Assembly: GCA_010909725.1 (NCBI GenBank)
Contig: JAACMV010000004.1
Span: forward strand, 992,001-1,056,000
DNA: 64,000 nucleotides
Direction of reading: 5' to 3'
Source of the DNA: Picochlorum sp. 'celeri'
Lineage: Eukaryota; Chlorophyta; Trebouxiophyceae
Shown here in pieces: positions 1 through 64,000 of this stretch. The notes under the pieces are model-generated. The model did not search any database. It saw only the letters and a list, made by a program, of their open reading frames with translations, and had not been told where the DNA came from. The position numbers were made by a program, and so were the translations under genes. The stretch's first letter is position 1. Each line of letters starts with the position of its first letter.

Positions 1-1600
1 ATTCGATCAGAACCGCTTATAGAAGTTTGGGATGGATATTCGCCAGAGAATCCGTATGTTTCGTGGATACCAGGGTTTTATGACGAAGTTTTGCGTTCTA
101 TATCTACAGAGTGCGATTGGTGTGAATCGTACTTGCCAGAGTATTACCCTAGTATTGTCTTGGATATGTTGATTAGCTTTTTCAGGCGTATAGAAGTTCC
201 CTGCAAAGCACGTTTGGCTGGGGCGACGTCTCAGTCATCCATATCGTCTTTGCAGTCGATTGAAGCTATGGCGCAGTCTGTTGAGTCGACGGCGGATTTT
301 GTTGATGCGTTGTTTGACTGCCTGCGAGATGCACATGCTCTTGGCAATCAGTTGGGTGAGAAGGATCTTCTCAAAGCTATCATTGTGCCATACGATGATG
401 TGTTGAAGAATTACCCAGCGAAAGAATCGAGTCATATGAAGTATACGCTCGAGCATCAAATGGGCTTGGGTATGTTGGTGTACAGATGCCTTTGTCCGTG
501 TCTTGCTGATGTTGTTCATGGTTCTTTTTATTTGTCTTGCAGTTGCGAAATCGCTCGCAGCAGGTGTTGAATCAAAAGAAGAAGTGCTTGAGAAGTCGTT
601 GGAGATGGTATTTGGCATGGTTGTTGACAGTGTTCAGCGTTGTTTCTCTACAACAAGAGGAACAAGTTTGCCTGAGATTGTCAAGGTTATAGATGGGGTG
701 ATTGAGACCTACATCAGTACTTTGGCTAGGACTATAAAGCCCGAATTGTTCTACTCCAAAGAAGACTCTAAAGCATCTGTAGCGACTAATGACTTTGCTG
801 CAATGTTGTTTTTGCCTCCTCTGTTAGCAAAGATTGAGTCACAGATGGCAGCGTTGCATGGACAGGTGAAGGACCGTGTCAGGAGCCTGTCGTCTTTGAT
901 GGAGAAAGATGTCAGCGGAGAAGTACTACTTCGAGGATCAGAGTTTCTCAATGTCGCGCGTTTGTCTTGGAACATTGATCTGAAGCGATCAATTGATGAG
1001 CTGTGCTCGAAAGATGATGTTGCATTGTTGGGAAAAGCAGAGGCTTCGCTTCAATCGTTGTCTAATCAAATTGATTTAATGATTGAAAAATCATTCACAG
1101 ATAAGCTTGAAGAGTACTTTGGAATGACTCTGCCCAGAGAATATTCTGCAGAACCAAAGGCTGCCACAGATACATTATCATTTTCAGCGTATCCGCTTCA
1201 GTACGTCATATCTGCTGGAGAGCAGCTGATGATGTTACCTCAACTCTTTGAGACAGCCTGGGGTTCCAATGAAACTGATGAAAATATGCAAGAAGATATG
1301 ATTGGAGACTGGATTGACAGGCTTGCATCTTCATCTGCATCACTGTATGCAAAGTATTTAGGGCAGATCACATCGCTGCCCACGGAGAGCTCTCGCCAGC
1401 TTACAGCTGACATCGAGTATTTTTGCAATATATTGAGCTCCCTAGGACAGGAAATTCCCGTTTCCCTTAGTGCCTGGCAAGCAGCTTTAGCAGCATCTGA
1501 TTCTGAAGCAATGAAATCACTAATCAGCAGAATTGATGATAAGAGTGATGGGCTGGACATTGTCATGCTTGTGTCGAAATTGAGAAACATAGATTTGTAA
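1..1600 (+). CDS. COG7: Conserved oligomeric Golgi complex subunit 7 (COG7), 3' part
   Basis: COG7 is a subunit of the COG tethering complex, which holds retrograde vesicles at the Golgi. The window opens inside the gene. Exons are <1..469 and 543..1600; the 73-bp intron (GT at 470, AG at 541-542) joins in phase 1 and rebuilds a Val codon. This gives 508 residues of the C-terminal part. Recognition rests on the C-terminal block QLTADIEYFCNILSSLG, which matches the conserved COG7 stretch (animal form QLATDIDYLINVMDALG), and on the short hydrophobic C-terminus LRNIDL. The stop is 26 bp from the stop of the convergent beta-helix gene. The 5' end is off the window; earlier introns cannot be judged. 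Confidence 0.85.
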
Positions 1601-1626
1601 ATAACGTATCCTAGCAAACCTTTTTG

Positions 1627-4600
1627 TCATGTGAGGGTGTCTGCTGTAACATGGACTCGAATTTCAGATGGCTCTTGGTTCTGTGAGGTCTCTGGGCCAT
1701 CATCCTTTGTTCCAGGTTTCTCCTTTGGTTCTCTTGACTGGCGCCATTTCGAGATCAATCGATACACTCCATATGCAATGAGCGTGACTCCAACAAATAC
1801 CACAAAGGAGGATAGCAATAACTGCACCGCAGCCAAGGCTCTCAGACCTGTACTGCTGACATCTGCCCAAGTGGTTGCGCAACCAGAAAGTAGCAACAGA
1901 TTAATGACTGCACATGTTCAGTACCTGTCAAGCCTTGCACAAATGAGAACGATTGATATGCACTGAACCTACCTATTTGAGATGTAATCTCTAGATAATT
2001 GTCTTCTCTGGTAGCAAATGGCTGAATCCACACAGTAGCAACGAGTAAGAACATGGCAATTGCTTGAGCAATGGTGCCCTGAAGGCTTCCGTTCGCATTT
2101 GGGCTGACAAATACTGGTATGAAGGCAAAGATGAATCTTCGCAACATCTGCACTGTTTCCCAATAGGGTATCCTTCTATTATAAGATCCATAGAGGAAGC
2201 CATAAGATTTGGCAATGACGGGATCGTCGAGAGATTTTCGGTGTCGCCAGATGGTGAGAAAGCAGAAGAGAGGAAAACCCAATGCTAATACAACAAGCAA
2301 GATTGCCCCAGGTATCATGTATCCAATGTATGTTTTTGTAAACTTCCCGTCATCATTGCGTATTTTTATCGAGAAATCATTGGTTAAGAAAGTGCCGACG
2401 TCCAAAGTTTCCCATGAGAACATCTGTAGAGCCAGAAAGCAAGTGCTTGGATATAGCAATGTTATCAACCAATATGCGTTTTTATAGCACCTTATTTTTA
2501 GCCCTTTCAGCCAGGATGTAAATTTGCTTTCGTCTGATGCTTGCTTTTCTCTAACATCGAGCAACGCGGTGGCTAGTTTATAGACCCCAAAGCACAAGGC
2601 CAGAGCTGCAAATGGGAGAGAGATTTGAATAATCCACGCCATCCAAAAGTTATAGTCCTCTCCAATGATACACTCAGGGGCAATCATGCTTGGACCGAAA
2701 TCAATAAGAGAGAGCCAAGAAAATCCTTCAGAGGTATCTGGGGGCCACAGGATATCATATTGCTTGAGCAGAGAGATGATTTGGAAATGCATGAGCAACA
2801 CCTTGACCTTTGAAAGCAAACCAGGGCCAGCTGGATCGCCAAAGTCCCAGCTTCGGGCGAAGAGCAAAATTATTATGATCCCGATTGCCAAAATCGATAG
2901 CGCTATGAAAATTTTCGACTTGCCATTCTTATTGCATTCTTGGCATTTGCCTGCAAATTCAAACCATCCATCCTGGCAGACTGCACAGAGAGGACCAGCA
3001 TGACCTTTAGCACAAGACTCGTCACCGCTTTTTGGACCAGCCTTGCAAACGTCAGGGAATCTACATGGGAAAAACTCCAAACTATCATTGCCCGATCTCC
3101 ACCAGTTTTCATCGGACAGTATAGAGTCTCCTCCGGGGCAACTTGCTCCTCTTGGGCATGCTTTGCACTGCTTTCCATCCAAATTGAAGGTACCGTACTG
3201 ACATCTCAAGCATAAATCTCCCTCACCAGACTCTGTTGGTGAATATCCAGGAGGACAATCGATTATTTGAACGGAGAAAACGGCCGGAGGCAGGTCCCTA
3301 AATGCCAAAATTCCTGACAAGTCTTCATTTCGCACTTGGCACCGTATTTCCAAATCGTATGTCTCGCCTATCTGACCAATCATTTGGAGCTGTGAGAAGT
3401 ATACAATGCCCGCACTTAGTGGTGACTTGGAACCGACCGCTCGAATCGATGGCGGCTGCATTCCATCCCGTGGTAGGCCAACGACCTCACACTCCCCATA
3501 GTCAGAGGTGCTGACCTCCCCATAATAATCCACAGCGTGTAGCATGAGAGGGTCAAACAAACTGCCTGACCGAAGTAACGTCGGTACTTCTGACGCAAAA
3601 ATTACCTCAATCGCTTCTGTCGCTATGGAAGACGGATCTGAACTTGTGGATATGATGGAGTTTAGTTGCAGTGAGACCTGCTGCGATTCAAGCCTCTCCC
3701 AATACACATCTAGGCCGTTGTCAGCGACGTTGCTGGACATGAAAATGTTGTCCATTGATAGAGGTATCATTGAGCTGAAATTAGTGGAAATATAGATGCC
3801 TCCTCCAAGCGATGCAGAATTATTCGCGAATTGCACGTATGTCAAATTTGTACCAGGTATGTCAATGTAGGCTCCACCTCCCAGCCCTCTTGTGGTATCT
3901 TTCTTCGCATTATTTCCGACGATATTGGTATTTTTAATAGATATCATGCTCAGAGGATTGAGACCCGATAGATATATACCAGCACCTGCTGCTTCAGCTA
4001 CATTCCACTTAACTTCTGTGTCTTCAAATTTGCCTTCAACGATTGAACACATTTGGTCCACGCAGTTCTCTATTATCCCTACCGCGCCCCCTAATCCTCC
4101 CCTGAAACTTGGATTGCCAGCAGAATTTCTCTCAAAGCTAGTTCTATTGACGTATAATTTGCCGGATTCCATGAATATGGCGCCCCCTGTATGCTGTGCA
4201 GAATTTGACACGAATGAACTGTCAAATATTTCCATCGTCGCATTCTTTGTCACAGCTGATGATGAACACGAGCCTTCCAGAATATACTCTTTTTGCCCAA
4301 TGACGATAGCGCCACCTTTAAGTGGTATCTGTCGACGATCGCAGGAGCTCCAGCCATTCTCAACAAAAGCAGATGACCTGATCACCAAATCTGTTCCTTC
4401 ACCAGCCAGGATTGCTCCACCTACCTCTGCCGCGCCATTTCTATGGAACTGGCTTGATGTAACGTGCAATTTGCAGGGATTTGTGGCATAAATTGCGCCA
4501 CCCTCTCGACCTCTGTTCTCGCCGAAATAGGAATTCTCAAATTTTGCAGGGACGCTGGACCTGCACCAAATGGCCCCTCCTCGCGATGCTGCAGAAAAAA

Positions 4601-6393
4601 TTAGTTCAGTAAATGTCAGTTAACCCATTGCACAGATTGCTAAAGGACATGTTTGTCGTACCTGTGTTATTCCTCATGATTGTCTGGGAGACGAAAACTT
4701 CATTCAATTCGTGGAGAAAAAATGCAGCGCCTCGCTCTGCAGTGTTGTTGGCTATTTCAGAGGCGGAGACGTACACATAGGTCTTCTCGGAGGACAAGGG
4801 ACCCTGTGTTGTGATATCAAATGCAGCGCCATATTCACTGGCATAATTATTTGCAATTTTTGAGGCGTTGACGTAAGCTACCCCTCCAAGAACTTTGATG
4901 GCTGCTCCAGCTTTGCCTGCTGAGTTCTTGATGAATTCTGACTCTGTGACTGTTAAATTTGATGAAGTAACCAAAACGCCTCCTCCAAACACCGTGGAAT
5001 GGTTCTGCAAATTCATTCGCATCCCTCAGGACTTGACAATATCAAACAATTAATGGAAAACTTATCATACCTCGATGACGCTTGATTTCGACAATGTCAT
5101 CGCAGAGCCGAACAAATTGATCCCAGCGCCAGTGTTTGCCACAGTATTGTTCCTCACAATGACTCCGTTCAAACTGCCAGTACTTGCGTCCAGCATGATA
5201 CCGCCACCACCAAATGCCGATATACAATTTTTTATAACACTATTCTCAATTATAACGCCTGCAGATAAGGCGTAAACTCCGCCACCAAGTCCAGTCCCTG
5301 ATGCACATATCCCGAGGTCAATAGATGAGTCAGATATTTCCAGGGTCGCTCCATCCGTGACATGCACTGCTCCTCCTTCATTGGCTCTATTGTAATAAAA
5401 TAGAGATCCAGAAATGCGAGGTCTCGCCTGTGTACCTTGCACGTAGATCGCTCCGCCCCTGGCAACGCCAGATGTCGCCTGACATCCAACAAAAGCCATA
5501 TCGAGCATTGCTGGAGAGGCTCTGTCAATATAGACACAGCCACCTTCTGCGGCCACTCCCCCGTATATTGTGAATCCCTCTATTATAATGTCAGAACTAT
5601 CGCCAGAAGTAATCGAAAAGGCTCGAGCATTTGATTCGGTACAGTTGATAACGGTGTACTGTGCTCCATTCGTTGTTGTGATTCTGACTGGGCCTGAACT
5701 GAGGGTAATCCCAACATTCCCATTACCGACATATTCACCTGCAAGCATTCAAAACAGGCAAAATTTCATGTGTAACCTTTCTGAGTAGTTATGGTGACGA
5801 ATTTTGCACTCACCTGGGGTAGCATAGACTGTCGCTTGTTGGATTTGAGCTTGGTTCACTGCATATTGAATTGTCGCGCATGGCCCTGTAAGAAGATTGC
5901 CACAGCTCTCAAAATCAAATCCTTGTGGAGAGACGATCACTGTATCTTCCTGATCAATGGCTTCCATAGCCAACGACCGATCAAGAAGATTATCATTTTC
6001 GGAATACACCTCAACCTTGTAGTACATCGAAGTGCCGTTCCAGCCATCAGCAACAATGAATATATCTCCTACCCGGGATGATTCATCAAATGGTACTAAA
6101 TCGTAGTCATCAAATGAGAGTGCCGAAGATTTCAAAACGCTGAATCGTAGGTCCGTTACCCCGGACCCGACGCTAGGCCATGAGGCTGGAAAGACAATCT
6201 GTACAAGCCAAGACGCAATTATTCAGATTGAACGACAAAAATCTTGGCACATCAAAAGATGACTTACGCTCACTAATTGATCTTCTTTTACGGCAAATAG
6301 CCAATAACTAGGAAGGTCAAAGTACGTAGTACTCGCTCCAACGTAGAGCAAGCCCAGAAGCAGGTAGAGAGTGGTTATGGTCTTTGTCATCAT
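1627..6393 (-). CDS. Beta-helix, Cys-rich, multi-pass surface protein (polymorphic outer membrane protein-like)
   Basis: Six exons fit in phase: 6393-6268, 6198-5814, 5738-5071, 5004-4662, 4588-1973 and 1907-1627, with introns of 65-75 bp, giving 1,472 aa. The first exon starts MMTKTITTLYLLLGLLYVGA, a clear signal peptide. The middle holds many short repeats of the type GGAIY/GGGV...N.S, typical of a right-handed parallel beta-helix. A Cys-rich block like the ephrin-receptor/GCC2-GCC3 module follows (CPPGYSP...C..CQYGTF...CKACPRGASCPGG...C), then about seven or eight hydrophobic helices, the last (LAAVQLLLSSFVVFVGVTLI) in the final exon. Such proteins are known from algae, oomycetes and ciliates as cell-surface proteins of unknown role. 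The fold is inferred from the repeats; the ligand is unknown. Confidence 0.85.
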
Positions 6394-6618
6394 CAAACTT
6401 TTGTGTCCAATTTCACATACTTTTTTCAGGGTGTTGCTATTTAATTGGATATTGTAATGTATATTTTGATTTTAATACCAGGGAGGCAGGTAAATAGTCG
6501 ACTTTTTGGGTGACCACCTGTCTGGTGGTCAAATGTTGGAGACACCAACTGGTGTACGGACATCTGTAATAGATTTCTCATCAGTCTGCGGACAGTTCAA
6601 AACCCTCTTCGTTGGAGT
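6394..6618. other. Divergent intergenic region
   Basis: 225 bp between the starts of the beta-helix gene (minus) and the flavin monooxygenase (plus). It must hold both promoters. It has an AT-rich stretch near 6436-6480 and a short inverted repeat around CCACCTGTCTGGTGG (6516-6530). No known element was recognised. Confidence 0.5.
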
Positions 6619-8488
6619 ATGAAAGTAGATGTTTGTATCGTTGGGGGTGGGATTTGTGGAGTTCTAGCTGCCCATGGATGTATTGAAAGAGGCCTCTCGT
6701 TCGTGTTGTTGGAGAAGAATTCGAGTTTGGGAGGATGCTGGCAGACTCTGGCAAACGATCACTCGACCCTTCAGGTAGGTCCTGTAAAGATTATAATTTA
6801 GTTTTCTTTCTCACGAGTAAACTCAACGTTACACTATCCTCGAAGGCTTTTGAGCCAAATTACAGGTGGCACGAAGACTACAAGCTGAGCAAAGACCCGT
6901 TGACTCGAAATTCAGCAGAAACGGTAGGTTCTCTTGTGTTTGCGATACTCTGATAACGATGCTTCTCCAACTCACGATGTCATATTGCCCCAGGTGCGGA
7001 CAACGATGAAAAGATTTGTCGACTACTTTGGTATCAATGAGCACACTCATCTCATGACACGGGTGGATAGCGTTGACAGGGACGGAGAAGGCTTCGCTGT
7101 ATCCGCCACGGACCTGATCACCGGGGACAATCGTCATTATTCCAGTGACTTTCTGTTTGTGGCTTGCGGAATTTTATCCCATGACCAATGGACCCTTGAA
7201 GAACGTGGAATTGATGTCCACCAAGATTTCAATGGGAAAGTCATGTACGCTGCGAGGAAAGATGGGAAAGACTGTCCTATCGCCTCGATGGACCTGACAG
7301 GAAAACGAGTTCTTATCGTTGGCTCTGGTTCCTTTGCTGCAGAAGCAATGGAGGCCGCTGAACGGCAAGGCTGTGAAGATATAACAATGATTGGGAGGCC
7401 GAGATACCGACTCATACTTCCTTTTTCAAGACAATATACTGTCAGTGCCATTGCTAATTGTCCTTTGGTGCCTTGGAGTTTGCGGATGAGGATTGCCCTG
7501 GTACGACTGCAATACCATATCAAATTACCTTGTCACCTCGCTAACATTATTAGCCCAACATAATATGCAGAGCTACATTAAACGATCCTATTATAATCCA
7601 TGCAATCTGTCCCATTGGGCACCCAAGGGCAAGCCCGATGAGATGGATTTTGCGGGACAATGCAATGATGGAATATTCAGACTCTCTCACACCGGTAAGC
7701 TCAAATGCGTCGTCGGTCGCTTGAATTCTCTCTCCGATGGACAAGCGCATCTTGAATCTGGTGAATCAATACATTGTGATCATGTGATTGTTGCTTCGGG
7801 ACTGAAGTATAACTTGACGCCTGATTTTCTTCATGCCAACCTTGGGCTCGGTACGTTGCACACAAAATCCAATGCTCAATATGAGGCATGTCTTTCACTC
7901 AGATTAAATCCTTTGCAGACTTTACAAAGTTGCACAATTTTGCATTTCTGGGCAAAAACCCTCGTATTGGCTGTGCGGCTGATTTTCTATTCGCCTATGT
8001 CCCATTTGGCCCCATGAAACAGTTGCAAATGTTCTTCCATGCCGTGGATTGCTGCAAGAAAGGACTAGAAAAGGTGAGTCCCGCGATGATGACCACAAAG
8101 CTCGATGGACACGTATACAACCCTTTTCTTTTTCTCACAGGAGATTACCAACGCCTTGCATCCGACGCCATTACCAAACCATGGAGATGGCTTCCTCAGT
8201 GGAGGCCGAATGGCTGGGAGCTATACTTTCTTCGAGTATTCCCACTGGTGGTCGATGCAAAGCAAAGCTTTAGAGGCGCGCATCAACTCTATGCTTCGAA
8301 CATTGGACGTAGGCCGTAGTATGCCACAGAAAATCGCCTTACGTTTGGGATTCGTGTCTGAGAACCTTGTTGAATGGATTCGTTGCATTGGCAGGAGCTA
8401 CCGTGAAATCACTCGCTTCAAGGTATTCGGACAAAGCAAATCACACAACGGCGGTGCAAAACGTTCAACTATTCATGTTACATGTTAA
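6619..8488 (+). CDS. Flavin-containing monooxygenase-like FAD/NAD(P)-binding protein
   Basis: Six exons: 6619-6774, 6846-6923, 6994-7500, 7571-7850, 7919-8073 and 8141-8488, separated by introns of 67-71 bp; all phases agree and give 507 aa. The N-terminus MKVDVCIVGGGICG has the FAD Rossmann motif GxGxxG (residues 9-14). A second nucleotide-binding motif, VLIVGSGSFA near residue 188, is where family members bind NADPH. The line HDQWTLEERGIDVHQDF between them fits the flavin monooxygenase/Baeyer-Villiger class. The substrate cannot be told. The second acceptor is AAG rather than CAG, so that junction is slightly less sure. The stop codon is only 2 bp from the stop of the convergent CBM20 gene. 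Confidence 0.8.
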
Positions 8489-8490
8489 CC

Positions 8491-9441
8491 TCATTTGCTA
8501 GATTTCTTCTTCGATGTGGTTTCCTTGTCATCTGATCCTAAAATCTCTACAGCTGCTTCCAAAGCCTGCCTAAAGGAAGCTGTCGTATCCTTTATCTGCT
8601 CCTTCAACACTGAATTCACTGCCTCTACATCTCGAACTGCCTGTGTGGAATTTATTTTCTCTGCCTCCGCCTTGGCCAAGGCTTGCTTTAATTTCTTTGC
8701 CTCATCTCTGGCGATTCGGGCCTCCTCCTGTGCAGTAACAAGCTCCATTCTTAATTTGCGCAACTCCTGACGCTGCTGAATCACCTGACTCTCCAAATCC
8801 GTCGCCCATGATAGTAACTTCTTTTCCCTCGTCACAGGAAGATTGCCTCCAGCCACAACCTTTGCCCCGGGATTCCCTCCCCAGTTATCATGGACTTCCA
8901 TCTCCTCATCCCCATCAGAAATGGCCAAGACTGAATTATTCCCACTTTGCCACGCAACAGCATGCCCACCTTGCCCAACAACAACATATTTGTACTCGAG
9001 TACGCTCGTCGAAGGCAACTCAACCGTAGCATTCCATATATCCCCCTCAGACCATGTGAGATTGATCGCATCAGATAAAATCCAGGACCCCAATTCAGGC
9101 ATGCTCCCAACGAGGCAAATATGCTGCCCATAATCAACATGAAACTTCAAGAAAAAGGTCACATTGACCATACTGCGAGCAGGAACCATCTCTGCCGGTA
9201 CCGCTGGACGCTGTGCTGCCCTGGACTGCAGAGCTCCTCCAGCCTCGGATGCATTCATTTCCTTCACTTGACGCTCCGCCCTCCTCTGAAGAAGCTCTCT
9301 CAATGCAGCACTGCTTTTATGAAGTCTATGAAGGCTATGAGACGCAGTCTCTGCACCATTCTCTGTTTCAGATACGCTACTACCGTTTCCTTGAACTCGA
9401 CCTACACCCAACACAAACACCGTGATCAATCCAATGCCCAA
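8491..9441 (-). CDS. CBM20 starch-binding domain protein with C-terminal coiled coil
   Basis: The open frame encodes about 316 residues. A CBM20 starch-binding domain lies in the middle (VNVTFFLKFHVDYGQHICLVGS, then LGSW, LEYKYVVV and the VHDNWGG end). After it comes a roughly 100-residue Glu/Lys/Ala-rich coiled coil (LRMELVTAQEEARIARDEAK...). A starch-associated scaffold or anchoring role in the plastid is a reasonable inference. The 5' end is unresolved: the frame opens at a TTG just after a stop (9445-9447), so the true start probably lies in an upstream exon. One candidate is an ATG near 9594 beginning MNMGFPSAGSMRLSAPTT, transit-peptide-like, followed by a GTAAGG donor, but the acceptor is unclear. 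No catalytic domain is present. Confidence 0.75.
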   Translation of the reverse strand: MGIGLITVFVLGVGRVQGNGSSVSETENGAETASHSLHRLHKSSAALRELLQRRAERQVKEMNASEAGGALQSRAAQRPAVPAEMVPARSMVNVTFFLKFHVDYGQHICLVGSMPELGSWILSDAINLTWSEGDIWNATVELPSTSVLEYKYVVVGQGGHAVAWQSGNNSVLAISDGDEEMEVHDNWGGNPGAKVVAGGNLPVTREKKLLSWATDLESQVIQQRQELRKLRMELVTAQEEARIARDEAKKLKQALAKAEAEKINSTQAVRDVEAVNSVLKEQIKDTTASFRQALEAAVEILGSDDKETTSKKKSSK

Positions 9442-9973
9442 TTCTCATGCCCAAATTTTGATTCATCAAGGTAACCACGCACCCATGAAAGAGGAAAGAC
9501 TTTGTCGGCCTGACCCAATTTGAGAAAGGGGCCTTACCCTCGTCGTTGGTGCCGATAACCGCATCGAACCAGCAGATGGAAAACCCATGTTCATTGTTGA
9601 ATTATTACAGGTTTATCTAGCGAACAAGTCCAACGATGCAGGAGTTCTAGGGTGAAAACTCTGTTTCTGGCAAGAGTAGAGACGGGTTCGAACAATCGGC
9701 TCCAACTCTTGTCAATGCACCTGTTCTGTGCCAAATTTAAGAATATGAAATTGATTTTGTTCTCTAGGAGTGCAGACAGATGTAAAGAATGAGGATGGAT
9801 GGTTGATCAGACTCTGAGATCCAGGTCGAGATGCTTCAGTCCAAGACCATGGGCTTTACTTGATCCAAGAGTCAATATAGCGTGACGATATTTGGACAGA
9901 GGGCCATTAAGTTATTTTTATAGATTCTTAGGCACGTATTGAGGACATTGCGAGATACTATACTCTTGTGGGT
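9442..9973. other. Intergenic region with candidate first exon of the CBM20 gene
   Basis: 532 bp between the CBM20 open frame (minus) and DPH1 (plus). On the minus strand near 9540-9594 an ATG-led stretch resembling a transit peptide ends at a GTAAGG donor and may be exon 1 of the CBM20 gene. The rest should hold the DPH1 promoter. I saw no RNA gene or repeat. Confidence 0.4.
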
Positions 9974-11366
9974 ATGGGAGAAGCAAGAGCAGAGGAGCAG
10001 CAGGTGGTTGCATTGGCTTCCACATCTGGAGCAACGGATGCTGTGAATAGAAGAAGGCCTGTTAAGAGGATTGTAGGGCAACAGGTAGGGAATTCATGAT
10101 TGGTTTGAGCCTTGTATGCGTGAGCAATAGTGTCATGCATGGACATGTGTGTTGCAGATACCTGACGATATTTTGAAGAATGAATCGTTGAATAATGCGA
10201 TTTCTATTCTTCCGTCGAACTATAATTTCGAAATCCATAAGACTGTGTGGAGATTGCGACAGGCAAAGGCGAGGAGAGTGGCGCTGCAGTTTCCTGAGGG
10301 ACTGTTGATGTATTCGTGTGTGATTGCAGACATTTTGGAGAGTTTTGCTGGTATAGAGGGAGCACTCATCATGGGAGACGTGACATTTGGTGCTTGCTGT
10401 GTGGATGATTATTCAGCGGAGGCGTTGGATGCCGATTTTTTGGTACATTATGGTCATAGTTGTCTGGTTCCTGTGAATGAAACTCGGATTCCGTGCATGT
10501 ATGTTTTTGTCGATATTAAGATGGATTTGGAGCATTTTGTGGAGTCTTTCAAATTGAATTTTGATCCATCGATGCGGATTATCTTGGCTGGGACCATCCA
10601 GTTTGCTAGCTCAATGCATGCAGCCAAGACGATGCTGAGTGCAGAGTACCCTCATATAACTGTTCCTCAGTCGCGGCCTCTATCTCGTGGAGAAACGCTG
10701 GGATGCACAGCACCTGTTGTTCCTGGGGAACATGATGCGATTGTGTTTGTCGCGGATGGCAGGTTTCATTTGGAGGCACTCATGATTGCAAACCCATCAG
10801 TCAAGGCATATAGATATGATCCCTATGGAAGGGTGTTCACTGAGGAATCGTATGACCAGGTGGGTATGAGGAAACAGCGACAAGAGGCAATACAGAAAGC
10901 TCGAGGTGCAAGACGCTGGGGTATTATATTGGGAACATTAGGACGGCAGGGTAATCCAAGGATTCTTGACAAGGTGAAAGGAATCATGGATTCGCTTGGG
11001 TATGAATACGTGCTGGTGTTGCTCTCTGAGATCTCTCCACAAAAGTTGTCCATGATGTCGGATGGGATTGATGCGTGGATCCAAATCGCATGCCCTCGTC
11101 TGAGCATTGACTGGGGAGATGAGTTCACCAAGCCAACATTGAATCCATACGAGGTATGTTTTGTGCAACATGAATACTTCTTCTTGAAGAAGTTGTTACG
11201 TATTGAAATATATGAAAACTTGAATATTGTACAGGCATTTGTGGCGTTGGGCCAGATTGATGGCTGGTGGGAAGGTGGCAGTGATTATCCAATGGACTAT
11301 TACGCGTCTTCAGGAGGTGAATATAGCAGTTCATACCATAGGAAAACACCACAACCAGCCCGTTGA
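9974..11366 (+). CDS. DPH1: Diphthamide biosynthesis protein 1 (DPH1)
   Basis: DPH1, with DPH2, moves the 3-amino-3-carboxypropyl group of S-adenosylmethionine to a histidine of elongation factor 2, the first step of diphthamide synthesis, using a radical [4Fe-4S] cluster in the cytosol. Exons: 9974-10084, 10158-11153 and 11235-11366 (introns 73 and 81 bp, phase 0), giving 412 aa. Landmarks: IPDDILKNESLNNAI, FEIHKTVWR, VALQFPEGLLMYSC, GDVTFGACCVDDYSA and DFLVHYGHSCLVP. Candidate cluster cysteines lie near 117/118 (GACC), 220 (LGCTAP) and 349 (ACPRLSIDWG). The Asp-Tyr-Ser-rich C-terminal exon is variable in the family. The stop is 9 bp from that of the convergent LRR gene. Confidence 0.95.
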
Positions 11367-11375
11367 TGCATTGAA

Positions 11376-13508
11376 TTACTTCAATCCTTTAATCTCTAAA
11401 TGTGTCGAGGATGCCATGAGCTTCTCCAAAACATAGCATTTGATATTTGTATCGCATAGGCACAGCACCTTCAAATGAGGCAAGCTTGACAGAAGCAAAA
11501 GACCCGCGTTTGAGATTTGGCATTGTGAAATGTTCAAACTCTCGAGATTCTTCATTGTCAAAAGATATGTCATCGACCCATCTGCGATTCTGTGACTATA
11601 TGCCAGAGACAAGTGCTTCAAGTTTGGCAACCTAGCCAACTGACGGACACCATACGAGGTGATGATACTTCCACTCACATCCAATGTTCTCAGTGTTTTA
11701 ATGTTTGATAAAATGGTGCAGACCGAATCTGTCACACGTGACCCGAATAAATTCAAACTCTGCAAATGTGCAAGCCTTGTCAAGTTTCCAAAACTTGCAT
11801 CTCCAAATGGCGAGGAGGATTCCAATGAGAGATGCTTCAGGGATGAAATTCTTCCAATATATTTCAATCCCAAATCATCAACAAGTGTATATGATACATC
11901 CAAGCGTTCCAAGCATGGGAGCTGTCCAAGAACGTCCATGGTGGTGTTTCCGGCATCAGTGTCTTGGCATTGAAGACTTTTAAGATGCCTCAAATATTGT
12001 ACATGTACGAGACCAGCATCGGAGACACTGCAGGACTCGACATCAAGCTTTTCGAGAGACGTTAAGCGAGGAAGAGCATACTGCAATCCAGCATCGGATA
12101 TATTTGTAAACATAATACTCAGTCTCTTCAAGCATGCAGATCCTTCTTGGGCTTTTGCAAGTGCTCTAAGCATACTATTCCCAGCAGAAAAGCATCTTGA
12201 CGCATTAAAATCTTCTAGTTGTCTCATATCTTCTATACACGCGGCAATGGATGCATCCTGGACTTTCAAGCCGGATATTGAGAATTTCTTCAATCCTGTC
12301 AAACCTCTCAGCTGAACAAGTCCATTATCATTGATCCCAGTGTTCCTCACATGAAGAACCTTCAGGGTCGACAACTTGCCAATATATATCGCATCAAAGT
12401 TCCTGATGGAATGACAACATGCGAGATTAAGTTCTTCAAGGTGTTTCAAGTATTTCAAATGTTGCATATGTGACACCTGTAAACAGGATTCCATTGACAA
12501 CTTTTTCAACTTTTTCACTCCTCCAATCAAAGGAACAGACAGATGAGTAACCTTTTGACAATGATTTAAACTCAAGACCTCGAGATTGGGCAATCTGGAC
12601 AGAATTATGAGTGAATTATCAGTCACACAATTGCAACAATCCAGAAATAGTTCTTTGAGGCATGGGAACCCTGGCAAATTCGTGACAAAGAAATCATCCA
12701 CAATAGTACGGCTCAGAACAATCCTTTCCAAGGTCTCTCGAGGAAAGATGCCGAAATCCTCTGATATCAGTAAATGTGGAAGTCCATTGACAAAGAACTC
12801 ATCCTTGTATCCATCCAAGTGTAAATCATAAAACGCAGCCCCACCCAAGAGCACTGCACTCTTTTCATCCAACCGCTGCTCCATGATCATTTTATCCATA
12901 ATAAGTTGGATCAGATCAGCTGGCAGGCTTTTGATTTGCTGCCGGACCAATGCAGCTCGTTTCCTATACCTCCCATCCTCCTCATCCAACTCTCTACAGG
13001 AGGCTCCATCGCCACCGTCGGAGGAGCAGGATGCCCTTTTCAATTGACGATGAGAAGACGATCCCGCTATATAATCTTTCGATTGTCCTTTCGAGAACAA
13101 GGCCCTCCTCACCATGGTCTTTGATATACACGAATCAAAGGGCGCACAATCCTGGCTCGGGAACCCAGGATCGAATGCCTGTCCATCCGAACTACTATTG
13201 CTCGAGATACTATCCAGTGAGTTGGAAGAACAATCACATGAACCATGATCGACCGCTGCTCCTAGTTCATCCCAAGTCTCTGGGAAGAGTGTTTGATGAC
13301 AAATCACCTCCAAACACCGTGCCATCAGTGTATTCTTCTTCACATGCACCCGTATCCATTCCTTTTCCATCCTCTTTACTCTTTTTGTTCCTCTACACAC
13401 GTCATCCCTATTCAACACCATCTGATAATATTCCCTGGTGGCAAGAGAATCCTGCCCATCCTCCTGACCCCTCACATGCCCCACCACCTTTGATATCACC
13501 ACTCCCAT
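11376..13508 (-). CDS. Leucine-rich repeat protein, plant/AMN1-like
   Basis: A single 710-residue frame with an ATG start (13508). The first ~190 residues are low complexity with Ser-rich stretches. Then a short SLPADLIQLIMDKM segment recalls a degenerate F-box or the N-cap of plant LRR proteins. From about residue 240 to the end there are roughly 18 leucine-rich repeats of 24-26 residues (LPNLEVLSLNHCQKVTH, LEELNLACCHSIRN, LERLDVSYTLVDDLGL), the cysteine-containing/RNI type found in SCF adaptors and AMN1. If the F-box-like piece is real, the protein could be a ubiquitin-ligase substrate receptor; that is inference. Confidence 0.75.
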   Translation of the reverse strand: MGVVISKVVGHVRGQEDGQDSLATREYYQMVLNRDDVCRGTKRVKRMEKEWIRVHVKKNTLMARCLEVICHQTLFPETWDELGAAVDHGSCDCSSNSLDSISSNSSSDGQAFDPGFPSQDCAPFDSCISKTMVRRALFSKGQSKDYIAGSSSHRQLKRASCSSDGGDGASCRELDEEDGRYRKRAALVRQQIKSLPADLIQLIMDKMIMEQRLDEKSAVLLGGAAFYDLHLDGYKDEFFVNGLPHLLISEDFGIFPRETLERIVLSRTIVDDFFVTNLPGFPCLKELFLDCCNCVTDNSLIILSRLPNLEVLSLNHCQKVTHLSVPLIGGVKKLKKLSMESCLQVSHMQHLKYLKHLEELNLACCHSIRNFDAIYIGKLSTLKVLHVRNTGINDNGLVQLRGLTGLKKFSISGLKVQDASIAACIEDMRQLEDFNASRCFSAGNSMLRALAKAQEGSACLKRLSIMFTNISDAGLQYALPRLTSLEKLDVESCSVSDAGLVHVQYLRHLKSLQCQDTDAGNTTMDVLGQLPCLERLDVSYTLVDDLGLKYIGRISSLKHLSLESSSPFGDASFGNLTRLAHLQSLNLFGSRVTDSVCTILSNIKTLRTLDVSGSIITSYGVRQLARLPNLKHLSLAYSHRIADGSMTYLLTMKNLESLNISQCQISNAGLLLLSSLPHLKVLCLCDTNIKCYVLEKLMASSTHLEIKGLK

Positions 13509-13977
13509 GTGGACACAGCTGCTCTATATTCACCTCGACTATATATACAAGAAGATATTCAAAATGACTCAGATGCAGTCCCTAGACCAAGCAACGGGTG
13601 TACACACGCCTCAACCCAGAACAACCCTTGCATATTCAAACAGGGCCATCACGTGTGATGCAATGCCTTGGAGCCCAATACCATTCAAACCCTGCAATAC
13701 ACAGTACATGTACTAAACCTGGAATGTACCAATAGCGTCAATCGACCACCACCCGCTCTTGCGTCGAGCGGACTTGGGTCGCCACAACAACAGTCAGCCG
13801 ACGACACCGTACCAACCCAACACCAATGTCGACTTTGGTTTGGTTTCGGAAGATGAATAGTATACCATTATCGTATCTAGTGCATTTGCATTGGATCGAG
13901 ACCCTTCTATTCCCGTTGAATCCGTCGCATTGCGACATCCACGTGGGCACCGACACGACAATGGGCCAAGGGCGGGT

Positions 13978-14016
13978 ATCTTAGGGTTTTCCTGAGATTA
14001 GAAAAAACCCTAAGAT
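13978..14016. repeat. Perfect inverted repeat containing telo-box sequence
   Basis: Left arm ATCTTAGGGTTTT (13978-13990), 13-nt loop, right arm AAAACCCTAAGAT (14004-14016). The arms are exactly complementary. AAACCCTAA is the plant telo-box, known in promoters of translation and cell-cycle genes. Here it is about 280 bp upstream of the gene starting at 14298 and 470 bp from the LRR start. Confidence 0.8.
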
Positions 14017-14022
14017 CGTTGG

Positions 14023-14052
14023 CACACGCCCAGCGTACGCCTTTGGCGTGTG
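14023..14052. repeat. Short inverted repeat
   Basis: Left arm CACACGCC (14023-14030), right arm GGCGTGTG (14045-14052), 14-nt spacer. Its right arm with the preceding bases reads TTTGGCG, close to half of an E2F site. It could be a transcription-factor palindrome; no function is shown. Confidence 0.5.
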
Positions 14053-14297
14053 TGACACACGATGTATCAGTTTGGACCCTACTGAACTGGAAGCAGTAGA
14101 ATTATTTATTAGTTGTAAAGTATATTTCATTTTATGAACGAAACGGTATCGGGAACCAGTCCAGACAGACGTCGTGTGGTTCTGTGATACCAGGCAGAAA
14201 ATCCCATTCCTTTCTGTAGACTGTAGAAATCGCTGCGTGTTTCTATACATGGTTGGGGTGGTCTGAATTTTAGTTTAAACAGCATTGTATTAATTTA

Positions 14298-15206
14298 ATG
14301 GCTTTCACTGGGATACAGAGTGGGAAGGTGCTGCCTGTGGTGGTGGACACACAAGGGGTGAGGGCACCCCTGTGCCAAAAGAGGGTTATTTCCTCTTTAG
14401 GATGGAATGTGGCGACGAAGAGGCGTATGAATGTTTCGATGAACTCTATCCCCGCCCAAATGAATGTAATGCCGCGTATGAATCATAGTAATACAACTAC
14501 TAATAAAGGAGATGCCCAGTATGAGCACCACACGAGGAATTTGCCATGGTTTCAAAAGGCTGTGGAGGATATTGTACGAAAATTAGATGGGCGAGTGGAT
14601 ACGGATCAGTTTGTTCAAGTTGTCAAGATGGGTAGTAATCCATGCCAGGCGGATTACATGGCAACATGTGATATCACTGCGTCTGGACACCCAACGTGCA
14701 GTGTGGACAATGTGGATGCTGTGATATTGGTGAAAAGGATAGCGACTGGGGTTGATCTCAAGACGCATTTAGATGTGGATGTGGTGCAGACTGATGCCGT
14801 GACCGAGGAGCCATCAAATGGTGATGTCCAGATAGCTTGTGATCAGTTGATGCGGTCTGATGTTGGTAGGAGAATACTGCATGGACGTGTGGGTGAATGC
14901 TGCGAGAGGCAAATGCCTTCTGGAGACTCTCCTAGTGCCGCGAGTGTTCTTGTCAATCAAGCAACAAGGCATGCAGCGAGCAGAGAAGCAGTGAAAGCAG
15001 CTGCATTACCCAAAAAGCCATTCCAAGGATACTGGGGTGTGGTGGTTCAGGCAAAGGAAAAGTCCAGCATAGAAGGATGTTATTTATTAAAAGCAGGATG
15101 TTCTGTTGTAGATGGAGGGTGTTCGTGCACCCATTTTTCTCTGACTCGAGTGCAATCTGAACATGTGAGTGTTCATCAACAGTTTGTAGATTCGTGGAGA
15201 GCATAA
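14298..15206 (+). CDS. Conserved plastid-type protein of unknown function (GYWGVVVQ...CSCTHFSLTRV)
   Basis: A single exon with an ATG start, 302 aa. The first ~60 residues are rich in Arg/Ser/Met with few acids, as expected of an organelle transit peptide (MAFTGIQSGKVLPVVVDTQG...). The middle is variable. The last ~75 residues carry the most conserved-looking part: FQGYWGVVVQ, EGCYLLKAG, CSCTHFSLTRV and a final FVDSWRA. I think this resembles a family of plant and algal chloroplast proteins without known function, but that is recall and not a search. Four cysteines cluster near the end (GCY, GCS, GGCSC). No enzyme motif is visible. Confidence 0.65.
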   Translation: MAFTGIQSGKVLPVVVDTQGVRAPLCQKRVISSLGWNVATKRRMNVSMNSIPAQMNVMPRMNHSNTTTNKGDAQYEHHTRNLPWFQKAVEDIVRKLDGRVDTDQFVQVVKMGSNPCQADYMATCDITASGHPTCSVDNVDAVILVKRIATGVDLKTHLDVDVVQTDAVTEEPSNGDVQIACDQLMRSDVGRRILHGRVGECCERQMPSGDSPSAASVLVNQATRHAASREAVKAAALPKKPFQGYWGVVVQAKEKSSIEGCYLLKAGCSVVDGGCSCTHFSLTRVQSEHVSVHQQFVDSWRA

Positions 15207-15328
15207 TAATGAGCGAGTTTGTTTTTTTCAACGATACTATTGATCGGTATACATAATGATAATAACAAATAAGCGATTACAAAAATGTAATAAGTGTATC
15301 CATTCGTTGATGTATGTCATATATTCTT

Positions 15329-17248
15329 TCAACAAAGCCCATCCGTTGATGTATCATCATACGACTGCTTTCTTTTCCGTATCAATCTATTGTTATCGGA
15401 TGATGTTGAGCATCCATACTGATTGCATTTCATTTCAATTTGGTCTGCACCTGAAGAAACTTCGCAGCTTCCGAGAAGCATCATGTCATCTCTGATACCA
15501 TTGTGCTGCTGAATCATATGGCCTGCTTTGTTGAACGAGGCAATTGAGCTTGCCCCGTGGTTCTCAACCTTTTCCTTTCCTACCCAAACAATACTTGACG
15601 ATTCAGGTAATGGCACTGTTGCAGGTCGATACGGCCCAGCCGATTTATCAGGAGATGACTGTACTTCTGCTTGAGCCACAACATCTGCAGCTTTACTCAA
15701 TGTTCTCTGAGCTTCATCATGGTGTACTACAGGAAGAGGATAATCCTCTCCAAGTTCTATACCTGCATCTTCAAGAACCTGCAATGGCGCCGTCCATGGC
15801 GCGTGTATATACTGCGTTGGCAGGCGTGCCAAGACTGGCAGCCAGCGTCGAACATATGCTCCCTTTGGATCAAACTTTTTCACCTCTTCTTCCAAGTTCA
15901 TCACCATTGCAAATTCATGACCATCAGACAAGCACCCAGCGCAGTACTGCCAACCGAGTGCATCACATTCCAAATCAGCATCAAGCAGCGCATCCCAAAA
16001 ATGTTTCAGGCCCCATTGCCAAGGGAGCAACAGGTTTTTCACAAGAAATGAGGCACATACAACCCTGCATCGATTGTGCATCCATCCAGTGGACCATATT
16101 TCTCGCATACCTGCATCAATAATCGGATACCCTGTATTGCCAGTCCTCCACGCTTTGAACAATGTCTGATCATATCTCCACGGGACAGCTCTCAAGTGCT
16201 CCAACATAGAACGTTCATGCGTGAATGGAAAATGAAACGACAAATATCTAGAATACTCTCTAAATCCCAATTGCTTATAAAAGCTTTGCAAATGCTCTGC
16301 CCTCTCTTCTACTGACCATGAAGCTGTTGCCTCCATAATGGCATGCCGAACTTCTCGAACCCCAATTTCACCAAAGTGCAAATGAGGCGACAACTTTGAG
16401 GTAGACATCCGATCAGTTTTCGCTTTATTATCGCTAAACTCGGACAACTTCTTCTCCACGAACGCCTCAAGCTGAGACATGGCCCCTTGCCGACCTGGAT
16501 TCCAATACACCTCCAACTGAGCATTTGATGCCTCTTCTTGAGGAGACATGATATGCAAGTCATCCACAGACATCGCCCGTTCACTTGGATGTTCCATCAC
16601 AGGACTTAATTGCAAAGGTGCCGGGGCAGGTATCGGCGGAGGCTGTGGCAACGACTGATGTGCTTCCCAAAACTTGTCAAAACAGGTAAATGGCAGTGCG
16701 CTGCCATCATCCTTCCTATCAACAACATCCCAAGGCTCCCGTAATGTATCCCCATTAAAACTCTGGCACAGAATATGCTTCATTCGAAACATCCCTTTCA
16801 CTTCATTGTCCCTCACCATGGATATTGGGTCATAAAAGTGATTAAAAAACACTGCATCCGCCTTGTACTCCCTCACAAGATGCTCCAACACTTCCTTCGA
16901 CTCCACCCCTCGATAACACGCCAAAGACGTATTATACTCTTTCCTCAAACTTGCATCCAGAGACTTGAGACTGCACGACAGCCACCACCGACTGCATCGC
17001 CCAGGCTGAAACTGACCCTCCTCCTCTGGCGCATAGATATACACTGGCACCACCTGCTCTGCCACAACAGAGGCAGCCAACAGCGCAGGATTATCATGAA
17101 TCCTCAAGTCTCGTCGAAACCACACAAGTATCCGCTTATAAATTTTCGAACCTTCTGGAGCCACTTCCGGCACCGTATTGTTCCCCACCTCCACCCCAGC
17201 ACTCTCAGAGAGCTGCAATTGTGTTTTGTTACTCGTCGCCGCTTCCAT
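15329..17248 (-). CDS. CRY: Plant-type cryptochrome (blue-light receptor)
   Basis: One exon, 639 aa, ATG at 17248. An N-terminal photolyase-homology region (ILVWFRRDLRIHDNPAL, near 40-55) is followed by the FAD-binding domain. The block LLDADLECDALGWQY, the FDPKGAYVRRWLPVLARLPTQ stretch and IELGEDYPLPVV match plant CRY1/CRY2. The Trp triad seems intact: W433 (as Arabidopsis W400), W410 (W377) and W357 (W324). The flavin proton donor Asp (as D396) is present at 429. A Pro-rich insert lies near 200-215. The C-terminal extension is about 110 residues and ends in a basic RKRKQ patch, perhaps a nuclear signal. It senses blue light and signals in the nucleus; DNA-repair activity is not expected for this subfamily. 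Confidence 0.93.
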   Translation of the reverse strand: MEAATSNKTQLQLSESAGVEVGNNTVPEVAPEGSKIYKRILVWFRRDLRIHDNPALLAASVVAEQVVPVYIYAPEEEGQFQPGRCSRWWLSCSLKSLDASLRKEYNTSLACYRGVESKEVLEHLVREYKADAVFFNHFYDPISMVRDNEVKGMFRMKHILCQSFNGDTLREPWDVVDRKDDGSALPFTCFDKFWEAHQSLPQPPPIPAPAPLQLSPVMEHPSERAMSVDDLHIMSPQEEASNAQLEVYWNPGRQGAMSQLEAFVEKKLSEFSDNKAKTDRMSTSKLSPHLHFGEIGVREVRHAIMEATASWSVEERAEHLQSFYKQLGFREYSRYLSFHFPFTHERSMLEHLRAVPWRYDQTLFKAWRTGNTGYPIIDAGMREIWSTGWMHNRCRVVCASFLVKNLLLPWQWGLKHFWDALLDADLECDALGWQYCAGCLSDGHEFAMVMNLEEEVKKFDPKGAYVRRWLPVLARLPTQYIHAPWTAPLQVLEDAGIELGEDYPLPVVHHDEAQRTLSKAADVVAQAEVQSSPDKSAGPYRPATVPLPESSSIVWVGKEKVENHGASSIASFNKAGHMIQQHNGIRDDMMLLGSCEVSSGADQIEMKCNQYGCSTSSDNNRLIRKRKQSYDDTSTDGLC

Positions 17249-17644
17249 ATAAAATTTATTAAATATACTTCATCTCGAATATACTGTACGAGGCAATATT
17301 GCAATGCATACAAGCAGCGTGAGTTCTTCGCGGTTGCGATGGACGTCCGTCTTCGTCAGTCTCCGATACGTGACACCCTGTACAATTCACGCAAATACTG
17401 GAGTCATATAAATTCTCAGATGAATTAATTCCGGTGTCGGGTGCTGGGTAAAACAGGGTTTCTAACATAACACACGTCGCATTGTCGCAATCACGCGACA
17501 AAATCCGTAAATAGATTATTATGTAATATGCTTAATTACGCAAAATGCCTCTCCCGGCGATATATAGATGCCTTATATCAGCGATATATACATACCTACA
17601 TAACAATAGTTTCCTTCATAAACTCATAGTTCAGGTATAGAGGC
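17249..17644. other. Intergenic region between cryptochrome and prefoldin 4
   Basis: About 400 bp between divergent genes. It must include the cryptochrome promoter. Near 17556-17600 the motif GCGATATATA occurs twice. Beyond AT-rich stretches I see nothing assignable. Confidence 0.4.
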
Positions 17645-18423
17645 ATGGTACGTGTACTATACAGCACTCGAGTCATCTGAAAGCATGTCTCGAGTGTATT
17701 CTCCAAAACAGAGCAAAGACTGGCCCCACATCAACGATGAATAGATAGATCTATTTGATGAATAATCATTCATGAATGTGGCACTCAGTCTGCCCTCTGA
17801 GGAGGCGCCGGTGTTTGACCACATCCCTATACTTCTCTTTGGTCACTTGGAAGACCACAGGGATTGTTGCTTGGCATCTGAATGGACAATCTATCTATGA
17901 TGATCACGTGTCTTATCTGTATGTATGTATATTTGCAGGGTGATCGGCGTCAGGCAGCTGCACAACTCCCTTCTGGGGGTGCTGTTGCAACACCTCAGGT
18001 GCATGTCACATTAGAAGATCAGCAGAATATAAATACGTTTAGCAGACTGAATTCTCAGCTACAGGAAATTAGATCAAAGCTTACTGCGAAGAAGAGGGCG
18101 GTGGAGGATTTGGAGGAGGCTGGAAATGAGGCCATGTTGGTGGATGATGATGTGGTACCGTTTGTGGTAGGCGAGTGCTTTGTTCGGCTTCCACAAGAGG
18201 ATGTAGAAAGCAAGATTGAAGAATGTACGTTGAATATTGATATATGAAGACGTCGTGTATTCTGTGTCTGAACATGGTATTGTGTCGTCATGCAGTGAAA
18301 GGGGCAGCAGAAGCAGAGGTGGCATCATGTGAGCGAGAGATGGAAACCATTGTGGCTTCTATGAATGATTTAAAGACCCAATTGTATGCAAAGTTTGGTA
18401 ATACAATTAATCTGGAGGAGTAG
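17645..18423 (+). CDS. PFD4: Prefoldin subunit 4
   Basis: Prefoldin is a cytosolic hexameric co-chaperone that passes actin and tubulin to CCT. Secure exons are 17939-18224 and 18296-18423 (71-bp intron, phase 1), encoding HVTLEDQQNINTFSRLNSQL, EDAGNEAM-like LEEAGNEAMLVDDDVVPF and VGECFVRLPQEDVESKIEE, then a helix ending FGNTINLEE. These match prefoldin 4: two helices around a beta hairpin. The start is uncertain. The frame is preceded by a TTTGCAG acceptor, and an upstream ATG followed at once by a GTACGT donor (17645-17648) would join in phase, making a 3-bp coding exon, a 291-bp intron and a 138-aa protein. A start inside the open frame (e.g. 17882) is the alternative. Confidence 0.9.
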
Positions 18424-18643
18424 TAGGTGGGCAATGATATAAAAAAAGGCATTATTCAATTGATTGCAAAATCTACAAAATCTACAAAATACAGAGAGAG
18501 AGATCCTTGCGGCACAGCACTAGAAGGATCCCATGAGGATGCAATAATCGTATATTCAAATAGATACATGATGGTGAAAGTATCCAATTAATGTAACCAT
18601 TAATGCGTATATACGAGTGCTAACCGAGAGAGTGGGACGTAGC

Positions 18644-21600
18644 ATGGCACTGTTTGTGCCATTCCGAGCTCTTGGTCTCGTGACCGAGGATGCTCCGTTT
18701 GTTACCCAGAGGAGAGGTAAAGAAACATTTATAACATTGAGTGTGGGTGACTCATGGCAGGTATGTTTTAATGAGGTGATTCTTCAGAAGACGATCATGA
18801 GTGGCATGCATGTGTGCCAGAGAGAAAACTGCTTCTCACCATTCATTTCCATACATTTAGATTTACAATGCATCAAATCTACGATTGCGGTTAATTGGAC
18901 CGAAATTGAAGGGAGATATCACGTCTCTGGGGTGTAAAGGCGATTTGACATTTGCTGCCGTCGGGGAACGAATCATTGAGACGCGAAGGGTTCATATTCA
19001 GGGGATCTATCGGTCTTCCGGAGGTAATGTTGAAGAGATCATGGTATTAGGAGATTATATTATTGGTAGGACACGTGCAAGGCAGGTGTTGGTGTGGAGC
19101 ATTGGAGAGTATGGGGAGCCAGTGTCAGAGTTGGACCTTGGGGATGATTTTACCCCAACGTGCATGGCTCACCCCCAGACATATCTGAATAAGATTGTGA
19201 TCGGTTCGAGTGATGGACGTATGCAATTGTGGAATTTTGTGTCGGAGAAAAAGGTGTATGAGTTTGCATCGCTCAACTCTGGTGTGTGCTGCATTGTTCC
19301 CTCTTCTGCACTGGATATTGTCGGTATTGGCCTGGGTGATGGCCGAGCTATTCTCAAGGACTTAAGACAAGACAAAGTATTGCTTGAACTTAGGAATGCC
19401 GCTGGGTCTGGGACCAAGGCGGAGAGATTTCTGTCAAAGTCTGCAGATGAGGTGTCACACAGATCTGCTCATAGTCCATGTACGTGCATTGCTTTCAGGA
19501 CAGGGGAAGGCCTTCCGCTGATGGCGACTGGGGGTACAACTGGAGTAATATCTGTGTGGAATTTAGAGTCTCAGAGTTTGCATGCCATCATGAGAGATGC
19601 TCATGATGGGCCCTTGACACGGTTGGAGTTTCTTGGAGGCCAGCCGGTGCTGGTTTCCACTGCACGGGATAATAGCGTGAAGGAATGGATATTCGATGGG
19701 ACAGATGGACAGCCAAGACTTCTGAGGTATAGAAGTGGCCATGCGTTGCCGCCTACAATCGTGAGGCATTATGCAGATAGCACACGTTTGCTCTCTGGTG
19801 GTCAAGATAGGGCATTTAGGTACTTTTCGGCTATTCAGGATGCACAAAGTAGAGAAATGAGCCAGGGTCACATCCAGCGCCGGGCGAAAAAGTTGAAAAT
19901 CGCAGAACAAGAATTAAAGCTGCCTAGAATAATTAGCTTGGATGCATGCGATGTTCGAGAACGAGATTGGTCGAATGTGATTACGGCCCATGAAGATGAT
20001 TGTGTGGCCTATGTGTGGAGGATACAAAAGTTTGCGCAAGGCGAATTTGCGTTACTTCCTCCAAATGTCGAGAAAGAATCCTTGTCTCCAGCATCATGCG
20101 TCTGTCTCAGTACATGCGGGAACTTTGGGTTTGTGGGTTCTTCCTCTGGAAGAATTGATAGATACAACATGCAATCAGGGCTTCATAGAGGGACCTATCG
20201 CTGCCCTGGCGGATTCTCTGCTCACTCGGGAGCCGTTACAGGTCTTGCAGCTGATGGATGCAACCGGTACCTTGTTTCAGGAGCGCTCGATGGTCTATTG
20301 AAATGTTGGAATCTCAAAAACCTCACGCTTGAAGGCCAGGTCGATGTGGGGTCAAAAATTAACAACATTGCACTCCACCCAACCTCGTGTCTTGTCGCCG
20401 TTGCCTGCGATGACTTGAGCATTAAAATATGCGATGTGGAAGCTCGGACAATCGTGAGACGATATAGAGGTCATTCAGATAGGATCACGGATCTGCAGTT
20501 CAGCGAGGACTGCAGGTGGTTACTGACCTCTAGTATGGACAGCACGCTCCGCATATGGGATGTTCCAGGTACGTTTACGTCAACCCACTATCTATAAACA
20601 TGGCATAATACACACGTATCGGCAATGATGGTTTGTCTCGTTCGTCGTAATGCGATTCCTACCAAGATTCACAAGCTTGACGACAAGCATTATATCACCA
20701 CCCATAAACTGAGCCTTTACTCTAACCCCATGAACTGTTGCAATGATGTTACACTTTTATTAATACACGTTAGACTACGGATTGGCTTTGCCAAAATGAG
20801 TTATAACTCTCTTTCTGAGCAACATGTTGTTTCCTGGTAGAATTCTGACCTTGATGTGGACTCGTATGAAAATGATGATGTATTTCATTGCATGCAGGAT
20901 CCACAATTTTACAAGTACTCAAGATGGACTCGCCAATCACATCACTTAGTTTATCACCTGCAATGGATATCCTTGTCACCACACACGTGGAGAAGAGGGG
21001 ATTGTACACATGGGCAAATGGACTCATCTTTGGCACAACAGACGCTATTGAGGCTTCTGATACACCGATTTCGATCAAGATTCCAGACATGTCCTCAGCA
21101 GATATTCAGCATGACAAAGCATCACGTCGTGATTCCCAAAGGAGTACCATGTTGCAGCATTCGAGCATGCCACCATCACATCAGGAATCTACCCCAACAG
21201 CATCTGAGAATTCATCCGAGGAGATTCATCATCGTGTTGATCTCTCGGATGATGCATCGACAAGCTCAGAATCAGAAGTAGATGATGCAATGGAAAGCAA
21301 TGATACGGTGAGCATGAATGATCGAGATGCCCATGTCTTGACAGGAACTGCCCCAGTGGCACCTGACATGATCACTCTCTCAATGCTCCCAAGGTCACAG
21401 TGGCTAAATCTGGTGCATATTGACACAATAAAAACTAGGAATAAACCAATAGAGCCTCCAAAAAAGCCAGAAGCTGCTCCATTCTTCCTTCCAACCGTGG
21501 CCGGGGCCAATGCTGGAAGAGATCCAGTATTTGCTGTACCAGATCCTGACAGCCATGGTAGTGATGATGATGATGATCGAATCGCCCAACGAGCCGCGGC

Positions 21601-22132
21601 TGCTTGGGGAGATGATGATGATACTATTATACAAGAGGAGGATCAGCAGCAAGACGATGCGGGAGAGAACAAAGATGCAGGAAATAAAAAAGAAGACGAC
21701 AGCAGCAGGGTGAGGAAATCCAAACCTGGAAAGAATGGGCTCCTGCTCTCCTCTTTACTGGAGACATACACGCAACACAAAACATGGAAACCTTTGCTAG
21801 AGCATCTCACATCCCTGTCTCCATCTCAGCTCGACGTTCAATTGAGAAGTTTGGATTTGTCAGACGAGGGCGAGGACCATGAAACAGACATGCTCAATTT
21901 CCTATCCTTTCTCTCTGACGCTATTGCCTCAGACACCCACTTTGAGTTCCTCCAAGCCCTTCTTAGAGCATTTATTCTCATCCACGGAGAATCAATTGCC
22001 CAGTACCCAAGGATACAAGAGCGAGCTCAGTTTGTTGAGGAACAAACACACAAAGCGTGGACCAGACTCGAACAAGCACTCCAACATACCCTCTGCGTGA
22101 TTGGCATCTTGGGAAGCATGCAGCAGACATGA
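18644..22132 (+). CDS. UTP21: U3 snoRNP/SSU processome protein UTP21 (WDR36)
   Basis: UTP21 is a tandem WD40 protein of the UTP-B module of the small-subunit processome; it works in the nucleolus on early 18S rRNA processing. Exons: 18644-18760, 18861-20568 and 20898-22132 (introns 100 and 329 bp), phases consistent, 1,019 aa. The N-terminus ALFVPFRALGLVTEDAPFV and GKETFITLSVGDSWQIYN match the family. Many WD40 blades follow (LKCWNLKNL, LRIWDVPG). After a Ser/Asp/Glu-rich acidic linker comes the Utp21-specific C-terminal domain (SSLLETYTQHKTWKPLLEHL...HFEFLQALLRAFILIHG). The stop is 50 bp from that of the convergent small gene. Confidence 0.93.
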
Positions 22133-22182
22133 TGATGTATATTTATTGATGATCCAATAGGATTCATTGTAACACGACATTT

Positions 22183-22461
22183 TTATTTACCCCACAGGGA
22201 TTTTCCAGACATTTTTTTTGTCTTCTTCGAACTCAATTTGGCCACTTTAGTCTCCATACGATCAGCAATCGACAACGCCTTCTCCATCATCTTCTTCTTC
22301 TTTTTCTTCTGAGCCTTTGTCCGCTGACCCCTCGTCCCACCCCCCTTCTTCCTCTTTTCCTTGGTTCCTGTGTCAACATCCATGTCGACACCACCACCAC
22401 CACTCTGGTGGTTCATCGCATCCTCCATTATTGGAGGAGTAGTAGTAGGAACACCCTCCAT
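22183..22461 (-). CDS. Small lysine-rich protein of unknown function
   Basis: A 92-aa frame with a good ATG (22461). The N-terminal 35 residues are acidic/Gly-rich (GGGGVDMDVDTG), then very basic (KEKRKKGGGTRGQRTKAQKK), then a predicted helix ending KKMSGKSLWGK. The composition suggests a nuclear or nucleolar protein, perhaps in ribosome biogenesis; I cannot name it. It lies tail to tail with UTP21, 50 bp from its stop. Confidence 0.6.
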   Translation of the reverse strand: MEGVPTTTPPIMEDAMNHQSGGGGVDMDVDTGTKEKRKKGGGTRGQRTKAQKKKKKKMMEKALSIADRMETKVAKLSSKKTKKMSGKSLWGK

Positions 22462-23109
22462 TATATATGCAATCCAATCAGTATCTATCTATATCGCCCT
22501 CGATCGGTGATGAACCGAATCCAAGAGATTCAGAAATCTTGTGTGCATGCAAGATGGCCTGTATTGCAATTATCGATGTGCAGAATTACCTTACTACTAC
22601 ATACCATGCATGTACTACTTTTGATACAAGGATGGTACAACACACTCGGTCATGACAAACTGTAGCGAAGCAACTGTAATCTTTCTTTGTACAGCACAAA
22701 GTCCGTATTTAAAACATTGAAGAAGGCGCCACCAAAGAATATTGAGTTCGAGAGACTCAACTGGGTGAGTCCAGAGACTTGTTTTATGACAAGTAACTTA
22801 CCTCTCGTCATCCTCTTGACATCCTCATCTGCACGTCGTCTTTTTCTACGCGGCACTTTATATTCCCATGCATATGCATATACTGTCGTAAATTATAATT
22901 TCATGGACCCGAGTCTGATATCCGATTGGATAACTACAGTACAGGTGCTTGTGTGTCGTGCCAGTCAAAAGGCACGTTCATGACAAGACTCCGGTGTTTT
23001 ATCTGTTCTATTCATGTCCAGAGCATGATTGATTCATGCATTTAGAGAAGTCAGATATATAATTCTACTGTTTCTGTTTATTATACAACGTATAGAGGGA
23101 GATACTTTA
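22462..23109. other. Intergenic region with unresolved minus-strand coding-like segments
   Basis: 648 bp between the Lys-rich gene (minus) and the CCCH gene (plus). On the minus strand, 22802-22856 encodes the basic stretch PRRKRRRADEDVKRMTR followed by a GTAAGT donor, and 22650-22760 holds SNSIFFGGAFFNVLNTDF. The apparent intron would be only 41 bp and no ATG leads it, so I do not call a gene. A TATAG acceptor-like site just before 23098 may belong to an untranslated exon of the CCCH gene. Confidence 0.35.
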
Positions 23110-23724
23110 ATGGTACCAGCATTGACCATGGGTGGGAGCAGAAGTTACGTTCAACCAGAACACGACGGCTCGTATGGCCATCCATCGTCACCACCAAACA
23201 CATCATCAGGATATGGAAGCTATTCTGGGACAAGTCCAGTGCCGGTCATGTATGGGGCCTCCATGATGCCCATGTACATGCCACCAGCAATGATTGCGCC
23301 CAGAGAGCTTCCACCCTATGTGTCGAAGAAAAAGCCCATCCAGGATGATGATGATGATGATGATGATGTTACGAATGATGATACGAATGATATGATGTCA
23401 AATGAAGATGATGCAAATGATAGCAGTATGCCAAAGGAAAAGCCTCCCCAACCATCATCAGATCCAAGAGTGTGCCAGTTTTTTGTCAAGAATGGTTCCT
23501 GTGCCTATGGAAGTTCGTGCAAATTCCAGCATCCATTGGAGCTTGCACCGCCAGTGTTCTACAATAGCTTTGGGTTGCCTCGTCGGAGTGGAGAGCCTCC
23601 GTGTAAATTCTTCCTAAAATACAGGCGATGTGCATATGGCCACACCTGTCGATATGACCATCCAGAGATCCGTGGCCTTTTGCCTCATCAGCAGTTTGAT
23701 CATCGGAATGCGCTATGGTATTAA
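23110..23724 (+). CDS. Tandem CCCH zinc-finger protein
   Basis: From the ATG at 23110 it encodes 204 aa. The first half is low complexity (Gly/Ser/Pro, then an eight-Asp run). Two fingers follow: CQFFVKNGSCAYGSSCKFQH and CKFFLKYRRCAYGHTCRYDH, both exactly CX8-CX5-CX3-H, the spacing usual in plant CCCH RNA-binding proteins. Binding to RNA in the nucleus or cytoplasm is the family role. An earlier ATG at 23029 would add a hydrophobic stretch; since 23098 follows a TATAG acceptor-like site, the later ATG is preferred. Its stop lies only 43 bp before the next ATG on the same strand. Confidence 0.8.
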   Translation: MVPALTMGGSRSYVQPEHDGSYGHPSSPPNTSSGYGSYSGTSPVPVMYGASMMPMYMPPAMIAPRELPPYVSKKKPIQDDDDDDDDVTNDDTNDMMSNEDDANDSSMPKEKPPQPSSDPRVCQFFVKNGSCAYGSSCKFQHPLELAPPVFYNSFGLPRRSGEPPCKFFLKYRRCAYGHTCRYDHPEIRGLLPHQQFDHRNALWY

Positions 23725-23767
23725 ATTACATGTAATAATATAGTGAAATTTCATCCAGTAAAAGGCA

Positions 23768-24847
23768 ATGAAGAGGAACGACGACGATGAACTGGACAAA
23801 CTGCCAGTGTTTGATCTGGCACCGTTCCTCTCTGACTCGGGTGGGAATGAGGCAGAGATTCTGCCCTTATGCAAGTCTATTGCTACGACATTGAAAGAGA
23901 CGGGGGTATTGGTGGTGCGGGATCCGAGGGTGGATGCGACGAAGAATGATGAATTTTTAAATGTCATGGAGACGTATTTTGCTCGAGCGGATACGATGCG
24001 GGATGCTCGGCCTGAGCTAGCGTATCAGGTGGGGTTAACTCCTGAAGGGATTGAGAAGCCGAGGTGTTTGAATGATGAATCTATGCGAGAGGTGATTGAG
24101 AGGTATGAGCCAACGCCTGTGAGGCAGGCTGATCCAAAGTGTCGATATTTCTGGCGTTTGGGGGAGCGACCTACGGCCACGAGGTTTAAAGAGTTGAATG
24201 CTGATCCAGTGGTACCTGATGGGTTTGAGAATTGGGAGCAGGTGATGGATGGATGGGGATATCTCATGTTGGAGACGGTCGAAACAGTAGCAGAGATGGT
24301 TGCCTTGGGCTTTGGGTTGGAGAGGGATACGTTTACGCAACGGATGCATCTTGGACCGCACTTATTAGCGCCTACAGGAACAGATTTAGAAAAGTATGGC
24401 AAGGTTGGGACGGTATTTGCTGGGTTTCATAATGATTTGAATTTTTTGACCATACATGGGAAATCCAAGCATGCTGGGTTGTTCATATGGCTGCGTGATG
24501 GGAAAAAGAAGATTCCCGTGAAGATTCCCGACGGTTGCCTGCTTCTTCAAGCTGGAAAGCAGCTTGAATGGTTGACGGGTGGCGTTGTGCAGGCGGGGTA
24601 CCATGAAGTGGTGTGCACAGAGGACACTCTGGCAGCCATGGCCAGGTGTGGTTCCACGTGGAGAGTGTCTTCCACTGTGTTTAGCCAATTAGCGAGCGAT
24701 GAAGTCCTGCGCCCATTACCGTGTTTCGAGACTGAAGAGTCGATAGAAAAGTATCCTCCTATGGCGGTGGGAGAGTTTGTGGAATCTGAATTGAAATATA
24801 TCAATCTTATGCACGGGGAGGGGAATGTCCCATCCGGTAGGGGTTGA
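23768..24847 (+). CDS. 2-oxoglutarate/Fe(II)-dependent oxygenase, isopenicillin N synthase-like
   Basis: A single exon, 359 aa. The N-terminal PVFDLAPFLSD and the ETGVLVVRDPRVD strand are the non-haem dioxygenase start (DIOX_N). The double-stranded beta helix has the iron triad HND (FHNDLNFLTIHG, near residue 223-225) and a distal His in VVQAGYHEVV (near 278), with the 2-oxoglutarate-binding Arg in STWRVSSTVF. The order matches the plant ACC-oxidase/isopenicillin-synthase-like class, including many protist members of unknown substrate. The stop codon sits inside a long imperfect GC-rich hairpin (24841-24913). Confidence 0.85.
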   Translation: MKRNDDDELDKLPVFDLAPFLSDSGGNEAEILPLCKSIATTLKETGVLVVRDPRVDATKNDEFLNVMETYFARADTMRDARPELAYQVGLTPEGIEKPRCLNDESMREVIERYEPTPVRQADPKCRYFWRLGERPTATRFKELNADPVVPDGFENWEQVMDGWGYLMLETVETVAEMVALGFGLERDTFTQRMHLGPHLLAPTGTDLEKYGKVGTVFAGFHNDLNFLTIHGKSKHAGLFIWLRDGKKKIPVKIPDGCLLLQAGKQLEWLTGGVVQAGYHEVVCTEDTLAAMARCGSTWRVSSTVFSQLASDEVLRPLPCFETEESIEKYPPMAVGEFVESELKYINLMHGEGNVPSGRG

Positions 24848-24913
24848 TCATCCGGTGCGGATCCCAGTACCCCCCTTGCACGGGGGGGCAGGATGCCGTG
24901 ATGGTCAACTCCC
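24835..24913. repeat. Long GC-rich hairpin across the oxygenase stop codon
   Basis: The core is CCCCCC (24870-24875), loop TTGCAC, then GGGGGGG (24882-24888). Outer arms also pair, imperfectly: GGTTGATCATC on the left with GATGGTCAACTCC on the right. The structure covers the TGA at 24845-24847 and the first 60 bp downstream. Confidence 0.6.
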
Positions 24914-25161
24914 GTGGCATCTCATGATTCTGCAATGTCAATCACGGTGAAGGGTACTTTAAATTATTATATTCTCATACTAGTAGTAGGAGTATCTGTA
25001 TCTGTGGCCAGTGTTGTGGAGACATCGATCGCCACACAGTACAAACTTGTTTGTTTGTACCTGGCAGCACAGCAAGCCTCTTTTCTATTCTGCAAGTCAA
25101 TTGTCTGAGTTGGGGGCGCATTGTATCTTCATTATAGTTATTTATATCTTCAAAATACACC
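24914..25161. other. Intergenic stretch upstream of the armadillo-BTB gene
   Basis: About 250 bp after the hairpin. A 57-codon ATG frame with one hydrophobic stretch is present, but nothing supports it as a gene. It should contain the promoter for the gene starting at 25162. Confidence 0.4.
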
Positions 25162-27575
25162 ATGCTTGGATTTCGCGAGGAGGTACGTCTCTGGTGTCTG
25201 CCTAGATGGATTCCTGCTTCCTGCATTTGTGTGGCATGTCGAGTCGGTATGCCATGATGGAGTATAAAGGCTATGCAAGGTTTCATGATGCATATCTATC
25301 ATGGATTTGAGTTTATAGGAGGTCGATCTGCTGTTTTAGGCATGTTCCCCTCGTCCTGCACATTCGAACCCCTCAATGAGATCTCTTTTTTGACATGGCT
25401 TGATGTGACTTATTTCTGCAGGTTTTGAGGTATGGGGATACGGATGTGGTTAGAAATCTTCTAAAAATTATAACTGGAAAGTATGAGAGGGATGGTCGCT
25501 GTGAGGAGGAGCCGACTCGATTCTTGGGGGATCTCTTGGTGACCACTGCTCAAAGTGAGGGAAGCGACGTTGTGCCGTGTCTCACGCTGCAGGCTATTCT
25601 TGCATGGATTCAGACTATTCCACAGTCTAAAGGTCTTTTTATTCGGCTTGGAGTCATTCCTGCTGTTTGTACAGCCTTACAAGTATCACTTCCCAGAGCA
25701 TGCTGTGATGAGGTTGCCATGCACACTGTTTCTGCTGCAGCCAAGGTGATACTCTTCTATTTGCGGGACAGCGATGTCGATGTGATTATAGAAGATATAG
25801 AAAAGTGTGACGGAGTTGGGATTTTGTTGGAGGCATGTCGAGCGCAAGGGAGCTGTCCCAGGTCTATTTGCATAGGACTTCATCTGCTCAAACACATGAC
25901 AAAGCGCTCACCTCGCCTTTTGCGCCGTGCTATGGAGGCACATGGTCCAGAGATTATATGCAATGTATTACGAGAGAATAAAGATGCAGATATGATAAAG
26001 TTTGGAGCCCTCACGCTGAGTAGGTGGGCTGCATCCCCCGGCACACAAGACCAACTGTCTGCCTCTGGTGCATATGAGCAGTTATGGGAGATCCTGAGAA
26101 CAAAGGAAAAATACGAATCATCCGTGTATGCATACGTCATGTTGGCGATTTGTCTGATGATGGGGAGTCGAATTGAAGAGGCTAGTGATTCATTTTTAGA
26201 GAGGCCTCAGGACTTTGTGAGATTCTGCAGAGCTGTTGATCACTATGATGCCAGTTTCCAGGAACAGGGGGTTGTGCACCATACCCTGGGACTCCTTGTC
26301 TGTTCATCAAAGTCATTTGATCTGATAATGGAGGCAACCAAGAATGATGTGATTAGTGTTCTTGCAAAGTCAAACGTGCGGTGTGGGTATATTCTTGATA
26401 TCCTGTATCAGAATAGGGACAGAATTCGTGACATTCATGACATTCAAGTTCGTCTCAAATTGGCTGTGTTTTTGGTGGAGAAGATGGCCCTGTATCCAGA
26501 TGCATCTGTTGGTGTATTGTTTTACGGACATGATGATGCTTTGATTGAGACATTGGTGGCACATTCATTTGAACATCTCATGGTGGCCAACATGCACGTG
26601 ACTGATGATGAGAGCTCTCAATCTGACTCTGACGATGAGAAGATGCATCTTACAAAGTTTAGTTGGGAGAGTCAATCAATTATATTCGACAGTCCAGGAG
26701 GCTTTCATATGGATGGAGTATCTGCAAAGGATGGGGATGACTGCTCCTCCCATCCGCACGAGGCGGAGCAACACCTAGAGGAAGAGGAACAGCAGTTGGG
26801 ACATGCATGCTTCAAAGCTTTTGCTTCGGAAAACAGTGTCTTAGGGTCACTAATACTGTTATGCAAAATTTCATCAAAGATGAGGCAAAGGAATGCATCG
26901 AATGAGAATCTCGTATCAGTAAAAAAGAGAAAGTGTTTTGGCACGAGGTACGAGACGTCTCAGCCGAAGAAGAAAGCAAAAGCGTCACATCCCACAGCCC
27001 AGCCATCCACAGAGCGTATGCGCCGTTTCATCGTTGGAGGAGAGCAGTTTGAGATCGAAGAGGCCTCTATCTGTGCAACGTCACACGTGGTAGCGTCCAT
27101 GTGTGAAGATGCAGACTGCAATGAAGAGATCCATGTACCTTGTTTGCATCATCTCTCTACCTCAGATATGGTCCTTTCCTTCACACGGATTCTAGAATGG
27201 TGCCATACCGGTGACCTATCAAACCTGAGCACGATGGAAGAGATACAGGCGTGTTGGATTGTCGCAGATTATCTGGGAATGCCCTCTCTAGAAGGGCACA
27301 TTGGCCAGCAAATTAACAACCTCGTGGAATCTCCAACCTGTGACCGTACACATGTTTTTGCAAAGCTTCACGAGCTGCATGATGCGTTTTACGGCTCGTA
27401 TACTCTTGAATCAATCATTGCTGAATGCATCGTGACTGAACTCAGCACGTGTGGGCCAGGAGATGACACCATTTCAAATGGTGTTGAGTTCCTGAAAGAC
27501 TTTGTCCTCCACCCAACGATTGCAGACAGAGTCGCCGAGGTGTTGCAAAAGACATTAGTAGCGAGCGATATTTGA
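25162..27575 (+). CDS. Armadillo-repeat protein with C-terminal BTB/POZ-like domain
   Basis: A 21-bp first exon (25162-25182, MLGFREE) and a long second exon (25422-27575) join in phase 0 across a 239-bp intron, giving 724 aa. The first two thirds are helical armadillo/HEAT-like repeats (TLQAILAWIQTIPQSKGLFIRLGVIPAVC...). An acidic Ser/Asp and Glu-rich linker follows (residues ~390-450), then a basic patch with KKRK and QPKKKAKA, probably a nuclear signal. The last ~170 residues look like a BTB fold (RRFIVGGEQFEIEEASICATSHVVASM...ILEWCHTGDLSNLSTMEEIQACWIVADYLGM). Such proteins often act as CUL3 adaptors; that role is inferred. Confidence 0.75.
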
Positions 27576-27827
27576 CCAAAACAATTTATTTATTTATTCA
27601 ACGACAAAAACTACAGAATTGTAAGCGCTGTGTACTCTGCATATTTGCTCAAAGTTTAGTATCTAGAAGCCAACGGCGCTGTTCAACTCGGTGGTATGAA
27701 CGTTTATCCTCTCAATAGTAAGCCTTTATCACGAGGTATAGCATCGGAACGACTGTGTACACGGGGAGGTGCGTGAATCCTAAACTGCTCGGAACAGTTC
27801 GGAGAATGTGCCTGCGATTGTAATCTG

Positions 27828-29138
27828 ATGCTTGCGTTTGCAGTGTACCTGAGCCCTAGAAGATCATTAAAAATCACTGCGATGAGCAGCAGAACTGAAG
27901 ATGGGCTTGCTGTTGATACCACGCTGAATCCAAGGGTGGCAGCTGTGAAGCCTTCCAAGACAATGGCATTGACTGATTTGGCATCTTCACTGCGAGAGCA
28001 AGGAGTCGATATAATCGGGCTTGCTGCGGGGGAGCCAGATTTCGATACACCAGAGCCCATTATTGAGGCAGGAATCGAAGCTTTGAAAACTGGGGTGACG
28101 CGGTATACCCCAAATGCAGGTACTGCCCAATTACGCAGAATGATTTGCGACAAGCTGCTCGAAGAGAATGGATTGCAGTATAGTCCAGATGAAATAGTTT
28201 TAAGCAATGGTGCCAAGCAATCTGTGTGGCAAGGGCTTTTAGCCGTGTGCTCTCCTGGGGACGAAGTTATTATTCCTGCACCGTTTTGGGTCAGTTACCC
28301 AGAGATGGCAAGAATGGCAGGAGCAGAGCCCGTTATCGTTTCGACAGACGCTGAGCAGGGATTTTTAATGACACCAGATCAATTAAAAGCATGTTTGACA
28401 CCCAAATCTAGACTATTGATCTTGTGCTCCCCGTCAAATCCATCTGGGGCAGTGTACTCTGAAAGTCAGTTGAAGGCCATCGCTGAGATTGTGCGGGAGC
28501 ATCCCAGGCTCATGGTGCTTTCCGATGAAATTTATGAGTATATTATATATAATCCAGCTCGTCATGTGAGTTTTGCGGGGATCCCAGGCATGTTTGAAAG
28601 AACTCTGACAGTCAATGGGTTTAGCAAGGCATATGCAATGACGGGATGGCGTCTGGGATACCTTGCGGCTCCACAGCATTTCGCAAAAGCATGTGCCATC
28701 ATTCAAAGTCAGAGTACATCTGGAGCAAGCAGTATAGCGCAGCATGCGGCTATGGCAGCTCTACGGATGGGCAAGCATGGCGGCCCCATTGTGGAGGATA
28801 TGGTGGCAGCCTTCCAGATGAGAAGGGACTACGTTGTGGACCGCCTCAAGGGAATGAAGTATATCAAGATCGTTGAGCCACAAGGAGCATTCTATGTTCT
28901 TCCTGATATCAGTGACATGTTTGCGAAGGGGTGTTATGCGGATGATTTTGGACCCATAGCTGACTCTGATACATTTGTCAAGTACCTGATTGAAAAGGCA
29001 AATGTGGCCACGGTGCCTGGCCAGGCTTTTGGAGCCCCGTCTTGTATTCGCATCTCATACGCAGCGTCCATGGAAACATTAGAAAAAGCCCTTGATAGAA
29101 TTGAACATGCTATAGATTTGCTTAAAGAAAAGAAGTAA
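27828..29138 (+). CDS. PAT: Aspartate/prephenate aminotransferase (prokaryotic-type, plastid)
   Basis: A PLP-dependent class I aminotransferase, 436 aa, ATG at 27828. Visible motifs: IIGLAAGEPDFDTPEPI, TRYTPNAGTAQLRR, LSNGAKQSVWQGLLAVCSPGDEVIIPAPFWVSYPEM, LCSPSNPSGAVYS, LSDEIYEYIIY (the Asp that binds the pyridine N), NGFSKAYAMTGWRLGY (Schiff-base Lys) and CIRISYAAS (carboxylate-binding Arg). This is the 1-beta/prokaryotic-type family that in plants is bifunctional, making aspartate and converting prephenate to arogenate in the plastid. A ~40-residue N-terminal extension (MLAFAVYLSPRRSLK...) would serve as a transit peptide. Its stop is 10 bp from that of LEO1. Confidence 0.92.
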   Translation: MLAFAVYLSPRRSLKITAMSSRTEDGLAVDTTLNPRVAAVKPSKTMALTDLASSLREQGVDIIGLAAGEPDFDTPEPIIEAGIEALKTGVTRYTPNAGTAQLRRMICDKLLEENGLQYSPDEIVLSNGAKQSVWQGLLAVCSPGDEVIIPAPFWVSYPEMARMAGAEPVIVSTDAEQGFLMTPDQLKACLTPKSRLLILCSPSNPSGAVYSESQLKAIAEIVREHPRLMVLSDEIYEYIIYNPARHVSFAGIPGMFERTLTVNGFSKAYAMTGWRLGYLAAPQHFAKACAIIQSQSTSGASSIAQHAAMAALRMGKHGGPIVEDMVAAFQMRRDYVVDRLKGMKYIKIVEPQGAFYVLPDISDMFAKGCYADDFGPIADSDTFVKYLIEKANVATVPGQAFGAPSCIRISYAASMETLEKALDRIEHAIDLLKEKK

Positions 29139-29148
29139 CGTTATTGTA

Positions 29149-30366
29149 TTATTCGCTGTCACTTTCCATGACAACAGCTCGCCTTTTCTTTGGCTGCACA
29201 TTCATCTCTTCGTCACTTTCCTCTACAGGCTCTGCAGGCTCTTTGTCCTCTATCTTTGGCATATCGTTTCCTTTCTTAATCTCTTCTAATCGTGCTGCAC
29301 CCTGTTCCTCCTGATCTTCATCAAATACATCTTGCACATCCTCAATGTCCTCCTCATCTACATCCTCGACTCCTTCATCATCGTCAGGAACAATGAAACC
29401 ATCGTCTTCTTCACCTTCATCTAGTACATGGCCTTCGTGTGGCATATCGTCATCCTCTTCCAAAAACGCAGCACTAAGGTAACTTTGTCGCCGCGGTGGA
29501 ACTTTTGCCTGCATAATCGAGCGCCTCATATGCTGCTTCTGTCTTTCCTGCAATTTCTCCTTATCCTTGATTCGAGCTTCTTCCATCTTCTCTTTCATCT
29601 CTCTCTCTTTCACTGGATCCACTAAAGTTGCCGTCTGCTTCACTTTCACCTTGGGCCCACCGCTATCTCTTGGCCGAACCTTTGGCCTATCCGCTCTACT
29701 AATACCAATAGGGTTGAACAAAAACTTTTCCTTGAACTTTCCTTCACACTGTACCAGATTACCATGCCGAACATACAAGAACGTATGGTCCCCTTCCACA
29801 TCCACGCCCCTCACTTGAAACACATCCTTTCCCACAGAGAGTGTCTTGCTCCCATCCGACCACGTCACAACGCGAGCATTACTCTCCTTGATTAACTTTC
29901 CATCTGCATTCAATTCATACCGCCACCGAATCACCGGACCATTGAAGTCATCTCCCTTGAAATCCTCCCGTTCAAATGCATCAGGTTCAATACGAAGCGA
30001 GTTGGGAAGCTTTGCAACCCGCAGCTGCGACAATGGCAATGCATCCCGCAACTCCACCTCAATATGCATGGGCCCAACCTCATCCCGTGTACCTCCCTCC
30101 TCCTCCGCCTCTTCCTTGTCTGCCGCTACTGCTGCCACACCATCACCTTGCTCTCCCTCTTGCTGCTTGGGTGGTCCCTCGCCCACAATATCCTCATCAT
30201 CGCTACCAAACAATTCCTTCATATCAACATCTGATGTCTGTTTATTCAATTCTCCATTCTGATCATCGCCTTCGCTATCGCTCCCAAATAATTCTTTGAG
30301 CATTCCTGAAGTATCATCAGCAGGAGCCTGTGCCTCCCCCGAGTTGGCCTTCTCCTCTTCCATCAT
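29149..30366 (-). CDS. LEO1: RNA polymerase II-associated PAF1 complex subunit LEO1
   Basis: LEO1 (VIP4 in plants) is a PAF1-complex subunit acting in transcription elongation and histone modification. One exon, 405 aa. The N-terminal 100 residues are acidic with two ELFGSD repeats, typical of LEO1. The folded core is LPNSLRIEPDAFEREDF, NGPVIRWRYELNADGKLIKESNARVVTWSDGSKTLSVG, then HTFLYVRHGNLVQCEGKF. A basic helical RKQ-rich segment and another acidic tail with PKKRRAVVMESDSE close the protein. Head to head with NDUFS6, 230 bp apart. Confidence 0.95.
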   Translation of the reverse strand: MMEEEKANSGEAQAPADDTSGMLKELFGSDSEGDDQNGELNKQTSDVDMKELFGSDDEDIVGEGPPKQQEGEQGDGVAAVAADKEEAEEEGGTRDEVGPMHIEVELRDALPLSQLRVAKLPNSLRIEPDAFEREDFKGDDFNGPVIRWRYELNADGKLIKESNARVVTWSDGSKTLSVGKDVFQVRGVDVEGDHTFLYVRHGNLVQCEGKFKEKFLFNPIGISRADRPKVRPRDSGGPKVKVKQTATLVDPVKEREMKEKMEEARIKDKEKLQERQKQHMRRSIMQAKVPPRRQSYLSAAFLEEDDDMPHEGHVLDEGEEDDGFIVPDDDEGVEDVDEEDIEDVQDVFDEDQEEQGAARLEEIKKGNDMPKIEDKEPAEPVEESDEEMNVQPKKRRAVVMESDSE

Positions 30367-30596
30367 AATAAATAGACTCTTTTTTTACTTTTATGTATGA
30401 CCATGTACAGGACAAGCGTGTCTTTTGCCTGGAGACAGGGGCTCTCTACATCAAGGATATAGATGTACCGGTCAAAGGAATACTTCGACCGTGCCCCTAG
30501 TAAAAATCCATCTCTCAATCTTCTTGGAGATCCGTTATACCCTGCATCCGGTCTCTGACCTTGTCCAACGTATTCAAAAATAATACTGGTGAAAAT

Positions 30597-31061
30597 ATGA
30601 ATGCGATTGCCACTGGTACGCGTCAGCTGTCGGTCTGTCGGCAGACCATTGCTGCCATGTTTTCAACGCAAACAGGGAATACTCTCGCCACAACGCAGGA
30701 CCAGATATCAAAAGTGGCTCATGAACTGACTCAGTCAGAACCTCAGATTACTGTACCAGGGCAAGCATTCTCGGGGGACTATAGGTCGACATCGGCTCTC
30801 GGCACAGGGGATGGCCTCTCGAATCACACAGCGAAATGGTGGCAGCCAGAGATGGGTGGAACACAGACGAGTCCTTTGGAGTATTGCCAGGCTGCGGAGC
30901 CAATCAAGGTGGATTCTATGGTGGTAGCGAGCACGGGTAGCGATGATCCTTCTCTGGGATGTCCAGTAGAGTATATTAGTCTGAAGGGCACAAGCAAGGA
31001 GAACCCTGCGGTGTGCAAATATACGGGTCTCAAGTATTACAGTGATGCGTGGAGGCATTGA
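30597..31061 (+). CDS. NDUFS6: Mitochondrial complex I NDUFS6 (13 kDa) homologue with altered zinc site
   Basis: An accessory subunit of respiratory complex I, imported into mitochondria; 154 aa from the ATG at 30597. The N-terminus (MNAIATGTRQLSVCRQTIAAM) is a basic presequence. The body follows the plant form: NHTAKWWQP, SPLEYCQAAEPIKVDSMVVAS, DDPSLGCPVEYISL, NPAVCKYTGLKYY. In the family four residues bind zinc (Cys, His, and the CxxC pair). Here the first Cys is Ser (VVAS), the His is Cys (LGCP), the third Cys is kept and the fourth is Thr (CKYT). The fold is recognisable but zinc binding as usually drawn is not possible. Confidence 0.85.
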   Translation: MNAIATGTRQLSVCRQTIAAMFSTQTGNTLATTQDQISKVAHELTQSEPQITVPGQAFSGDYRSTSALGTGDGLSNHTAKWWQPEMGGTQTSPLEYCQAAEPIKVDSMVVASTGSDDPSLGCPVEYISLKGTSKENPAVCKYTGLKYYSDAWRH

Positions 31062-31104
31062 TTGATTTATCCTCTTTTGATATGTATTAGTATTGTTGTT
31101 AGTC

Positions 31105-31869
31105 TTATTTCCTACGTTTACTCAGCCTGGATTCGTCCACATCCCTCTCACCCAGGGCCCCCTGCTTTGGAGCCAATTTCTTGCTCTCAGCAACCGACGC
31201 GAGCACCTTTTCTCGCGCCTCCTGAACCTTTTCTTTCCTATACGATTGCACACTATCACGCTTTTCCTGCGCAGAGTCGATATTGTTGGCCTGCTCCTCC
31301 AGAAAGTAGGCCACCTTTCCAGCCTGCTCGAGCCACACATCCAACGACTGAATCATCCCCTCAAACTTCTCTGGCGACACATCTCGAGGGATGGCGCTCA
31401 GCACGTGTATCCTACCCATCTGCTGATCTAATCGCCCCTCTACAAGACCAGTGTAGATGCACTGATGCACCACAAACGACTCCAGCTCCTGAATGCTGTG
31501 CATATCCAGGACATTCATAACCTCTTGATACTCTAGATACTTTGTATTCTCACACATCGATACCAGGGTGAGACATTTTAATTTCATCTCCTGATTCTTG
31601 TCCAGTGTAATGTACTTGTTTGTTCCTTGCGCACGTACATAGTCCGGCCAGGTCCCATGAGCAAACAGTGCCAATGTCTGTAGCCAACACGTGCCCTCTT
31701 CGCTTCGAATGACTGACGCTAATCCGCCATCAGAAGAACTCGTCGTTGCATGTTGATCCATATCAGTGGCCCCATTGTGTAACAGAGATCCGAAATGAAA
31801 CCTAGTTGGTTCTGAAATTGCCTGACTAATTAACTCAATCGCTTGGGCTTCTTCTTCTACAGGCGCCAT
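31105..31869 (-). CDS. CSN7: COP9 signalosome subunit 7 (PCI domain)
   Basis: CSN7 is a PCI-domain subunit of the COP9 signalosome, which removes NEDD8 from cullins. One exon, 254 aa, ATG at 31869. The helical part and winged helix read FAHGTWPDYVRAQGTNKYITL, MKLKCLTLVSMCENTKYLEYQEVMNVLDMHSIQELESFVVHQCIYTGLVEGRLDQQ, all matching CSN7. A C-terminal helix (VSPEKFEGMIQSLDVWLEQAGKV...) and a basic tail ending SKRRK follow. It is convergent with NDUFS6 (43 bp) and head to head with the rhomboid gene (217 bp). Confidence 0.93.
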   Translation of the reverse strand: MAPVEEEAQAIELISQAISEPTRFHFGSLLHNGATDMDQHATTSSSDGGLASVIRSEEGTCWLQTLALFAHGTWPDYVRAQGTNKYITLDKNQEMKLKCLTLVSMCENTKYLEYQEVMNVLDMHSIQELESFVVHQCIYTGLVEGRLDQQMGRIHVLSAIPRDVSPEKFEGMIQSLDVWLEQAGKVAYFLEEQANNIDSAQEKRDSVQSYRKEKVQEAREKVLASVAESKKLAPKQGALGERDVDESRLSKRRK

Positions 31870-32086
31870 GGCGTCTATACATAGACAGGTATATGTGTCT
31901 AGGATTTTGATATCTAGTCTCGAGATTATTCTTATTTTTGAGCGAGAAGATTCAGCTTTTATGAGGAGAATTCAAGACCGTGGATGTTTTTTCTTAAAGT
32001 TTTATACAAGGAGTTCCACTAGATTCAAAACCAATGCTTGGTTCCCAGAATGTTCCAGATATTATGAATGAGGTAGATGTAATTCA

Positions 32087-32962
32087 ATGGCATTGCTAGG
32101 TACCGGTCTTGCGCAACAGCGCGTGTCGTTGACGAAACCATTGTCTCGACGTTTGGTCGTCTCTAGAAGTATTCAACGACGGAAGGGCAAATATCCCTTG
32201 GTGATAACATCGTCACCTCTAGATAAAAGTAAATTTCATGAATCTAGCAATGGGAGCGGGTCGATCAGTCCGGCGTCGAAAGCAAGTGGCCAAGGAGACT
32301 ACGACACGTCCTTGTCGTATCTGAAGGAAGACTATCCCACCGGATTGAATGCCCACGGTGAAACTAATAGTACCAAGAGTCGTGCTGGGATGGGCAATGG
32401 CGTATTTCTGATGCTCATGGTCAACTTTGCCTTGCACACGGTTGCATACTTTTGGAATCCTACCTGGGTTCATTCCCTGGCACTCTCTCATTCAAGCCCA
32501 AAGATTTGGCAATTTGTGACGGCTGCATTTGTGCATGCAAATTGGGATCATCTGTTTGGTAATGCCTTCTCACTCCTTGTATTTGGGCGTATGGTGGAGG
32601 AAGAAGAGGGAGCTCTGGGATTGTGGGTGACGTACATTATTTGCGGGATTTCTGGAAATATAGCATCATACTTGTCCAGTCCTGGATCTGCGACGATTTC
32701 TTTAGGTGCTTCGAGCGCGGTGTTTGGCCTCTTCATGGTTGGTGTGCTCACCAAGCTGAGGCCAAGTGTGAAGCAGCTGTTGGAAGCTGCTATTCTGGGA
32801 AGCTATGTGGTGAAGCAAGTACTACAGGAGGTACAAATGGTGGCATCCGGGGCGTCAATCGTCGCGGGCCAGATGACGGTGGGACATATGGCTCATTTGG
32901 GTGGTGCTGCTGGTGGGGTATTGCTCGTGATTTTATTATCTCGTTTGCCCCCAGTTCCATAA
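32087..32962 (+). CDS. Rhomboid-family intramembrane serine protease, probably plastid
   Basis: A single exon of 291 aa. The first ~50 residues are basic and hydroxylated without acids (RRLVVSRSIQRRKGKY), fitting a transit peptide. Six or so membrane helices follow. The rhomboid landmarks are present: WQFVTAAFVHANWDHLFGNA (His155 and Asn159), the nucleophile in LGASSAVFG (Ser209) and the partner His270 in HMAHLGGAAGG. The closest known type is the plant plastid RBL10/RBL11 class. Substrates are unknown. Confidence 0.88.
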   Translation: MALLGTGLAQQRVSLTKPLSRRLVVSRSIQRRKGKYPLVITSSPLDKSKFHESSNGSGSISPASKASGQGDYDTSLSYLKEDYPTGLNAHGETNSTKSRAGMGNGVFLMLMVNFALHTVAYFWNPTWVHSLALSHSSPKIWQFVTAAFVHANWDHLFGNAFSLLVFGRMVEEEEGALGLWVTYIICGISGNIASYLSSPGSATISLGASSAVFGLFMVGVLTKLRPSVKQLLEAAILGSYVVKQVLQEVQMVASGASIVAGQMTVGHMAHLGGAAGGVLLVILLSRLPPVP

Positions 32963-33323
32963 ACTGGTGTGGATACCAGTCCCTATCCCTGTGTTGTGTA
33001 CACCATCATTCTTTTGAAACACACGATATAGAAATGATTGTAACAGGCCGTGCGGCTCATCTTAACTCATGTTTCTCTCCTTTCTATCCATCTATATGCA
33101 CATTGAAGAACTCTCTAGTTGCCTGGACCAGACCATCCACATTGGATGGGGCCGCTACCAGGCGTCAACTCGGTGTCAGCCACATTGTCTAACTTATATA
33201 TGCATACTGGGCTCTACAATATCGCTCGTATAAGCCTCAAAATCCCTGGTATAGGCCCAAACCCGAATTCGATATGTTTATATTTCTGGAAAAATTCCAA
33301 ATTGTCAATCACGTAGTTTCTCG

Positions 33324-33338
33324 CGCATGTCCCATGCG
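33324..33338 (+). repeat. Hairpin in the leader of the permuted tRNA
   Basis: CGCATG (33324-33329), 3-nt loop, CATGCG (33333-33338), just before the 3' half. The following TGTAG (33340-33344) can pair with the CTGTA of the anticodon loop, leaving CCA as a 3-nt bulge, as in a bulge-helix-bulge splice site. Confidence 0.55.
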
Positions 33339-33346
33339 GTGTAGCC

Positions 33347-33452
33347 ACCAATAGGTCCCCCGTTCGACTCGGGGTGGTCGGACTGTTGATGTCTCCATTC
33401 ATCTGATGGATTCGCCGACCATAGCTCAGTTGGCTAGAGCGATTGGCTGTAA
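33347..33452 (+). tRNA. trnY(GUA): Permuted tRNA-Tyr (GUA): 3' half upstream of 5' half
   Basis: The two halves are in reversed order. The upstream block 33347-33382 has anticodon-stem 3' strand CCAAT (33348-33352), a 5-nt variable loop, T stem-loop CCCCG-TTCGACT-CGGGG (33358-33374), acceptor strand TGGTCGG (33375-33381) and discriminator A. The downstream block 33415-33452 has acceptor strand CCGACCA (33415-33421), D arm GCTC-AGTTGGCTA-GAGC (33424-33440), anticodon stem ATTGG (33442-33446) and loop CTGTAA with anticodon GTA (33449-33451). Joined through a 32-nt linker and closed in the anticodon loop after position 37, this gives a 74-nt cloverleaf with every stem perfectly paired and the eukaryotic Tyr identity pair C1-G72. 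CCA is not encoded. T-runs (33461-33465, 33472-33478) follow as pol III terminators. Confidence 0.93.
33383..33414 (+). other. Linker between the 3' and 5' halves of the permuted tRNA
   Basis: These 32 nt join the discriminator base of the upstream half to base 1 of the downstream half. They contain a small hairpin TCCAT...ATGGA. In processing, this segment should be removed at both acceptor ends, as shown for permuted tRNAs in other algae. Confidence 0.8.
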
Positions 33453-33460
33453 ACTTCATC

Positions 33461-33478
33461 TTTTTGCGTCGTTTTTTT
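33461..33478 (+). terminator. RNA polymerase III T-run terminators
   Basis: T5 at 33461-33465 and T7 at 33472-33478, starting 8 bp after the end of the tRNA 5' half. Their place supports transcription of both halves as one precursor from upstream. Confidence 0.75.
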
Positions 33479-33610
33479 GATCCATGATGCACCGCAGTAT
33501 GTGCACACATATGTGGCCAGCAGGAGACTGCTGCTGCAAGACTGCCTCAGTCTTCTACAAATGTTGACTTCTTCGATGTTGTTTTGCATCGCACACACAC
33601 ATATATTGAG

Positions 33611-33680
33611 GGAGAGAGAGAGAGAGAGAGTAAAATCTATTGCATTCTGGGATATATATGTATGTGTGTGTGTGTGTGTG
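33611..33680. repeat. (AG)n and (TG)n microsatellites
   Basis: An AG/GA repeat of about 20 bp at 33611-33630 and a TG repeat of about 20 bp at 33660-33680, separated by unique sequence. Simple-sequence tracts in non-coding DNA. Confidence 0.85.
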
Positions 33681-33949
33681 AAGAGAGCGAATCGAGACTG
33701 GTGTTGTTTTGTATTGAGAGCCAGCTCTTGGGATTTTGGGCGCCACTCGTGATCATCCACCTCGAGGTGGTTGGTTGGTCGGTCGATACCCTTGATGCAA
33801 CGATAGATGGATGGACAAGCATGCTTTGCGCATGATAAGAATTAAATATTACATTTGGAATATTTGACAGGTATAGAACGTGGTATCGAGTCTGCCGGTG
33901 TGTCAGTGGTCACAACGACGAGGTGGATTTTTCTCTTGGATACTAGACA

Positions 33950-35227
33950 ATGACAGACAACCATAGCAAGCTTGCTCTTAGAGATCTTAGCAATATTCAA
34001 CATGGAAATAGCATTGTGGGGAAGAAAGGGGTGTCGTTGGACTCGGTGTCGTCGGTTGGTGCGTGGTTGTCATGTGGATGGGTACTTGCGGTGTACTAAT
34101 GCTACTGACTTATGTGCAATATTGCAGATATCAGTGCGCTGATGAAGAAAGCCATGTCTACGCAGCAGGATAATGCATGTCGGCCTCGAAAGGAAGCGAC
34201 GGTGGCTGTGTATCAAGATTTTGATGACAAGGAAAATGCAGTGGGACAACGTACGTCTGGTGGCAAGGGAAAGAAAGGGCTTGGTCATCGGCGCCCAGAG
34301 ACGAGGAACAGTATGGTTCAGAGGCCGGCACGATATGGTGATTGGTTTGATGGGGATGATGCTGAACTGGAAAAGATGGTTGATGAATTCAATGACGAGC
34401 AGGTACAACAAGGGAACAAGAAGGATGGTTCGGATGTGGCTCGTCATGTGAGGGAAATAGCGGATGGATTGTGCAGTCAGTTGGACTCTTTGATTGATGA
34501 GAGTGAGCTGGAGGGCAGTGCTGATGAGCAGAGTTTGCGGGACAAGTTGTTGGAGTCTTGGGAGGGCAAGAGTTATTACGATAGGCTGCTGCAAATGACT
34601 GGTAGCAATGAGACGACTAGTACATTGATTCAAAAATCGCTGGAAAAGCAAGGGAAGGCACGCTGTCAGCAAGATAAGGCGGGGAGTCCATCAGATTCTT
34701 CTGATAGCATGCACTCCACAGAGCCACTCCTTTCTCCTCCAAAAAGGAGGGGCCATAGATCAAAGCAACAAAGCCTTGAAGTGAAAATACCAGACCATCC
34801 TCTGATTCCAGAGGAAGCATTGACTGTAGTAGACAAGAATAAAAGGAGCACTTCTCAAAAGCAGCAACCGACTGGGCCAGGGCTATTGAAAGTGTCTGCT
34901 CGTGGATCAAAAGCGGGAATGGCACCGTGGGAAACAAAACAGGACAGTACGATGTCTCGCAAAGCCCAGGCTGCGAGGAAGCAGCTTCGCAGCCATCAAG
35001 GAGCCTATGCAAGTGCAGAAAGCAGTGCCAAAGCCCTTGGGATGAAATTGTCCAGCCTCAAGGAGAAGTCGGTATCGTTGAAACATGCGACTGAAATAAA
35101 AAAGGAATATGACGCAATGCATTCAGAGGTACAATCTTTGCTCGCAGCCGTGACCAGCCTTGCCAGCAGCATCTCTGCTGGCAGGGCTCAGATTGACACT
35201 GTTGTGACATCACTTCAAAAGGACTAG
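33950..35227 (+). CDS. KEN-box coiled-coil protein of unknown identity
   Basis: Exons 33950-34058 and 34128-35227 join in phase 1 across a 69-bp intron, giving 402 aa. The N-terminus, MTDNHSKLALRDLSNIQ, resembles the short motifs before degradation signals in mitotic regulators. A KEN box (DKENAVG, residues 71-73) sits in a basic disordered region. Acidic and Ser-rich stretches follow (residues 100-240). The last ~90 residues form a helical coiled coil (AKALGMKLSSLKEKSVSLKHATEIKKEYDAMHSEVQSLL...). This layout suggests a cell-cycle protein removed by APC/C, possibly at the spindle or kinetochore; that is inference. I recognise no family. Confidence 0.75.
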
Positions 35228-35343
35228 GCCTGTATTTTCCTCTCTCTTTAACACAAACTAACACTTTTTCTTCTTACACTTTCGTTATCAAAGGGCATGT
35301 CATTGAAAATCCAACATAGTAATGTACATACATCCTGCATTGT

Positions 35344-36588
35344 TTAAAACTCTGGAGGCAATGTGTGTCTTCGGAGGCACCGACCAGATGCTTGCTTCTG
35401 CTGAGGAGTCTCCATATCACCATGAGTATCCTCATGCATGTGTAACGTTGATGCGTGCATGTGGACTGTATGCCTCCTTGTTAGACGCCTCTCCGCCTTG
35501 TCCATGTACGGCACAGAGTACACCCCTCCAAGAACTGATACTTTGGTTTCCACTGGTATTACCTTGCTCGGCGTTGATGCTGTCGTGATGAGATAGACTC
35601 CACACAGCAAAATCACAGTCCCTACTGCAAACATCACCTTCTCAACAACATTCATGTTTTTGATCTCTTCAAAGTAGATTGATCCACATGCCATTGACAG
35701 AATAATCCATCCAACCTGAAGAGTGGGCATGATGATGGAGACTGGAAACATTTTGAGACCCTTGTTGAACCTTGACACCCAAAAAAAGGCCGTGCCCAAG
35801 AAGAGAACGACCACGAGCCATGTATACCAATGACCAGCTTGAGAATCTCCAGATATTGTTGTTCGTAAAAGCAAACTCATACTCTTTCCATACAACACGC
35901 TCTGAGTGCCTATTGTAGCAGCATATAGCATGTACGCTATAGGAAGCCATCGGTACCACTTTCCCATCTGTTCAGGGGTCCTGTCGGCATGGCGTGGAAC
36001 GCGAGTTTTCCCAAACTTGTACAACACATAGGCCATCAGACACACAACGCTGGCCACGGACAAATAGACAATATACGCCGGGTTGCTATAGAGGTCTAGC
36101 AGTTCATCTGCGGTAAATGATGGACTCTCATGCGACCCAAATGCCACGAGCAACACGCATCCGGCCACCACAACCAAGGTTCCAACAACAATATACCGAT
36201 TCAAGCGTTCCTTGTTCACCAGTCTCGAAAACACGACATTGCTCACAAATTGTACACTACCTAGAGCTGCAAGTAAAGACTGAGCAGCAAATGCAAAACT
36301 TGCAAAATTGGCGACATTCGCAACGACAAAGACGACCATGGATGCAAGCCACAACCTGTTGGGTTTGACCTTGAACCAAGCACCTGGACTCTTCAACAGC
36401 CTCGGCATGGGCTCCTCCGACTTTTCCTTTATCCCATTAAATCTTGTATGAGCCAATTTAATGCAGTTCGTAGACAAATTAATGCATAATGACCCCAGCA
36501 GATTGATCACAACGCCAGCCACCCACAAGGTATTACTGGAGGATGACGCCGCATCTTCTTCTTGAGACGTCGATATTCCATCATCCAT
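35344..36588 (-). CDS. NIPA-type magnesium transporter (DUF803)
   Basis: 414 aa from the ATG at 36588 (an in-frame stop lies upstream). About nine membrane helices: LWVAGVVINLLGSLCINLSTN opens, then NRLWLASMVVFVVANVANFASFAFAAQSLLAALGSVQFVSNVVFSRLVNKE, the hallmark NIPA block; later YLSVASVVCLMAYVLYKF, WLVVVLFLGTAFFWVSRFNKGL, and VSIIMPTLQVGWIILSMACGSIYFEE. NIPA proteins carry Mg2+ across endomembranes or the plasma membrane. The C-terminal tail is about 75 residues, His/Thr-rich and likely cytosolic. Confidence 0.88.
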   Translation of the reverse strand: MDDGISTSQEEDAASSSSNTLWVAGVVINLLGSLCINLSTNCIKLAHTRFNGIKEKSEEPMPRLLKSPGAWFKVKPNRLWLASMVVFVVANVANFASFAFAAQSLLAALGSVQFVSNVVFSRLVNKERLNRYIVVGTLVVVAGCVLLVAFGSHESPSFTADELLDLYSNPAYIVYLSVASVVCLMAYVLYKFGKTRVPRHADRTPEQMGKWYRWLPIAYMLYAATIGTQSVLYGKSMSLLLRTTISGDSQAGHWYTWLVVVLFLGTAFFWVSRFNKGLKMFPVSIIMPTLQVGWIILSMACGSIYFEEIKNMNVVEKVMFAVGTVILLCGVYLITTASTPSKVIPVETKVSVLGGVYSVPYMDKAERRLTRRHTVHMHASTLHMHEDTHGDMETPQQKQASGRCLRRHTLPPEF

Positions 36589-36618
36589 CCTATTTCTAGA
36601 TTCTGTTGATTCCAATTA

Positions 36619-37017
36619 ATGGGTGGAAATCAATACACAGCCTCGCACATGCTCTCGGTACCATATCAGAATTCCGCCTCGTCAACAGAAAGTTTGTTGC
36701 AACGACGGGCTCGCACAGATTGAATCAACCATCCAGAGCCTCCTCCGACCGGACAAGGGCAACGCACACTTCAGGCAGACAACACATCACCCACATCGTC
36801 TTTTTCGACGCCATCTACCGCATTGTATGCATTCCTCAGAGAGAAGACACTGCTCATAGAAGAGTACGCGTGCATGCAGGGTGAATTGCCTCTCTGTGCA
36901 AGGGCAATGAGATGGATATCCAGTATGACATCCACAGCAGTGGATCAACACCAACAATTTTACCACCATGAAAAGAATTTGCTAGACGTCCCTATACTCG
37001 CCTGTTCTGTCTCCTAA
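36619..37017 (+). CDS. Candidate small spliced gene, unknown
   Basis: Weakly supported. An ATG at 36619 gives 13 codons to a GTACCA donor (36658). An acceptor at CTTCAG (36771-36774) restores a frame of 80 residues ending at 37017, with NTSPTSSFSTPSTALYAFLREKTLLIEEY and a helical QHQQFYHHEKNLLDVPIL. The 93-aa product matches nothing I know. Exon 1 begins only 30 bp from the NIPA start on the other strand. Confidence 0.3.
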
Positions 37018-37321
37018 CTCATTCGTTATTTTATTGAAAAGAATATTGCACCAAAGTAATAAACAATGTGTGAGGTTTGATAGCGATACAAATTTCGAAC
37101 CCCTGGATTTCTTCGTAACCACGTTGAGAAGCTTTGAAAACGAATGTGATCTTAGAATGGTGCAGCATTTGTTTTACTAATACTAACAAGGCTGGTTGTT
37201 CAGATATCAAAGGATTTGAGGGCACTGAAGAGGTCCAGAAGGAGTGACGAGAGACTTTTGTGCTCCAAGTGTTGTCCTTGTTGCATTCATAGAATTGACT
37301 GTTGGCACCGATCAGCCCCCA
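37018..37321. other. Upstream region of ATG13
   Basis: About 300 bp before the ATG13 start. The open frame continues upstream of the ATG but has no in-frame ATG there, so it is taken as leader. No element recognised. Confidence 0.4.
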
Positions 37322-38830
37322 ATGAGTGCAAGTAGCAGCAGTGGTTGTAGCAGTCGAAAAAGTGCGGAGCAGGTGGGAGTGACGCACGAACAGCTGGTTG
37401 GCCAAGCATTTGTCAAGGCTGCTCACATTATACTGGATGGTCGTGTGAGTCGCCCGGATGCTGATCACAAAAAGACACGAAAGGGTAGGTCTTGGTTTAA
37501 TATACATGTGGAAGAGATGTGTGATGCCAAAGGGCGGCTAGAGCAGTGGAAGTCAGAGGCAAACCTGGGATTGCCTCTTGTGTTGGATATATTTGTGTGC
37601 CCTACGTCCCTGAAGCATCCTCTATCTACGTCGCCGTCAGATGAGTCTAAAATGACGTTGGTCGAGCGATGGTGTATAGGATATGTCCCTATTGTAGCAA
37701 AGCCACCACTATTGGGCCAATCATATCGCAGGTCCAGCCCTCGGGCATTATACAAGAGAATGTCGCTCATGATGAGGTCCCTGTACTCTTTACTGCGCAT
37801 ATTGCCTGCACAGAAACTGAGAAGAATGGCAGAGAGAAACGAGTACGAGGAGTTTGTGCTGGATTACAGAATTCATTCCAGTGTTCGCAAAATAGATGAT
37901 CATGCCGAGGCATATGAATTTGCCCCAGTTGAAACAGCAGATGGTAGATTTACGGTCAAAGTCATGTATGTGGATAGAGAAATAGAGTCTGATTTTATAC
38001 CATGCTCTGCTAGGCGGGGTATATTGAGGAAAACGGGAGACTGTGTCAAAGTAACAGATGATGAAGCTGGTGGTGGAAAGGGGCGATTGCCCAGTTCTCC
38101 CATGGCCATCCCTGATACCAGCGGAAATAGAATGGAGATATCGAGGAAGTTGAGCCTTCCACTAGATTCAAGAATGTCTTCATACAGACGGGCATATGCT
38201 CATTCTCCTGGTTCGTCGAGAGAGGGCTTTTTCATGTCTGCAAGCCCTGACTTGCCATTTGCATTCACGCCAACGCGGCAGTATGTAGCCACGTTTCCTA
38301 AATCGAGTCCGAGGACAGATGGAACTTATGGGTCGTCTATAGGTAAAGATTTACAGATAACCACCTTGCGGAGAGATTCGAGTACTCGGTCATACCAGAT
38401 GTCAGAGGAAATGTCAAGTATTGGCTACTCGGTGTCCCCTTTACAGGATCAATTGTTTGGAGTCGAGTACTCTCTACCAGATACGCCGACATATCTGCGA
38501 CGGAAAAGTCCGCGACATCGAATCTCTCCCAGGCCCGCGCCAATGCTGCTCCAATCATCGCCCTGGAACGAAGATTCTTCCTTGGGGGACAGAACCACTA
38601 CATTTGTTCATTCAAAGGAGGATGAGCTACCTTTTGCTTTCAATGATGATTCAATACTAGAAGAAGGCGTGTATAGTGCGGATGATATGTATGCCAAAAA
38701 GAGTCTCGGTGTGCAGTTGGGTATGTTCACACAACTCATGAAGGAACCATCTCGTGGGAAAAGTAGCAAGCCGTGTATGAGTCTTTCGAACGCTGAGAAA
38801 CTCATCGATGAAACGTTGCACAGATTTTGA
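37322..38830 (+). CDS. ATG13: Autophagy-related protein 13 (ATG13)
   Basis: ATG13 is the HORMA-domain regulatory subunit of the ATG1 kinase complex that starts autophagy. One exon from the ATG at 37322, 502 aa. The HORMA domain spans about residues 25-220: FVKAAHIILDGRV, WFNIHVEEM, PLVLDIFVCP, MTLVERWCIGYVPI, KPPLLGQSYRRSSPRALYKRMSLMMRSLYSLLRILPAQKL, and EAYEFAPVETADGRFTVKVMYVD. The remaining 280 residues are Ser/Pro-rich and disordered, as usual for sites phosphorylated by TOR. The stop is 5 bp from that of the convergent ELP2 gene. Confidence 0.9.
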   Translation: MSASSSSGCSSRKSAEQVGVTHEQLVGQAFVKAAHIILDGRVSRPDADHKKTRKGRSWFNIHVEEMCDAKGRLEQWKSEANLGLPLVLDIFVCPTSLKHPLSTSPSDESKMTLVERWCIGYVPIVAKPPLLGQSYRRSSPRALYKRMSLMMRSLYSLLRILPAQKLRRMAERNEYEEFVLDYRIHSSVRKIDDHAEAYEFAPVETADGRFTVKVMYVDREIESDFIPCSARRGILRKTGDCVKVTDDEAGGGKGRLPSSPMAIPDTSGNRMEISRKLSLPLDSRMSSYRRAYAHSPGSSREGFFMSASPDLPFAFTPTRQYVATFPKSSPRTDGTYGSSIGKDLQITTLRRDSSTRSYQMSEEMSSIGYSVSPLQDQLFGVEYSLPDTPTYLRRKSPRHRISPRPAPMLLQSSPWNEDSSLGDRTTTFVHSKEDELPFAFNDDSILEEGVYSADDMYAKKSLGVQLGMFTQLMKEPSRGKSSKPCMSLSNAEKLIDETLHRF

Positions 38831-38835
38831 GCAAT

Positions 38836-41560
38836 TTACATGTGTATATTCCATATTTTAACCGAATGATCATCACCTACACTGGAAATCTGGCGTTGCC
38901 CTGGTCGCCACTGGACACGTCGTACTGCAGCAGCATGCTTCAGGTGTGCTGGAGATGCATATACCAACTCAATACACTCCGACGCGTCTATACCCTCTTT
39001 GAATCTATAGACATGCACATGCCCGTTCTCTAGTCCTGCCGCTATGAGTAAAGATTCTCCATCTTTCTGGCACGACACACTGTGCACGCTTGACTCACAG
39101 GACATCTTTCCAACAGACGTCTCATCCGCGATCCCTTGTGCATTGACCTTCCAAACTTTGATTGTGGAATCTCGAGACGCTGTCACTATGTATTTGGAGT
39201 CTGGACTCCATGCTAAACCCCATATGATCCTGGCGTGAGCCTTCACCAGACACGCTCTTGAAAACTCAATCCCAGAGCCCCTTTTAAAGATGCACATCTT
39301 CCGATCCCTCCCCGCAGATGCCAAAAATTCCCCACAAGGAGAAAATTCGAGATGCGTGACGGTCAAAGTATGGCCCTCCAATGTTTCTGAAAGAGTCCAG
39401 GATTCTGTATTCCAGAGAATAATACCTGCAGTGGAAGCAGATTGTGCCCTGCTCGCTGAAGCAACACAGTCACCCCTTGGGCTTGTCGCTACACAATACA
39501 CATCATTACCATGACCATAAAGCTTGTGAGTTTCAGGCCATAGTGTATTCTGAGATAAATGCTCCTCGAGTGGGGGGCAGGTAACCACAGATGGTGCCGA
39601 CGTTGGGGCCAAATCAGCTCCATCGTCATACCCACCACCAGACTGCTCTCTATCACCTTGATCCTCTTCAAACATCACAGCTTTGTTTGATAGTCCAAGC
39701 GCCGGCAAGGTGGCCCCCAATGCTCCACCAGCCTCCTCCTGTGAGAGGGCAACATCGTGTCCTTGCGCTGCCATCAATGTGTCCAAAAATGCCCTTGGGC
39801 TTTCAAAGACTCGTAAAACCTTCTCTTCACTCCCACTGACGTACTTATATTTCGAAGCATCACCAGGCGCAGATACCATCGCGGCACAACTGAAATCATG
39901 TCCATGTATTTGCGGACGGGCTATTTCACACCACTCTCCCTGCGCCCCTGGCTCTGGCCGACTCTCTGTAAAAATTCTCGCGGTCTGATCTTCACTCACA
40001 GTCAAAAGAAACATACCGTCTCGAGACCAGGATGAGTCAACAACCGGTCCCATGTGACCACTCCCAGCAGTCCTTGGAATGAGAGAGCCATCCACACGAT
40101 CCCACACATGGAGAGCACCAGTGTACCCGTGAGCAGCAATAGAACTCCCATCACAACTCCACGTGCACGTATAATATCCCAAGTGATTGATTCCAGCATC
40201 CCCAACAACTTCCGACGACAGCCAAACCCCTATACAGAATGATTACAAAGAATGTCATGCATCATGCCAAACCTCGACACACATTACGATATATACATGA
40301 CGAGAAGAACAGCATAACACATTATTACTCTAGCATTGCTTTTGACACCACATGCCACGACATATATCGACAATGAGGTGCTTCGAACAATGCACATTCC
40401 ACCTTTCAGCATTCAATCACCACACACCTGATTGAACATCCTTCTTCCAAAGGATCATGGTTCTATCCATCGACGATGATAAGAGCGTGAGATCAGAAAT
40501 ATCACTACACCTCTTCATATTCCATGCCACACGCATCACCCAGTCCTCATGCCCCACGAGCAATGCTTCCAAAATCACAGTGTACGCTGGCCTACCATTG
40601 ACTCTGATTTGAGGCTTTGGAGCATACTTTGTAATACCCAATTTGCTCAGCATCGAATCACCTTGACTCTGTTCACTCGATGAATCCTCAATAGACCACA
40701 GTCGAACATATCTATCCTGACTGCCAGTCGCCAGCATGAGCTTTTTGTTTGCCACATGTACAAAATCAACTCCCCGAACCCAATTCTGATGACCAGACAG
40801 AACGCACGCCAGCGTAAAGGAAGACAACGATCCTTCCTCATCCATATATAGCTTCACCAATCCATCCACACATCCCATCGCCACCAACACAATACCATGA
40901 TCACGAGCACTGGGATGTGGCAGCATGCCAATGGCAGCACAATGAACCAGCTTTGTCCCAAAAGACAGCCGCTGTGTCTCCTTACAAGACACCATATCAT
41001 CCACAATATCCACGCCATACACCACAGCATCTCCATCCCCGCCTCCACTCACCAACACAAAGCCACCATGCCCCATACACTCCACTGCAAGACACGTCAC
41101 AGGCCCACCATGCCCCTCCATCTTCAGGCACAACTCCCATTCACACTTCTCATGGACCTTCCAAACACAAATACACCCATCCCCTCCACCTGACACCAGA
41201 AATCGGCCATCAGTACCACGACGACCGTCAGGCAACCACACCACATTCGTCACCACATCCTCGTGACCCAACAGCGTCCCCTCTACCCTTCCATTCTGCA
41301 GATACCATGGTATATAGTAGTATTATATGCACATATATACGTCTGTAAATAAGATACCAGTCCCATCCCACCGCAACAGGGGGCATGTCATGCAGCCATG
41401 CAGCAAAATTCAGACAGCAAGAATAGCAAGAAAAAGCCCGCACCTGAATATTGTACAGCACAACTACCCTATGAGATCCAAATGCAACAATTCCTTCGTC
41501 ATTCCATGCGATATTCCCAACGCATCGGTTGCAACCAGCACTTGTGTATTCCAACTCCAT
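38836..41560 (-). CDS. ELP2: Elongator complex protein 2 (ELP2)
   Basis: ELP2 is the double WD40-propeller subunit of Elongator, which makes the cm5U-type modification of wobble uridines in tRNA. Exons: 41560-41444, 41295-40428 and 40229-38836 (introns 148 and 198 bp), phases consistent, 792 aa. The N-terminus MELEYTSAGCNRCVGNIAW and the centre GVWLSSEVVGDAGINHLGYYTC match ELP2. WD40 blades include LLGHEDWVMRVAWN, LYGHGNDVYCVATSPRGDCVASASRAQSA, IIWGLAWSPDSKYIVTASRDSTIKVW and AVRRVQWRPGQRQISSVGDDHSVKIWNIHM. Confidence 0.95.
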
Positions 41561-41777
41561 TGTTTGGTGATTCTCATTCTACAGTGGAATCAACAACAAT
41601 GCGGTAGTCCTAGGAATGATTTCCTATCCATAATCTCTGTTTCAAATAATAAAATCAAATCAATCACCATCTTCTGCGCAGAACACATTCTAGGAATGTG
41701 TTCCCTGGGGACGAGAGGGGGATCTCCAAAGAGGTTCGGTCGAGGGTGATGCTTGAAGGGTAGGAGTATCCAATACC

Positions 41778-42401
41778 ATGTTCTCTCGGTCACTGGACAT
41801 ATTTGATGGGAACATAGCCAATAGAGAGGGATTGCTGTGCTGTCGGACACAGCCGTCCTCTTCTGGAACCGCTGCCCCCTGCAGTAACCCTCTTCCAAAG
41901 CACATATTTGATTCACCAATTGGAAATTTTTTCACGTTCGGACGAGACAGCCTGCAGGTACGCGTGCAGTTGGGAATGGGTGCAGTGAACACGGAACGGG
42001 GCAGTCGTGCGATTGTTAGTTACCTGACAGCCTCGTTCACCCAATTGAATGGTTCAATATATTTTTCAATAGATATGGGTTGCCGATTTGGGGGTGAGGG
42101 GTGGTATGCTGGGTCGAATGGTGGCTCCGAACATGGGCGTTGGAAGCATCAAGATGTGACGCCGATGCCTTGAGCGTGGCGTTTCTGGCATTGGGTTGGA
42201 TGCGAGTATGGGGTGGCCATAGTATCTAATGGATATTTATTAAGTAAAATTGTACCTTGGTTGTGCAGTTACCCCCGTGTGCGGTGTAGACGTGTGAGTG
42301 TTGTGAGGACGTGTTTCAGAGTCGGAGCTTGTCAGGTATCTTCGGTAGAGGAGGTTGATTTGAGTATTTTTGATCAGGATATCCTGGAATTAATCGATTG
42401 A
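41778..42401 (+). CDS. Candidate small spliced gene upstream of the receiver protein
   Basis: Tentative. Exon 1 (41778-41957) starts at an ATG and runs 60 codons (MFSRSLDIFDGNIANREG...HIFDSPIGNFFTFGRDSLQ) to a GTACGC donor. A clean in-phase acceptor (CTTGTCAG, ending 42335) opens a final exon VSSVEEVDLSIFDQDILELID ending in TGA at 42401. Joined directly, the product is 81 aa with a 378-bp intron; a middle exon cannot be excluded. The acidic C-terminus with alternating hydrophobics looks coding. The next gene starts 80 bp downstream on the same strand. Confidence 0.4.
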
Positions 42402-42481
42402 CGGCACGAGTCGGCAGTGGTACGTATTGCGGTGGAACGAACGACAGCGGCGTGAGGGCTTTTTATTTTTTTCCGAAGGAC

Positions 42482-43813
42482 ATGACATCTCATATGAAGC
42501 ATCAGGCGACGAATCTGCCAGCGGGTTTCCCGAAAGGATTGCATGTTTTGGTTGTGGACGAAGAGCAGAATCTCCCCGGTATCGAGGCGCAGCTGCGGCA
42601 GCCAGAGTTGCAGTACAATGTGACCTGTGCCTGTAATGCCATGGAGGCTCTGGAGTTGTTGCGATATGCTGGTAATGGGCAAGGAGGGCGGCATAATTAC
42701 ATGTCATCGTTGGCTAATTGTACCTATGACATCATATTGGCGGATGCCAGGCTGGTCGCCATGGAAGACTCTACGGGAAAGGCATTTGTTGATGCCTGTG
42801 AAGAGCTTCCAGTTGTCTTGATGGCAGAGCATGGAAGTCCAAATGATGTGATGAGATCCGTGCAGCTTGGTGCTGTGGATTTTTTGGACAAGCCTCTGTC
42901 CATGTTGAAATTGAAAACTATTTGGCAGCATGCTGTGAGGAAGATGATGAGGCAGAATTCCCTCTTGTCTTTCCGTGATGCAGCTACAAGACCATGTTAC
43001 TCAGCTGTTGATGAGCTGGGTATACAACCCAGTTCTATCAGTGGATGCGTTCCAAGCTCCATGACGGCTCCAATTGTGCCCGGTGCGAGCACTGGGTATG
43101 TGTGCACTGGCATTGCAGGATATGCTGGTGCCTATGGAAGCGTCGGTAATCTGAATAGCTTGGCTGAGACAAAGCAAGGAAACCAAAAGCAGGCGTGGAG
43201 ATCATCTGTCGATTCCCCCCAGACACCTTCCGGAAGTGACGTGGAATTGGCAGGTGAGAGTACAAGCGCGGCGAGTGCACATAATACGCAGCCTGGGCAG
43301 ACATCCACAGACGTCTGCGTTCAAAGTGCAGATGGCCAGACCGACCAGGGAGGGGCTGCCATCAAATCGTCTGGAGGTGCGTCTCGCACCAAGCGCTATG
43401 TGAAGAGACAGTCATCCCCCCAGTTGCCACCCATGGCGTGCAAGCAAGGTAATGCGCCTGCATGTTTACCTTTGGGCGTGTCTGAATGGCCTCCCCTCGA
43501 ACCTGGATGCACCTGGGGAACGCCAGTGGGAGGGTCAGTTTTACCACCACCGCTTACGGTTGGCTACTCTGTAGCACCAAAGCCGTGCATGCTCGAGGCT
43601 GGTGTGACTCCACAAAAATACCTGATGAAATCGAGCGTGTCGAGTCAGTCCCAAGGTCAGAGTGGAAGTCAGGGTCTGGATGGTGAGATTGTCTCGGGAG
43701 AGTTCTTCAAGAGCTCGAACAAGGCGCAATGCCCTGGCCCTATCGGATTGAAACTGAAGAAGAGTGACAGTCTGTTGGACTTGATCAACTCCACTCTCAC
43801 CAAGGCGCATTAG
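42482..43813 (+). CDS. APRR2-like protein: pseudo-receiver domain, no GARP/Myb domain seen
   Basis: 443 aa from the ATG at 42482. The receiver (residues 15-150) reads AGFPKGLHVLVVDEE, YDIILADARL (Asp88 at the phospho-acceptor site), LPVVLMAEHGSPNDVMRSVQLGAVDFLDKPLSMLKLKTIWQHAVRKM (Lys137). This is the plant APRR2/type-B layout. The conserved Ser/Thr after the fourth strand is replaced by Ala (LMAEH), so phospho-switching is doubtful. A basic RTKRYVKRQ stretch lies where the DNA-binding GARP domain sits in plant relatives, but no GARP sequence is seen. EWPPLEPGCTWGTPVGG and a C-terminal PIGLKLKKSDSLLDLI motif are further likely conserved points. Probable nuclear regulator. Confidence 0.75.
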   Translation: MTSHMKHQATNLPAGFPKGLHVLVVDEEQNLPGIEAQLRQPELQYNVTCACNAMEALELLRYAGNGQGGRHNYMSSLANCTYDIILADARLVAMEDSTGKAFVDACEELPVVLMAEHGSPNDVMRSVQLGAVDFLDKPLSMLKLKTIWQHAVRKMMRQNSLLSFRDAATRPCYSAVDELGIQPSSISGCVPSSMTAPIVPGASTGYVCTGIAGYAGAYGSVGNLNSLAETKQGNQKQAWRSSVDSPQTPSGSDVELAGESTSAASAHNTQPGQTSTDVCVQSADGQTDQGGAAIKSSGGASRTKRYVKRQSSPQLPPMACKQGNAPACLPLGVSEWPPLEPGCTWGTPVGGSVLPPPLTVGYSVAPKPCMLEAGVTPQKYLMKSSVSSQSQGQSGSQGLDGEIVSGEFFKSSNKAQCPGPIGLKLKKSDSLLDLINSTLTKAH

Positions 43814-44289
43814 CTTCTTGTGCTTGTATGGAGCACAACCAGTTGAAATGGATCTTACACCTACTTCAGGAGAGGGCCAGAGGAATGCACATTGGTTCTG
43901 TATGCATGTCTCTGAGCTCCTTTTTGTTCTTTTCCATACAGTGGTTTCCGATGCAGGAGTTTTAGGCCATTTGTTTTTTCCCACACAGCATATCAGCAAA
44001 TACTTTTTTTTTTTCCACAAGAGGCGCTATTGCTGGACCTTTTCCTTTTCCCAATTCAGGGCAATCCTGAAATTGATGTCCCTTTTCTCTCTGTTGTGAG
44101 AGCTACTCATGACATCAATTTTGAAGCCACGCACTCACTGCTGTGGCTGTAATTCATGAAATTTCATACTTTTATTCATGAGCAACACGAACCATTGCCA
44201 AGAAATGCAGTTTTAGTGTTTTTTGTTTTTTTTTAGCGAATGAACATGTAATGAACACACAATTACACATGTGAAATCATATTTCATTT
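43814..44289. other. Convergent intergenic region with a strong hairpin
   Basis: 476 bp between the receiver gene and GRP94, the only long convergent gap in the window. It is pyrimidine-rich with T runs and holds an 11-bp perfect inverted repeat (44070-44121). No gene recognised. Confidence 0.5.
44070..44121. repeat. Inverted repeat / hairpin
   Basis: AAATTGATGTC (44070-44080) and GACATCAATTT (44111-44121) are exact complements. The 30-nt loop can form an inner CTCT/AGAG stem. It may be a 3'-end structure or a small RNA; no further support. Confidence 0.6.
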
Positions 44290-46761
44290 TCAAAGTTCAT
44301 CATGGCCTGCTTGTTCCTCAGCCTGCTTGATCAAATCCTCAATCTCTTCAGCAGACTTGTCTTCACCTGCACTCTCTTTCTTTTCCTCCTTCTTTTCCTC
44401 CTTCTTTTCCTCCTTGATTTCTGGGTAGTCAATCTCTTCGCCAGGACTGAGGTCAGAGACCTTCATGTCCTCTCCAAGGAGGGACAAGATTCTGGCATTG
44501 TGGGATTTGACATCATCCAAAATGTACCCAGACTCCATCAAACAGGATTCGTAGAGGAGCTTGGCATTGGCAATTAAATTTTCATCTTCTGGGTTTTCCT
44601 CCCATTGTTTTCTGATTTCTTTGATCAAAGGATGCCTTGGATTGACCTCCAGAATTCTCTGGCTCTTCATGATGTTTGCCTTGTCTGAATCTCCGAGAGC
44701 CTGGACGCGTGCAATCCTCTCCATGGTGGCCGACCACCCATACTTGCCCGAAACGACAACACATGGTGCACTGGACAAGCGCCTAGATACTCTAACTGAA
44801 GAAATATCCTTCACATTCTTCTTCCACCAAGAGCCAAGACCCTTGAAGTATGCTGATGCACGCTTGTTCTTCTCCTTCTCCTCCTTTTCGTCATTCTCTG
44901 GGAGCTTCAGATCATCCTTGGAAACGTTGATCAGCGTTTTACCTTCATACTCTGTGACATGACTCGTCACATACTCGTCCAATGGGTCGGTGAAGAAGAT
45001 CACTTCGTATCCCTTTGACACAAGCATTTCGACAAAAGGAGAGCGCTTGAGCTCATCTGTTCCAGACGTTCCAACAAGGTAGTAAATACCGGTCTGGTTT
45101 TCTTTCATTCTAGACACGTATTCATCCAAGGTTGTGACATTGCCATCGGTGGCAGACGTCTCAAAGCGCAAGAGACTCAAAAGGCGCCTTCTATTCGACT
45201 GATCCTCAATCAATCCCATTTTCACAGCCTTGCCATACGACTTCCAGAACTTGTCATACTTGGAGGTAGCCTCCTCCTTTGCTTTTTCGATGGCACTTTC
45301 TTTCTCACCCTCTTCCGGAGCTGGCTTGCCAGTGAGCTTGGAAAGCCATTCATCCTCAGATTCGTCCTCCTCTGGACCCTTGCGAGCCCTCACGTCTGCA
45401 TCACTGAGTTTCTTCATCATCTCAATGGCCTTGCGCACAATCTTCTTACGAATCACTTTCAGTCCTTCGCTCATCTGCAGCATTTCTCTGGAAACATTCA
45501 AAGGCAGAGAGTCAGAGTCCACAATGCCCACCAGGAAGGAGAGCCATTTTGGAAGCAAATCCTCAAACGAATCAGAGATAAACACACGTCTCACGTAGAG
45601 CTTCAAACTTGCTTTCTTGCTTTGGAAATTCTCATAAAAGTCAGCCGCCAGACTTGATGGAAGATAGAGAACAGACTTGAAATCCACATCTCCCTCTGCA
45701 CTGAAATGGGAATGGGCCAGAGGAGAGTCATATGGGTTCTTGCTCAAAACCTTGTAGAACCCGTCATGCTCCTCATCCGTCACATTAGATGGAGGCCTCA
45801 GCCACAAAGCCTTTGCGTCGTTCAACACCTCCCAATCCTGGACAGTTTCAGTCACAGTCTTGGTCTTTGGCTTGTCCTCTTCAACCTCCTCCTCTTCCAC
45901 ATCTACACCATCAGATGATGCTGTCTCGTCCTTCTTCTTGTCCTCCATATCAGCGTCGATATCATCCACTTCCACCTCTTTTTCGATTGTCTTCTCCGTC
46001 CAGAGAGAGATTGGGAAGTTGATGAATTCAGAGTAGGTCTTCACAAGCTCTTTAATCTTGGACTCCTCCAAGTATTCTGAGGCATCCTCTTTCACGTGAA
46101 TTCGGATCTCTGTACCCCTACCCAATTTTTCTCCCTCAGTGTCAGCACTGATTGCGTACTTTCCAGATGCAGAAGACTCCCACACCCACTGTGTGTCATC
46201 AGAAGCATGTTTGGTCACCACCTCCACATAATCCGCAACCAAGTACACAGAGTAGAAACCGACACCAAACTGACCAATCAGGTTCAAATCACCTCCCTTC
46301 TGCATCTGCTCCAAGAATGCTGCAGTCCCAGACTTGGCGATCGTACCCAGGTTCTGAACCAGGTCCTCCTTTGTCATGCCGATTCCTGTATCCCGAATGG
46401 TCAACAAGCGGTTCTCCTTATCAACCTTCATCTTGATCTCAAAAGGAAGCTGCTGCGTCTCTGCATCACTGCCAATGGCAGAAATGTTGGTCAAAGATAC
46501 GAAACGTGCCTTGTCCAGGGCATCAGCTGAATTGGACACCAACTCCCTCAGGAAAATGTCCTTGTTCGAATACAAGCTGTGCACAATGATATCCATCAAC
46601 CTGGATACCTCGGCCTGGAACTCCCTCGTCTCCGCCCCTTTCCTGAACTCCCTCACCGGCTCCTCATTCACAGGAGCCTCGTCCTCCCCCCTGATGCATG
46701 TCGTCGTCAGGCAGAACAAGACTGCCACCAACCACAAACTCGTTCTTCTAGAAACACCCAT
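44290..46761 (-). CDS. HSP90B: Endoplasmic reticulum HSP90 (GRP94/HSP90B)
   Basis: The ER-lumen HSP90 that folds secreted and membrane proteins. One exon, 823 aa from the ATG at 46761. A signal peptide (SLWLVAVLFCLTTTCIRG) precedes the ATPase domain: LRELVSNSADALDKARF, IRDTGIGMTKEDL, GQFGVGFYSVYLVAD. An acidic linker (DIDADMEDKKKDE...) leads to the middle domain with YVRRVFISDSFEDLLPKWLSFLVGIVDSDSLPLNVSREMLQ. The C-terminal dimer domain ends with a Lys/Glu repeat and GHDEL, giving the HDEL retrieval signal. Head to head with BiP. Confidence 0.97.
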   Translation of the reverse strand: MGVSRRTSLWLVAVLFCLTTTCIRGEDEAPVNEEPVREFRKGAETREFQAEVSRLMDIIVHSLYSNKDIFLRELVSNSADALDKARFVSLTNISAIGSDAETQQLPFEIKMKVDKENRLLTIRDTGIGMTKEDLVQNLGTIAKSGTAAFLEQMQKGGDLNLIGQFGVGFYSVYLVADYVEVVTKHASDDTQWVWESSASGKYAISADTEGEKLGRGTEIRIHVKEDASEYLEESKIKELVKTYSEFINFPISLWTEKTIEKEVEVDDIDADMEDKKKDETASSDGVDVEEEEVEEDKPKTKTVTETVQDWEVLNDAKALWLRPPSNVTDEEHDGFYKVLSKNPYDSPLAHSHFSAEGDVDFKSVLYLPSSLAADFYENFQSKKASLKLYVRRVFISDSFEDLLPKWLSFLVGIVDSDSLPLNVSREMLQMSEGLKVIRKKIVRKAIEMMKKLSDADVRARKGPEEDESEDEWLSKLTGKPAPEEGEKESAIEKAKEEATSKYDKFWKSYGKAVKMGLIEDQSNRRRLLSLLRFETSATDGNVTTLDEYVSRMKENQTGIYYLVGTSGTDELKRSPFVEMLVSKGYEVIFFTDPLDEYVTSHVTEYEGKTLINVSKDDLKLPENDEKEEKEKNKRASAYFKGLGSWWKKNVKDISSVRVSRRLSSAPCVVVSGKYGWSATMERIARVQALGDSDKANIMKSQRILEVNPRHPLIKEIRKQWEENPEDENLIANAKLLYESCLMESGYILDDVKSHNARILSLLGEDMKVSDLSPGEEIDYPEIKEEKKEEKKEEKKESAGEDKSAEEIEDLIKQAEEQAGHDEL

Positions 46762-47252
46762 TCCTACCACTCGCCCCTATACAATTCTTCTTACTTGTGT
46801 ATCAACAGCAAAATGTGTAGCACACAAAGCCAATGTCTCGAGAATGTACGGACAGATCACCCAAATCGAATCAGTCCACGGACAAACGAACGAATCCTTC
46901 TCGTCGCACTCACAATCTCACAATGGACGAATGATGAGAAATCTTCTTCTATTAAGAATACTGAAATCAAATGCCTTTGCAGAATTCTTCAGTCTCCACA
47001 TCTGCCTGGTCATCATGCAGACTTTCTTTTCTCGATGACTCGGTCATTTTCTGACTTTCTTGAATGACTCACGCGCGCGTCCTTTGTCCATGTGTACCAT
47101 CCAATAGAGCCTTGGATGGGCAAATGAGGTATTGACGATGGCGACGACTTTCTCATCCCACGTGGTGGTTGGTGCCAGTCTGAACAAATAGACGCGTCAC
47201 ACTCAGCCACACCTACATTCAATACAAGTAAATTGTGTTTAGAAAAGGAAAA
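46762..47252. promoter_or_regulatory. Shared divergent promoter region of GRP94 and BiP
   Basis: 491 bp between the two ATG codons. It contains a palindromic G-box CCACGTGG (47158-47165) followed by TGGTTGG, CCAAT boxes (e.g. 47101-47105), and GACGATGGCGACGAC. G-boxes and CCAAT-CACG combinations are bound by bZIP and NF-Y factors in the unfolded-protein response, but no exact ERSE spacing is seen. Co-control of the pair is inferred. Confidence 0.45.
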
Positions 47253-49364
47253 ATGCGTGGATTCACGGCATTGTTTTTGCTAGGTACGTGAATAATGCAA
47301 GCCAATCTGATGTTGATCAGGTTGGTCAATGCACCTTGAGACAGTCTGTCATTGAGTCTCATTCCCATACCAACGACTATTATATGCATTGTAGTGACTG
47401 TTCTTTTGGGCTTTGGCTCTCAACAGGGACAGTATGCAATTGGTGTTCATGGAGCTGCCGATCAGGATGGGAAAGACGGCGATAAATTGGGTACTGTGAT
47501 TGGAATCGATCTTGGAACGACCTATTCTTGTGTTGGAGTGTATAAGAATGGTAAAGTCGAGATCATTGCCAACGATCAGGGAAATAGAATCACTCCCTCG
47601 TACGTGGCGTTTACTGACTCTGAGCGTTTGATTGGAGACGCTGCAAAGAATCAGGCCACGTCCAACCCAACTAGAACTGTGTATGATGTGAAGAGATTGA
47701 TTGGAAGGAACTTCAAGGATGCAGAGGTGCAGAAGGACAAGGATTTGGTGTCTTACAAGATTGTGGACAACAAGTCAAAGCCGTATGTTAGGGTGGACGT
47801 GAACAAGGAGGACAAGACATTCTCGCCCGAGGAGATTTCTGCCATGGTGTTGACAAAGATGAAGGAGACTGCCGAAGCGTATCTTGGTAAGGAAGTCAAG
47901 CATGCTGTGGTGACTGTGCCAGCATACTTTAATGATGCACAGAGACAGGCCACCAAGGATGCGGGTACTATTGCTGGTTTGAACGTGGTGCGTATTATCA
48001 ACGAGCCTACTGCGGCTGCAATTGCCTATGGTTTGGACAAGAAGGGTAAGGAGCAGAATATCTTGGTGTTCGATCTCGGAGGTGGTACATTCGATGTGTC
48101 CATTTTGACCATTGACTCTGGAGTCTTTGAGGTGGTGTCCACCGCCGGAGATACCCACTTGGGAGGAGAGGACTTTGACCAGCGTATCATGGAGTACTTC
48201 ATCAAGCTGATCAAGAGAAAGTACAGTAAGGATATCAGCAAGGACGCAAAGGGCTTGCAGAAGTTGAGACGCGAGGCTGAACGTGCCAAGAGGGCTCTGT
48301 CTTCTCAGCACCAGGTCCGTGTGGAGATTGAGTCACTCATTGATGGAGAAGACTTCAGTGAGCCATTGACAAGGGCAAGATTCGAGGAGTTGAATGCTGA
48401 TTTGTTCAAGAAAACCCTTGGACCAGTGAAGAGAGCTCTTGAGGATGCCGGCATGAAGAAGGATGATATCCATGAAATTGTCTTGGTCGGAGGATCCACT
48501 CGTATTCCAAAGGTGCAGCAGCTCATCAAAGATTACTTCAACGGAAAGGAACCAAACAAAGGTGTCAATCCAGATGAGGCTGTCGCATACGGAGCAGCTG
48601 TCCAGGGAGGAATCCTTGGAGGAGATGGAGGTGATGATGTGAAGGACATTCTCTTGCTCGATGTGTGCCCATTGTCCATGGGAATTGAGACTGTCGGAGG
48701 GGTGATGACCAAATTGATTCCACGTAACACGGTCATTCCAACCAAGAAGTCTCAGGTCTTCTCCACGTACCAGGACAATCAGCAGACTGTCGGAATTCAG
48801 GTGTATGAGGGAGAGCGTGCCATGACCAAGGACAATCACAAATTGGGACACTTTGACCTGAACGGCATTCCACCAGCTCCTCGTGGCCAGCCACAGATCG
48901 AGGTCACTTTTGAAATCGATGCCAATGGAATCTTGAACGTCCAGGCCGTCGAGAAGGGAAGTGGCAAGAGTGAGAAGATCACCATCACCAATGACAAGGG
49001 TAGACTGAGCCAGGAAGAAATCGATCGAATGGTCGAGGAAGCTGAAGAATTTGCCGAGCAGGATAAGAATGTCAAGGCCAAGGTGGATGCTCGTAACAAC
49101 CTTGAGACATTCTGCTATTCCACGAAGAACCAGCTGAATGACAAATTGGGTGAGAAACTTAGCGATTCGGACAAGAAGACCGTGGAGGCTGCACTGGAAG
49201 AAGGCCTGGAATGGCTTGATGCCAATGCTGATGCAGAGAAGGAAGAGTACGAGGAGAAACTCAAGGAAATTCAGGACACATGCCAGCCAATCCTGGCCAA
49301 GGCCATGGCCGAGTCTGGTGCCGGTGGTGATGACGAGGACCTTGGCGGACATGACGAGTTGTAA
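47253..49364 (+). CDS. BIP: Endoplasmic reticulum HSP70 (BiP)
   Basis: The ER-lumen HSP70 chaperone. Exons 47253-47283 and 47395-49364, joined in phase 1 over a 111-bp intron, 666 aa. The intron splits the signal peptide, [10 protein letters not shown] + VTVLLGFGS. Signatures: [69 protein letters not shown], and the substrate-binding domain ending in GHDEL. A start within the unspliced frame would need a non-ATG codon, so the spliced form is preferred. Long antisense frames across the gene are the usual HSP70 codon-bias artefact. Confidence 0.97.
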
Positions 49365-49390
49365 ATTCAAAGAAATTTTAATAATTGTGC

Positions 49391-50407
49391 ATGATTTTGT
49401 GTAATACAGTACCCCTCAAATCGAGTGTGGTGGGGGCCTACGCTGTTGGGCAATCTCTGACCAAGGCCTCTCACGGAAACCCATGCGAGCATGCCAGGCT
49501 GTCATTGAAATGCGCAGCATTTTCATTTGATCCGTCACCGGTCGCTCGGAGAGTGGTTTTGGTTTCACTCGCCTTGCTGCAACTCAGTACTCCAGATGCC
49601 AATGCTGCTTCTCTTGAAGACGTGGAACCCCCCAAGATTGATCTGTCCTTGGCACCCGACCAAGCACAGTATGACAAGTATGACCCTGAGCTCAGACGGG
49701 CTGCAAACATGATTCAAGAGGGCCTGAATGCAGAAACGGTTGAGGAAGAGGAGAGGGTGTGGACAAGAATTATCGATGAATTCTCAACCAGCAAAGCGAA
49801 TTGGAGGGATGATGTCGTTGGAAGAGCCCTTGGGAACCGAGGTAATGCTCGATCGAGGCAAGGAAAATTTAGATTGGCTTTAGAAGACTACAACGAGTCT
49901 ATTGCAACCTGCCCATGGTCAGTTGACCCTGTGCTTAATCGAGGCGTACTGCTCGAAAATCTAGGGCGTTTCGATGAAGCGAAGCGGGATTATAGAGCAG
50001 TCATTTCTGTAGATCCATTAGATCCTGCAGGTTGGAATAACCTGGGGAATGCATGTGCTGGAGCAGGGGAATTTGAAGAGGCGGTGAAGTACTACGACCG
50101 TGCAACTCGCCTAGCACCAAAGTTCTCCTTTGCTGCAGCAAATAGGGCCTTAAGCACGTACCAAATCGGACGCGACTCGGAAGCACTCAAAGAAATGGAG
50201 TCGCTGGTGAGACGGTATCCCGATTTTAGCGATATACGGGCAGCCTTGGCAGCAGCATACTGGGCAAGTGGTAAGCAAGCAGCTGCTGAGGAGGCTTTCC
50301 AGCGCGTTGATGATATTCGATACAGAGACGTCAATTGGCTTCGTTTAGAACGCCGATGGCCTCCCCGTTTGGTCAAAGAAATGGAATCATTTTTGAAATT
50401 GCAATAA
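49391..50407 (+). CDS. Tetratricopeptide-repeat protein of the thylakoid lumen (probable)
   Basis: 338 aa from the ATG at 49391, only 26 bp after the BiP stop. The first ~80 residues look like a two-part plastid targeting signal: a basic/hydroxylated transit part, then a twin-arginine hydrophobic signal VARRVVLVSLALLQL ending in an ANA cleavage box. The mature part has about four TPR units (ALGNRGNARSRQGKFRLALEDYNESIATCPWS, AGWNNLGNACAGAGEFEEAVKYYDRATRLAP) and ends RDVNWLRLERRWPPRLVKEMESFL, which resembles a plant chloroplast TPR family. A role in photosystem assembly is a guess. Confidence 0.8.
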   Translation: MILCNTVPLKSSVVGAYAVGQSLTKASHGNPCEHARLSLKCAAFSFDPSPVARRVVLVSLALLQLSTPDANAASLEDVEPPKIDLSLAPDQAQYDKYDPELRRAANMIQEGLNAETVEEEERVWTRIIDEFSTSKANWRDDVVGRALGNRGNARSRQGKFRLALEDYNESIATCPWSVDPVLNRGVLLENLGRFDEAKRDYRAVISVDPLDPAGWNNLGNACAGAGEFEEAVKYYDRATRLAPKFSFAAANRALSTYQIGRDSEALKEMESLVRRYPDFSDIRAALAAAYWASGKQAAAEEAFQRVDDIRYRDVNWLRLERRWPPRLVKEMESFLKLQ

Positions 50408-50424
50408 TAATCATCAATAAGAAA

Positions 50425-51453
50425 TCACAGTGGCGAAGAGAAAAGGTTTGGACACGGCTTATCCAGCCCCATCATCCTCATGACACCCATATCATCAAAT
50501 ATCTGAAAGAACGCATCATGGAAATCTAACGAGGCACGATGGCAGTCTTCCGAGAGGTGGACGTCTGTTTTGGCATGGGATGGGGCTTTGATCATCATGA
50601 AGGGAACAGTAAAGGGATTCGGTGTCTGAATGCCCTTCTCCTGCGCCACCAACAGAAGAGGCAACGGAGCATCTTGATTCCGAAGAATAAGATTTGATAA
50701 ACAGAATAATTTAGTTGCCGATTCAGCATTCGATGTCAATTGCCCCTGCACCTGTTCTACAAGCTCATCTCGTTTCAAACGCAATCTCTCTAGGTTTGAT
50801 CTTGCAGCAATTCTTTTATCGTTCCGTTCGGTGGGCCAGCCCACCCACCGTATAGATTTTGAAGATTCTTTATGAACCACTCCAATCGCATCCAACACAT
50901 TCAACGCATCGTACACGCGCCTTCTCACATTCTTCTCTTCCGGTGGCACATCCAAGACACCCACTTGATATTCCTGCTGCAGTTCCTTCACCAGCGCATC
51001 TGCGATCTCATTATATGTCACACAGCGACGAGTCTCAATCAGTTCGCACAATCGCACGGTGAAATGCTTTAAACCGGTTTGACTCGCTGCTCCCGCAGCA
51101 GCAGCTGTAGGACTGGTCGAAGGCTTTGCTGCCACGTCACCCATACTTCCATCTCTCGGGCCATCCTGCCCTCGGAATCCCTTGACAACCTCCAATTCGG
51201 ACTGAACTTTTGGTACGTCGTGGTACACCTTGGATGCCAGTTCGAGACCCTTGGAGACAGACGCATCCCCGTCTGCCAGCCTGGACTCGGTAATTCCAAA
51301 TTGATCGTACACCCGTTGCACGAGCTCTGTATCTAGTCCAATAGGACGTGCTGTTTTATCCTGAAATTGCATCGTAACTTGAAAAGTACCCCCCTCTTGG
51401 TTATTACGGATGGCGTCAGTCAAACCTCCTCCCGCGCAAGATGTGTCTTCCAT
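50425..51453 (-). CDS. DP: E2F dimerisation partner (DP) transcription factor
   Basis: DP pairs with E2F to bind cell-cycle promoters. One exon, 342 aa, ATG at 51453. The winged-helix domain reads GLKHFTVRLCELIETRRCVTYNEIADALVKELQ ... EEKNVRRRVYDALNVLDAIGVVHKESSKSIRWVGWP, where RRRVYDALNVL is the DP DNA-recognition helix. A coiled-coil heterodimer region follows (LERLRLKRDELVEQVQ...), then the marked-box-like DP C-terminus. Converges with the TPR gene (17 bp) and is head to head with the next coiled-coil gene (231 bp). Confidence 0.94.
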   Translation of the reverse strand: MEDTSCAGGGLTDAIRNNQEGGTFQVTMQFQDKTARPIGLDTELVQRVYDQFGITESRLADGDASVSKGLELASKVYHDVPKVQSELEVVKGFRGQDGPRDGSMGDVAAKPSTSPTAAAAGAASQTGLKHFTVRLCELIETRRCVTYNEIADALVKELQQEYQVGVLDVPPEEKNVRRRVYDALNVLDAIGVVHKESSKSIRWVGWPTERNDKRIAARSNLERLRLKRDELVEQVQGQLTSNAESATKLFCLSNLILRNQDAPLPLLLVAQEKGIQTPNPFTVPFMMIKAPSHAKTDVHLSEDCHRASLDFHDAFFQIFDDMGVMRMMGLDKPCPNLFSSPL

Positions 51454-51684
51454 GCTCCGTCTGATCTACCCTTCTCTGGAATACTATCTGATCAATAAAT
51501 TGTTTTGCTTTTGCATAGAGTCCAATTTCTGTATCGAATCGAGAGTATCGCTGTAGGGCCGCTCTCCGTAATAAAAAAGTACGAAACGCTTGTCGTAATT
51601 GGATATATTATAAAAACGGTTGATCTCCTTTAGGACAAGGGTACCTCTGCCTGCCTCTTGTCATCATGACAACAAACAAATAAT

Positions 51685-53343
51685 ATGGAGTTTGAATCCT
51701 TGCAAGAAAATAGACCACCACTTGGTGGAGATGCGAGAGGAATGCATCCTGCCGTTAGAGAACCGGTAACAAAGAGTTCAGCTTCCCATCTTCAGTTGAC
51801 ACATTCTCTCGAACAATCCAAGCAAGGCATGAATAGAGGCAGGGCATTCGGAGATAGTATATCAAATACGGTGAATACGAGGAGGGGCACAGGCCTGAGC
51901 GATTTGCACGATGCGATACGTTCTTTGAGGAAGGGGGGTCCCGCGCAAAACTTGCAGGAGACCCGGCCCGGCCACGCACATGCATATGTGGGCTCTAGGG
52001 GTGCAGTTGAGAAGGCTCGGACGCCATCAGCGCCCATGTTTGATTCTCAGGGGGATGTTGTGATGGGGGATGCAGTCATTACACCTGTTGTGTTGTCTGG
52101 GAAGAAGAATGATATCGGTAGAGAGGATGTCTTCCAAACTCCAAAGGAAGGGTACGAGGGGAGTGATCCTGCGACAGAGGGGAAGAGATTAGCCCAGCAG
52201 ATGCAACGTGTGGCAGAACAATTAAGCAATTCACCCGTGGTGAGGCAATCAGAAGAGGAGGATGCAACAATCGTCATTAGAAATAGAGTGGTGCAGCAGC
52301 ATCCAGTGAGGCGGTTGGATTCTGCATCGACGGAGGAAAGGCCCAAGCCAGTGGCTCGTCGATGCTCTATTTTAGCAGATGGGGTGGCTCCAATATTGGA
52401 TCTGAATGGGTTCGATGCACATGGAGACCAGCGGAGAAACAGCATAGCAACGCCAGTGATTCGGTCCAAATTGTCGCCTGAGAATGAAAGGCCGATGCCA
52501 AAGGCGTTAGATGCTACAGCAGGAAATTTGGAGAAGCTTCAAAAGCATATACAAGAGTTAGAAATGGAAAAGGAGGAGGCCACGTCCTTGTTGGAAAGTT
52601 ACCAAGGATCTATAGCAAAGCTTCAGGATGCATACTCAAAAGACACCTTGACGCTGAAAAATGAGAATAAACTCATGGAGACGGAGGTTGAAAGACTTCG
52701 AAAAGAGAGACAACAAATCCACGATCAATTCTCTGTGCTGTACAACAGGAAGTATTTGCCCCTGAAGCAGGAAGCAACTGCCCTGCGTGAGAGTGTCAAG
52801 CTGATGCAGGAGCGCACGGAAAATTTGAACTCTGCCCAAGATGAAATCCAGCTCCTTCGGAATGAGATTGAAACTTTGAAGAAGTCAGAAGAAGCGTTAA
52901 GAAATTCGGTTGAGGCTGCAGAAGCCCGTGCACAGGCTGCTGTTGAATCAGAACAGCTGGTCCATGGCAGGTTGGAGAGTGAGAGACAGAAAGATGGTCG
53001 TAAAATTAGCCAGCTCGAAGAGCAGATTAGAGTTCTTGAATCTGAACGAGATACTAATCAAGGTGAGATCGACCGACTGAAGGAGAAGTATGATTCGGTC
53101 CGCCAGCATCTCGAAGAGAGCATGCATAGATGCGAGGTTGCATGTGCGGGATATGAGCGCAAAAAGTTGGAAGTAAACGCCAGAGAGGAAGAAGTGTATA
53201 CCCTTCAAGTCGAGAATAAAGAATTGAGAAAACGGTTGGATGACTACCGCGCGGAGAATGAGAAGTTTTATCACACCAGAGAAAAGTATAGGGCGCAAAT
53301 TCGACTTCTGATGTCAGAGAGAAGGGGGCAAGAAGGATCTTAA
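51685..53343 (+). CDS. Coiled-coil protein of unknown function
   Basis: A single exon of 552 aa, ATG at 51685. Residues 1-270 are low complexity and basic-acidic mixed with several SP/TP sites (e.g. FQTPKE, SNSPVV, RTPSAP), likely disordered and phosphorylated. Residues ~275-545 form one long coiled coil (LEKLQKHIQELEMEKEEATSLLESY...YRAQIRLLMSERRG). No known domain is seen. Its head-to-head place with DP and the SP/TP sites fit a cytoskeletal or cell-division protein, but nothing proves this. Confidence 0.7.
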   Translation: MEFESLQENRPPLGGDARGMHPAVREPVTKSSASHLQLTHSLEQSKQGMNRGRAFGDSISNTVNTRRGTGLSDLHDAIRSLRKGGPAQNLQETRPGHAHAYVGSRGAVEKARTPSAPMFDSQGDVVMGDAVITPVVLSGKKNDIGREDVFQTPKEGYEGSDPATEGKRLAQQMQRVAEQLSNSPVVRQSEEEDATIVIRNRVVQQHPVRRLDSASTEERPKPVARRCSILADGVAPILDLNGFDAHGDQRRNSIATPVIRSKLSPENERPMPKALDATAGNLEKLQKHIQELEMEKEEATSLLESYQGSIAKLQDAYSKDTLTLKNENKLMETEVERLRKERQQIHDQFSVLYNRKYLPLKQEATALRESVKLMQERTENLNSAQDEIQLLRNEIETLKKSEEALRNSVEAAEARAQAAVESEQLVHGRLESERQKDGRKISQLEEQIRVLESERDTNQGEIDRLKEKYDSVRQHLEESMHRCEVACAGYERKKLEVNAREEEVYTLQVENKELRKRLDDYRAENEKFYHTREKYRAQIRLLMSERRGQEGS

Positions 53344-53427
53344 GGTACAGGGTGCCCACCCATACACGATAACGACACGTCCTTCTTCTTTTGTAAAAGT
53401 TGGAAAATGTAAGAGTTTCCGTCACGA

Positions 53428-54817
53428 ATGACATCCAAGAAATTTGTCCTCGAATGCAAGTCGGTTGCTCTGCTGCTGGTCCTCTTGGCAGTCCTGCCGT
53501 TGCCTTGTGTTGTCGTAGCTTCACCAGGTAAGGGGACGAAAGAACCGAAAGGGATAACCTTTTTCTCCTTAATCTCCCATATTGCATTTCTAAAAGACGA
53601 GAATGCTTTGAAAGATCTGTATCTTTTTTCTCGCAGGTCTGTTGGATGCACCAGTCAACCGAGTCAATCTGAGGAAAAAAAGAGCACATATTGAGGCTGA
53701 ACCACCCTCTACATTTTTCCGCTTTGCACAAAGATCTCTGGATGGCCTCGAGGCATTCGGTTCGCGATATTCTTACGGGGCCATCCAGAGGTCAAGTTCG
53801 CCAGGAGACCGAGTGGCATATGGGGCACCCGCTGCAAAAGGACAGTTTCCATTCGCTGTTCGATTGGAAATAGAGAAGAAAAACGGAAAATTATCTCTTT
53901 GCGGAGGGTCCCTCGTGTCCCCAAAGGTTGTCCTGACAGCTGCACATTGCCTGTATGAGACTGATGGAAGCTCTAAAGCTGAGGAAATCACGGCAATCAT
54001 CGACGATAGAATTGTCCATGGAGAGTCGTATTTCTGTCCCGAATTTTCTCCTAGGACTCGAAAAGACTATTATGCTGACCTTGCCCTGATTTTGCTGGAG
54101 GAAGAAGTGTCTGGTGCTGAGAAAGGCCTTATTCGCCTAGACAATGGCACTATAGAGGTTGAGGATGGAAAGAAACTGGTTGCTCTCGGTTGGGGCCACA
54201 CCGAGGAACATTTTCTATCAGAATCTCTGCTATATACCGATATTCCGTATATAAGTCGCAGGAAATTTTCAAAGTGGATCAAAGACGTCTCGAAGACTGC
54301 AAAATGGCTATCAGGCTTTGATATTGAACAGGACAAAATTGTGGCAGGACTGGATAAAAGCAGAAAAGACACGTGTGCTGGGGATTCAGGAGGGCCTCTG
54401 ATAATAAAGAAAAGGAATGCGTGGGTGCAGATTGGCATCACATCATATGGTCTGGTAGAAGTCTGTGGACACGATCAGATGAATGTTGGTATGTATACTT
54501 CAGTTTCTCATTGGAAGAATTGGATTGCAGACGTCTTGGCCGTATACAATATGAACAGCGATTTGGATGAGAAAAAGTACACCCGAAGCAATAGCAAACC
54601 TATATCCAAATGCCTTAGAGGCAAAGCATTCAAGGCTATGTCCTCCTCGTTGGCTGACTGCTGCAACAGTTGTAAATCCAGCAGAGGGTGGTCCTGCCTT
54701 GCATGGTCATGGTCCAAGTCAAAACAGGAATGCAAATTGTTCGACTCGCGTCCAGACGCTAGAGCAGGAAGGGACAAATGCATGTCTGGATATATAGAGC
54801 TCGAAGTTAACCATTGA
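53428..54817 (+). CDS. Secreted trypsin-like serine protease with C-terminal PAN/apple-like domain
   Basis: Exons 53428-53527 and 53637-54817 (109-bp intron, phase 1), 426 aa. The signal peptide (SVALLLVLLAVLPLPCVVVASP) ends near the splice site. The S1 peptidase domain starts around RVAYGAPAAKGQFPFAV; the catalytic triad is His137 (LTAAHC), Asp181 (ADLALILL) and Ser284 (CAGDSGGP). The last ~60 residues have a Cys pattern (CLRGKAFKAMSSSLADCCNSCK...CLAWSW...CKLF) typical of PAN/apple domains that bind proteins or sugars. It acts outside the cell or in a lytic compartment. A second S1 protease follows on the same strand. Confidence 0.9.
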
Positions 54818-54879
54818 TTCACGCAGCAATAAATGACAACTACATTACTTGTAACACCCTGGTATTTTTTTAGTCTGAC

Positions 54880-54902
54880 GGATCCATTCCATGTATGGAT
54901 CC
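54880..54902. repeat. Short inverted repeat between the two proteases
   Basis: GGATCCAT (54880-54887), 7-nt loop, ATGGATCC (54895-54902). Located just after the first protease in its 3' region; could be an RNA hairpin. The rest of the 54818-55049 gap shows nothing else. Confidence 0.5.
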
Positions 54903-55049
54903 ATATGGAACTCTGGCAGAAGGTGGATGGGCAGCTGACAAGTGATCCGCGGCCTACGTGTTGAGGTGCAAAAGGTTGAATCTTTCGTCTTTTGAAGCAT
55001 CATAATAAATATCAAACATTATATATTGCCGAAAAATTAGGGGAATATC

Positions 55050-56267
55050 ATGGGAAAGGGTACTCTCTGGTTGTTCGCAACCTTGACTGTCCTATTTACC
55101 ACAAGACCAACTTATGGTGCGCTAGAGGCTCGCTTTGACACACTGCAGGCCATAGTGAGTATTACAGAAGTATTTAATCGCGTAATGAATCCATATGAGT
55201 GCAGGGAAAGTCGCAGGAGCGGAACACTTCACGTTGGACACAAAGGGGGGCCAAGAGTTCACAGGACTCGGTACTGACCCCTCCCTCATTCGAAAGGACT
55301 TCGACACGTCTCCCCTGAGAGAACTAGCTTTGAAATCAACTGAAATGTATGTGTTTTCCCCTGTTCCTCCGTAGAGTGTGCAGCGATGCACGACGCGTTT
55401 TGAGCGGTCAAAGAGGCTAACGACGCGGTGTTGAACTACTGCAGATCCCAGAATGCGAGCTATCAAGAGATTCCGGAGCTGATCAATGGAACAAGTAGTT
55501 TAGCTAGAATAGCATATGGCAAGAGCGTGCCGAAAGGAGTCATGCCCTTTGCTGTCTTCCTCGAAATTGAGGCTGCAGATGGAGTATACAATTGTGGTGG
55601 AACACTCATCGGAAAAGAAACCGTCTTGACAGCCGCCCACTGCTTCTTTGATGAATTTGGATACTTGGCGGCATATTCCGCCGTGGCAGTTGTCGGAGAG
55701 CGGGTGATTAAGAGATCAAACAAGCTGTATGAAGTTACTGATGTCGTCAAACCAAGTGGATTCAACCCAGCATTTTCATACGAATTATTTGGCGATATAG
55801 CAATCATTAAACTCGGTTCCAGACCAAATAGAAAGCCCATGAAACTTGGATCCAAGAAGACATCGGTCCCAAAATGGTACATCACAGCTGGCTGGGGTCT
55901 GACTGAGGACAACAGAAGGGCCTCTGAAGTGCTCCAGTATGCCGCCGTGCCAAGCCTGTCCATCCGCCAGGTTCAAGCATGGACCCAAAATATAGGAGCA
56001 TACTACTCCATGGAAGTGGACCACATCGCAGCTGGCTTGGGAAGTGATAGGGCAGACTCTTGCCAGGGAGACTCGGGTGGGCCTCTATTCAAGCCAGGCA
56101 AGCAATATTCAAACTCCGAGTCATCCACTGATGTTCTCATGGGAGTTGTATCGTATGGACTCTCTTCTAGATGCGGCCTCAAGAACAGAAACGTAGGATT
56201 TTACACAAGTGTGCCATACTGGAGGTCCTGGATTTTGAGCCAAATGAAAAAGAGGGGATGGAAATAA
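55050..56267 (+). CDS. Secreted trypsin-like serine protease
   Basis: Three exons fit in phase: 55050-55116, 55205-55346 and 55445-56267 (introns 88 and 98 bp), 343 aa. A signal peptide (WLFATLTVLFTTRPTYG) ends at the first junction. A ~70-residue propeptide-like segment (EHFTLDTKGGQEFTGLG...) precedes the S1 domain. The triad is His135 (LTAAHC), Asp187 (GDIAIIKLG) and Ser280 (CQGDSGGP). Unlike its neighbour it has no PAN-like tail and ends soon after WRSWILSQM. Residue Asp at the base of the S1 pocket (six before the Ser, DSCQGDSGG) suggests trypsin-like cleavage after Arg/Lys. Confidence 0.88.
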
Positions 56268-56478
56268 ATAAAATGTGTTTCATAATATTAAATGTTTGTT
56301 ATTTTTATCCATACAAATGTATCCATTTTTTACTCCATGTCAAAGTTTAAGATTTTTGAATTCAATCTTCATATCTTTTACAAGGAACTTTCCGTTGTTG
56401 AGTCGTTGACAGTTCAAACCAGAGACCGGTGGTTCGCGTCTACATTATTTATGTTTTCGTCTCACTTTCAAGAAAAAT

Positions 56479-58614
56479 ATGACGAATGATGCCAAGGATA
56501 AAGCTCTTTTCCTGCTCAAGCTGTCTGAGCAAGAACCGCATAACAATGTCTTCAGGGACATGTTGGAAACCATCAAGCATCGCTGGGAATCCTCAGTGGA
56601 TGAGATTGGCAGATGCTTAATGAATTCATTTGAATCCTCGTGTAATTTGAAGCGTGTCCTGCGCCTGTGGAATGCTGATTTCATGATTGCCTTGAAGGAT
56701 TTATTGCATACAATAGCACCAAGGGTATGGAGAGAGGATAGTCCATATTGTGGTGGATTTGCAAAATGGAGAGGGAATGATGAGTTTAAACAGGCTTGGG
56801 GGGATGGAGCTGAGGTGGCGCACATATATTTTTGTCTTGAGGTTTTCAGGATGTGTCAGCAGAAGAAGTTTTGCTTTCCAACTGCCATGGACATGGTGCA
56901 CCATCTCAGAAGCAGCACGCAGAAGTCTGTGAGGGGTCTTTTGTCCGAGGAGGAGAGAAGGACGTATGTTCGAGAGGCTAGGGAGTGGAAAGAACGACAA
57001 GAAAGACTAGGAAGTTATTGGGAGGAAGTGGTGGCACGGCCAGAGTCTATAAGCATCATGCGGGAACACATGATGCACATGAGTGTTGTTCGCTGCTTTG
57101 TCAAGAAAGTGACCAAGGGCGCCATGCGCGACCCTGTATGCCGGATAGATGGGAAATGTATGACTTGGGAAGAAATTGTCATGCATGTTGGGGAGGATCC
57201 AGCCATGAGAGGGAAGTCTGCCTGGAAAAAGGCAGATCGCATGAGGGTTTTGGCTCGAGAGCATGGAGTGAAACCTCCAAACAAAGTATGGTCCGATGAG
57301 GAAACACACGAGTTGATTGACCTTGTGATGAAGACGCAGACTGGCCCAGGTTTCTGGTGTGAGGTTTTTGCGCAATGGAAGGCCACAAACAGGACATGCA
57401 CGACCTACTCTCCCACTCAACTGCGCGAGAGATACAGAAGTCTTCATAATAATATTACTGGGAAAGCCCGTGCAAGACACGACTTGGTGTTAAAGGAAGA
57501 ACAGATTGAGTTTATCCGGTCTCATTATGAAAGTCTCAGCTGGCATAAGCAAAAGAATTCCACACCAGTCCCAATTGACCTTTATCATCATATGGAAAGC
57601 AAACTACCACGGGGACACGTGGAGTGGAATGATATTATCACGATCGTGGAGGGTGAACCAGCGCTTCAAGGCGCAAATGTATTTCGGAAAGTGCAGTGCA
57701 TGAAAAAGTTGGCTCAACGGCATGGCGTCAAAGCTCCACCAATCACCGATGAATGGACTGAAGCAGATACAAGAGATTTGATCCGGTTGGTCATGCAAAC
57801 GCCTGATTCTATATGCTTTTGGGAAGATATTTTTAATCAATGGAAGATGATCCGGAAAGACACCACCGTCTACTCTCCAGATCAGCTGCAAAATCGATAC
57901 AGAATGCTTCACGGCAATGTTATGTTGAAGACAAGAAGACAGGCTGATTTGGTCCTACCCCAGGAAGAGATTGACTTTATACGCTCTCACCCACTTGTTC
58001 ACTCTAGGTGCCGAACACCAGAAGGAGACACTGATGCAAAGCCTCTGCAGCAAGCAAAATCACGGTATGGAGTTCTCTCTGAGGAGGCTCGACTTGGACA
58101 GCTCAAGGAGTATGTCCGACAGGAGAGGCAATGGCATGCTCATGACCCTTCCTACGTGGTCTTGAGGCCAACAGAAGACTCGTATAACATGAATTACCGA
58201 CGGGAAAAATTTGGAAAAAATCCCTCATGGTGGAAGGTTGACCAATTTTTTAAAGAAGCAGAATTAGAGCAGCGCTTGTCCTATTGGATCAATAATCTGG
58301 TGTCTTTTGCGCAAGGAAAGAATGGGGCGGAAAAGAGCGAATACTTTCAAAAGCAGTGTGCTGGATTACTTAAAAAAGTTGGACAGGTACTTCAGTATGA
58401 AGAGGATGACTGGTGGTCCCTGGAGAGGTACTTGAAGCCTCCTCCAGGAGGTATATCTGATGAAAATACAAACCCAAAACCCACCGGTCCTGAAGTTATT
58501 TCTGTTCGAAATGAAATCCTCCTTCCAACGAAATCAGGAAGGGCCAGAACCAGGCCATCATGGCTTGAGGACACAGTCATACTTCGGCCAAACAGACAGC
58601 CTAGGGTTGATTGA
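56479..58614 (+). CDS. Unrecognised protein with two SANT/Myb-like repeat modules
   Basis: A single 711-aa exon with an ATG start. Residues about 228-354 and 381-507 are two copies of one ~127-residue module. Each begins W(E/N)(E/D)I with a Glu-Pro-Ala turn and LA.(E/R)HGVK.P, and then W(S/T)(D/E)...LI.LVM.T...FW...F.QWK...T.YSP.QL..RYR.LH.N...K.R...DLVL...I.FIRSH. The pattern of spaced Trp residues and a final basic RYR helix is like SANT/Myb DNA-binding domains. The N-terminal 220 residues have many Cys, Trp and basic residues; the C-terminus ends with a basic KSGRARTRPSW stretch. I know no family with this architecture; a chromatin or DNA-binding role is inferred. Confidence 0.7.
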   Translation: MTNDAKDKALFLLKLSEQEPHNNVFRDMLETIKHRWESSVDEIGRCLMNSFESSCNLKRVLRLWNADFMIALKDLLHTIAPRVWREDSPYCGGFAKWRGNDEFKQAWGDGAEVAHIYFCLEVFRMCQQKKFCFPTAMDMVHHLRSSTQKSVRGLLSEEERRTYVREAREWKERQERLGSYWEEVVARPESISIMREHMMHMSVVRCFVKKVTKGAMRDPVCRIDGKCMTWEEIVMHVGEDPAMRGKSAWKKADRMRVLAREHGVKPPNKVWSDEETHELIDLVMKTQTGPGFWCEVFAQWKATNRTCTTYSPTQLRERYRSLHNNITGKARARHDLVLKEEQIEFIRSHYESLSWHKQKNSTPVPIDLYHHMESKLPRGHVEWNDIITIVEGEPALQGANVFRKVQCMKKLAQRHGVKAPPITDEWTEADTRDLIRLVMQTPDSICFWEDIFNQWKMIRKDTTVYSPDQLQNRYRMLHGNVMLKTRRQADLVLPQEEIDFIRSHPLVHSRCRTPEGDTDAKPLQQAKSRYGVLSEEARLGQLKEYVRQERQWHAHDPSYVVLRPTEDSYNMNYRREKFGKNPSWWKVDQFFKEAELEQRLSYWINNLVSFAQGKNGAEKSEYFQKQCAGLLKKVGQVLQYEEDDWWSLERYLKPPPGGISDENTNPKPTGPEVISVRNEILLPTKSGRARTRPSWLEDTVILRPNRQPRVD

Positions 58615-58709
58615 AAAAAATGTGCATACTTTTTCCATTGAAACTTTGAAATTAATTGTTGTAAAGGTCAAGCAATAGAAGAAAAAGCGGTGAATAATAG
58701 TTGTGCCAG

Positions 58710-59528
58710 ATGGTGGATGAGAAAATGATGCAATTCACAATAACGTTACTTCTCATGTTTTTTGGCGCGTACGGGGCCGCGTATATTCCTTTTGCTTGGG
58801 ATGTGAGTGATAAACAAATAAATATTATATCTAGCTTAGGTGGAGGACTCATGATTGGCAGTTGTTTGGCGGTCGTCATTCCGGAAGGGTTTGCAAGTTT
58901 TTCTGGTCACCACGACCACCACGACTCTGATGTGGGCGAGATTCCAGAGGGTTTTGCTGGGATTGCGCTTGTGGTGGGGTTCTTGGGAATGTATTTACTG
59001 GATCAAATGCAGGCAGATCATCCTCACGGATGCTGTGCTCACAGGAAGAGCGGGGATGAGGAGGAGAAGGTGCCTCAACGTCGGCCAGAGAAGGCAATTA
59101 CTGGTTTGCTGATTCACTGCATTGCCGACGGTGTTGCAATGGGCTCGGCATTCTTAAGCGGGAACTCATCAGTGACTTTTATTTTAGGCACAGCCATGGT
59201 GCTGCATAAAGCACCGATGGCGTTCGGGCTTTCGTCGTTTCTGATCAGCTCGGGGTGGACGTGGGAAAGATCTGCAAGCACATTGCTGCTATTTTCGAGC
59301 ATGGCACCCGCAGCGACAGTCGTAACGTATATTGTATTGCAGATTCTTCCTTTATTTGGCGGTGAGCAATCAATTGCTCTGGCGATACTGTTCAGTGGAG
59401 GTACCTTTTTGCATGCAGCAACAATGCATATTTTGCCTGAAGTTACTATTGGGAGAAATCTAGATTTGCTCTTTTTAAGTATTGGTGCCTTGGCCCCGCC
59501 TCTTTTGTCATGGGGACATTCGCATTAA
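58710..59528 (+). CDS. ZIP-family zinc transporter (ZIP9-like)
   Basis: 272 aa from the ATG at 58710. Eight or so membrane helices, a His-rich loop (HHDHHD, residues ~66-71) and a second loop with DHPHGCCAH. The ZIP metal site is in helices 4 and 5: LLIHCIADGVAMGSAF and LHKAPMAFGLSSFL. The ending GGTFLHAATMHILPEV is typical of ZIP9/SLC39A9, which moves zinc into the cytosol from the Golgi or across the plasma membrane. The stop is 44 bp from that of the convergent Ariadne gene. Confidence 0.88.
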   Translation: MVDEKMMQFTITLLLMFFGAYGAAYIPFAWDVSDKQINIISSLGGGLMIGSCLAVVIPEGFASFSGHHDHHDSDVGEIPEGFAGIALVVGFLGMYLLDQMQADHPHGCCAHRKSGDEEEKVPQRRPEKAITGLLIHCIADGVAMGSAFLSGNSSVTFILGTAMVLHKAPMAFGLSSFLISSGWTWERSASTLLLFSSMAPAATVVTYIVLQILPLFGGEQSIALAILFSGGTFLHAATMHILPEVTIGRNLDLLFLSIGALAPPLLSWGHSH

Positions 59529-59572
59529 TTTCATTAGTTGATGATTGTAAAATTACTATTGTGCAGAAACAG

Positions 59573-61363
59573 TCAGTGCTTTCTGAGATCACAGAGTTCA
59601 CAGTTTCTGGCAGCAGGCGAATTTAGCAGGTTGCAGCGGAGGCACGTCCATGACTCCGGCGCTTTCTCGGATCCATGCCCATGCCCTGCGCATCTTTTGT
59701 TGGGATGCGACACAGTTGTTGTTCTCTCTGGATGTGGTACAGGGTTCTTTGAGGACTGATCTCTGATTTCTTGGATGCTTTTATCCAGTCCATGTTCAAG
59801 CACCCTAACCAGTTTTAAAAACTGATTCCTCGTGACATCTGTGAGACCGATGAGATCCTGTCTAAAGTCATTCCAAGACGAAATTCTTCTACTCTTTTCG
59901 ATGCCTCCCGCCACTGACCCCTTGAATTCGGACAGTTCCACTTCCAACTTGTGGCTCAAGCGCTCCAAAGCATTTTCAGCATCATTCTGAGTGAAATCAA
60001 AGAACCTCCTCACATGGACCATAGACTCGGTGTCTAAATTGCTCTTTATGAATCTGTATTTCGTGTCAACCTCATCATCGAACGAAAAGTACCCTGCTAC
60101 ATACGCCCATTTCAGGAACTTCTGACACCTTTCAAGCTCTTTCCATGCTTCCGTCACAAATCCCAGATTAGGCGCGGGAATCTGTAAAATCTTCGAAAAC
60201 CGCACTATTTCTTCACTCTCCCATAGCTTGATTGATTCTCGAACTATTTTCAGAGCCTTATCGTGCTCGGCCCACCTCTCCCAGAAGTACAAGTGTAACC
60301 TCTGTGAAGATATTTTCTCCATCGAACTCCCTAGGTTCTCTGTTGGGGCCATATTACACGAATAGTACCCACCCGTCGTGGACGAATGCTTCTTCCAGTC
60401 CGCCAAGCAAAGCCAGCAGAACTCGTGTTTGCATTGAGAGCACGTCATGTGCATGCACCCATGATTCTTCTGTATGGGCCTGTTGCACCCAGGACATCCC
60501 TTTGTGTTGACCACTAACCACTCCATATTCAAGCTCTCCTTGTCATTCTTTGCTTTCCAGAACTTGACAACCTGACAGTCCACTGGCCTGTGACCTTCCT
60601 CCATACATTGAAAGCAGAATTCTGTATGGCACCCAGCGCAAGACACATCTGTTGGCTGGCCACAGCCACCAAAAAGCCTCACCGCCCGCCCGCAGTCGAC
60701 ACCAGGGCACCACACTATATCTGAATGCTTCTCTACAAAATTTTCTATGGCTAGCTGTTTCATTCGTGCCACGTCCTTGCTAGACAGGGTATCTTCAACC
60801 AGTGCTGCAGGAGCTCTTCTCCCGCACTTGTACACAGGGCATCTAATATCCAAAGACGACGCTCCGTCTTCAACCTTGGAATGTACATATTGTTTCCAGC
60901 ACTCTCTACACATGGAATGACCACACCCGCAACCAAGCATATCCGTCTCAGTCTCAAACCTGTCGAAACAAATCTGGCACTGAGTCTCTGCATCTTTGAC
61001 ACACTCCCCAAGACCCAAACGAGACCGCACACGCTCCGGTTCGGAGAACCACTCCTCTTGAAATCTCTCTGCGTCCCATTTGTAGGCAATCAGCATCCCC
61101 ATGAGATCATCCCGACGAGCACCCACGATACTGGACACTTCGCCAGTCAACACGAGCATTTTCCCGTACAGATCCTCGCTTGACAGAGTTTCCCACCGGA
61201 CTTTTTCCTCACTGATCTCAGTGAAATCAATTTCGACATCTTGGCTGTCGGACATGCGGCAGGACGATGCTTCTTCAAAGACTGTTCCTCCACTGGTAGA
61301 CCCTTCAAACTCAACCGACTCCTGCTGCTCCATAGCAAGCTGTACATTCACATTCCCTGACAT
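59573..61363 (-). CDS. ARI: Ariadne-type RBR E3 ubiquitin ligase
   Basis: One exon, 596 aa, ATG at 61363. An acidic N-terminus and UBA-like helix (LVLTGEVSSIVGARRDDLMGMLIAYKWD) precede RING1 (CQICFDRF...CGCGHSMCRECW, from residue 129), the in-between RING (IVWCPGVDCGRAV...CFQCMEEGH) and RING2 (CPGCNRPIQKNHGCMHMTC), with the catalytic Cys at 303. The Ariadne helical domain follows. The C-terminus has a RanBP2-type zinc finger (SWTCLRCNLLNSPAARNCELCDL), as in many plant ARI proteins. It accepts ubiquitin from E2 enzymes onto Cys303 before passing it to substrate. Confidence 0.94.
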   Translation of the reverse strand: MSGNVNVQLAMEQQESVEFEGSTSGGTVFEEASSCRMSDSQDVEIDFTEISEEKVRWETLSSEDLYGKMLVLTGEVSSIVGARRDDLMGMLIAYKWDAERFQEEWFSEPERVRSRLGLGECVKDAETQCQICFDRFETETDMLGCGCGHSMCRECWKQYVHSKVEDGASSLDIRCPVYKCGRRAPAALVEDTLSSKDVARMKQLAIENFVEKHSDIVWCPGVDCGRAVRLFGGCGQPTDVSCAGCHTEFCFQCMEEGHRPVDCQVVKFWKAKNDKESLNMEWLVVNTKGCPGCNRPIQKNHGCMHMTCSQCKHEFCWLCLADWKKHSSTTGGYYSCNMAPTENLGSSMEKISSQRLHLYFWERWAEHDKALKIVRESIKLWESEEIVRFSKILQIPAPNLGFVTEAWKELERCQKFLKWAYVAGYFSFDDEVDTKYRFIKSNLDTESMVHVRRFFDFTQNDAENALERLSHKLEVELSEFKGSVAGGIEKSRRISSWNDFRQDLIGLTDVTRNQFLKLVRVLEHGLDKSIQEIRDQSSKNPVPHPERTTTVSHPNKRCAGHGHGSEKAPESWTCLRCNLLNSPAARNCELCDLRKH

Positions 61364-61545
61364 GAATACTGCATCTCATGAACGAATTGGATTTGAATAT
61401 GTCGCACAGTGAAGGCGCAAGGCACTTTCGACATGCATCCTGGCAGAGCGAATTCTCCTTATTTAGAATGCAAAATTCGAGGTGAATTTGACCTTATGGG
61501 CAGCTTCTACCCACAATTGTTGAAATTAAATATGTAATATGGGAT

Positions 61546-64000
<2,455 letters not shown>

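Follow-up and report, generated by a model that had tools for sequence, protein, structure and literature searches.

A permuted tRNA-Tyr(GUA) gene, one of at least 21 permuted tRNA genes per haplotype in the green alga Picochlorum celeri

In the nuclear genome of Picochlorum celeri, the two halves of a tRNA-Tyr(GUA) gene are encoded in reversed order: the 3' half lies upstream of the 5' half on the same (+) strand, with 74 nt of tRNA distributed across 106 bp (positions 33347-33452). Positions refer to the window, the 64-kb stretch of DNA that was analysed (G000:C4:992001-1056000; GC 46.7%), which belongs to a diploid assembly of 27,412,692 bases in 30 contigs. Very probably this is a working type II (37/38) permuted nuclear gene that is spliced via a circle, is apparently the sole Tyr gene and belongs to a set of at least 21 permuted tRNA genes on each haplotype.

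Results

Anatomy of the tRNA-Tyr(GUA) locus

The locus comprises the following elements, all on the + strand:
33290..33297 (+): candidate upstream Pol III element AAAAATTC with a putative function, one mismatch to the consensus RRAAATTC
33340..33344 (+): leader TGTAG, pairing with anticodon-loop positions 32-36 in an hBH splice motif that includes pair 32:-3 (register analysis); identical on haplotype 2
33345..33347 (+): three-base bulge CCA (sequence and pairing analysis)
33346/33347 (+): predicted 3' splice cut
33347..33382 (+): 3' half, 36 nt, A38-A73 (covariance model, scanner); identical on haplotype 2
33361..33371 (C4:1025361-1025371) (+): box B CGTTCGACTCG, preceding box A in this gene (pattern match)
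33383..33414 (+): 32-nt spacer between A73 and C1, presumably removed by tRNase Z and RNase P
33415..33452 (+): 5' half, 38 nt, C1-A37 (covariance model, scanner); identical on haplotype 2
33422..33433 (C4:1025422) (+): box A TAGCTCAGTTGG (pattern match)
33449..33451 (+): anticodon GTA (scanner)
33461..33465 (+): first T run, TTTTT, 3' of the 5' half, candidate Pol III terminator (sequence)
33472..33478 (+): second T run, T7, which may act as a back-up terminator (sequence)

All four stems of the joined tRNA are fully paired according to the scanner (acceptor CCGACCA/TGGTCGG, 7/7; D GCTC/GAGC, 4/4; anticodon ATTGG/CCAAT, 5/5; T CCCCG/CGGGG, 5/5). Eukaryotic nuclear tRNA-Tyr is marked by C1-G72, A73, a class I variable loop and GUA, and the joined halves display each of these. 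The order of the halves, the complete tRNA obtained on joining them and the 37/38 junction with its BHB-like motif place the gene among type II permuted genes. The leader (33340-33344) forms five pairs with CTGTA (33447-33451), two of them G.U. A sequence-only reading of this DNA had already proposed the reversed halves, the 74-nt cloverleaf with perfect stems, the GTA anticodon, the C1-G72 pair, the 37/38 break, the leader pairing with its CCA bulge, the T runs behind the 5' half and box B ahead of box A; covariance model and scanner confirmed the first, the scanner the second, and the remaining elements are present as described.

Permuted-model searches, the check suggested along with that reading, both recover the gene. 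A covariance model in permuted order (R1) found it, and nothing else in the window at E-values up to 10, with 76 bits, a score inflated by the gene being one of the eight training rows of the model, the other seven being conventional tRNAs from the same genome that were permuted by script. A separate scanner detected it as the only gene in the 64-kb window and found no match in the shuffled window (8 x 64 kb, 512 kb). ARAGORN and Rfam, which both expect normal order, reported nothing in the window. Folding of the precursor as a single sequence was no better than that of shuffles (z -0.62; z -0.87 in a second run), and the cloverleaf is not the minimum-energy structure predicted for the 74 nt after joining (z -2.92 for that structure). 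A 22-base piece of the Tyr 3' half had no match in a scan of viral contigs.

Among five reading frames near the gene, a Pfam scan identified a rhomboid, a PCI, a Leo1 and a NIPA magnesium transporter frame, the fifth being without match. GA and GT simple repeats located 3' of the gene (window 33590-33690) vary between the haplotypes.

Conservation on the second haplotype

The same gene is present on contig C30 of haplotype 2, with both halves and the adjoining leader identical, while the spacer differs by three substitutions and one indel. The haplotypes diverge by about 2% at the locus, yet the order of the halves is the same in both. Other permuted genes behave likewise: 12 of 12 (11 loci) keep their order at the second-haplotype position, in a comparison that left out the three Leu genes, Ser GCT, Gly GCC, Ala AGC and Thr AGT. 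At the guessed second-haplotype place of Ser AGA (L166) no gene was found; the neighbouring Arg CCT is offset there and the right spot was probably missed.

Across 13 allele pairs, several of which are identical throughout and thus uninformative on selection, the halves carry 12 substitutions in 963 columns versus 80 in 2104 for spacers and 60-nt flanks (Fisher p 5e-5); gap columns amount to 8/963 and 45/2104, respectively. Of the 12 half substitutions, nine are located in 5' halves, all from two Ala genes, and two in the 3' half of one Ala gene. The D arms of permuted Ala CGC (L105 versus L144) and Ala TGC (L071 versus L148) differ strongly between haplotypes, while the acceptor and anticodon-stem segments on either side are identical; it looks as though tRNA genes had swapped D arms.

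The interval that separates the rhomboid gene from the tRNA measures about 3.6 kb on haplotype 2 (L029:1541-5127) but 153 bp on haplotype 1 (window 32959-33111). The longer version holds a 1004-codon frame, by its motifs a putative M1 aminopeptidase.

Census of permuted and conventional tRNA genes

Since such a gene is easily overlooked, we surveyed the genome for box B sequences, focusing on contigs C1-C15, which appear to represent one haplotype. The pattern GGTTCRANYCC had 187 matches, 100 of them listed, and all 94 listed on C1-C15 were examined (11 in loci examined before); GGTYNNNNGTTCRANYC had 74, every one of them listed, and the examination covered all 36 located on C1-C15. For AGTTCRANYCT (166 matches, 100 listed, 86 of those on C1-C15), 57 regions and 9 earlier places were examined, and GRYYNNNNGTTCRANYC (120 matches, 100 listed) was partly followed. 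CGTTCRANYCG was discarded with fewer matches than its control (105 versus 251), and two of its places (L167, L168) were without tRNA. In one set of 20 regions all but six lacked a tRNA by scanner and ARAGORN, and in another 20 none had one.

In total, 228 loci were scanned; 35 contained a permuted gene at a score of at least 40, all of them the 21 genes below or their alleles. Among the box B matches examined, the survey revealed at least 21 permuted genes with 20 anticodons on one haplotype. The census sought only the 37/38 junction type, to which all 21 belong. The reading of tRNA-Tyr as an isolated gene was thereby rejected, and with it the sequence-only expectation that each case is rare. 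The permuted genes are:
Tyr GTA; Leu AAG, CAG, TAA; Ser AGA, GCT
Gly GCC; Ala AGC, TGC, CGC; Arg TCT, TCG (twice), CCT
Cys GCA; Val AAC, CAC; Thr AGT, TGT, CGT; elongator Met CAT

On the same haplotype we found 23 conventional tRNA genes:
Lys CTT, TTT; Ile AAT, TAT; Asn; Val TAC; Phe
Gly TCC; Trp; Ser CGA, TGA; Leu CAA; Gln TTG, CTG
Arg CCG, ACG; Glu TTC, CTC; initiator Met; Asp; Pro AGG, CGG; His

The anticodons of Leu CAA, Arg CCG, Arg ACG and Ser TGA are our own reading, against the ARAGORN label. The Rfam cut-off was passed by 21 of the 23; Pro CGG (L138) and His (L207) fall below it and rest on ARAGORN, and were kept with acceptor, T and anticodon arms whole by eye. Permuted genes thus account for 21 of 44 genes found, or 21 of 42 without these two. 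CAT is the only anticodon in both lists (permuted elongator, conventional initiator Met), and all genes found for Ala, Thr, Cys and Tyr are permuted. Neither form was found for Leu TAG, Gly CCC, Pro TGG and Sec among the matches examined, so undetected tRNA genes may exist.

R1 supports 20 of the 21 permuted genes. The exception, Ser AGA (L063), is the weakest member: R1 does not match it, and the scanner placed its boundaries wrongly, so that they had to be corrected by hand. Its support comes from the scanner together with a splice pairing that is perfect. R1 is unspecific at low scores (30.5 bits for the conventional Asn locus, up to 23 bits for other conventional loci), and its weakest matches therefore need scanner support, which the weakest accepted gene, Leu TAA (33.3 bits), has. 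When the 3' half was kept and the 320 nt downstream were shuffled, 79 of 6000 trials matched at the loosest setting and two reached a score of 40. In an alignment of 22 permuted sequences that was itself fitted to the structure, 97.0% of 462 stem cells are paired and 161 cells have both sides changed, versus 43.7 in shuffles; pairs with a both-side change number 19, a value reached in 19 of 500 shuffles. ARAGORN reported no permuted gene correctly in the loci examined, so an annotation that expects normal order would miss them.

Some ARAGORN calls were dropped, namely a 'Cys aca' in L069 that overlaps the permuted Gly gene, and those in L057 and L114, which fall below the Rfam cut-off. Permuted Arg TCG (L096, L099, L145) has two copies on one contig, each with a 128-nt spacer, and one second-haplotype allele carries an extra base in the variable loop. 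The conventional Asn (L068) and Phe (L012) genes share the T-arm-like fragment GAGGTCCCGGGTTCAAA directly upstream, perhaps the leftover of an upstream 3' half. A repeat with the perfect box B GGTCCGGGGTTCGAGCC (L074, L110, L122, L129) occurs near several contig ends; R1 scores it at 9.9-17.3 bits and Rfam finds no match.

Leader pairing and the splicing motif

In regular eukaryotic pre-tRNAs, the third nucleotide 5' of the 3' splice site is base-paired to position 32. The corresponding pair 32:-3 is present in 19 of the 21 permuted genes, Ser GCT and Val CAC being those without it. Over the whole set, positions 32-36 pair with leader positions -3 to -7 in 77 of 105 cells, versus 34-45 in six shifted registers. 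Four or five of the five leader positions are paired in 13 of 21 genes, Tyr with all five; Ser GCT fits poorly, with two of five. When the leaders of 20 genes were dealt at random among them, none of 5000 trials reached the observed pairing total. This in-register pairing is the strongest indication of a splicing endonuclease acting on permuted tRNAs. The genome encodes two distinct proteins with the catalytic tRNA_int_endo domain. The gene for the second, presumably Sen2-like, occurs at seven places (L044-L047; C9, C25, C26), three of them about 1.6 kb from a contig start.

Transcription signals

The motif RRAAATTC was picked by eye from permuted genes. Within 80 nt upstream, exact copies precede eight permuted and four conventional genes, out of 21 tested of each kind, versus 0.3% of random 80-mers of the window; with one mismatch allowed, the numbers are 14 of 21 and 10 of 21, versus 8.1%. 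It was thus rejected as an element of permuted genes only, and its presence upstream of conventional genes points to a general Pol III element. We infer that it may offer Pol III a start where boxes A and B are reversed. Twelve of the 14 permuted genes with at most one mismatch have it at -27 to -45; the element of the Tyr gene lies at -57 from the 3' half.

At their downstream end, all 21 permuted genes have a run of at least four T starting within 40 nt 3' of the 5' half (14% of random window 40-mers), and none has such a run within the spacer. The spacers measure 11-58 nt in 19 of 21 genes and 128 nt in the two Arg TCG copies.

Search for a second tRNA-Tyr gene

BLAST of 201 bases of the locus against the genome returned only the two alleles and no extra copy of either half. 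For a conventional gene we combined A boxes with the pattern CTGTAR, obtaining 85 matches for TAGC (all listed), 143 for TGGC (100 listed) and 160 for TGGT (100 listed). Among 33 strings tested for TAGC, with alleles and near-identical repeats left out, tRNA-Tyr and one other passed; the latter (L039), with three D-stem pairs, a GG and a 13-nt loop, was judged not tRNA-like, and ARAGORN found no tRNA there. For TGGC and TGGT, 49 strings were picked by eye from the matches listed, with the present gene as positive control; three others passed, at loci without a tRNA by ARAGORN, scanner or Rfam. A conventional tRNA-Tyr was hence not found in the 27.4-Mb diploid assembly among the matches listed and strings checked. 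The sequence-only reading would have taken several standard tRNA-Tyr copies, together with a lack of reads joining 33452 to 33347, as a sign of a relic. No standard copy turned up among the strings checked from the 85 TAGC, 100 TGGC and 100 TGGT matches listed. The gene at 33347-33452 is apparently the sole tRNA-Tyr gene of the alga, and a second one may be among the undetected tRNA genes.

Discussion

We propose that Pol III would transcribe leader, 3' half, spacer, 5' half and trailer as one RNA ending at the T run. Folding of this transcript would bring the broken ends together at an intron-like splice site, where the tRNA-splicing endonuclease could cut 3' of A37 and 5' of A38. A ligase would then join 33452 to 33347, giving a circle of 106 nt, from which RNase P and tRNase Z would excise the 32-nt spacer before CCA is added. 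Transcription, cutting, circle formation, trimming and charging are here predicted by analogy with the known algal pathway.

The locus might instead be a silent relic, a scrambled duplicate of a tRNA-Tyr whose true gene lies elsewhere, which we consider very unlikely. The extra variable-loop base in one Arg TCG allele indicates that some copies may decay, and the search for a second Tyr gene covered part of the pattern matches. However, neither BLAST nor the strings checked among the matches listed revealed another tRNA-Tyr, the stems are perfect, and the alleles match at all 74 tRNA positions, with four differences in the spacer between the halves. Furthermore, twenty sister genes are arranged alike, most with the same splice pairing.

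Even less probable is a split tRNA, with halves that are transcribed separately and joined in trans. Sequence alone does not prove a single transcript across both halves, but short spacers are the rule (19 of 21 genes, 11-58 nt), and T runs of at least four follow all 21 5' halves while interrupting no spacer, where such a run would terminate Pol III behind the 3' half. Overlapping tandem tRNA copies or an assembly error would also give reversed halves, and both have a close to negligible probability. Tandem gene duplication is indeed the origin to which permuted genes are traced in the accessible part of a 2014 review (PMC3978253), but the genome BLAST shows no additional copy of either half. 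Against an error of assembly, both phased haplotypes share the order despite about 2% divergence, and 12 of 12 further permuted genes (11 loci) keep it on the second haplotype. The reading as a working permuted gene is therefore preferred.

That permuted tRNAs are a known class, as the sequence-only reading stated, is correct. It had named Cyanidioschyzon and prasinophytes as known cases and called each case useful for placing the organism; the host, Picochlorum celeri, belongs to neither group. The accessible part of the 2014 review counts 34 permuted tRNA genes in total, with spacers of 1-74 nt (11-128 nt in P. celeri) and Tyr only in an archaeon (PMC3978253). According to the same text, the genes of the prasinophytes Ostreococcus and Micromonas (Maruyama et al. 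2010, via PMC3978253) share with ours the nuclear location, mostly the 37/38 junction, the hBH motif and a short spacer; they number 3-6 per genome, none of them Tyr, versus 21 in P. celeri. For Cyanidioschyzon merolae (Soma et al. 2007, via PMC3978253) the same pathway was proposed, and a circular intermediate and charging are reported there; its 11 genes have several junction positions, whereas the 21 of P. celeri are at 37/38, the only type sought. The archaeon Thermofilum pendens also has a permuted Tyr(GTA), in that review with junction 59/60, a 1-nt spacer and an extra intron, unlike the 37/38 gene described here (PMC3978253). Two permuted tRNA genes each are given for the nucleomorphs of two chlorarachniophytes in the accessible part of PMC4494063.

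A further case is Auxenochlorella UTEX 250-A, likewise a diploid trebouxiophyte with permuted tRNA genes. As its accessible text states, the tRNAscan-SE set was incomplete and permuted genes were then detected (PMC12636532, Plant Cell 2025; preprint PMC12633428). It is possible that this set overlaps with, or exceeds, that of P. celeri. For Picochlorum itself, we found no report of permuted tRNAs among the titles listed, mostly of non-subscription literature. The P. celeri announcement gives 27.43 Mbp, two sets of 15 scaffolds and 46% GC (PMC7225527). In strain SENEW3, tRNAs were annotated by tRNAscan-SE, and the tRNA passages do not mention permutation (PMC11092101); the main texts of two further Picochlorum papers do not discuss tRNA (PMC9615354, PMC6811619). 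One article contains 'permuted tRNA' and 'Picochlorum' once each (PMC13353863).

Given that the class is already known, it is the scale of the permuted set that is new. We think it likely that permutation affects about half of the nuclear tRNA genes of P. celeri, among them all those for Ala, Thr, Cys and Tyr, and that translation in this alga would therefore depend wholly on tRNA circles. If true, no larger set of permuted tRNAs would be known, and it would suggest that tRNA genes of this lineage of algae were permuted en masse and not by isolated accidents. Picochlorum grows rapidly and is of commercial interest (PMC7225527). Permuted tRNAs have so far been regarded as curiosities; a genome in which about half of the tRNA genes found are permuted would make testable how Pol III initiates on genes whose box B precedes box A, how large numbers of circles are processed by endonuclease and ligase, and whether permutation is selected or drifting, and how it originated.
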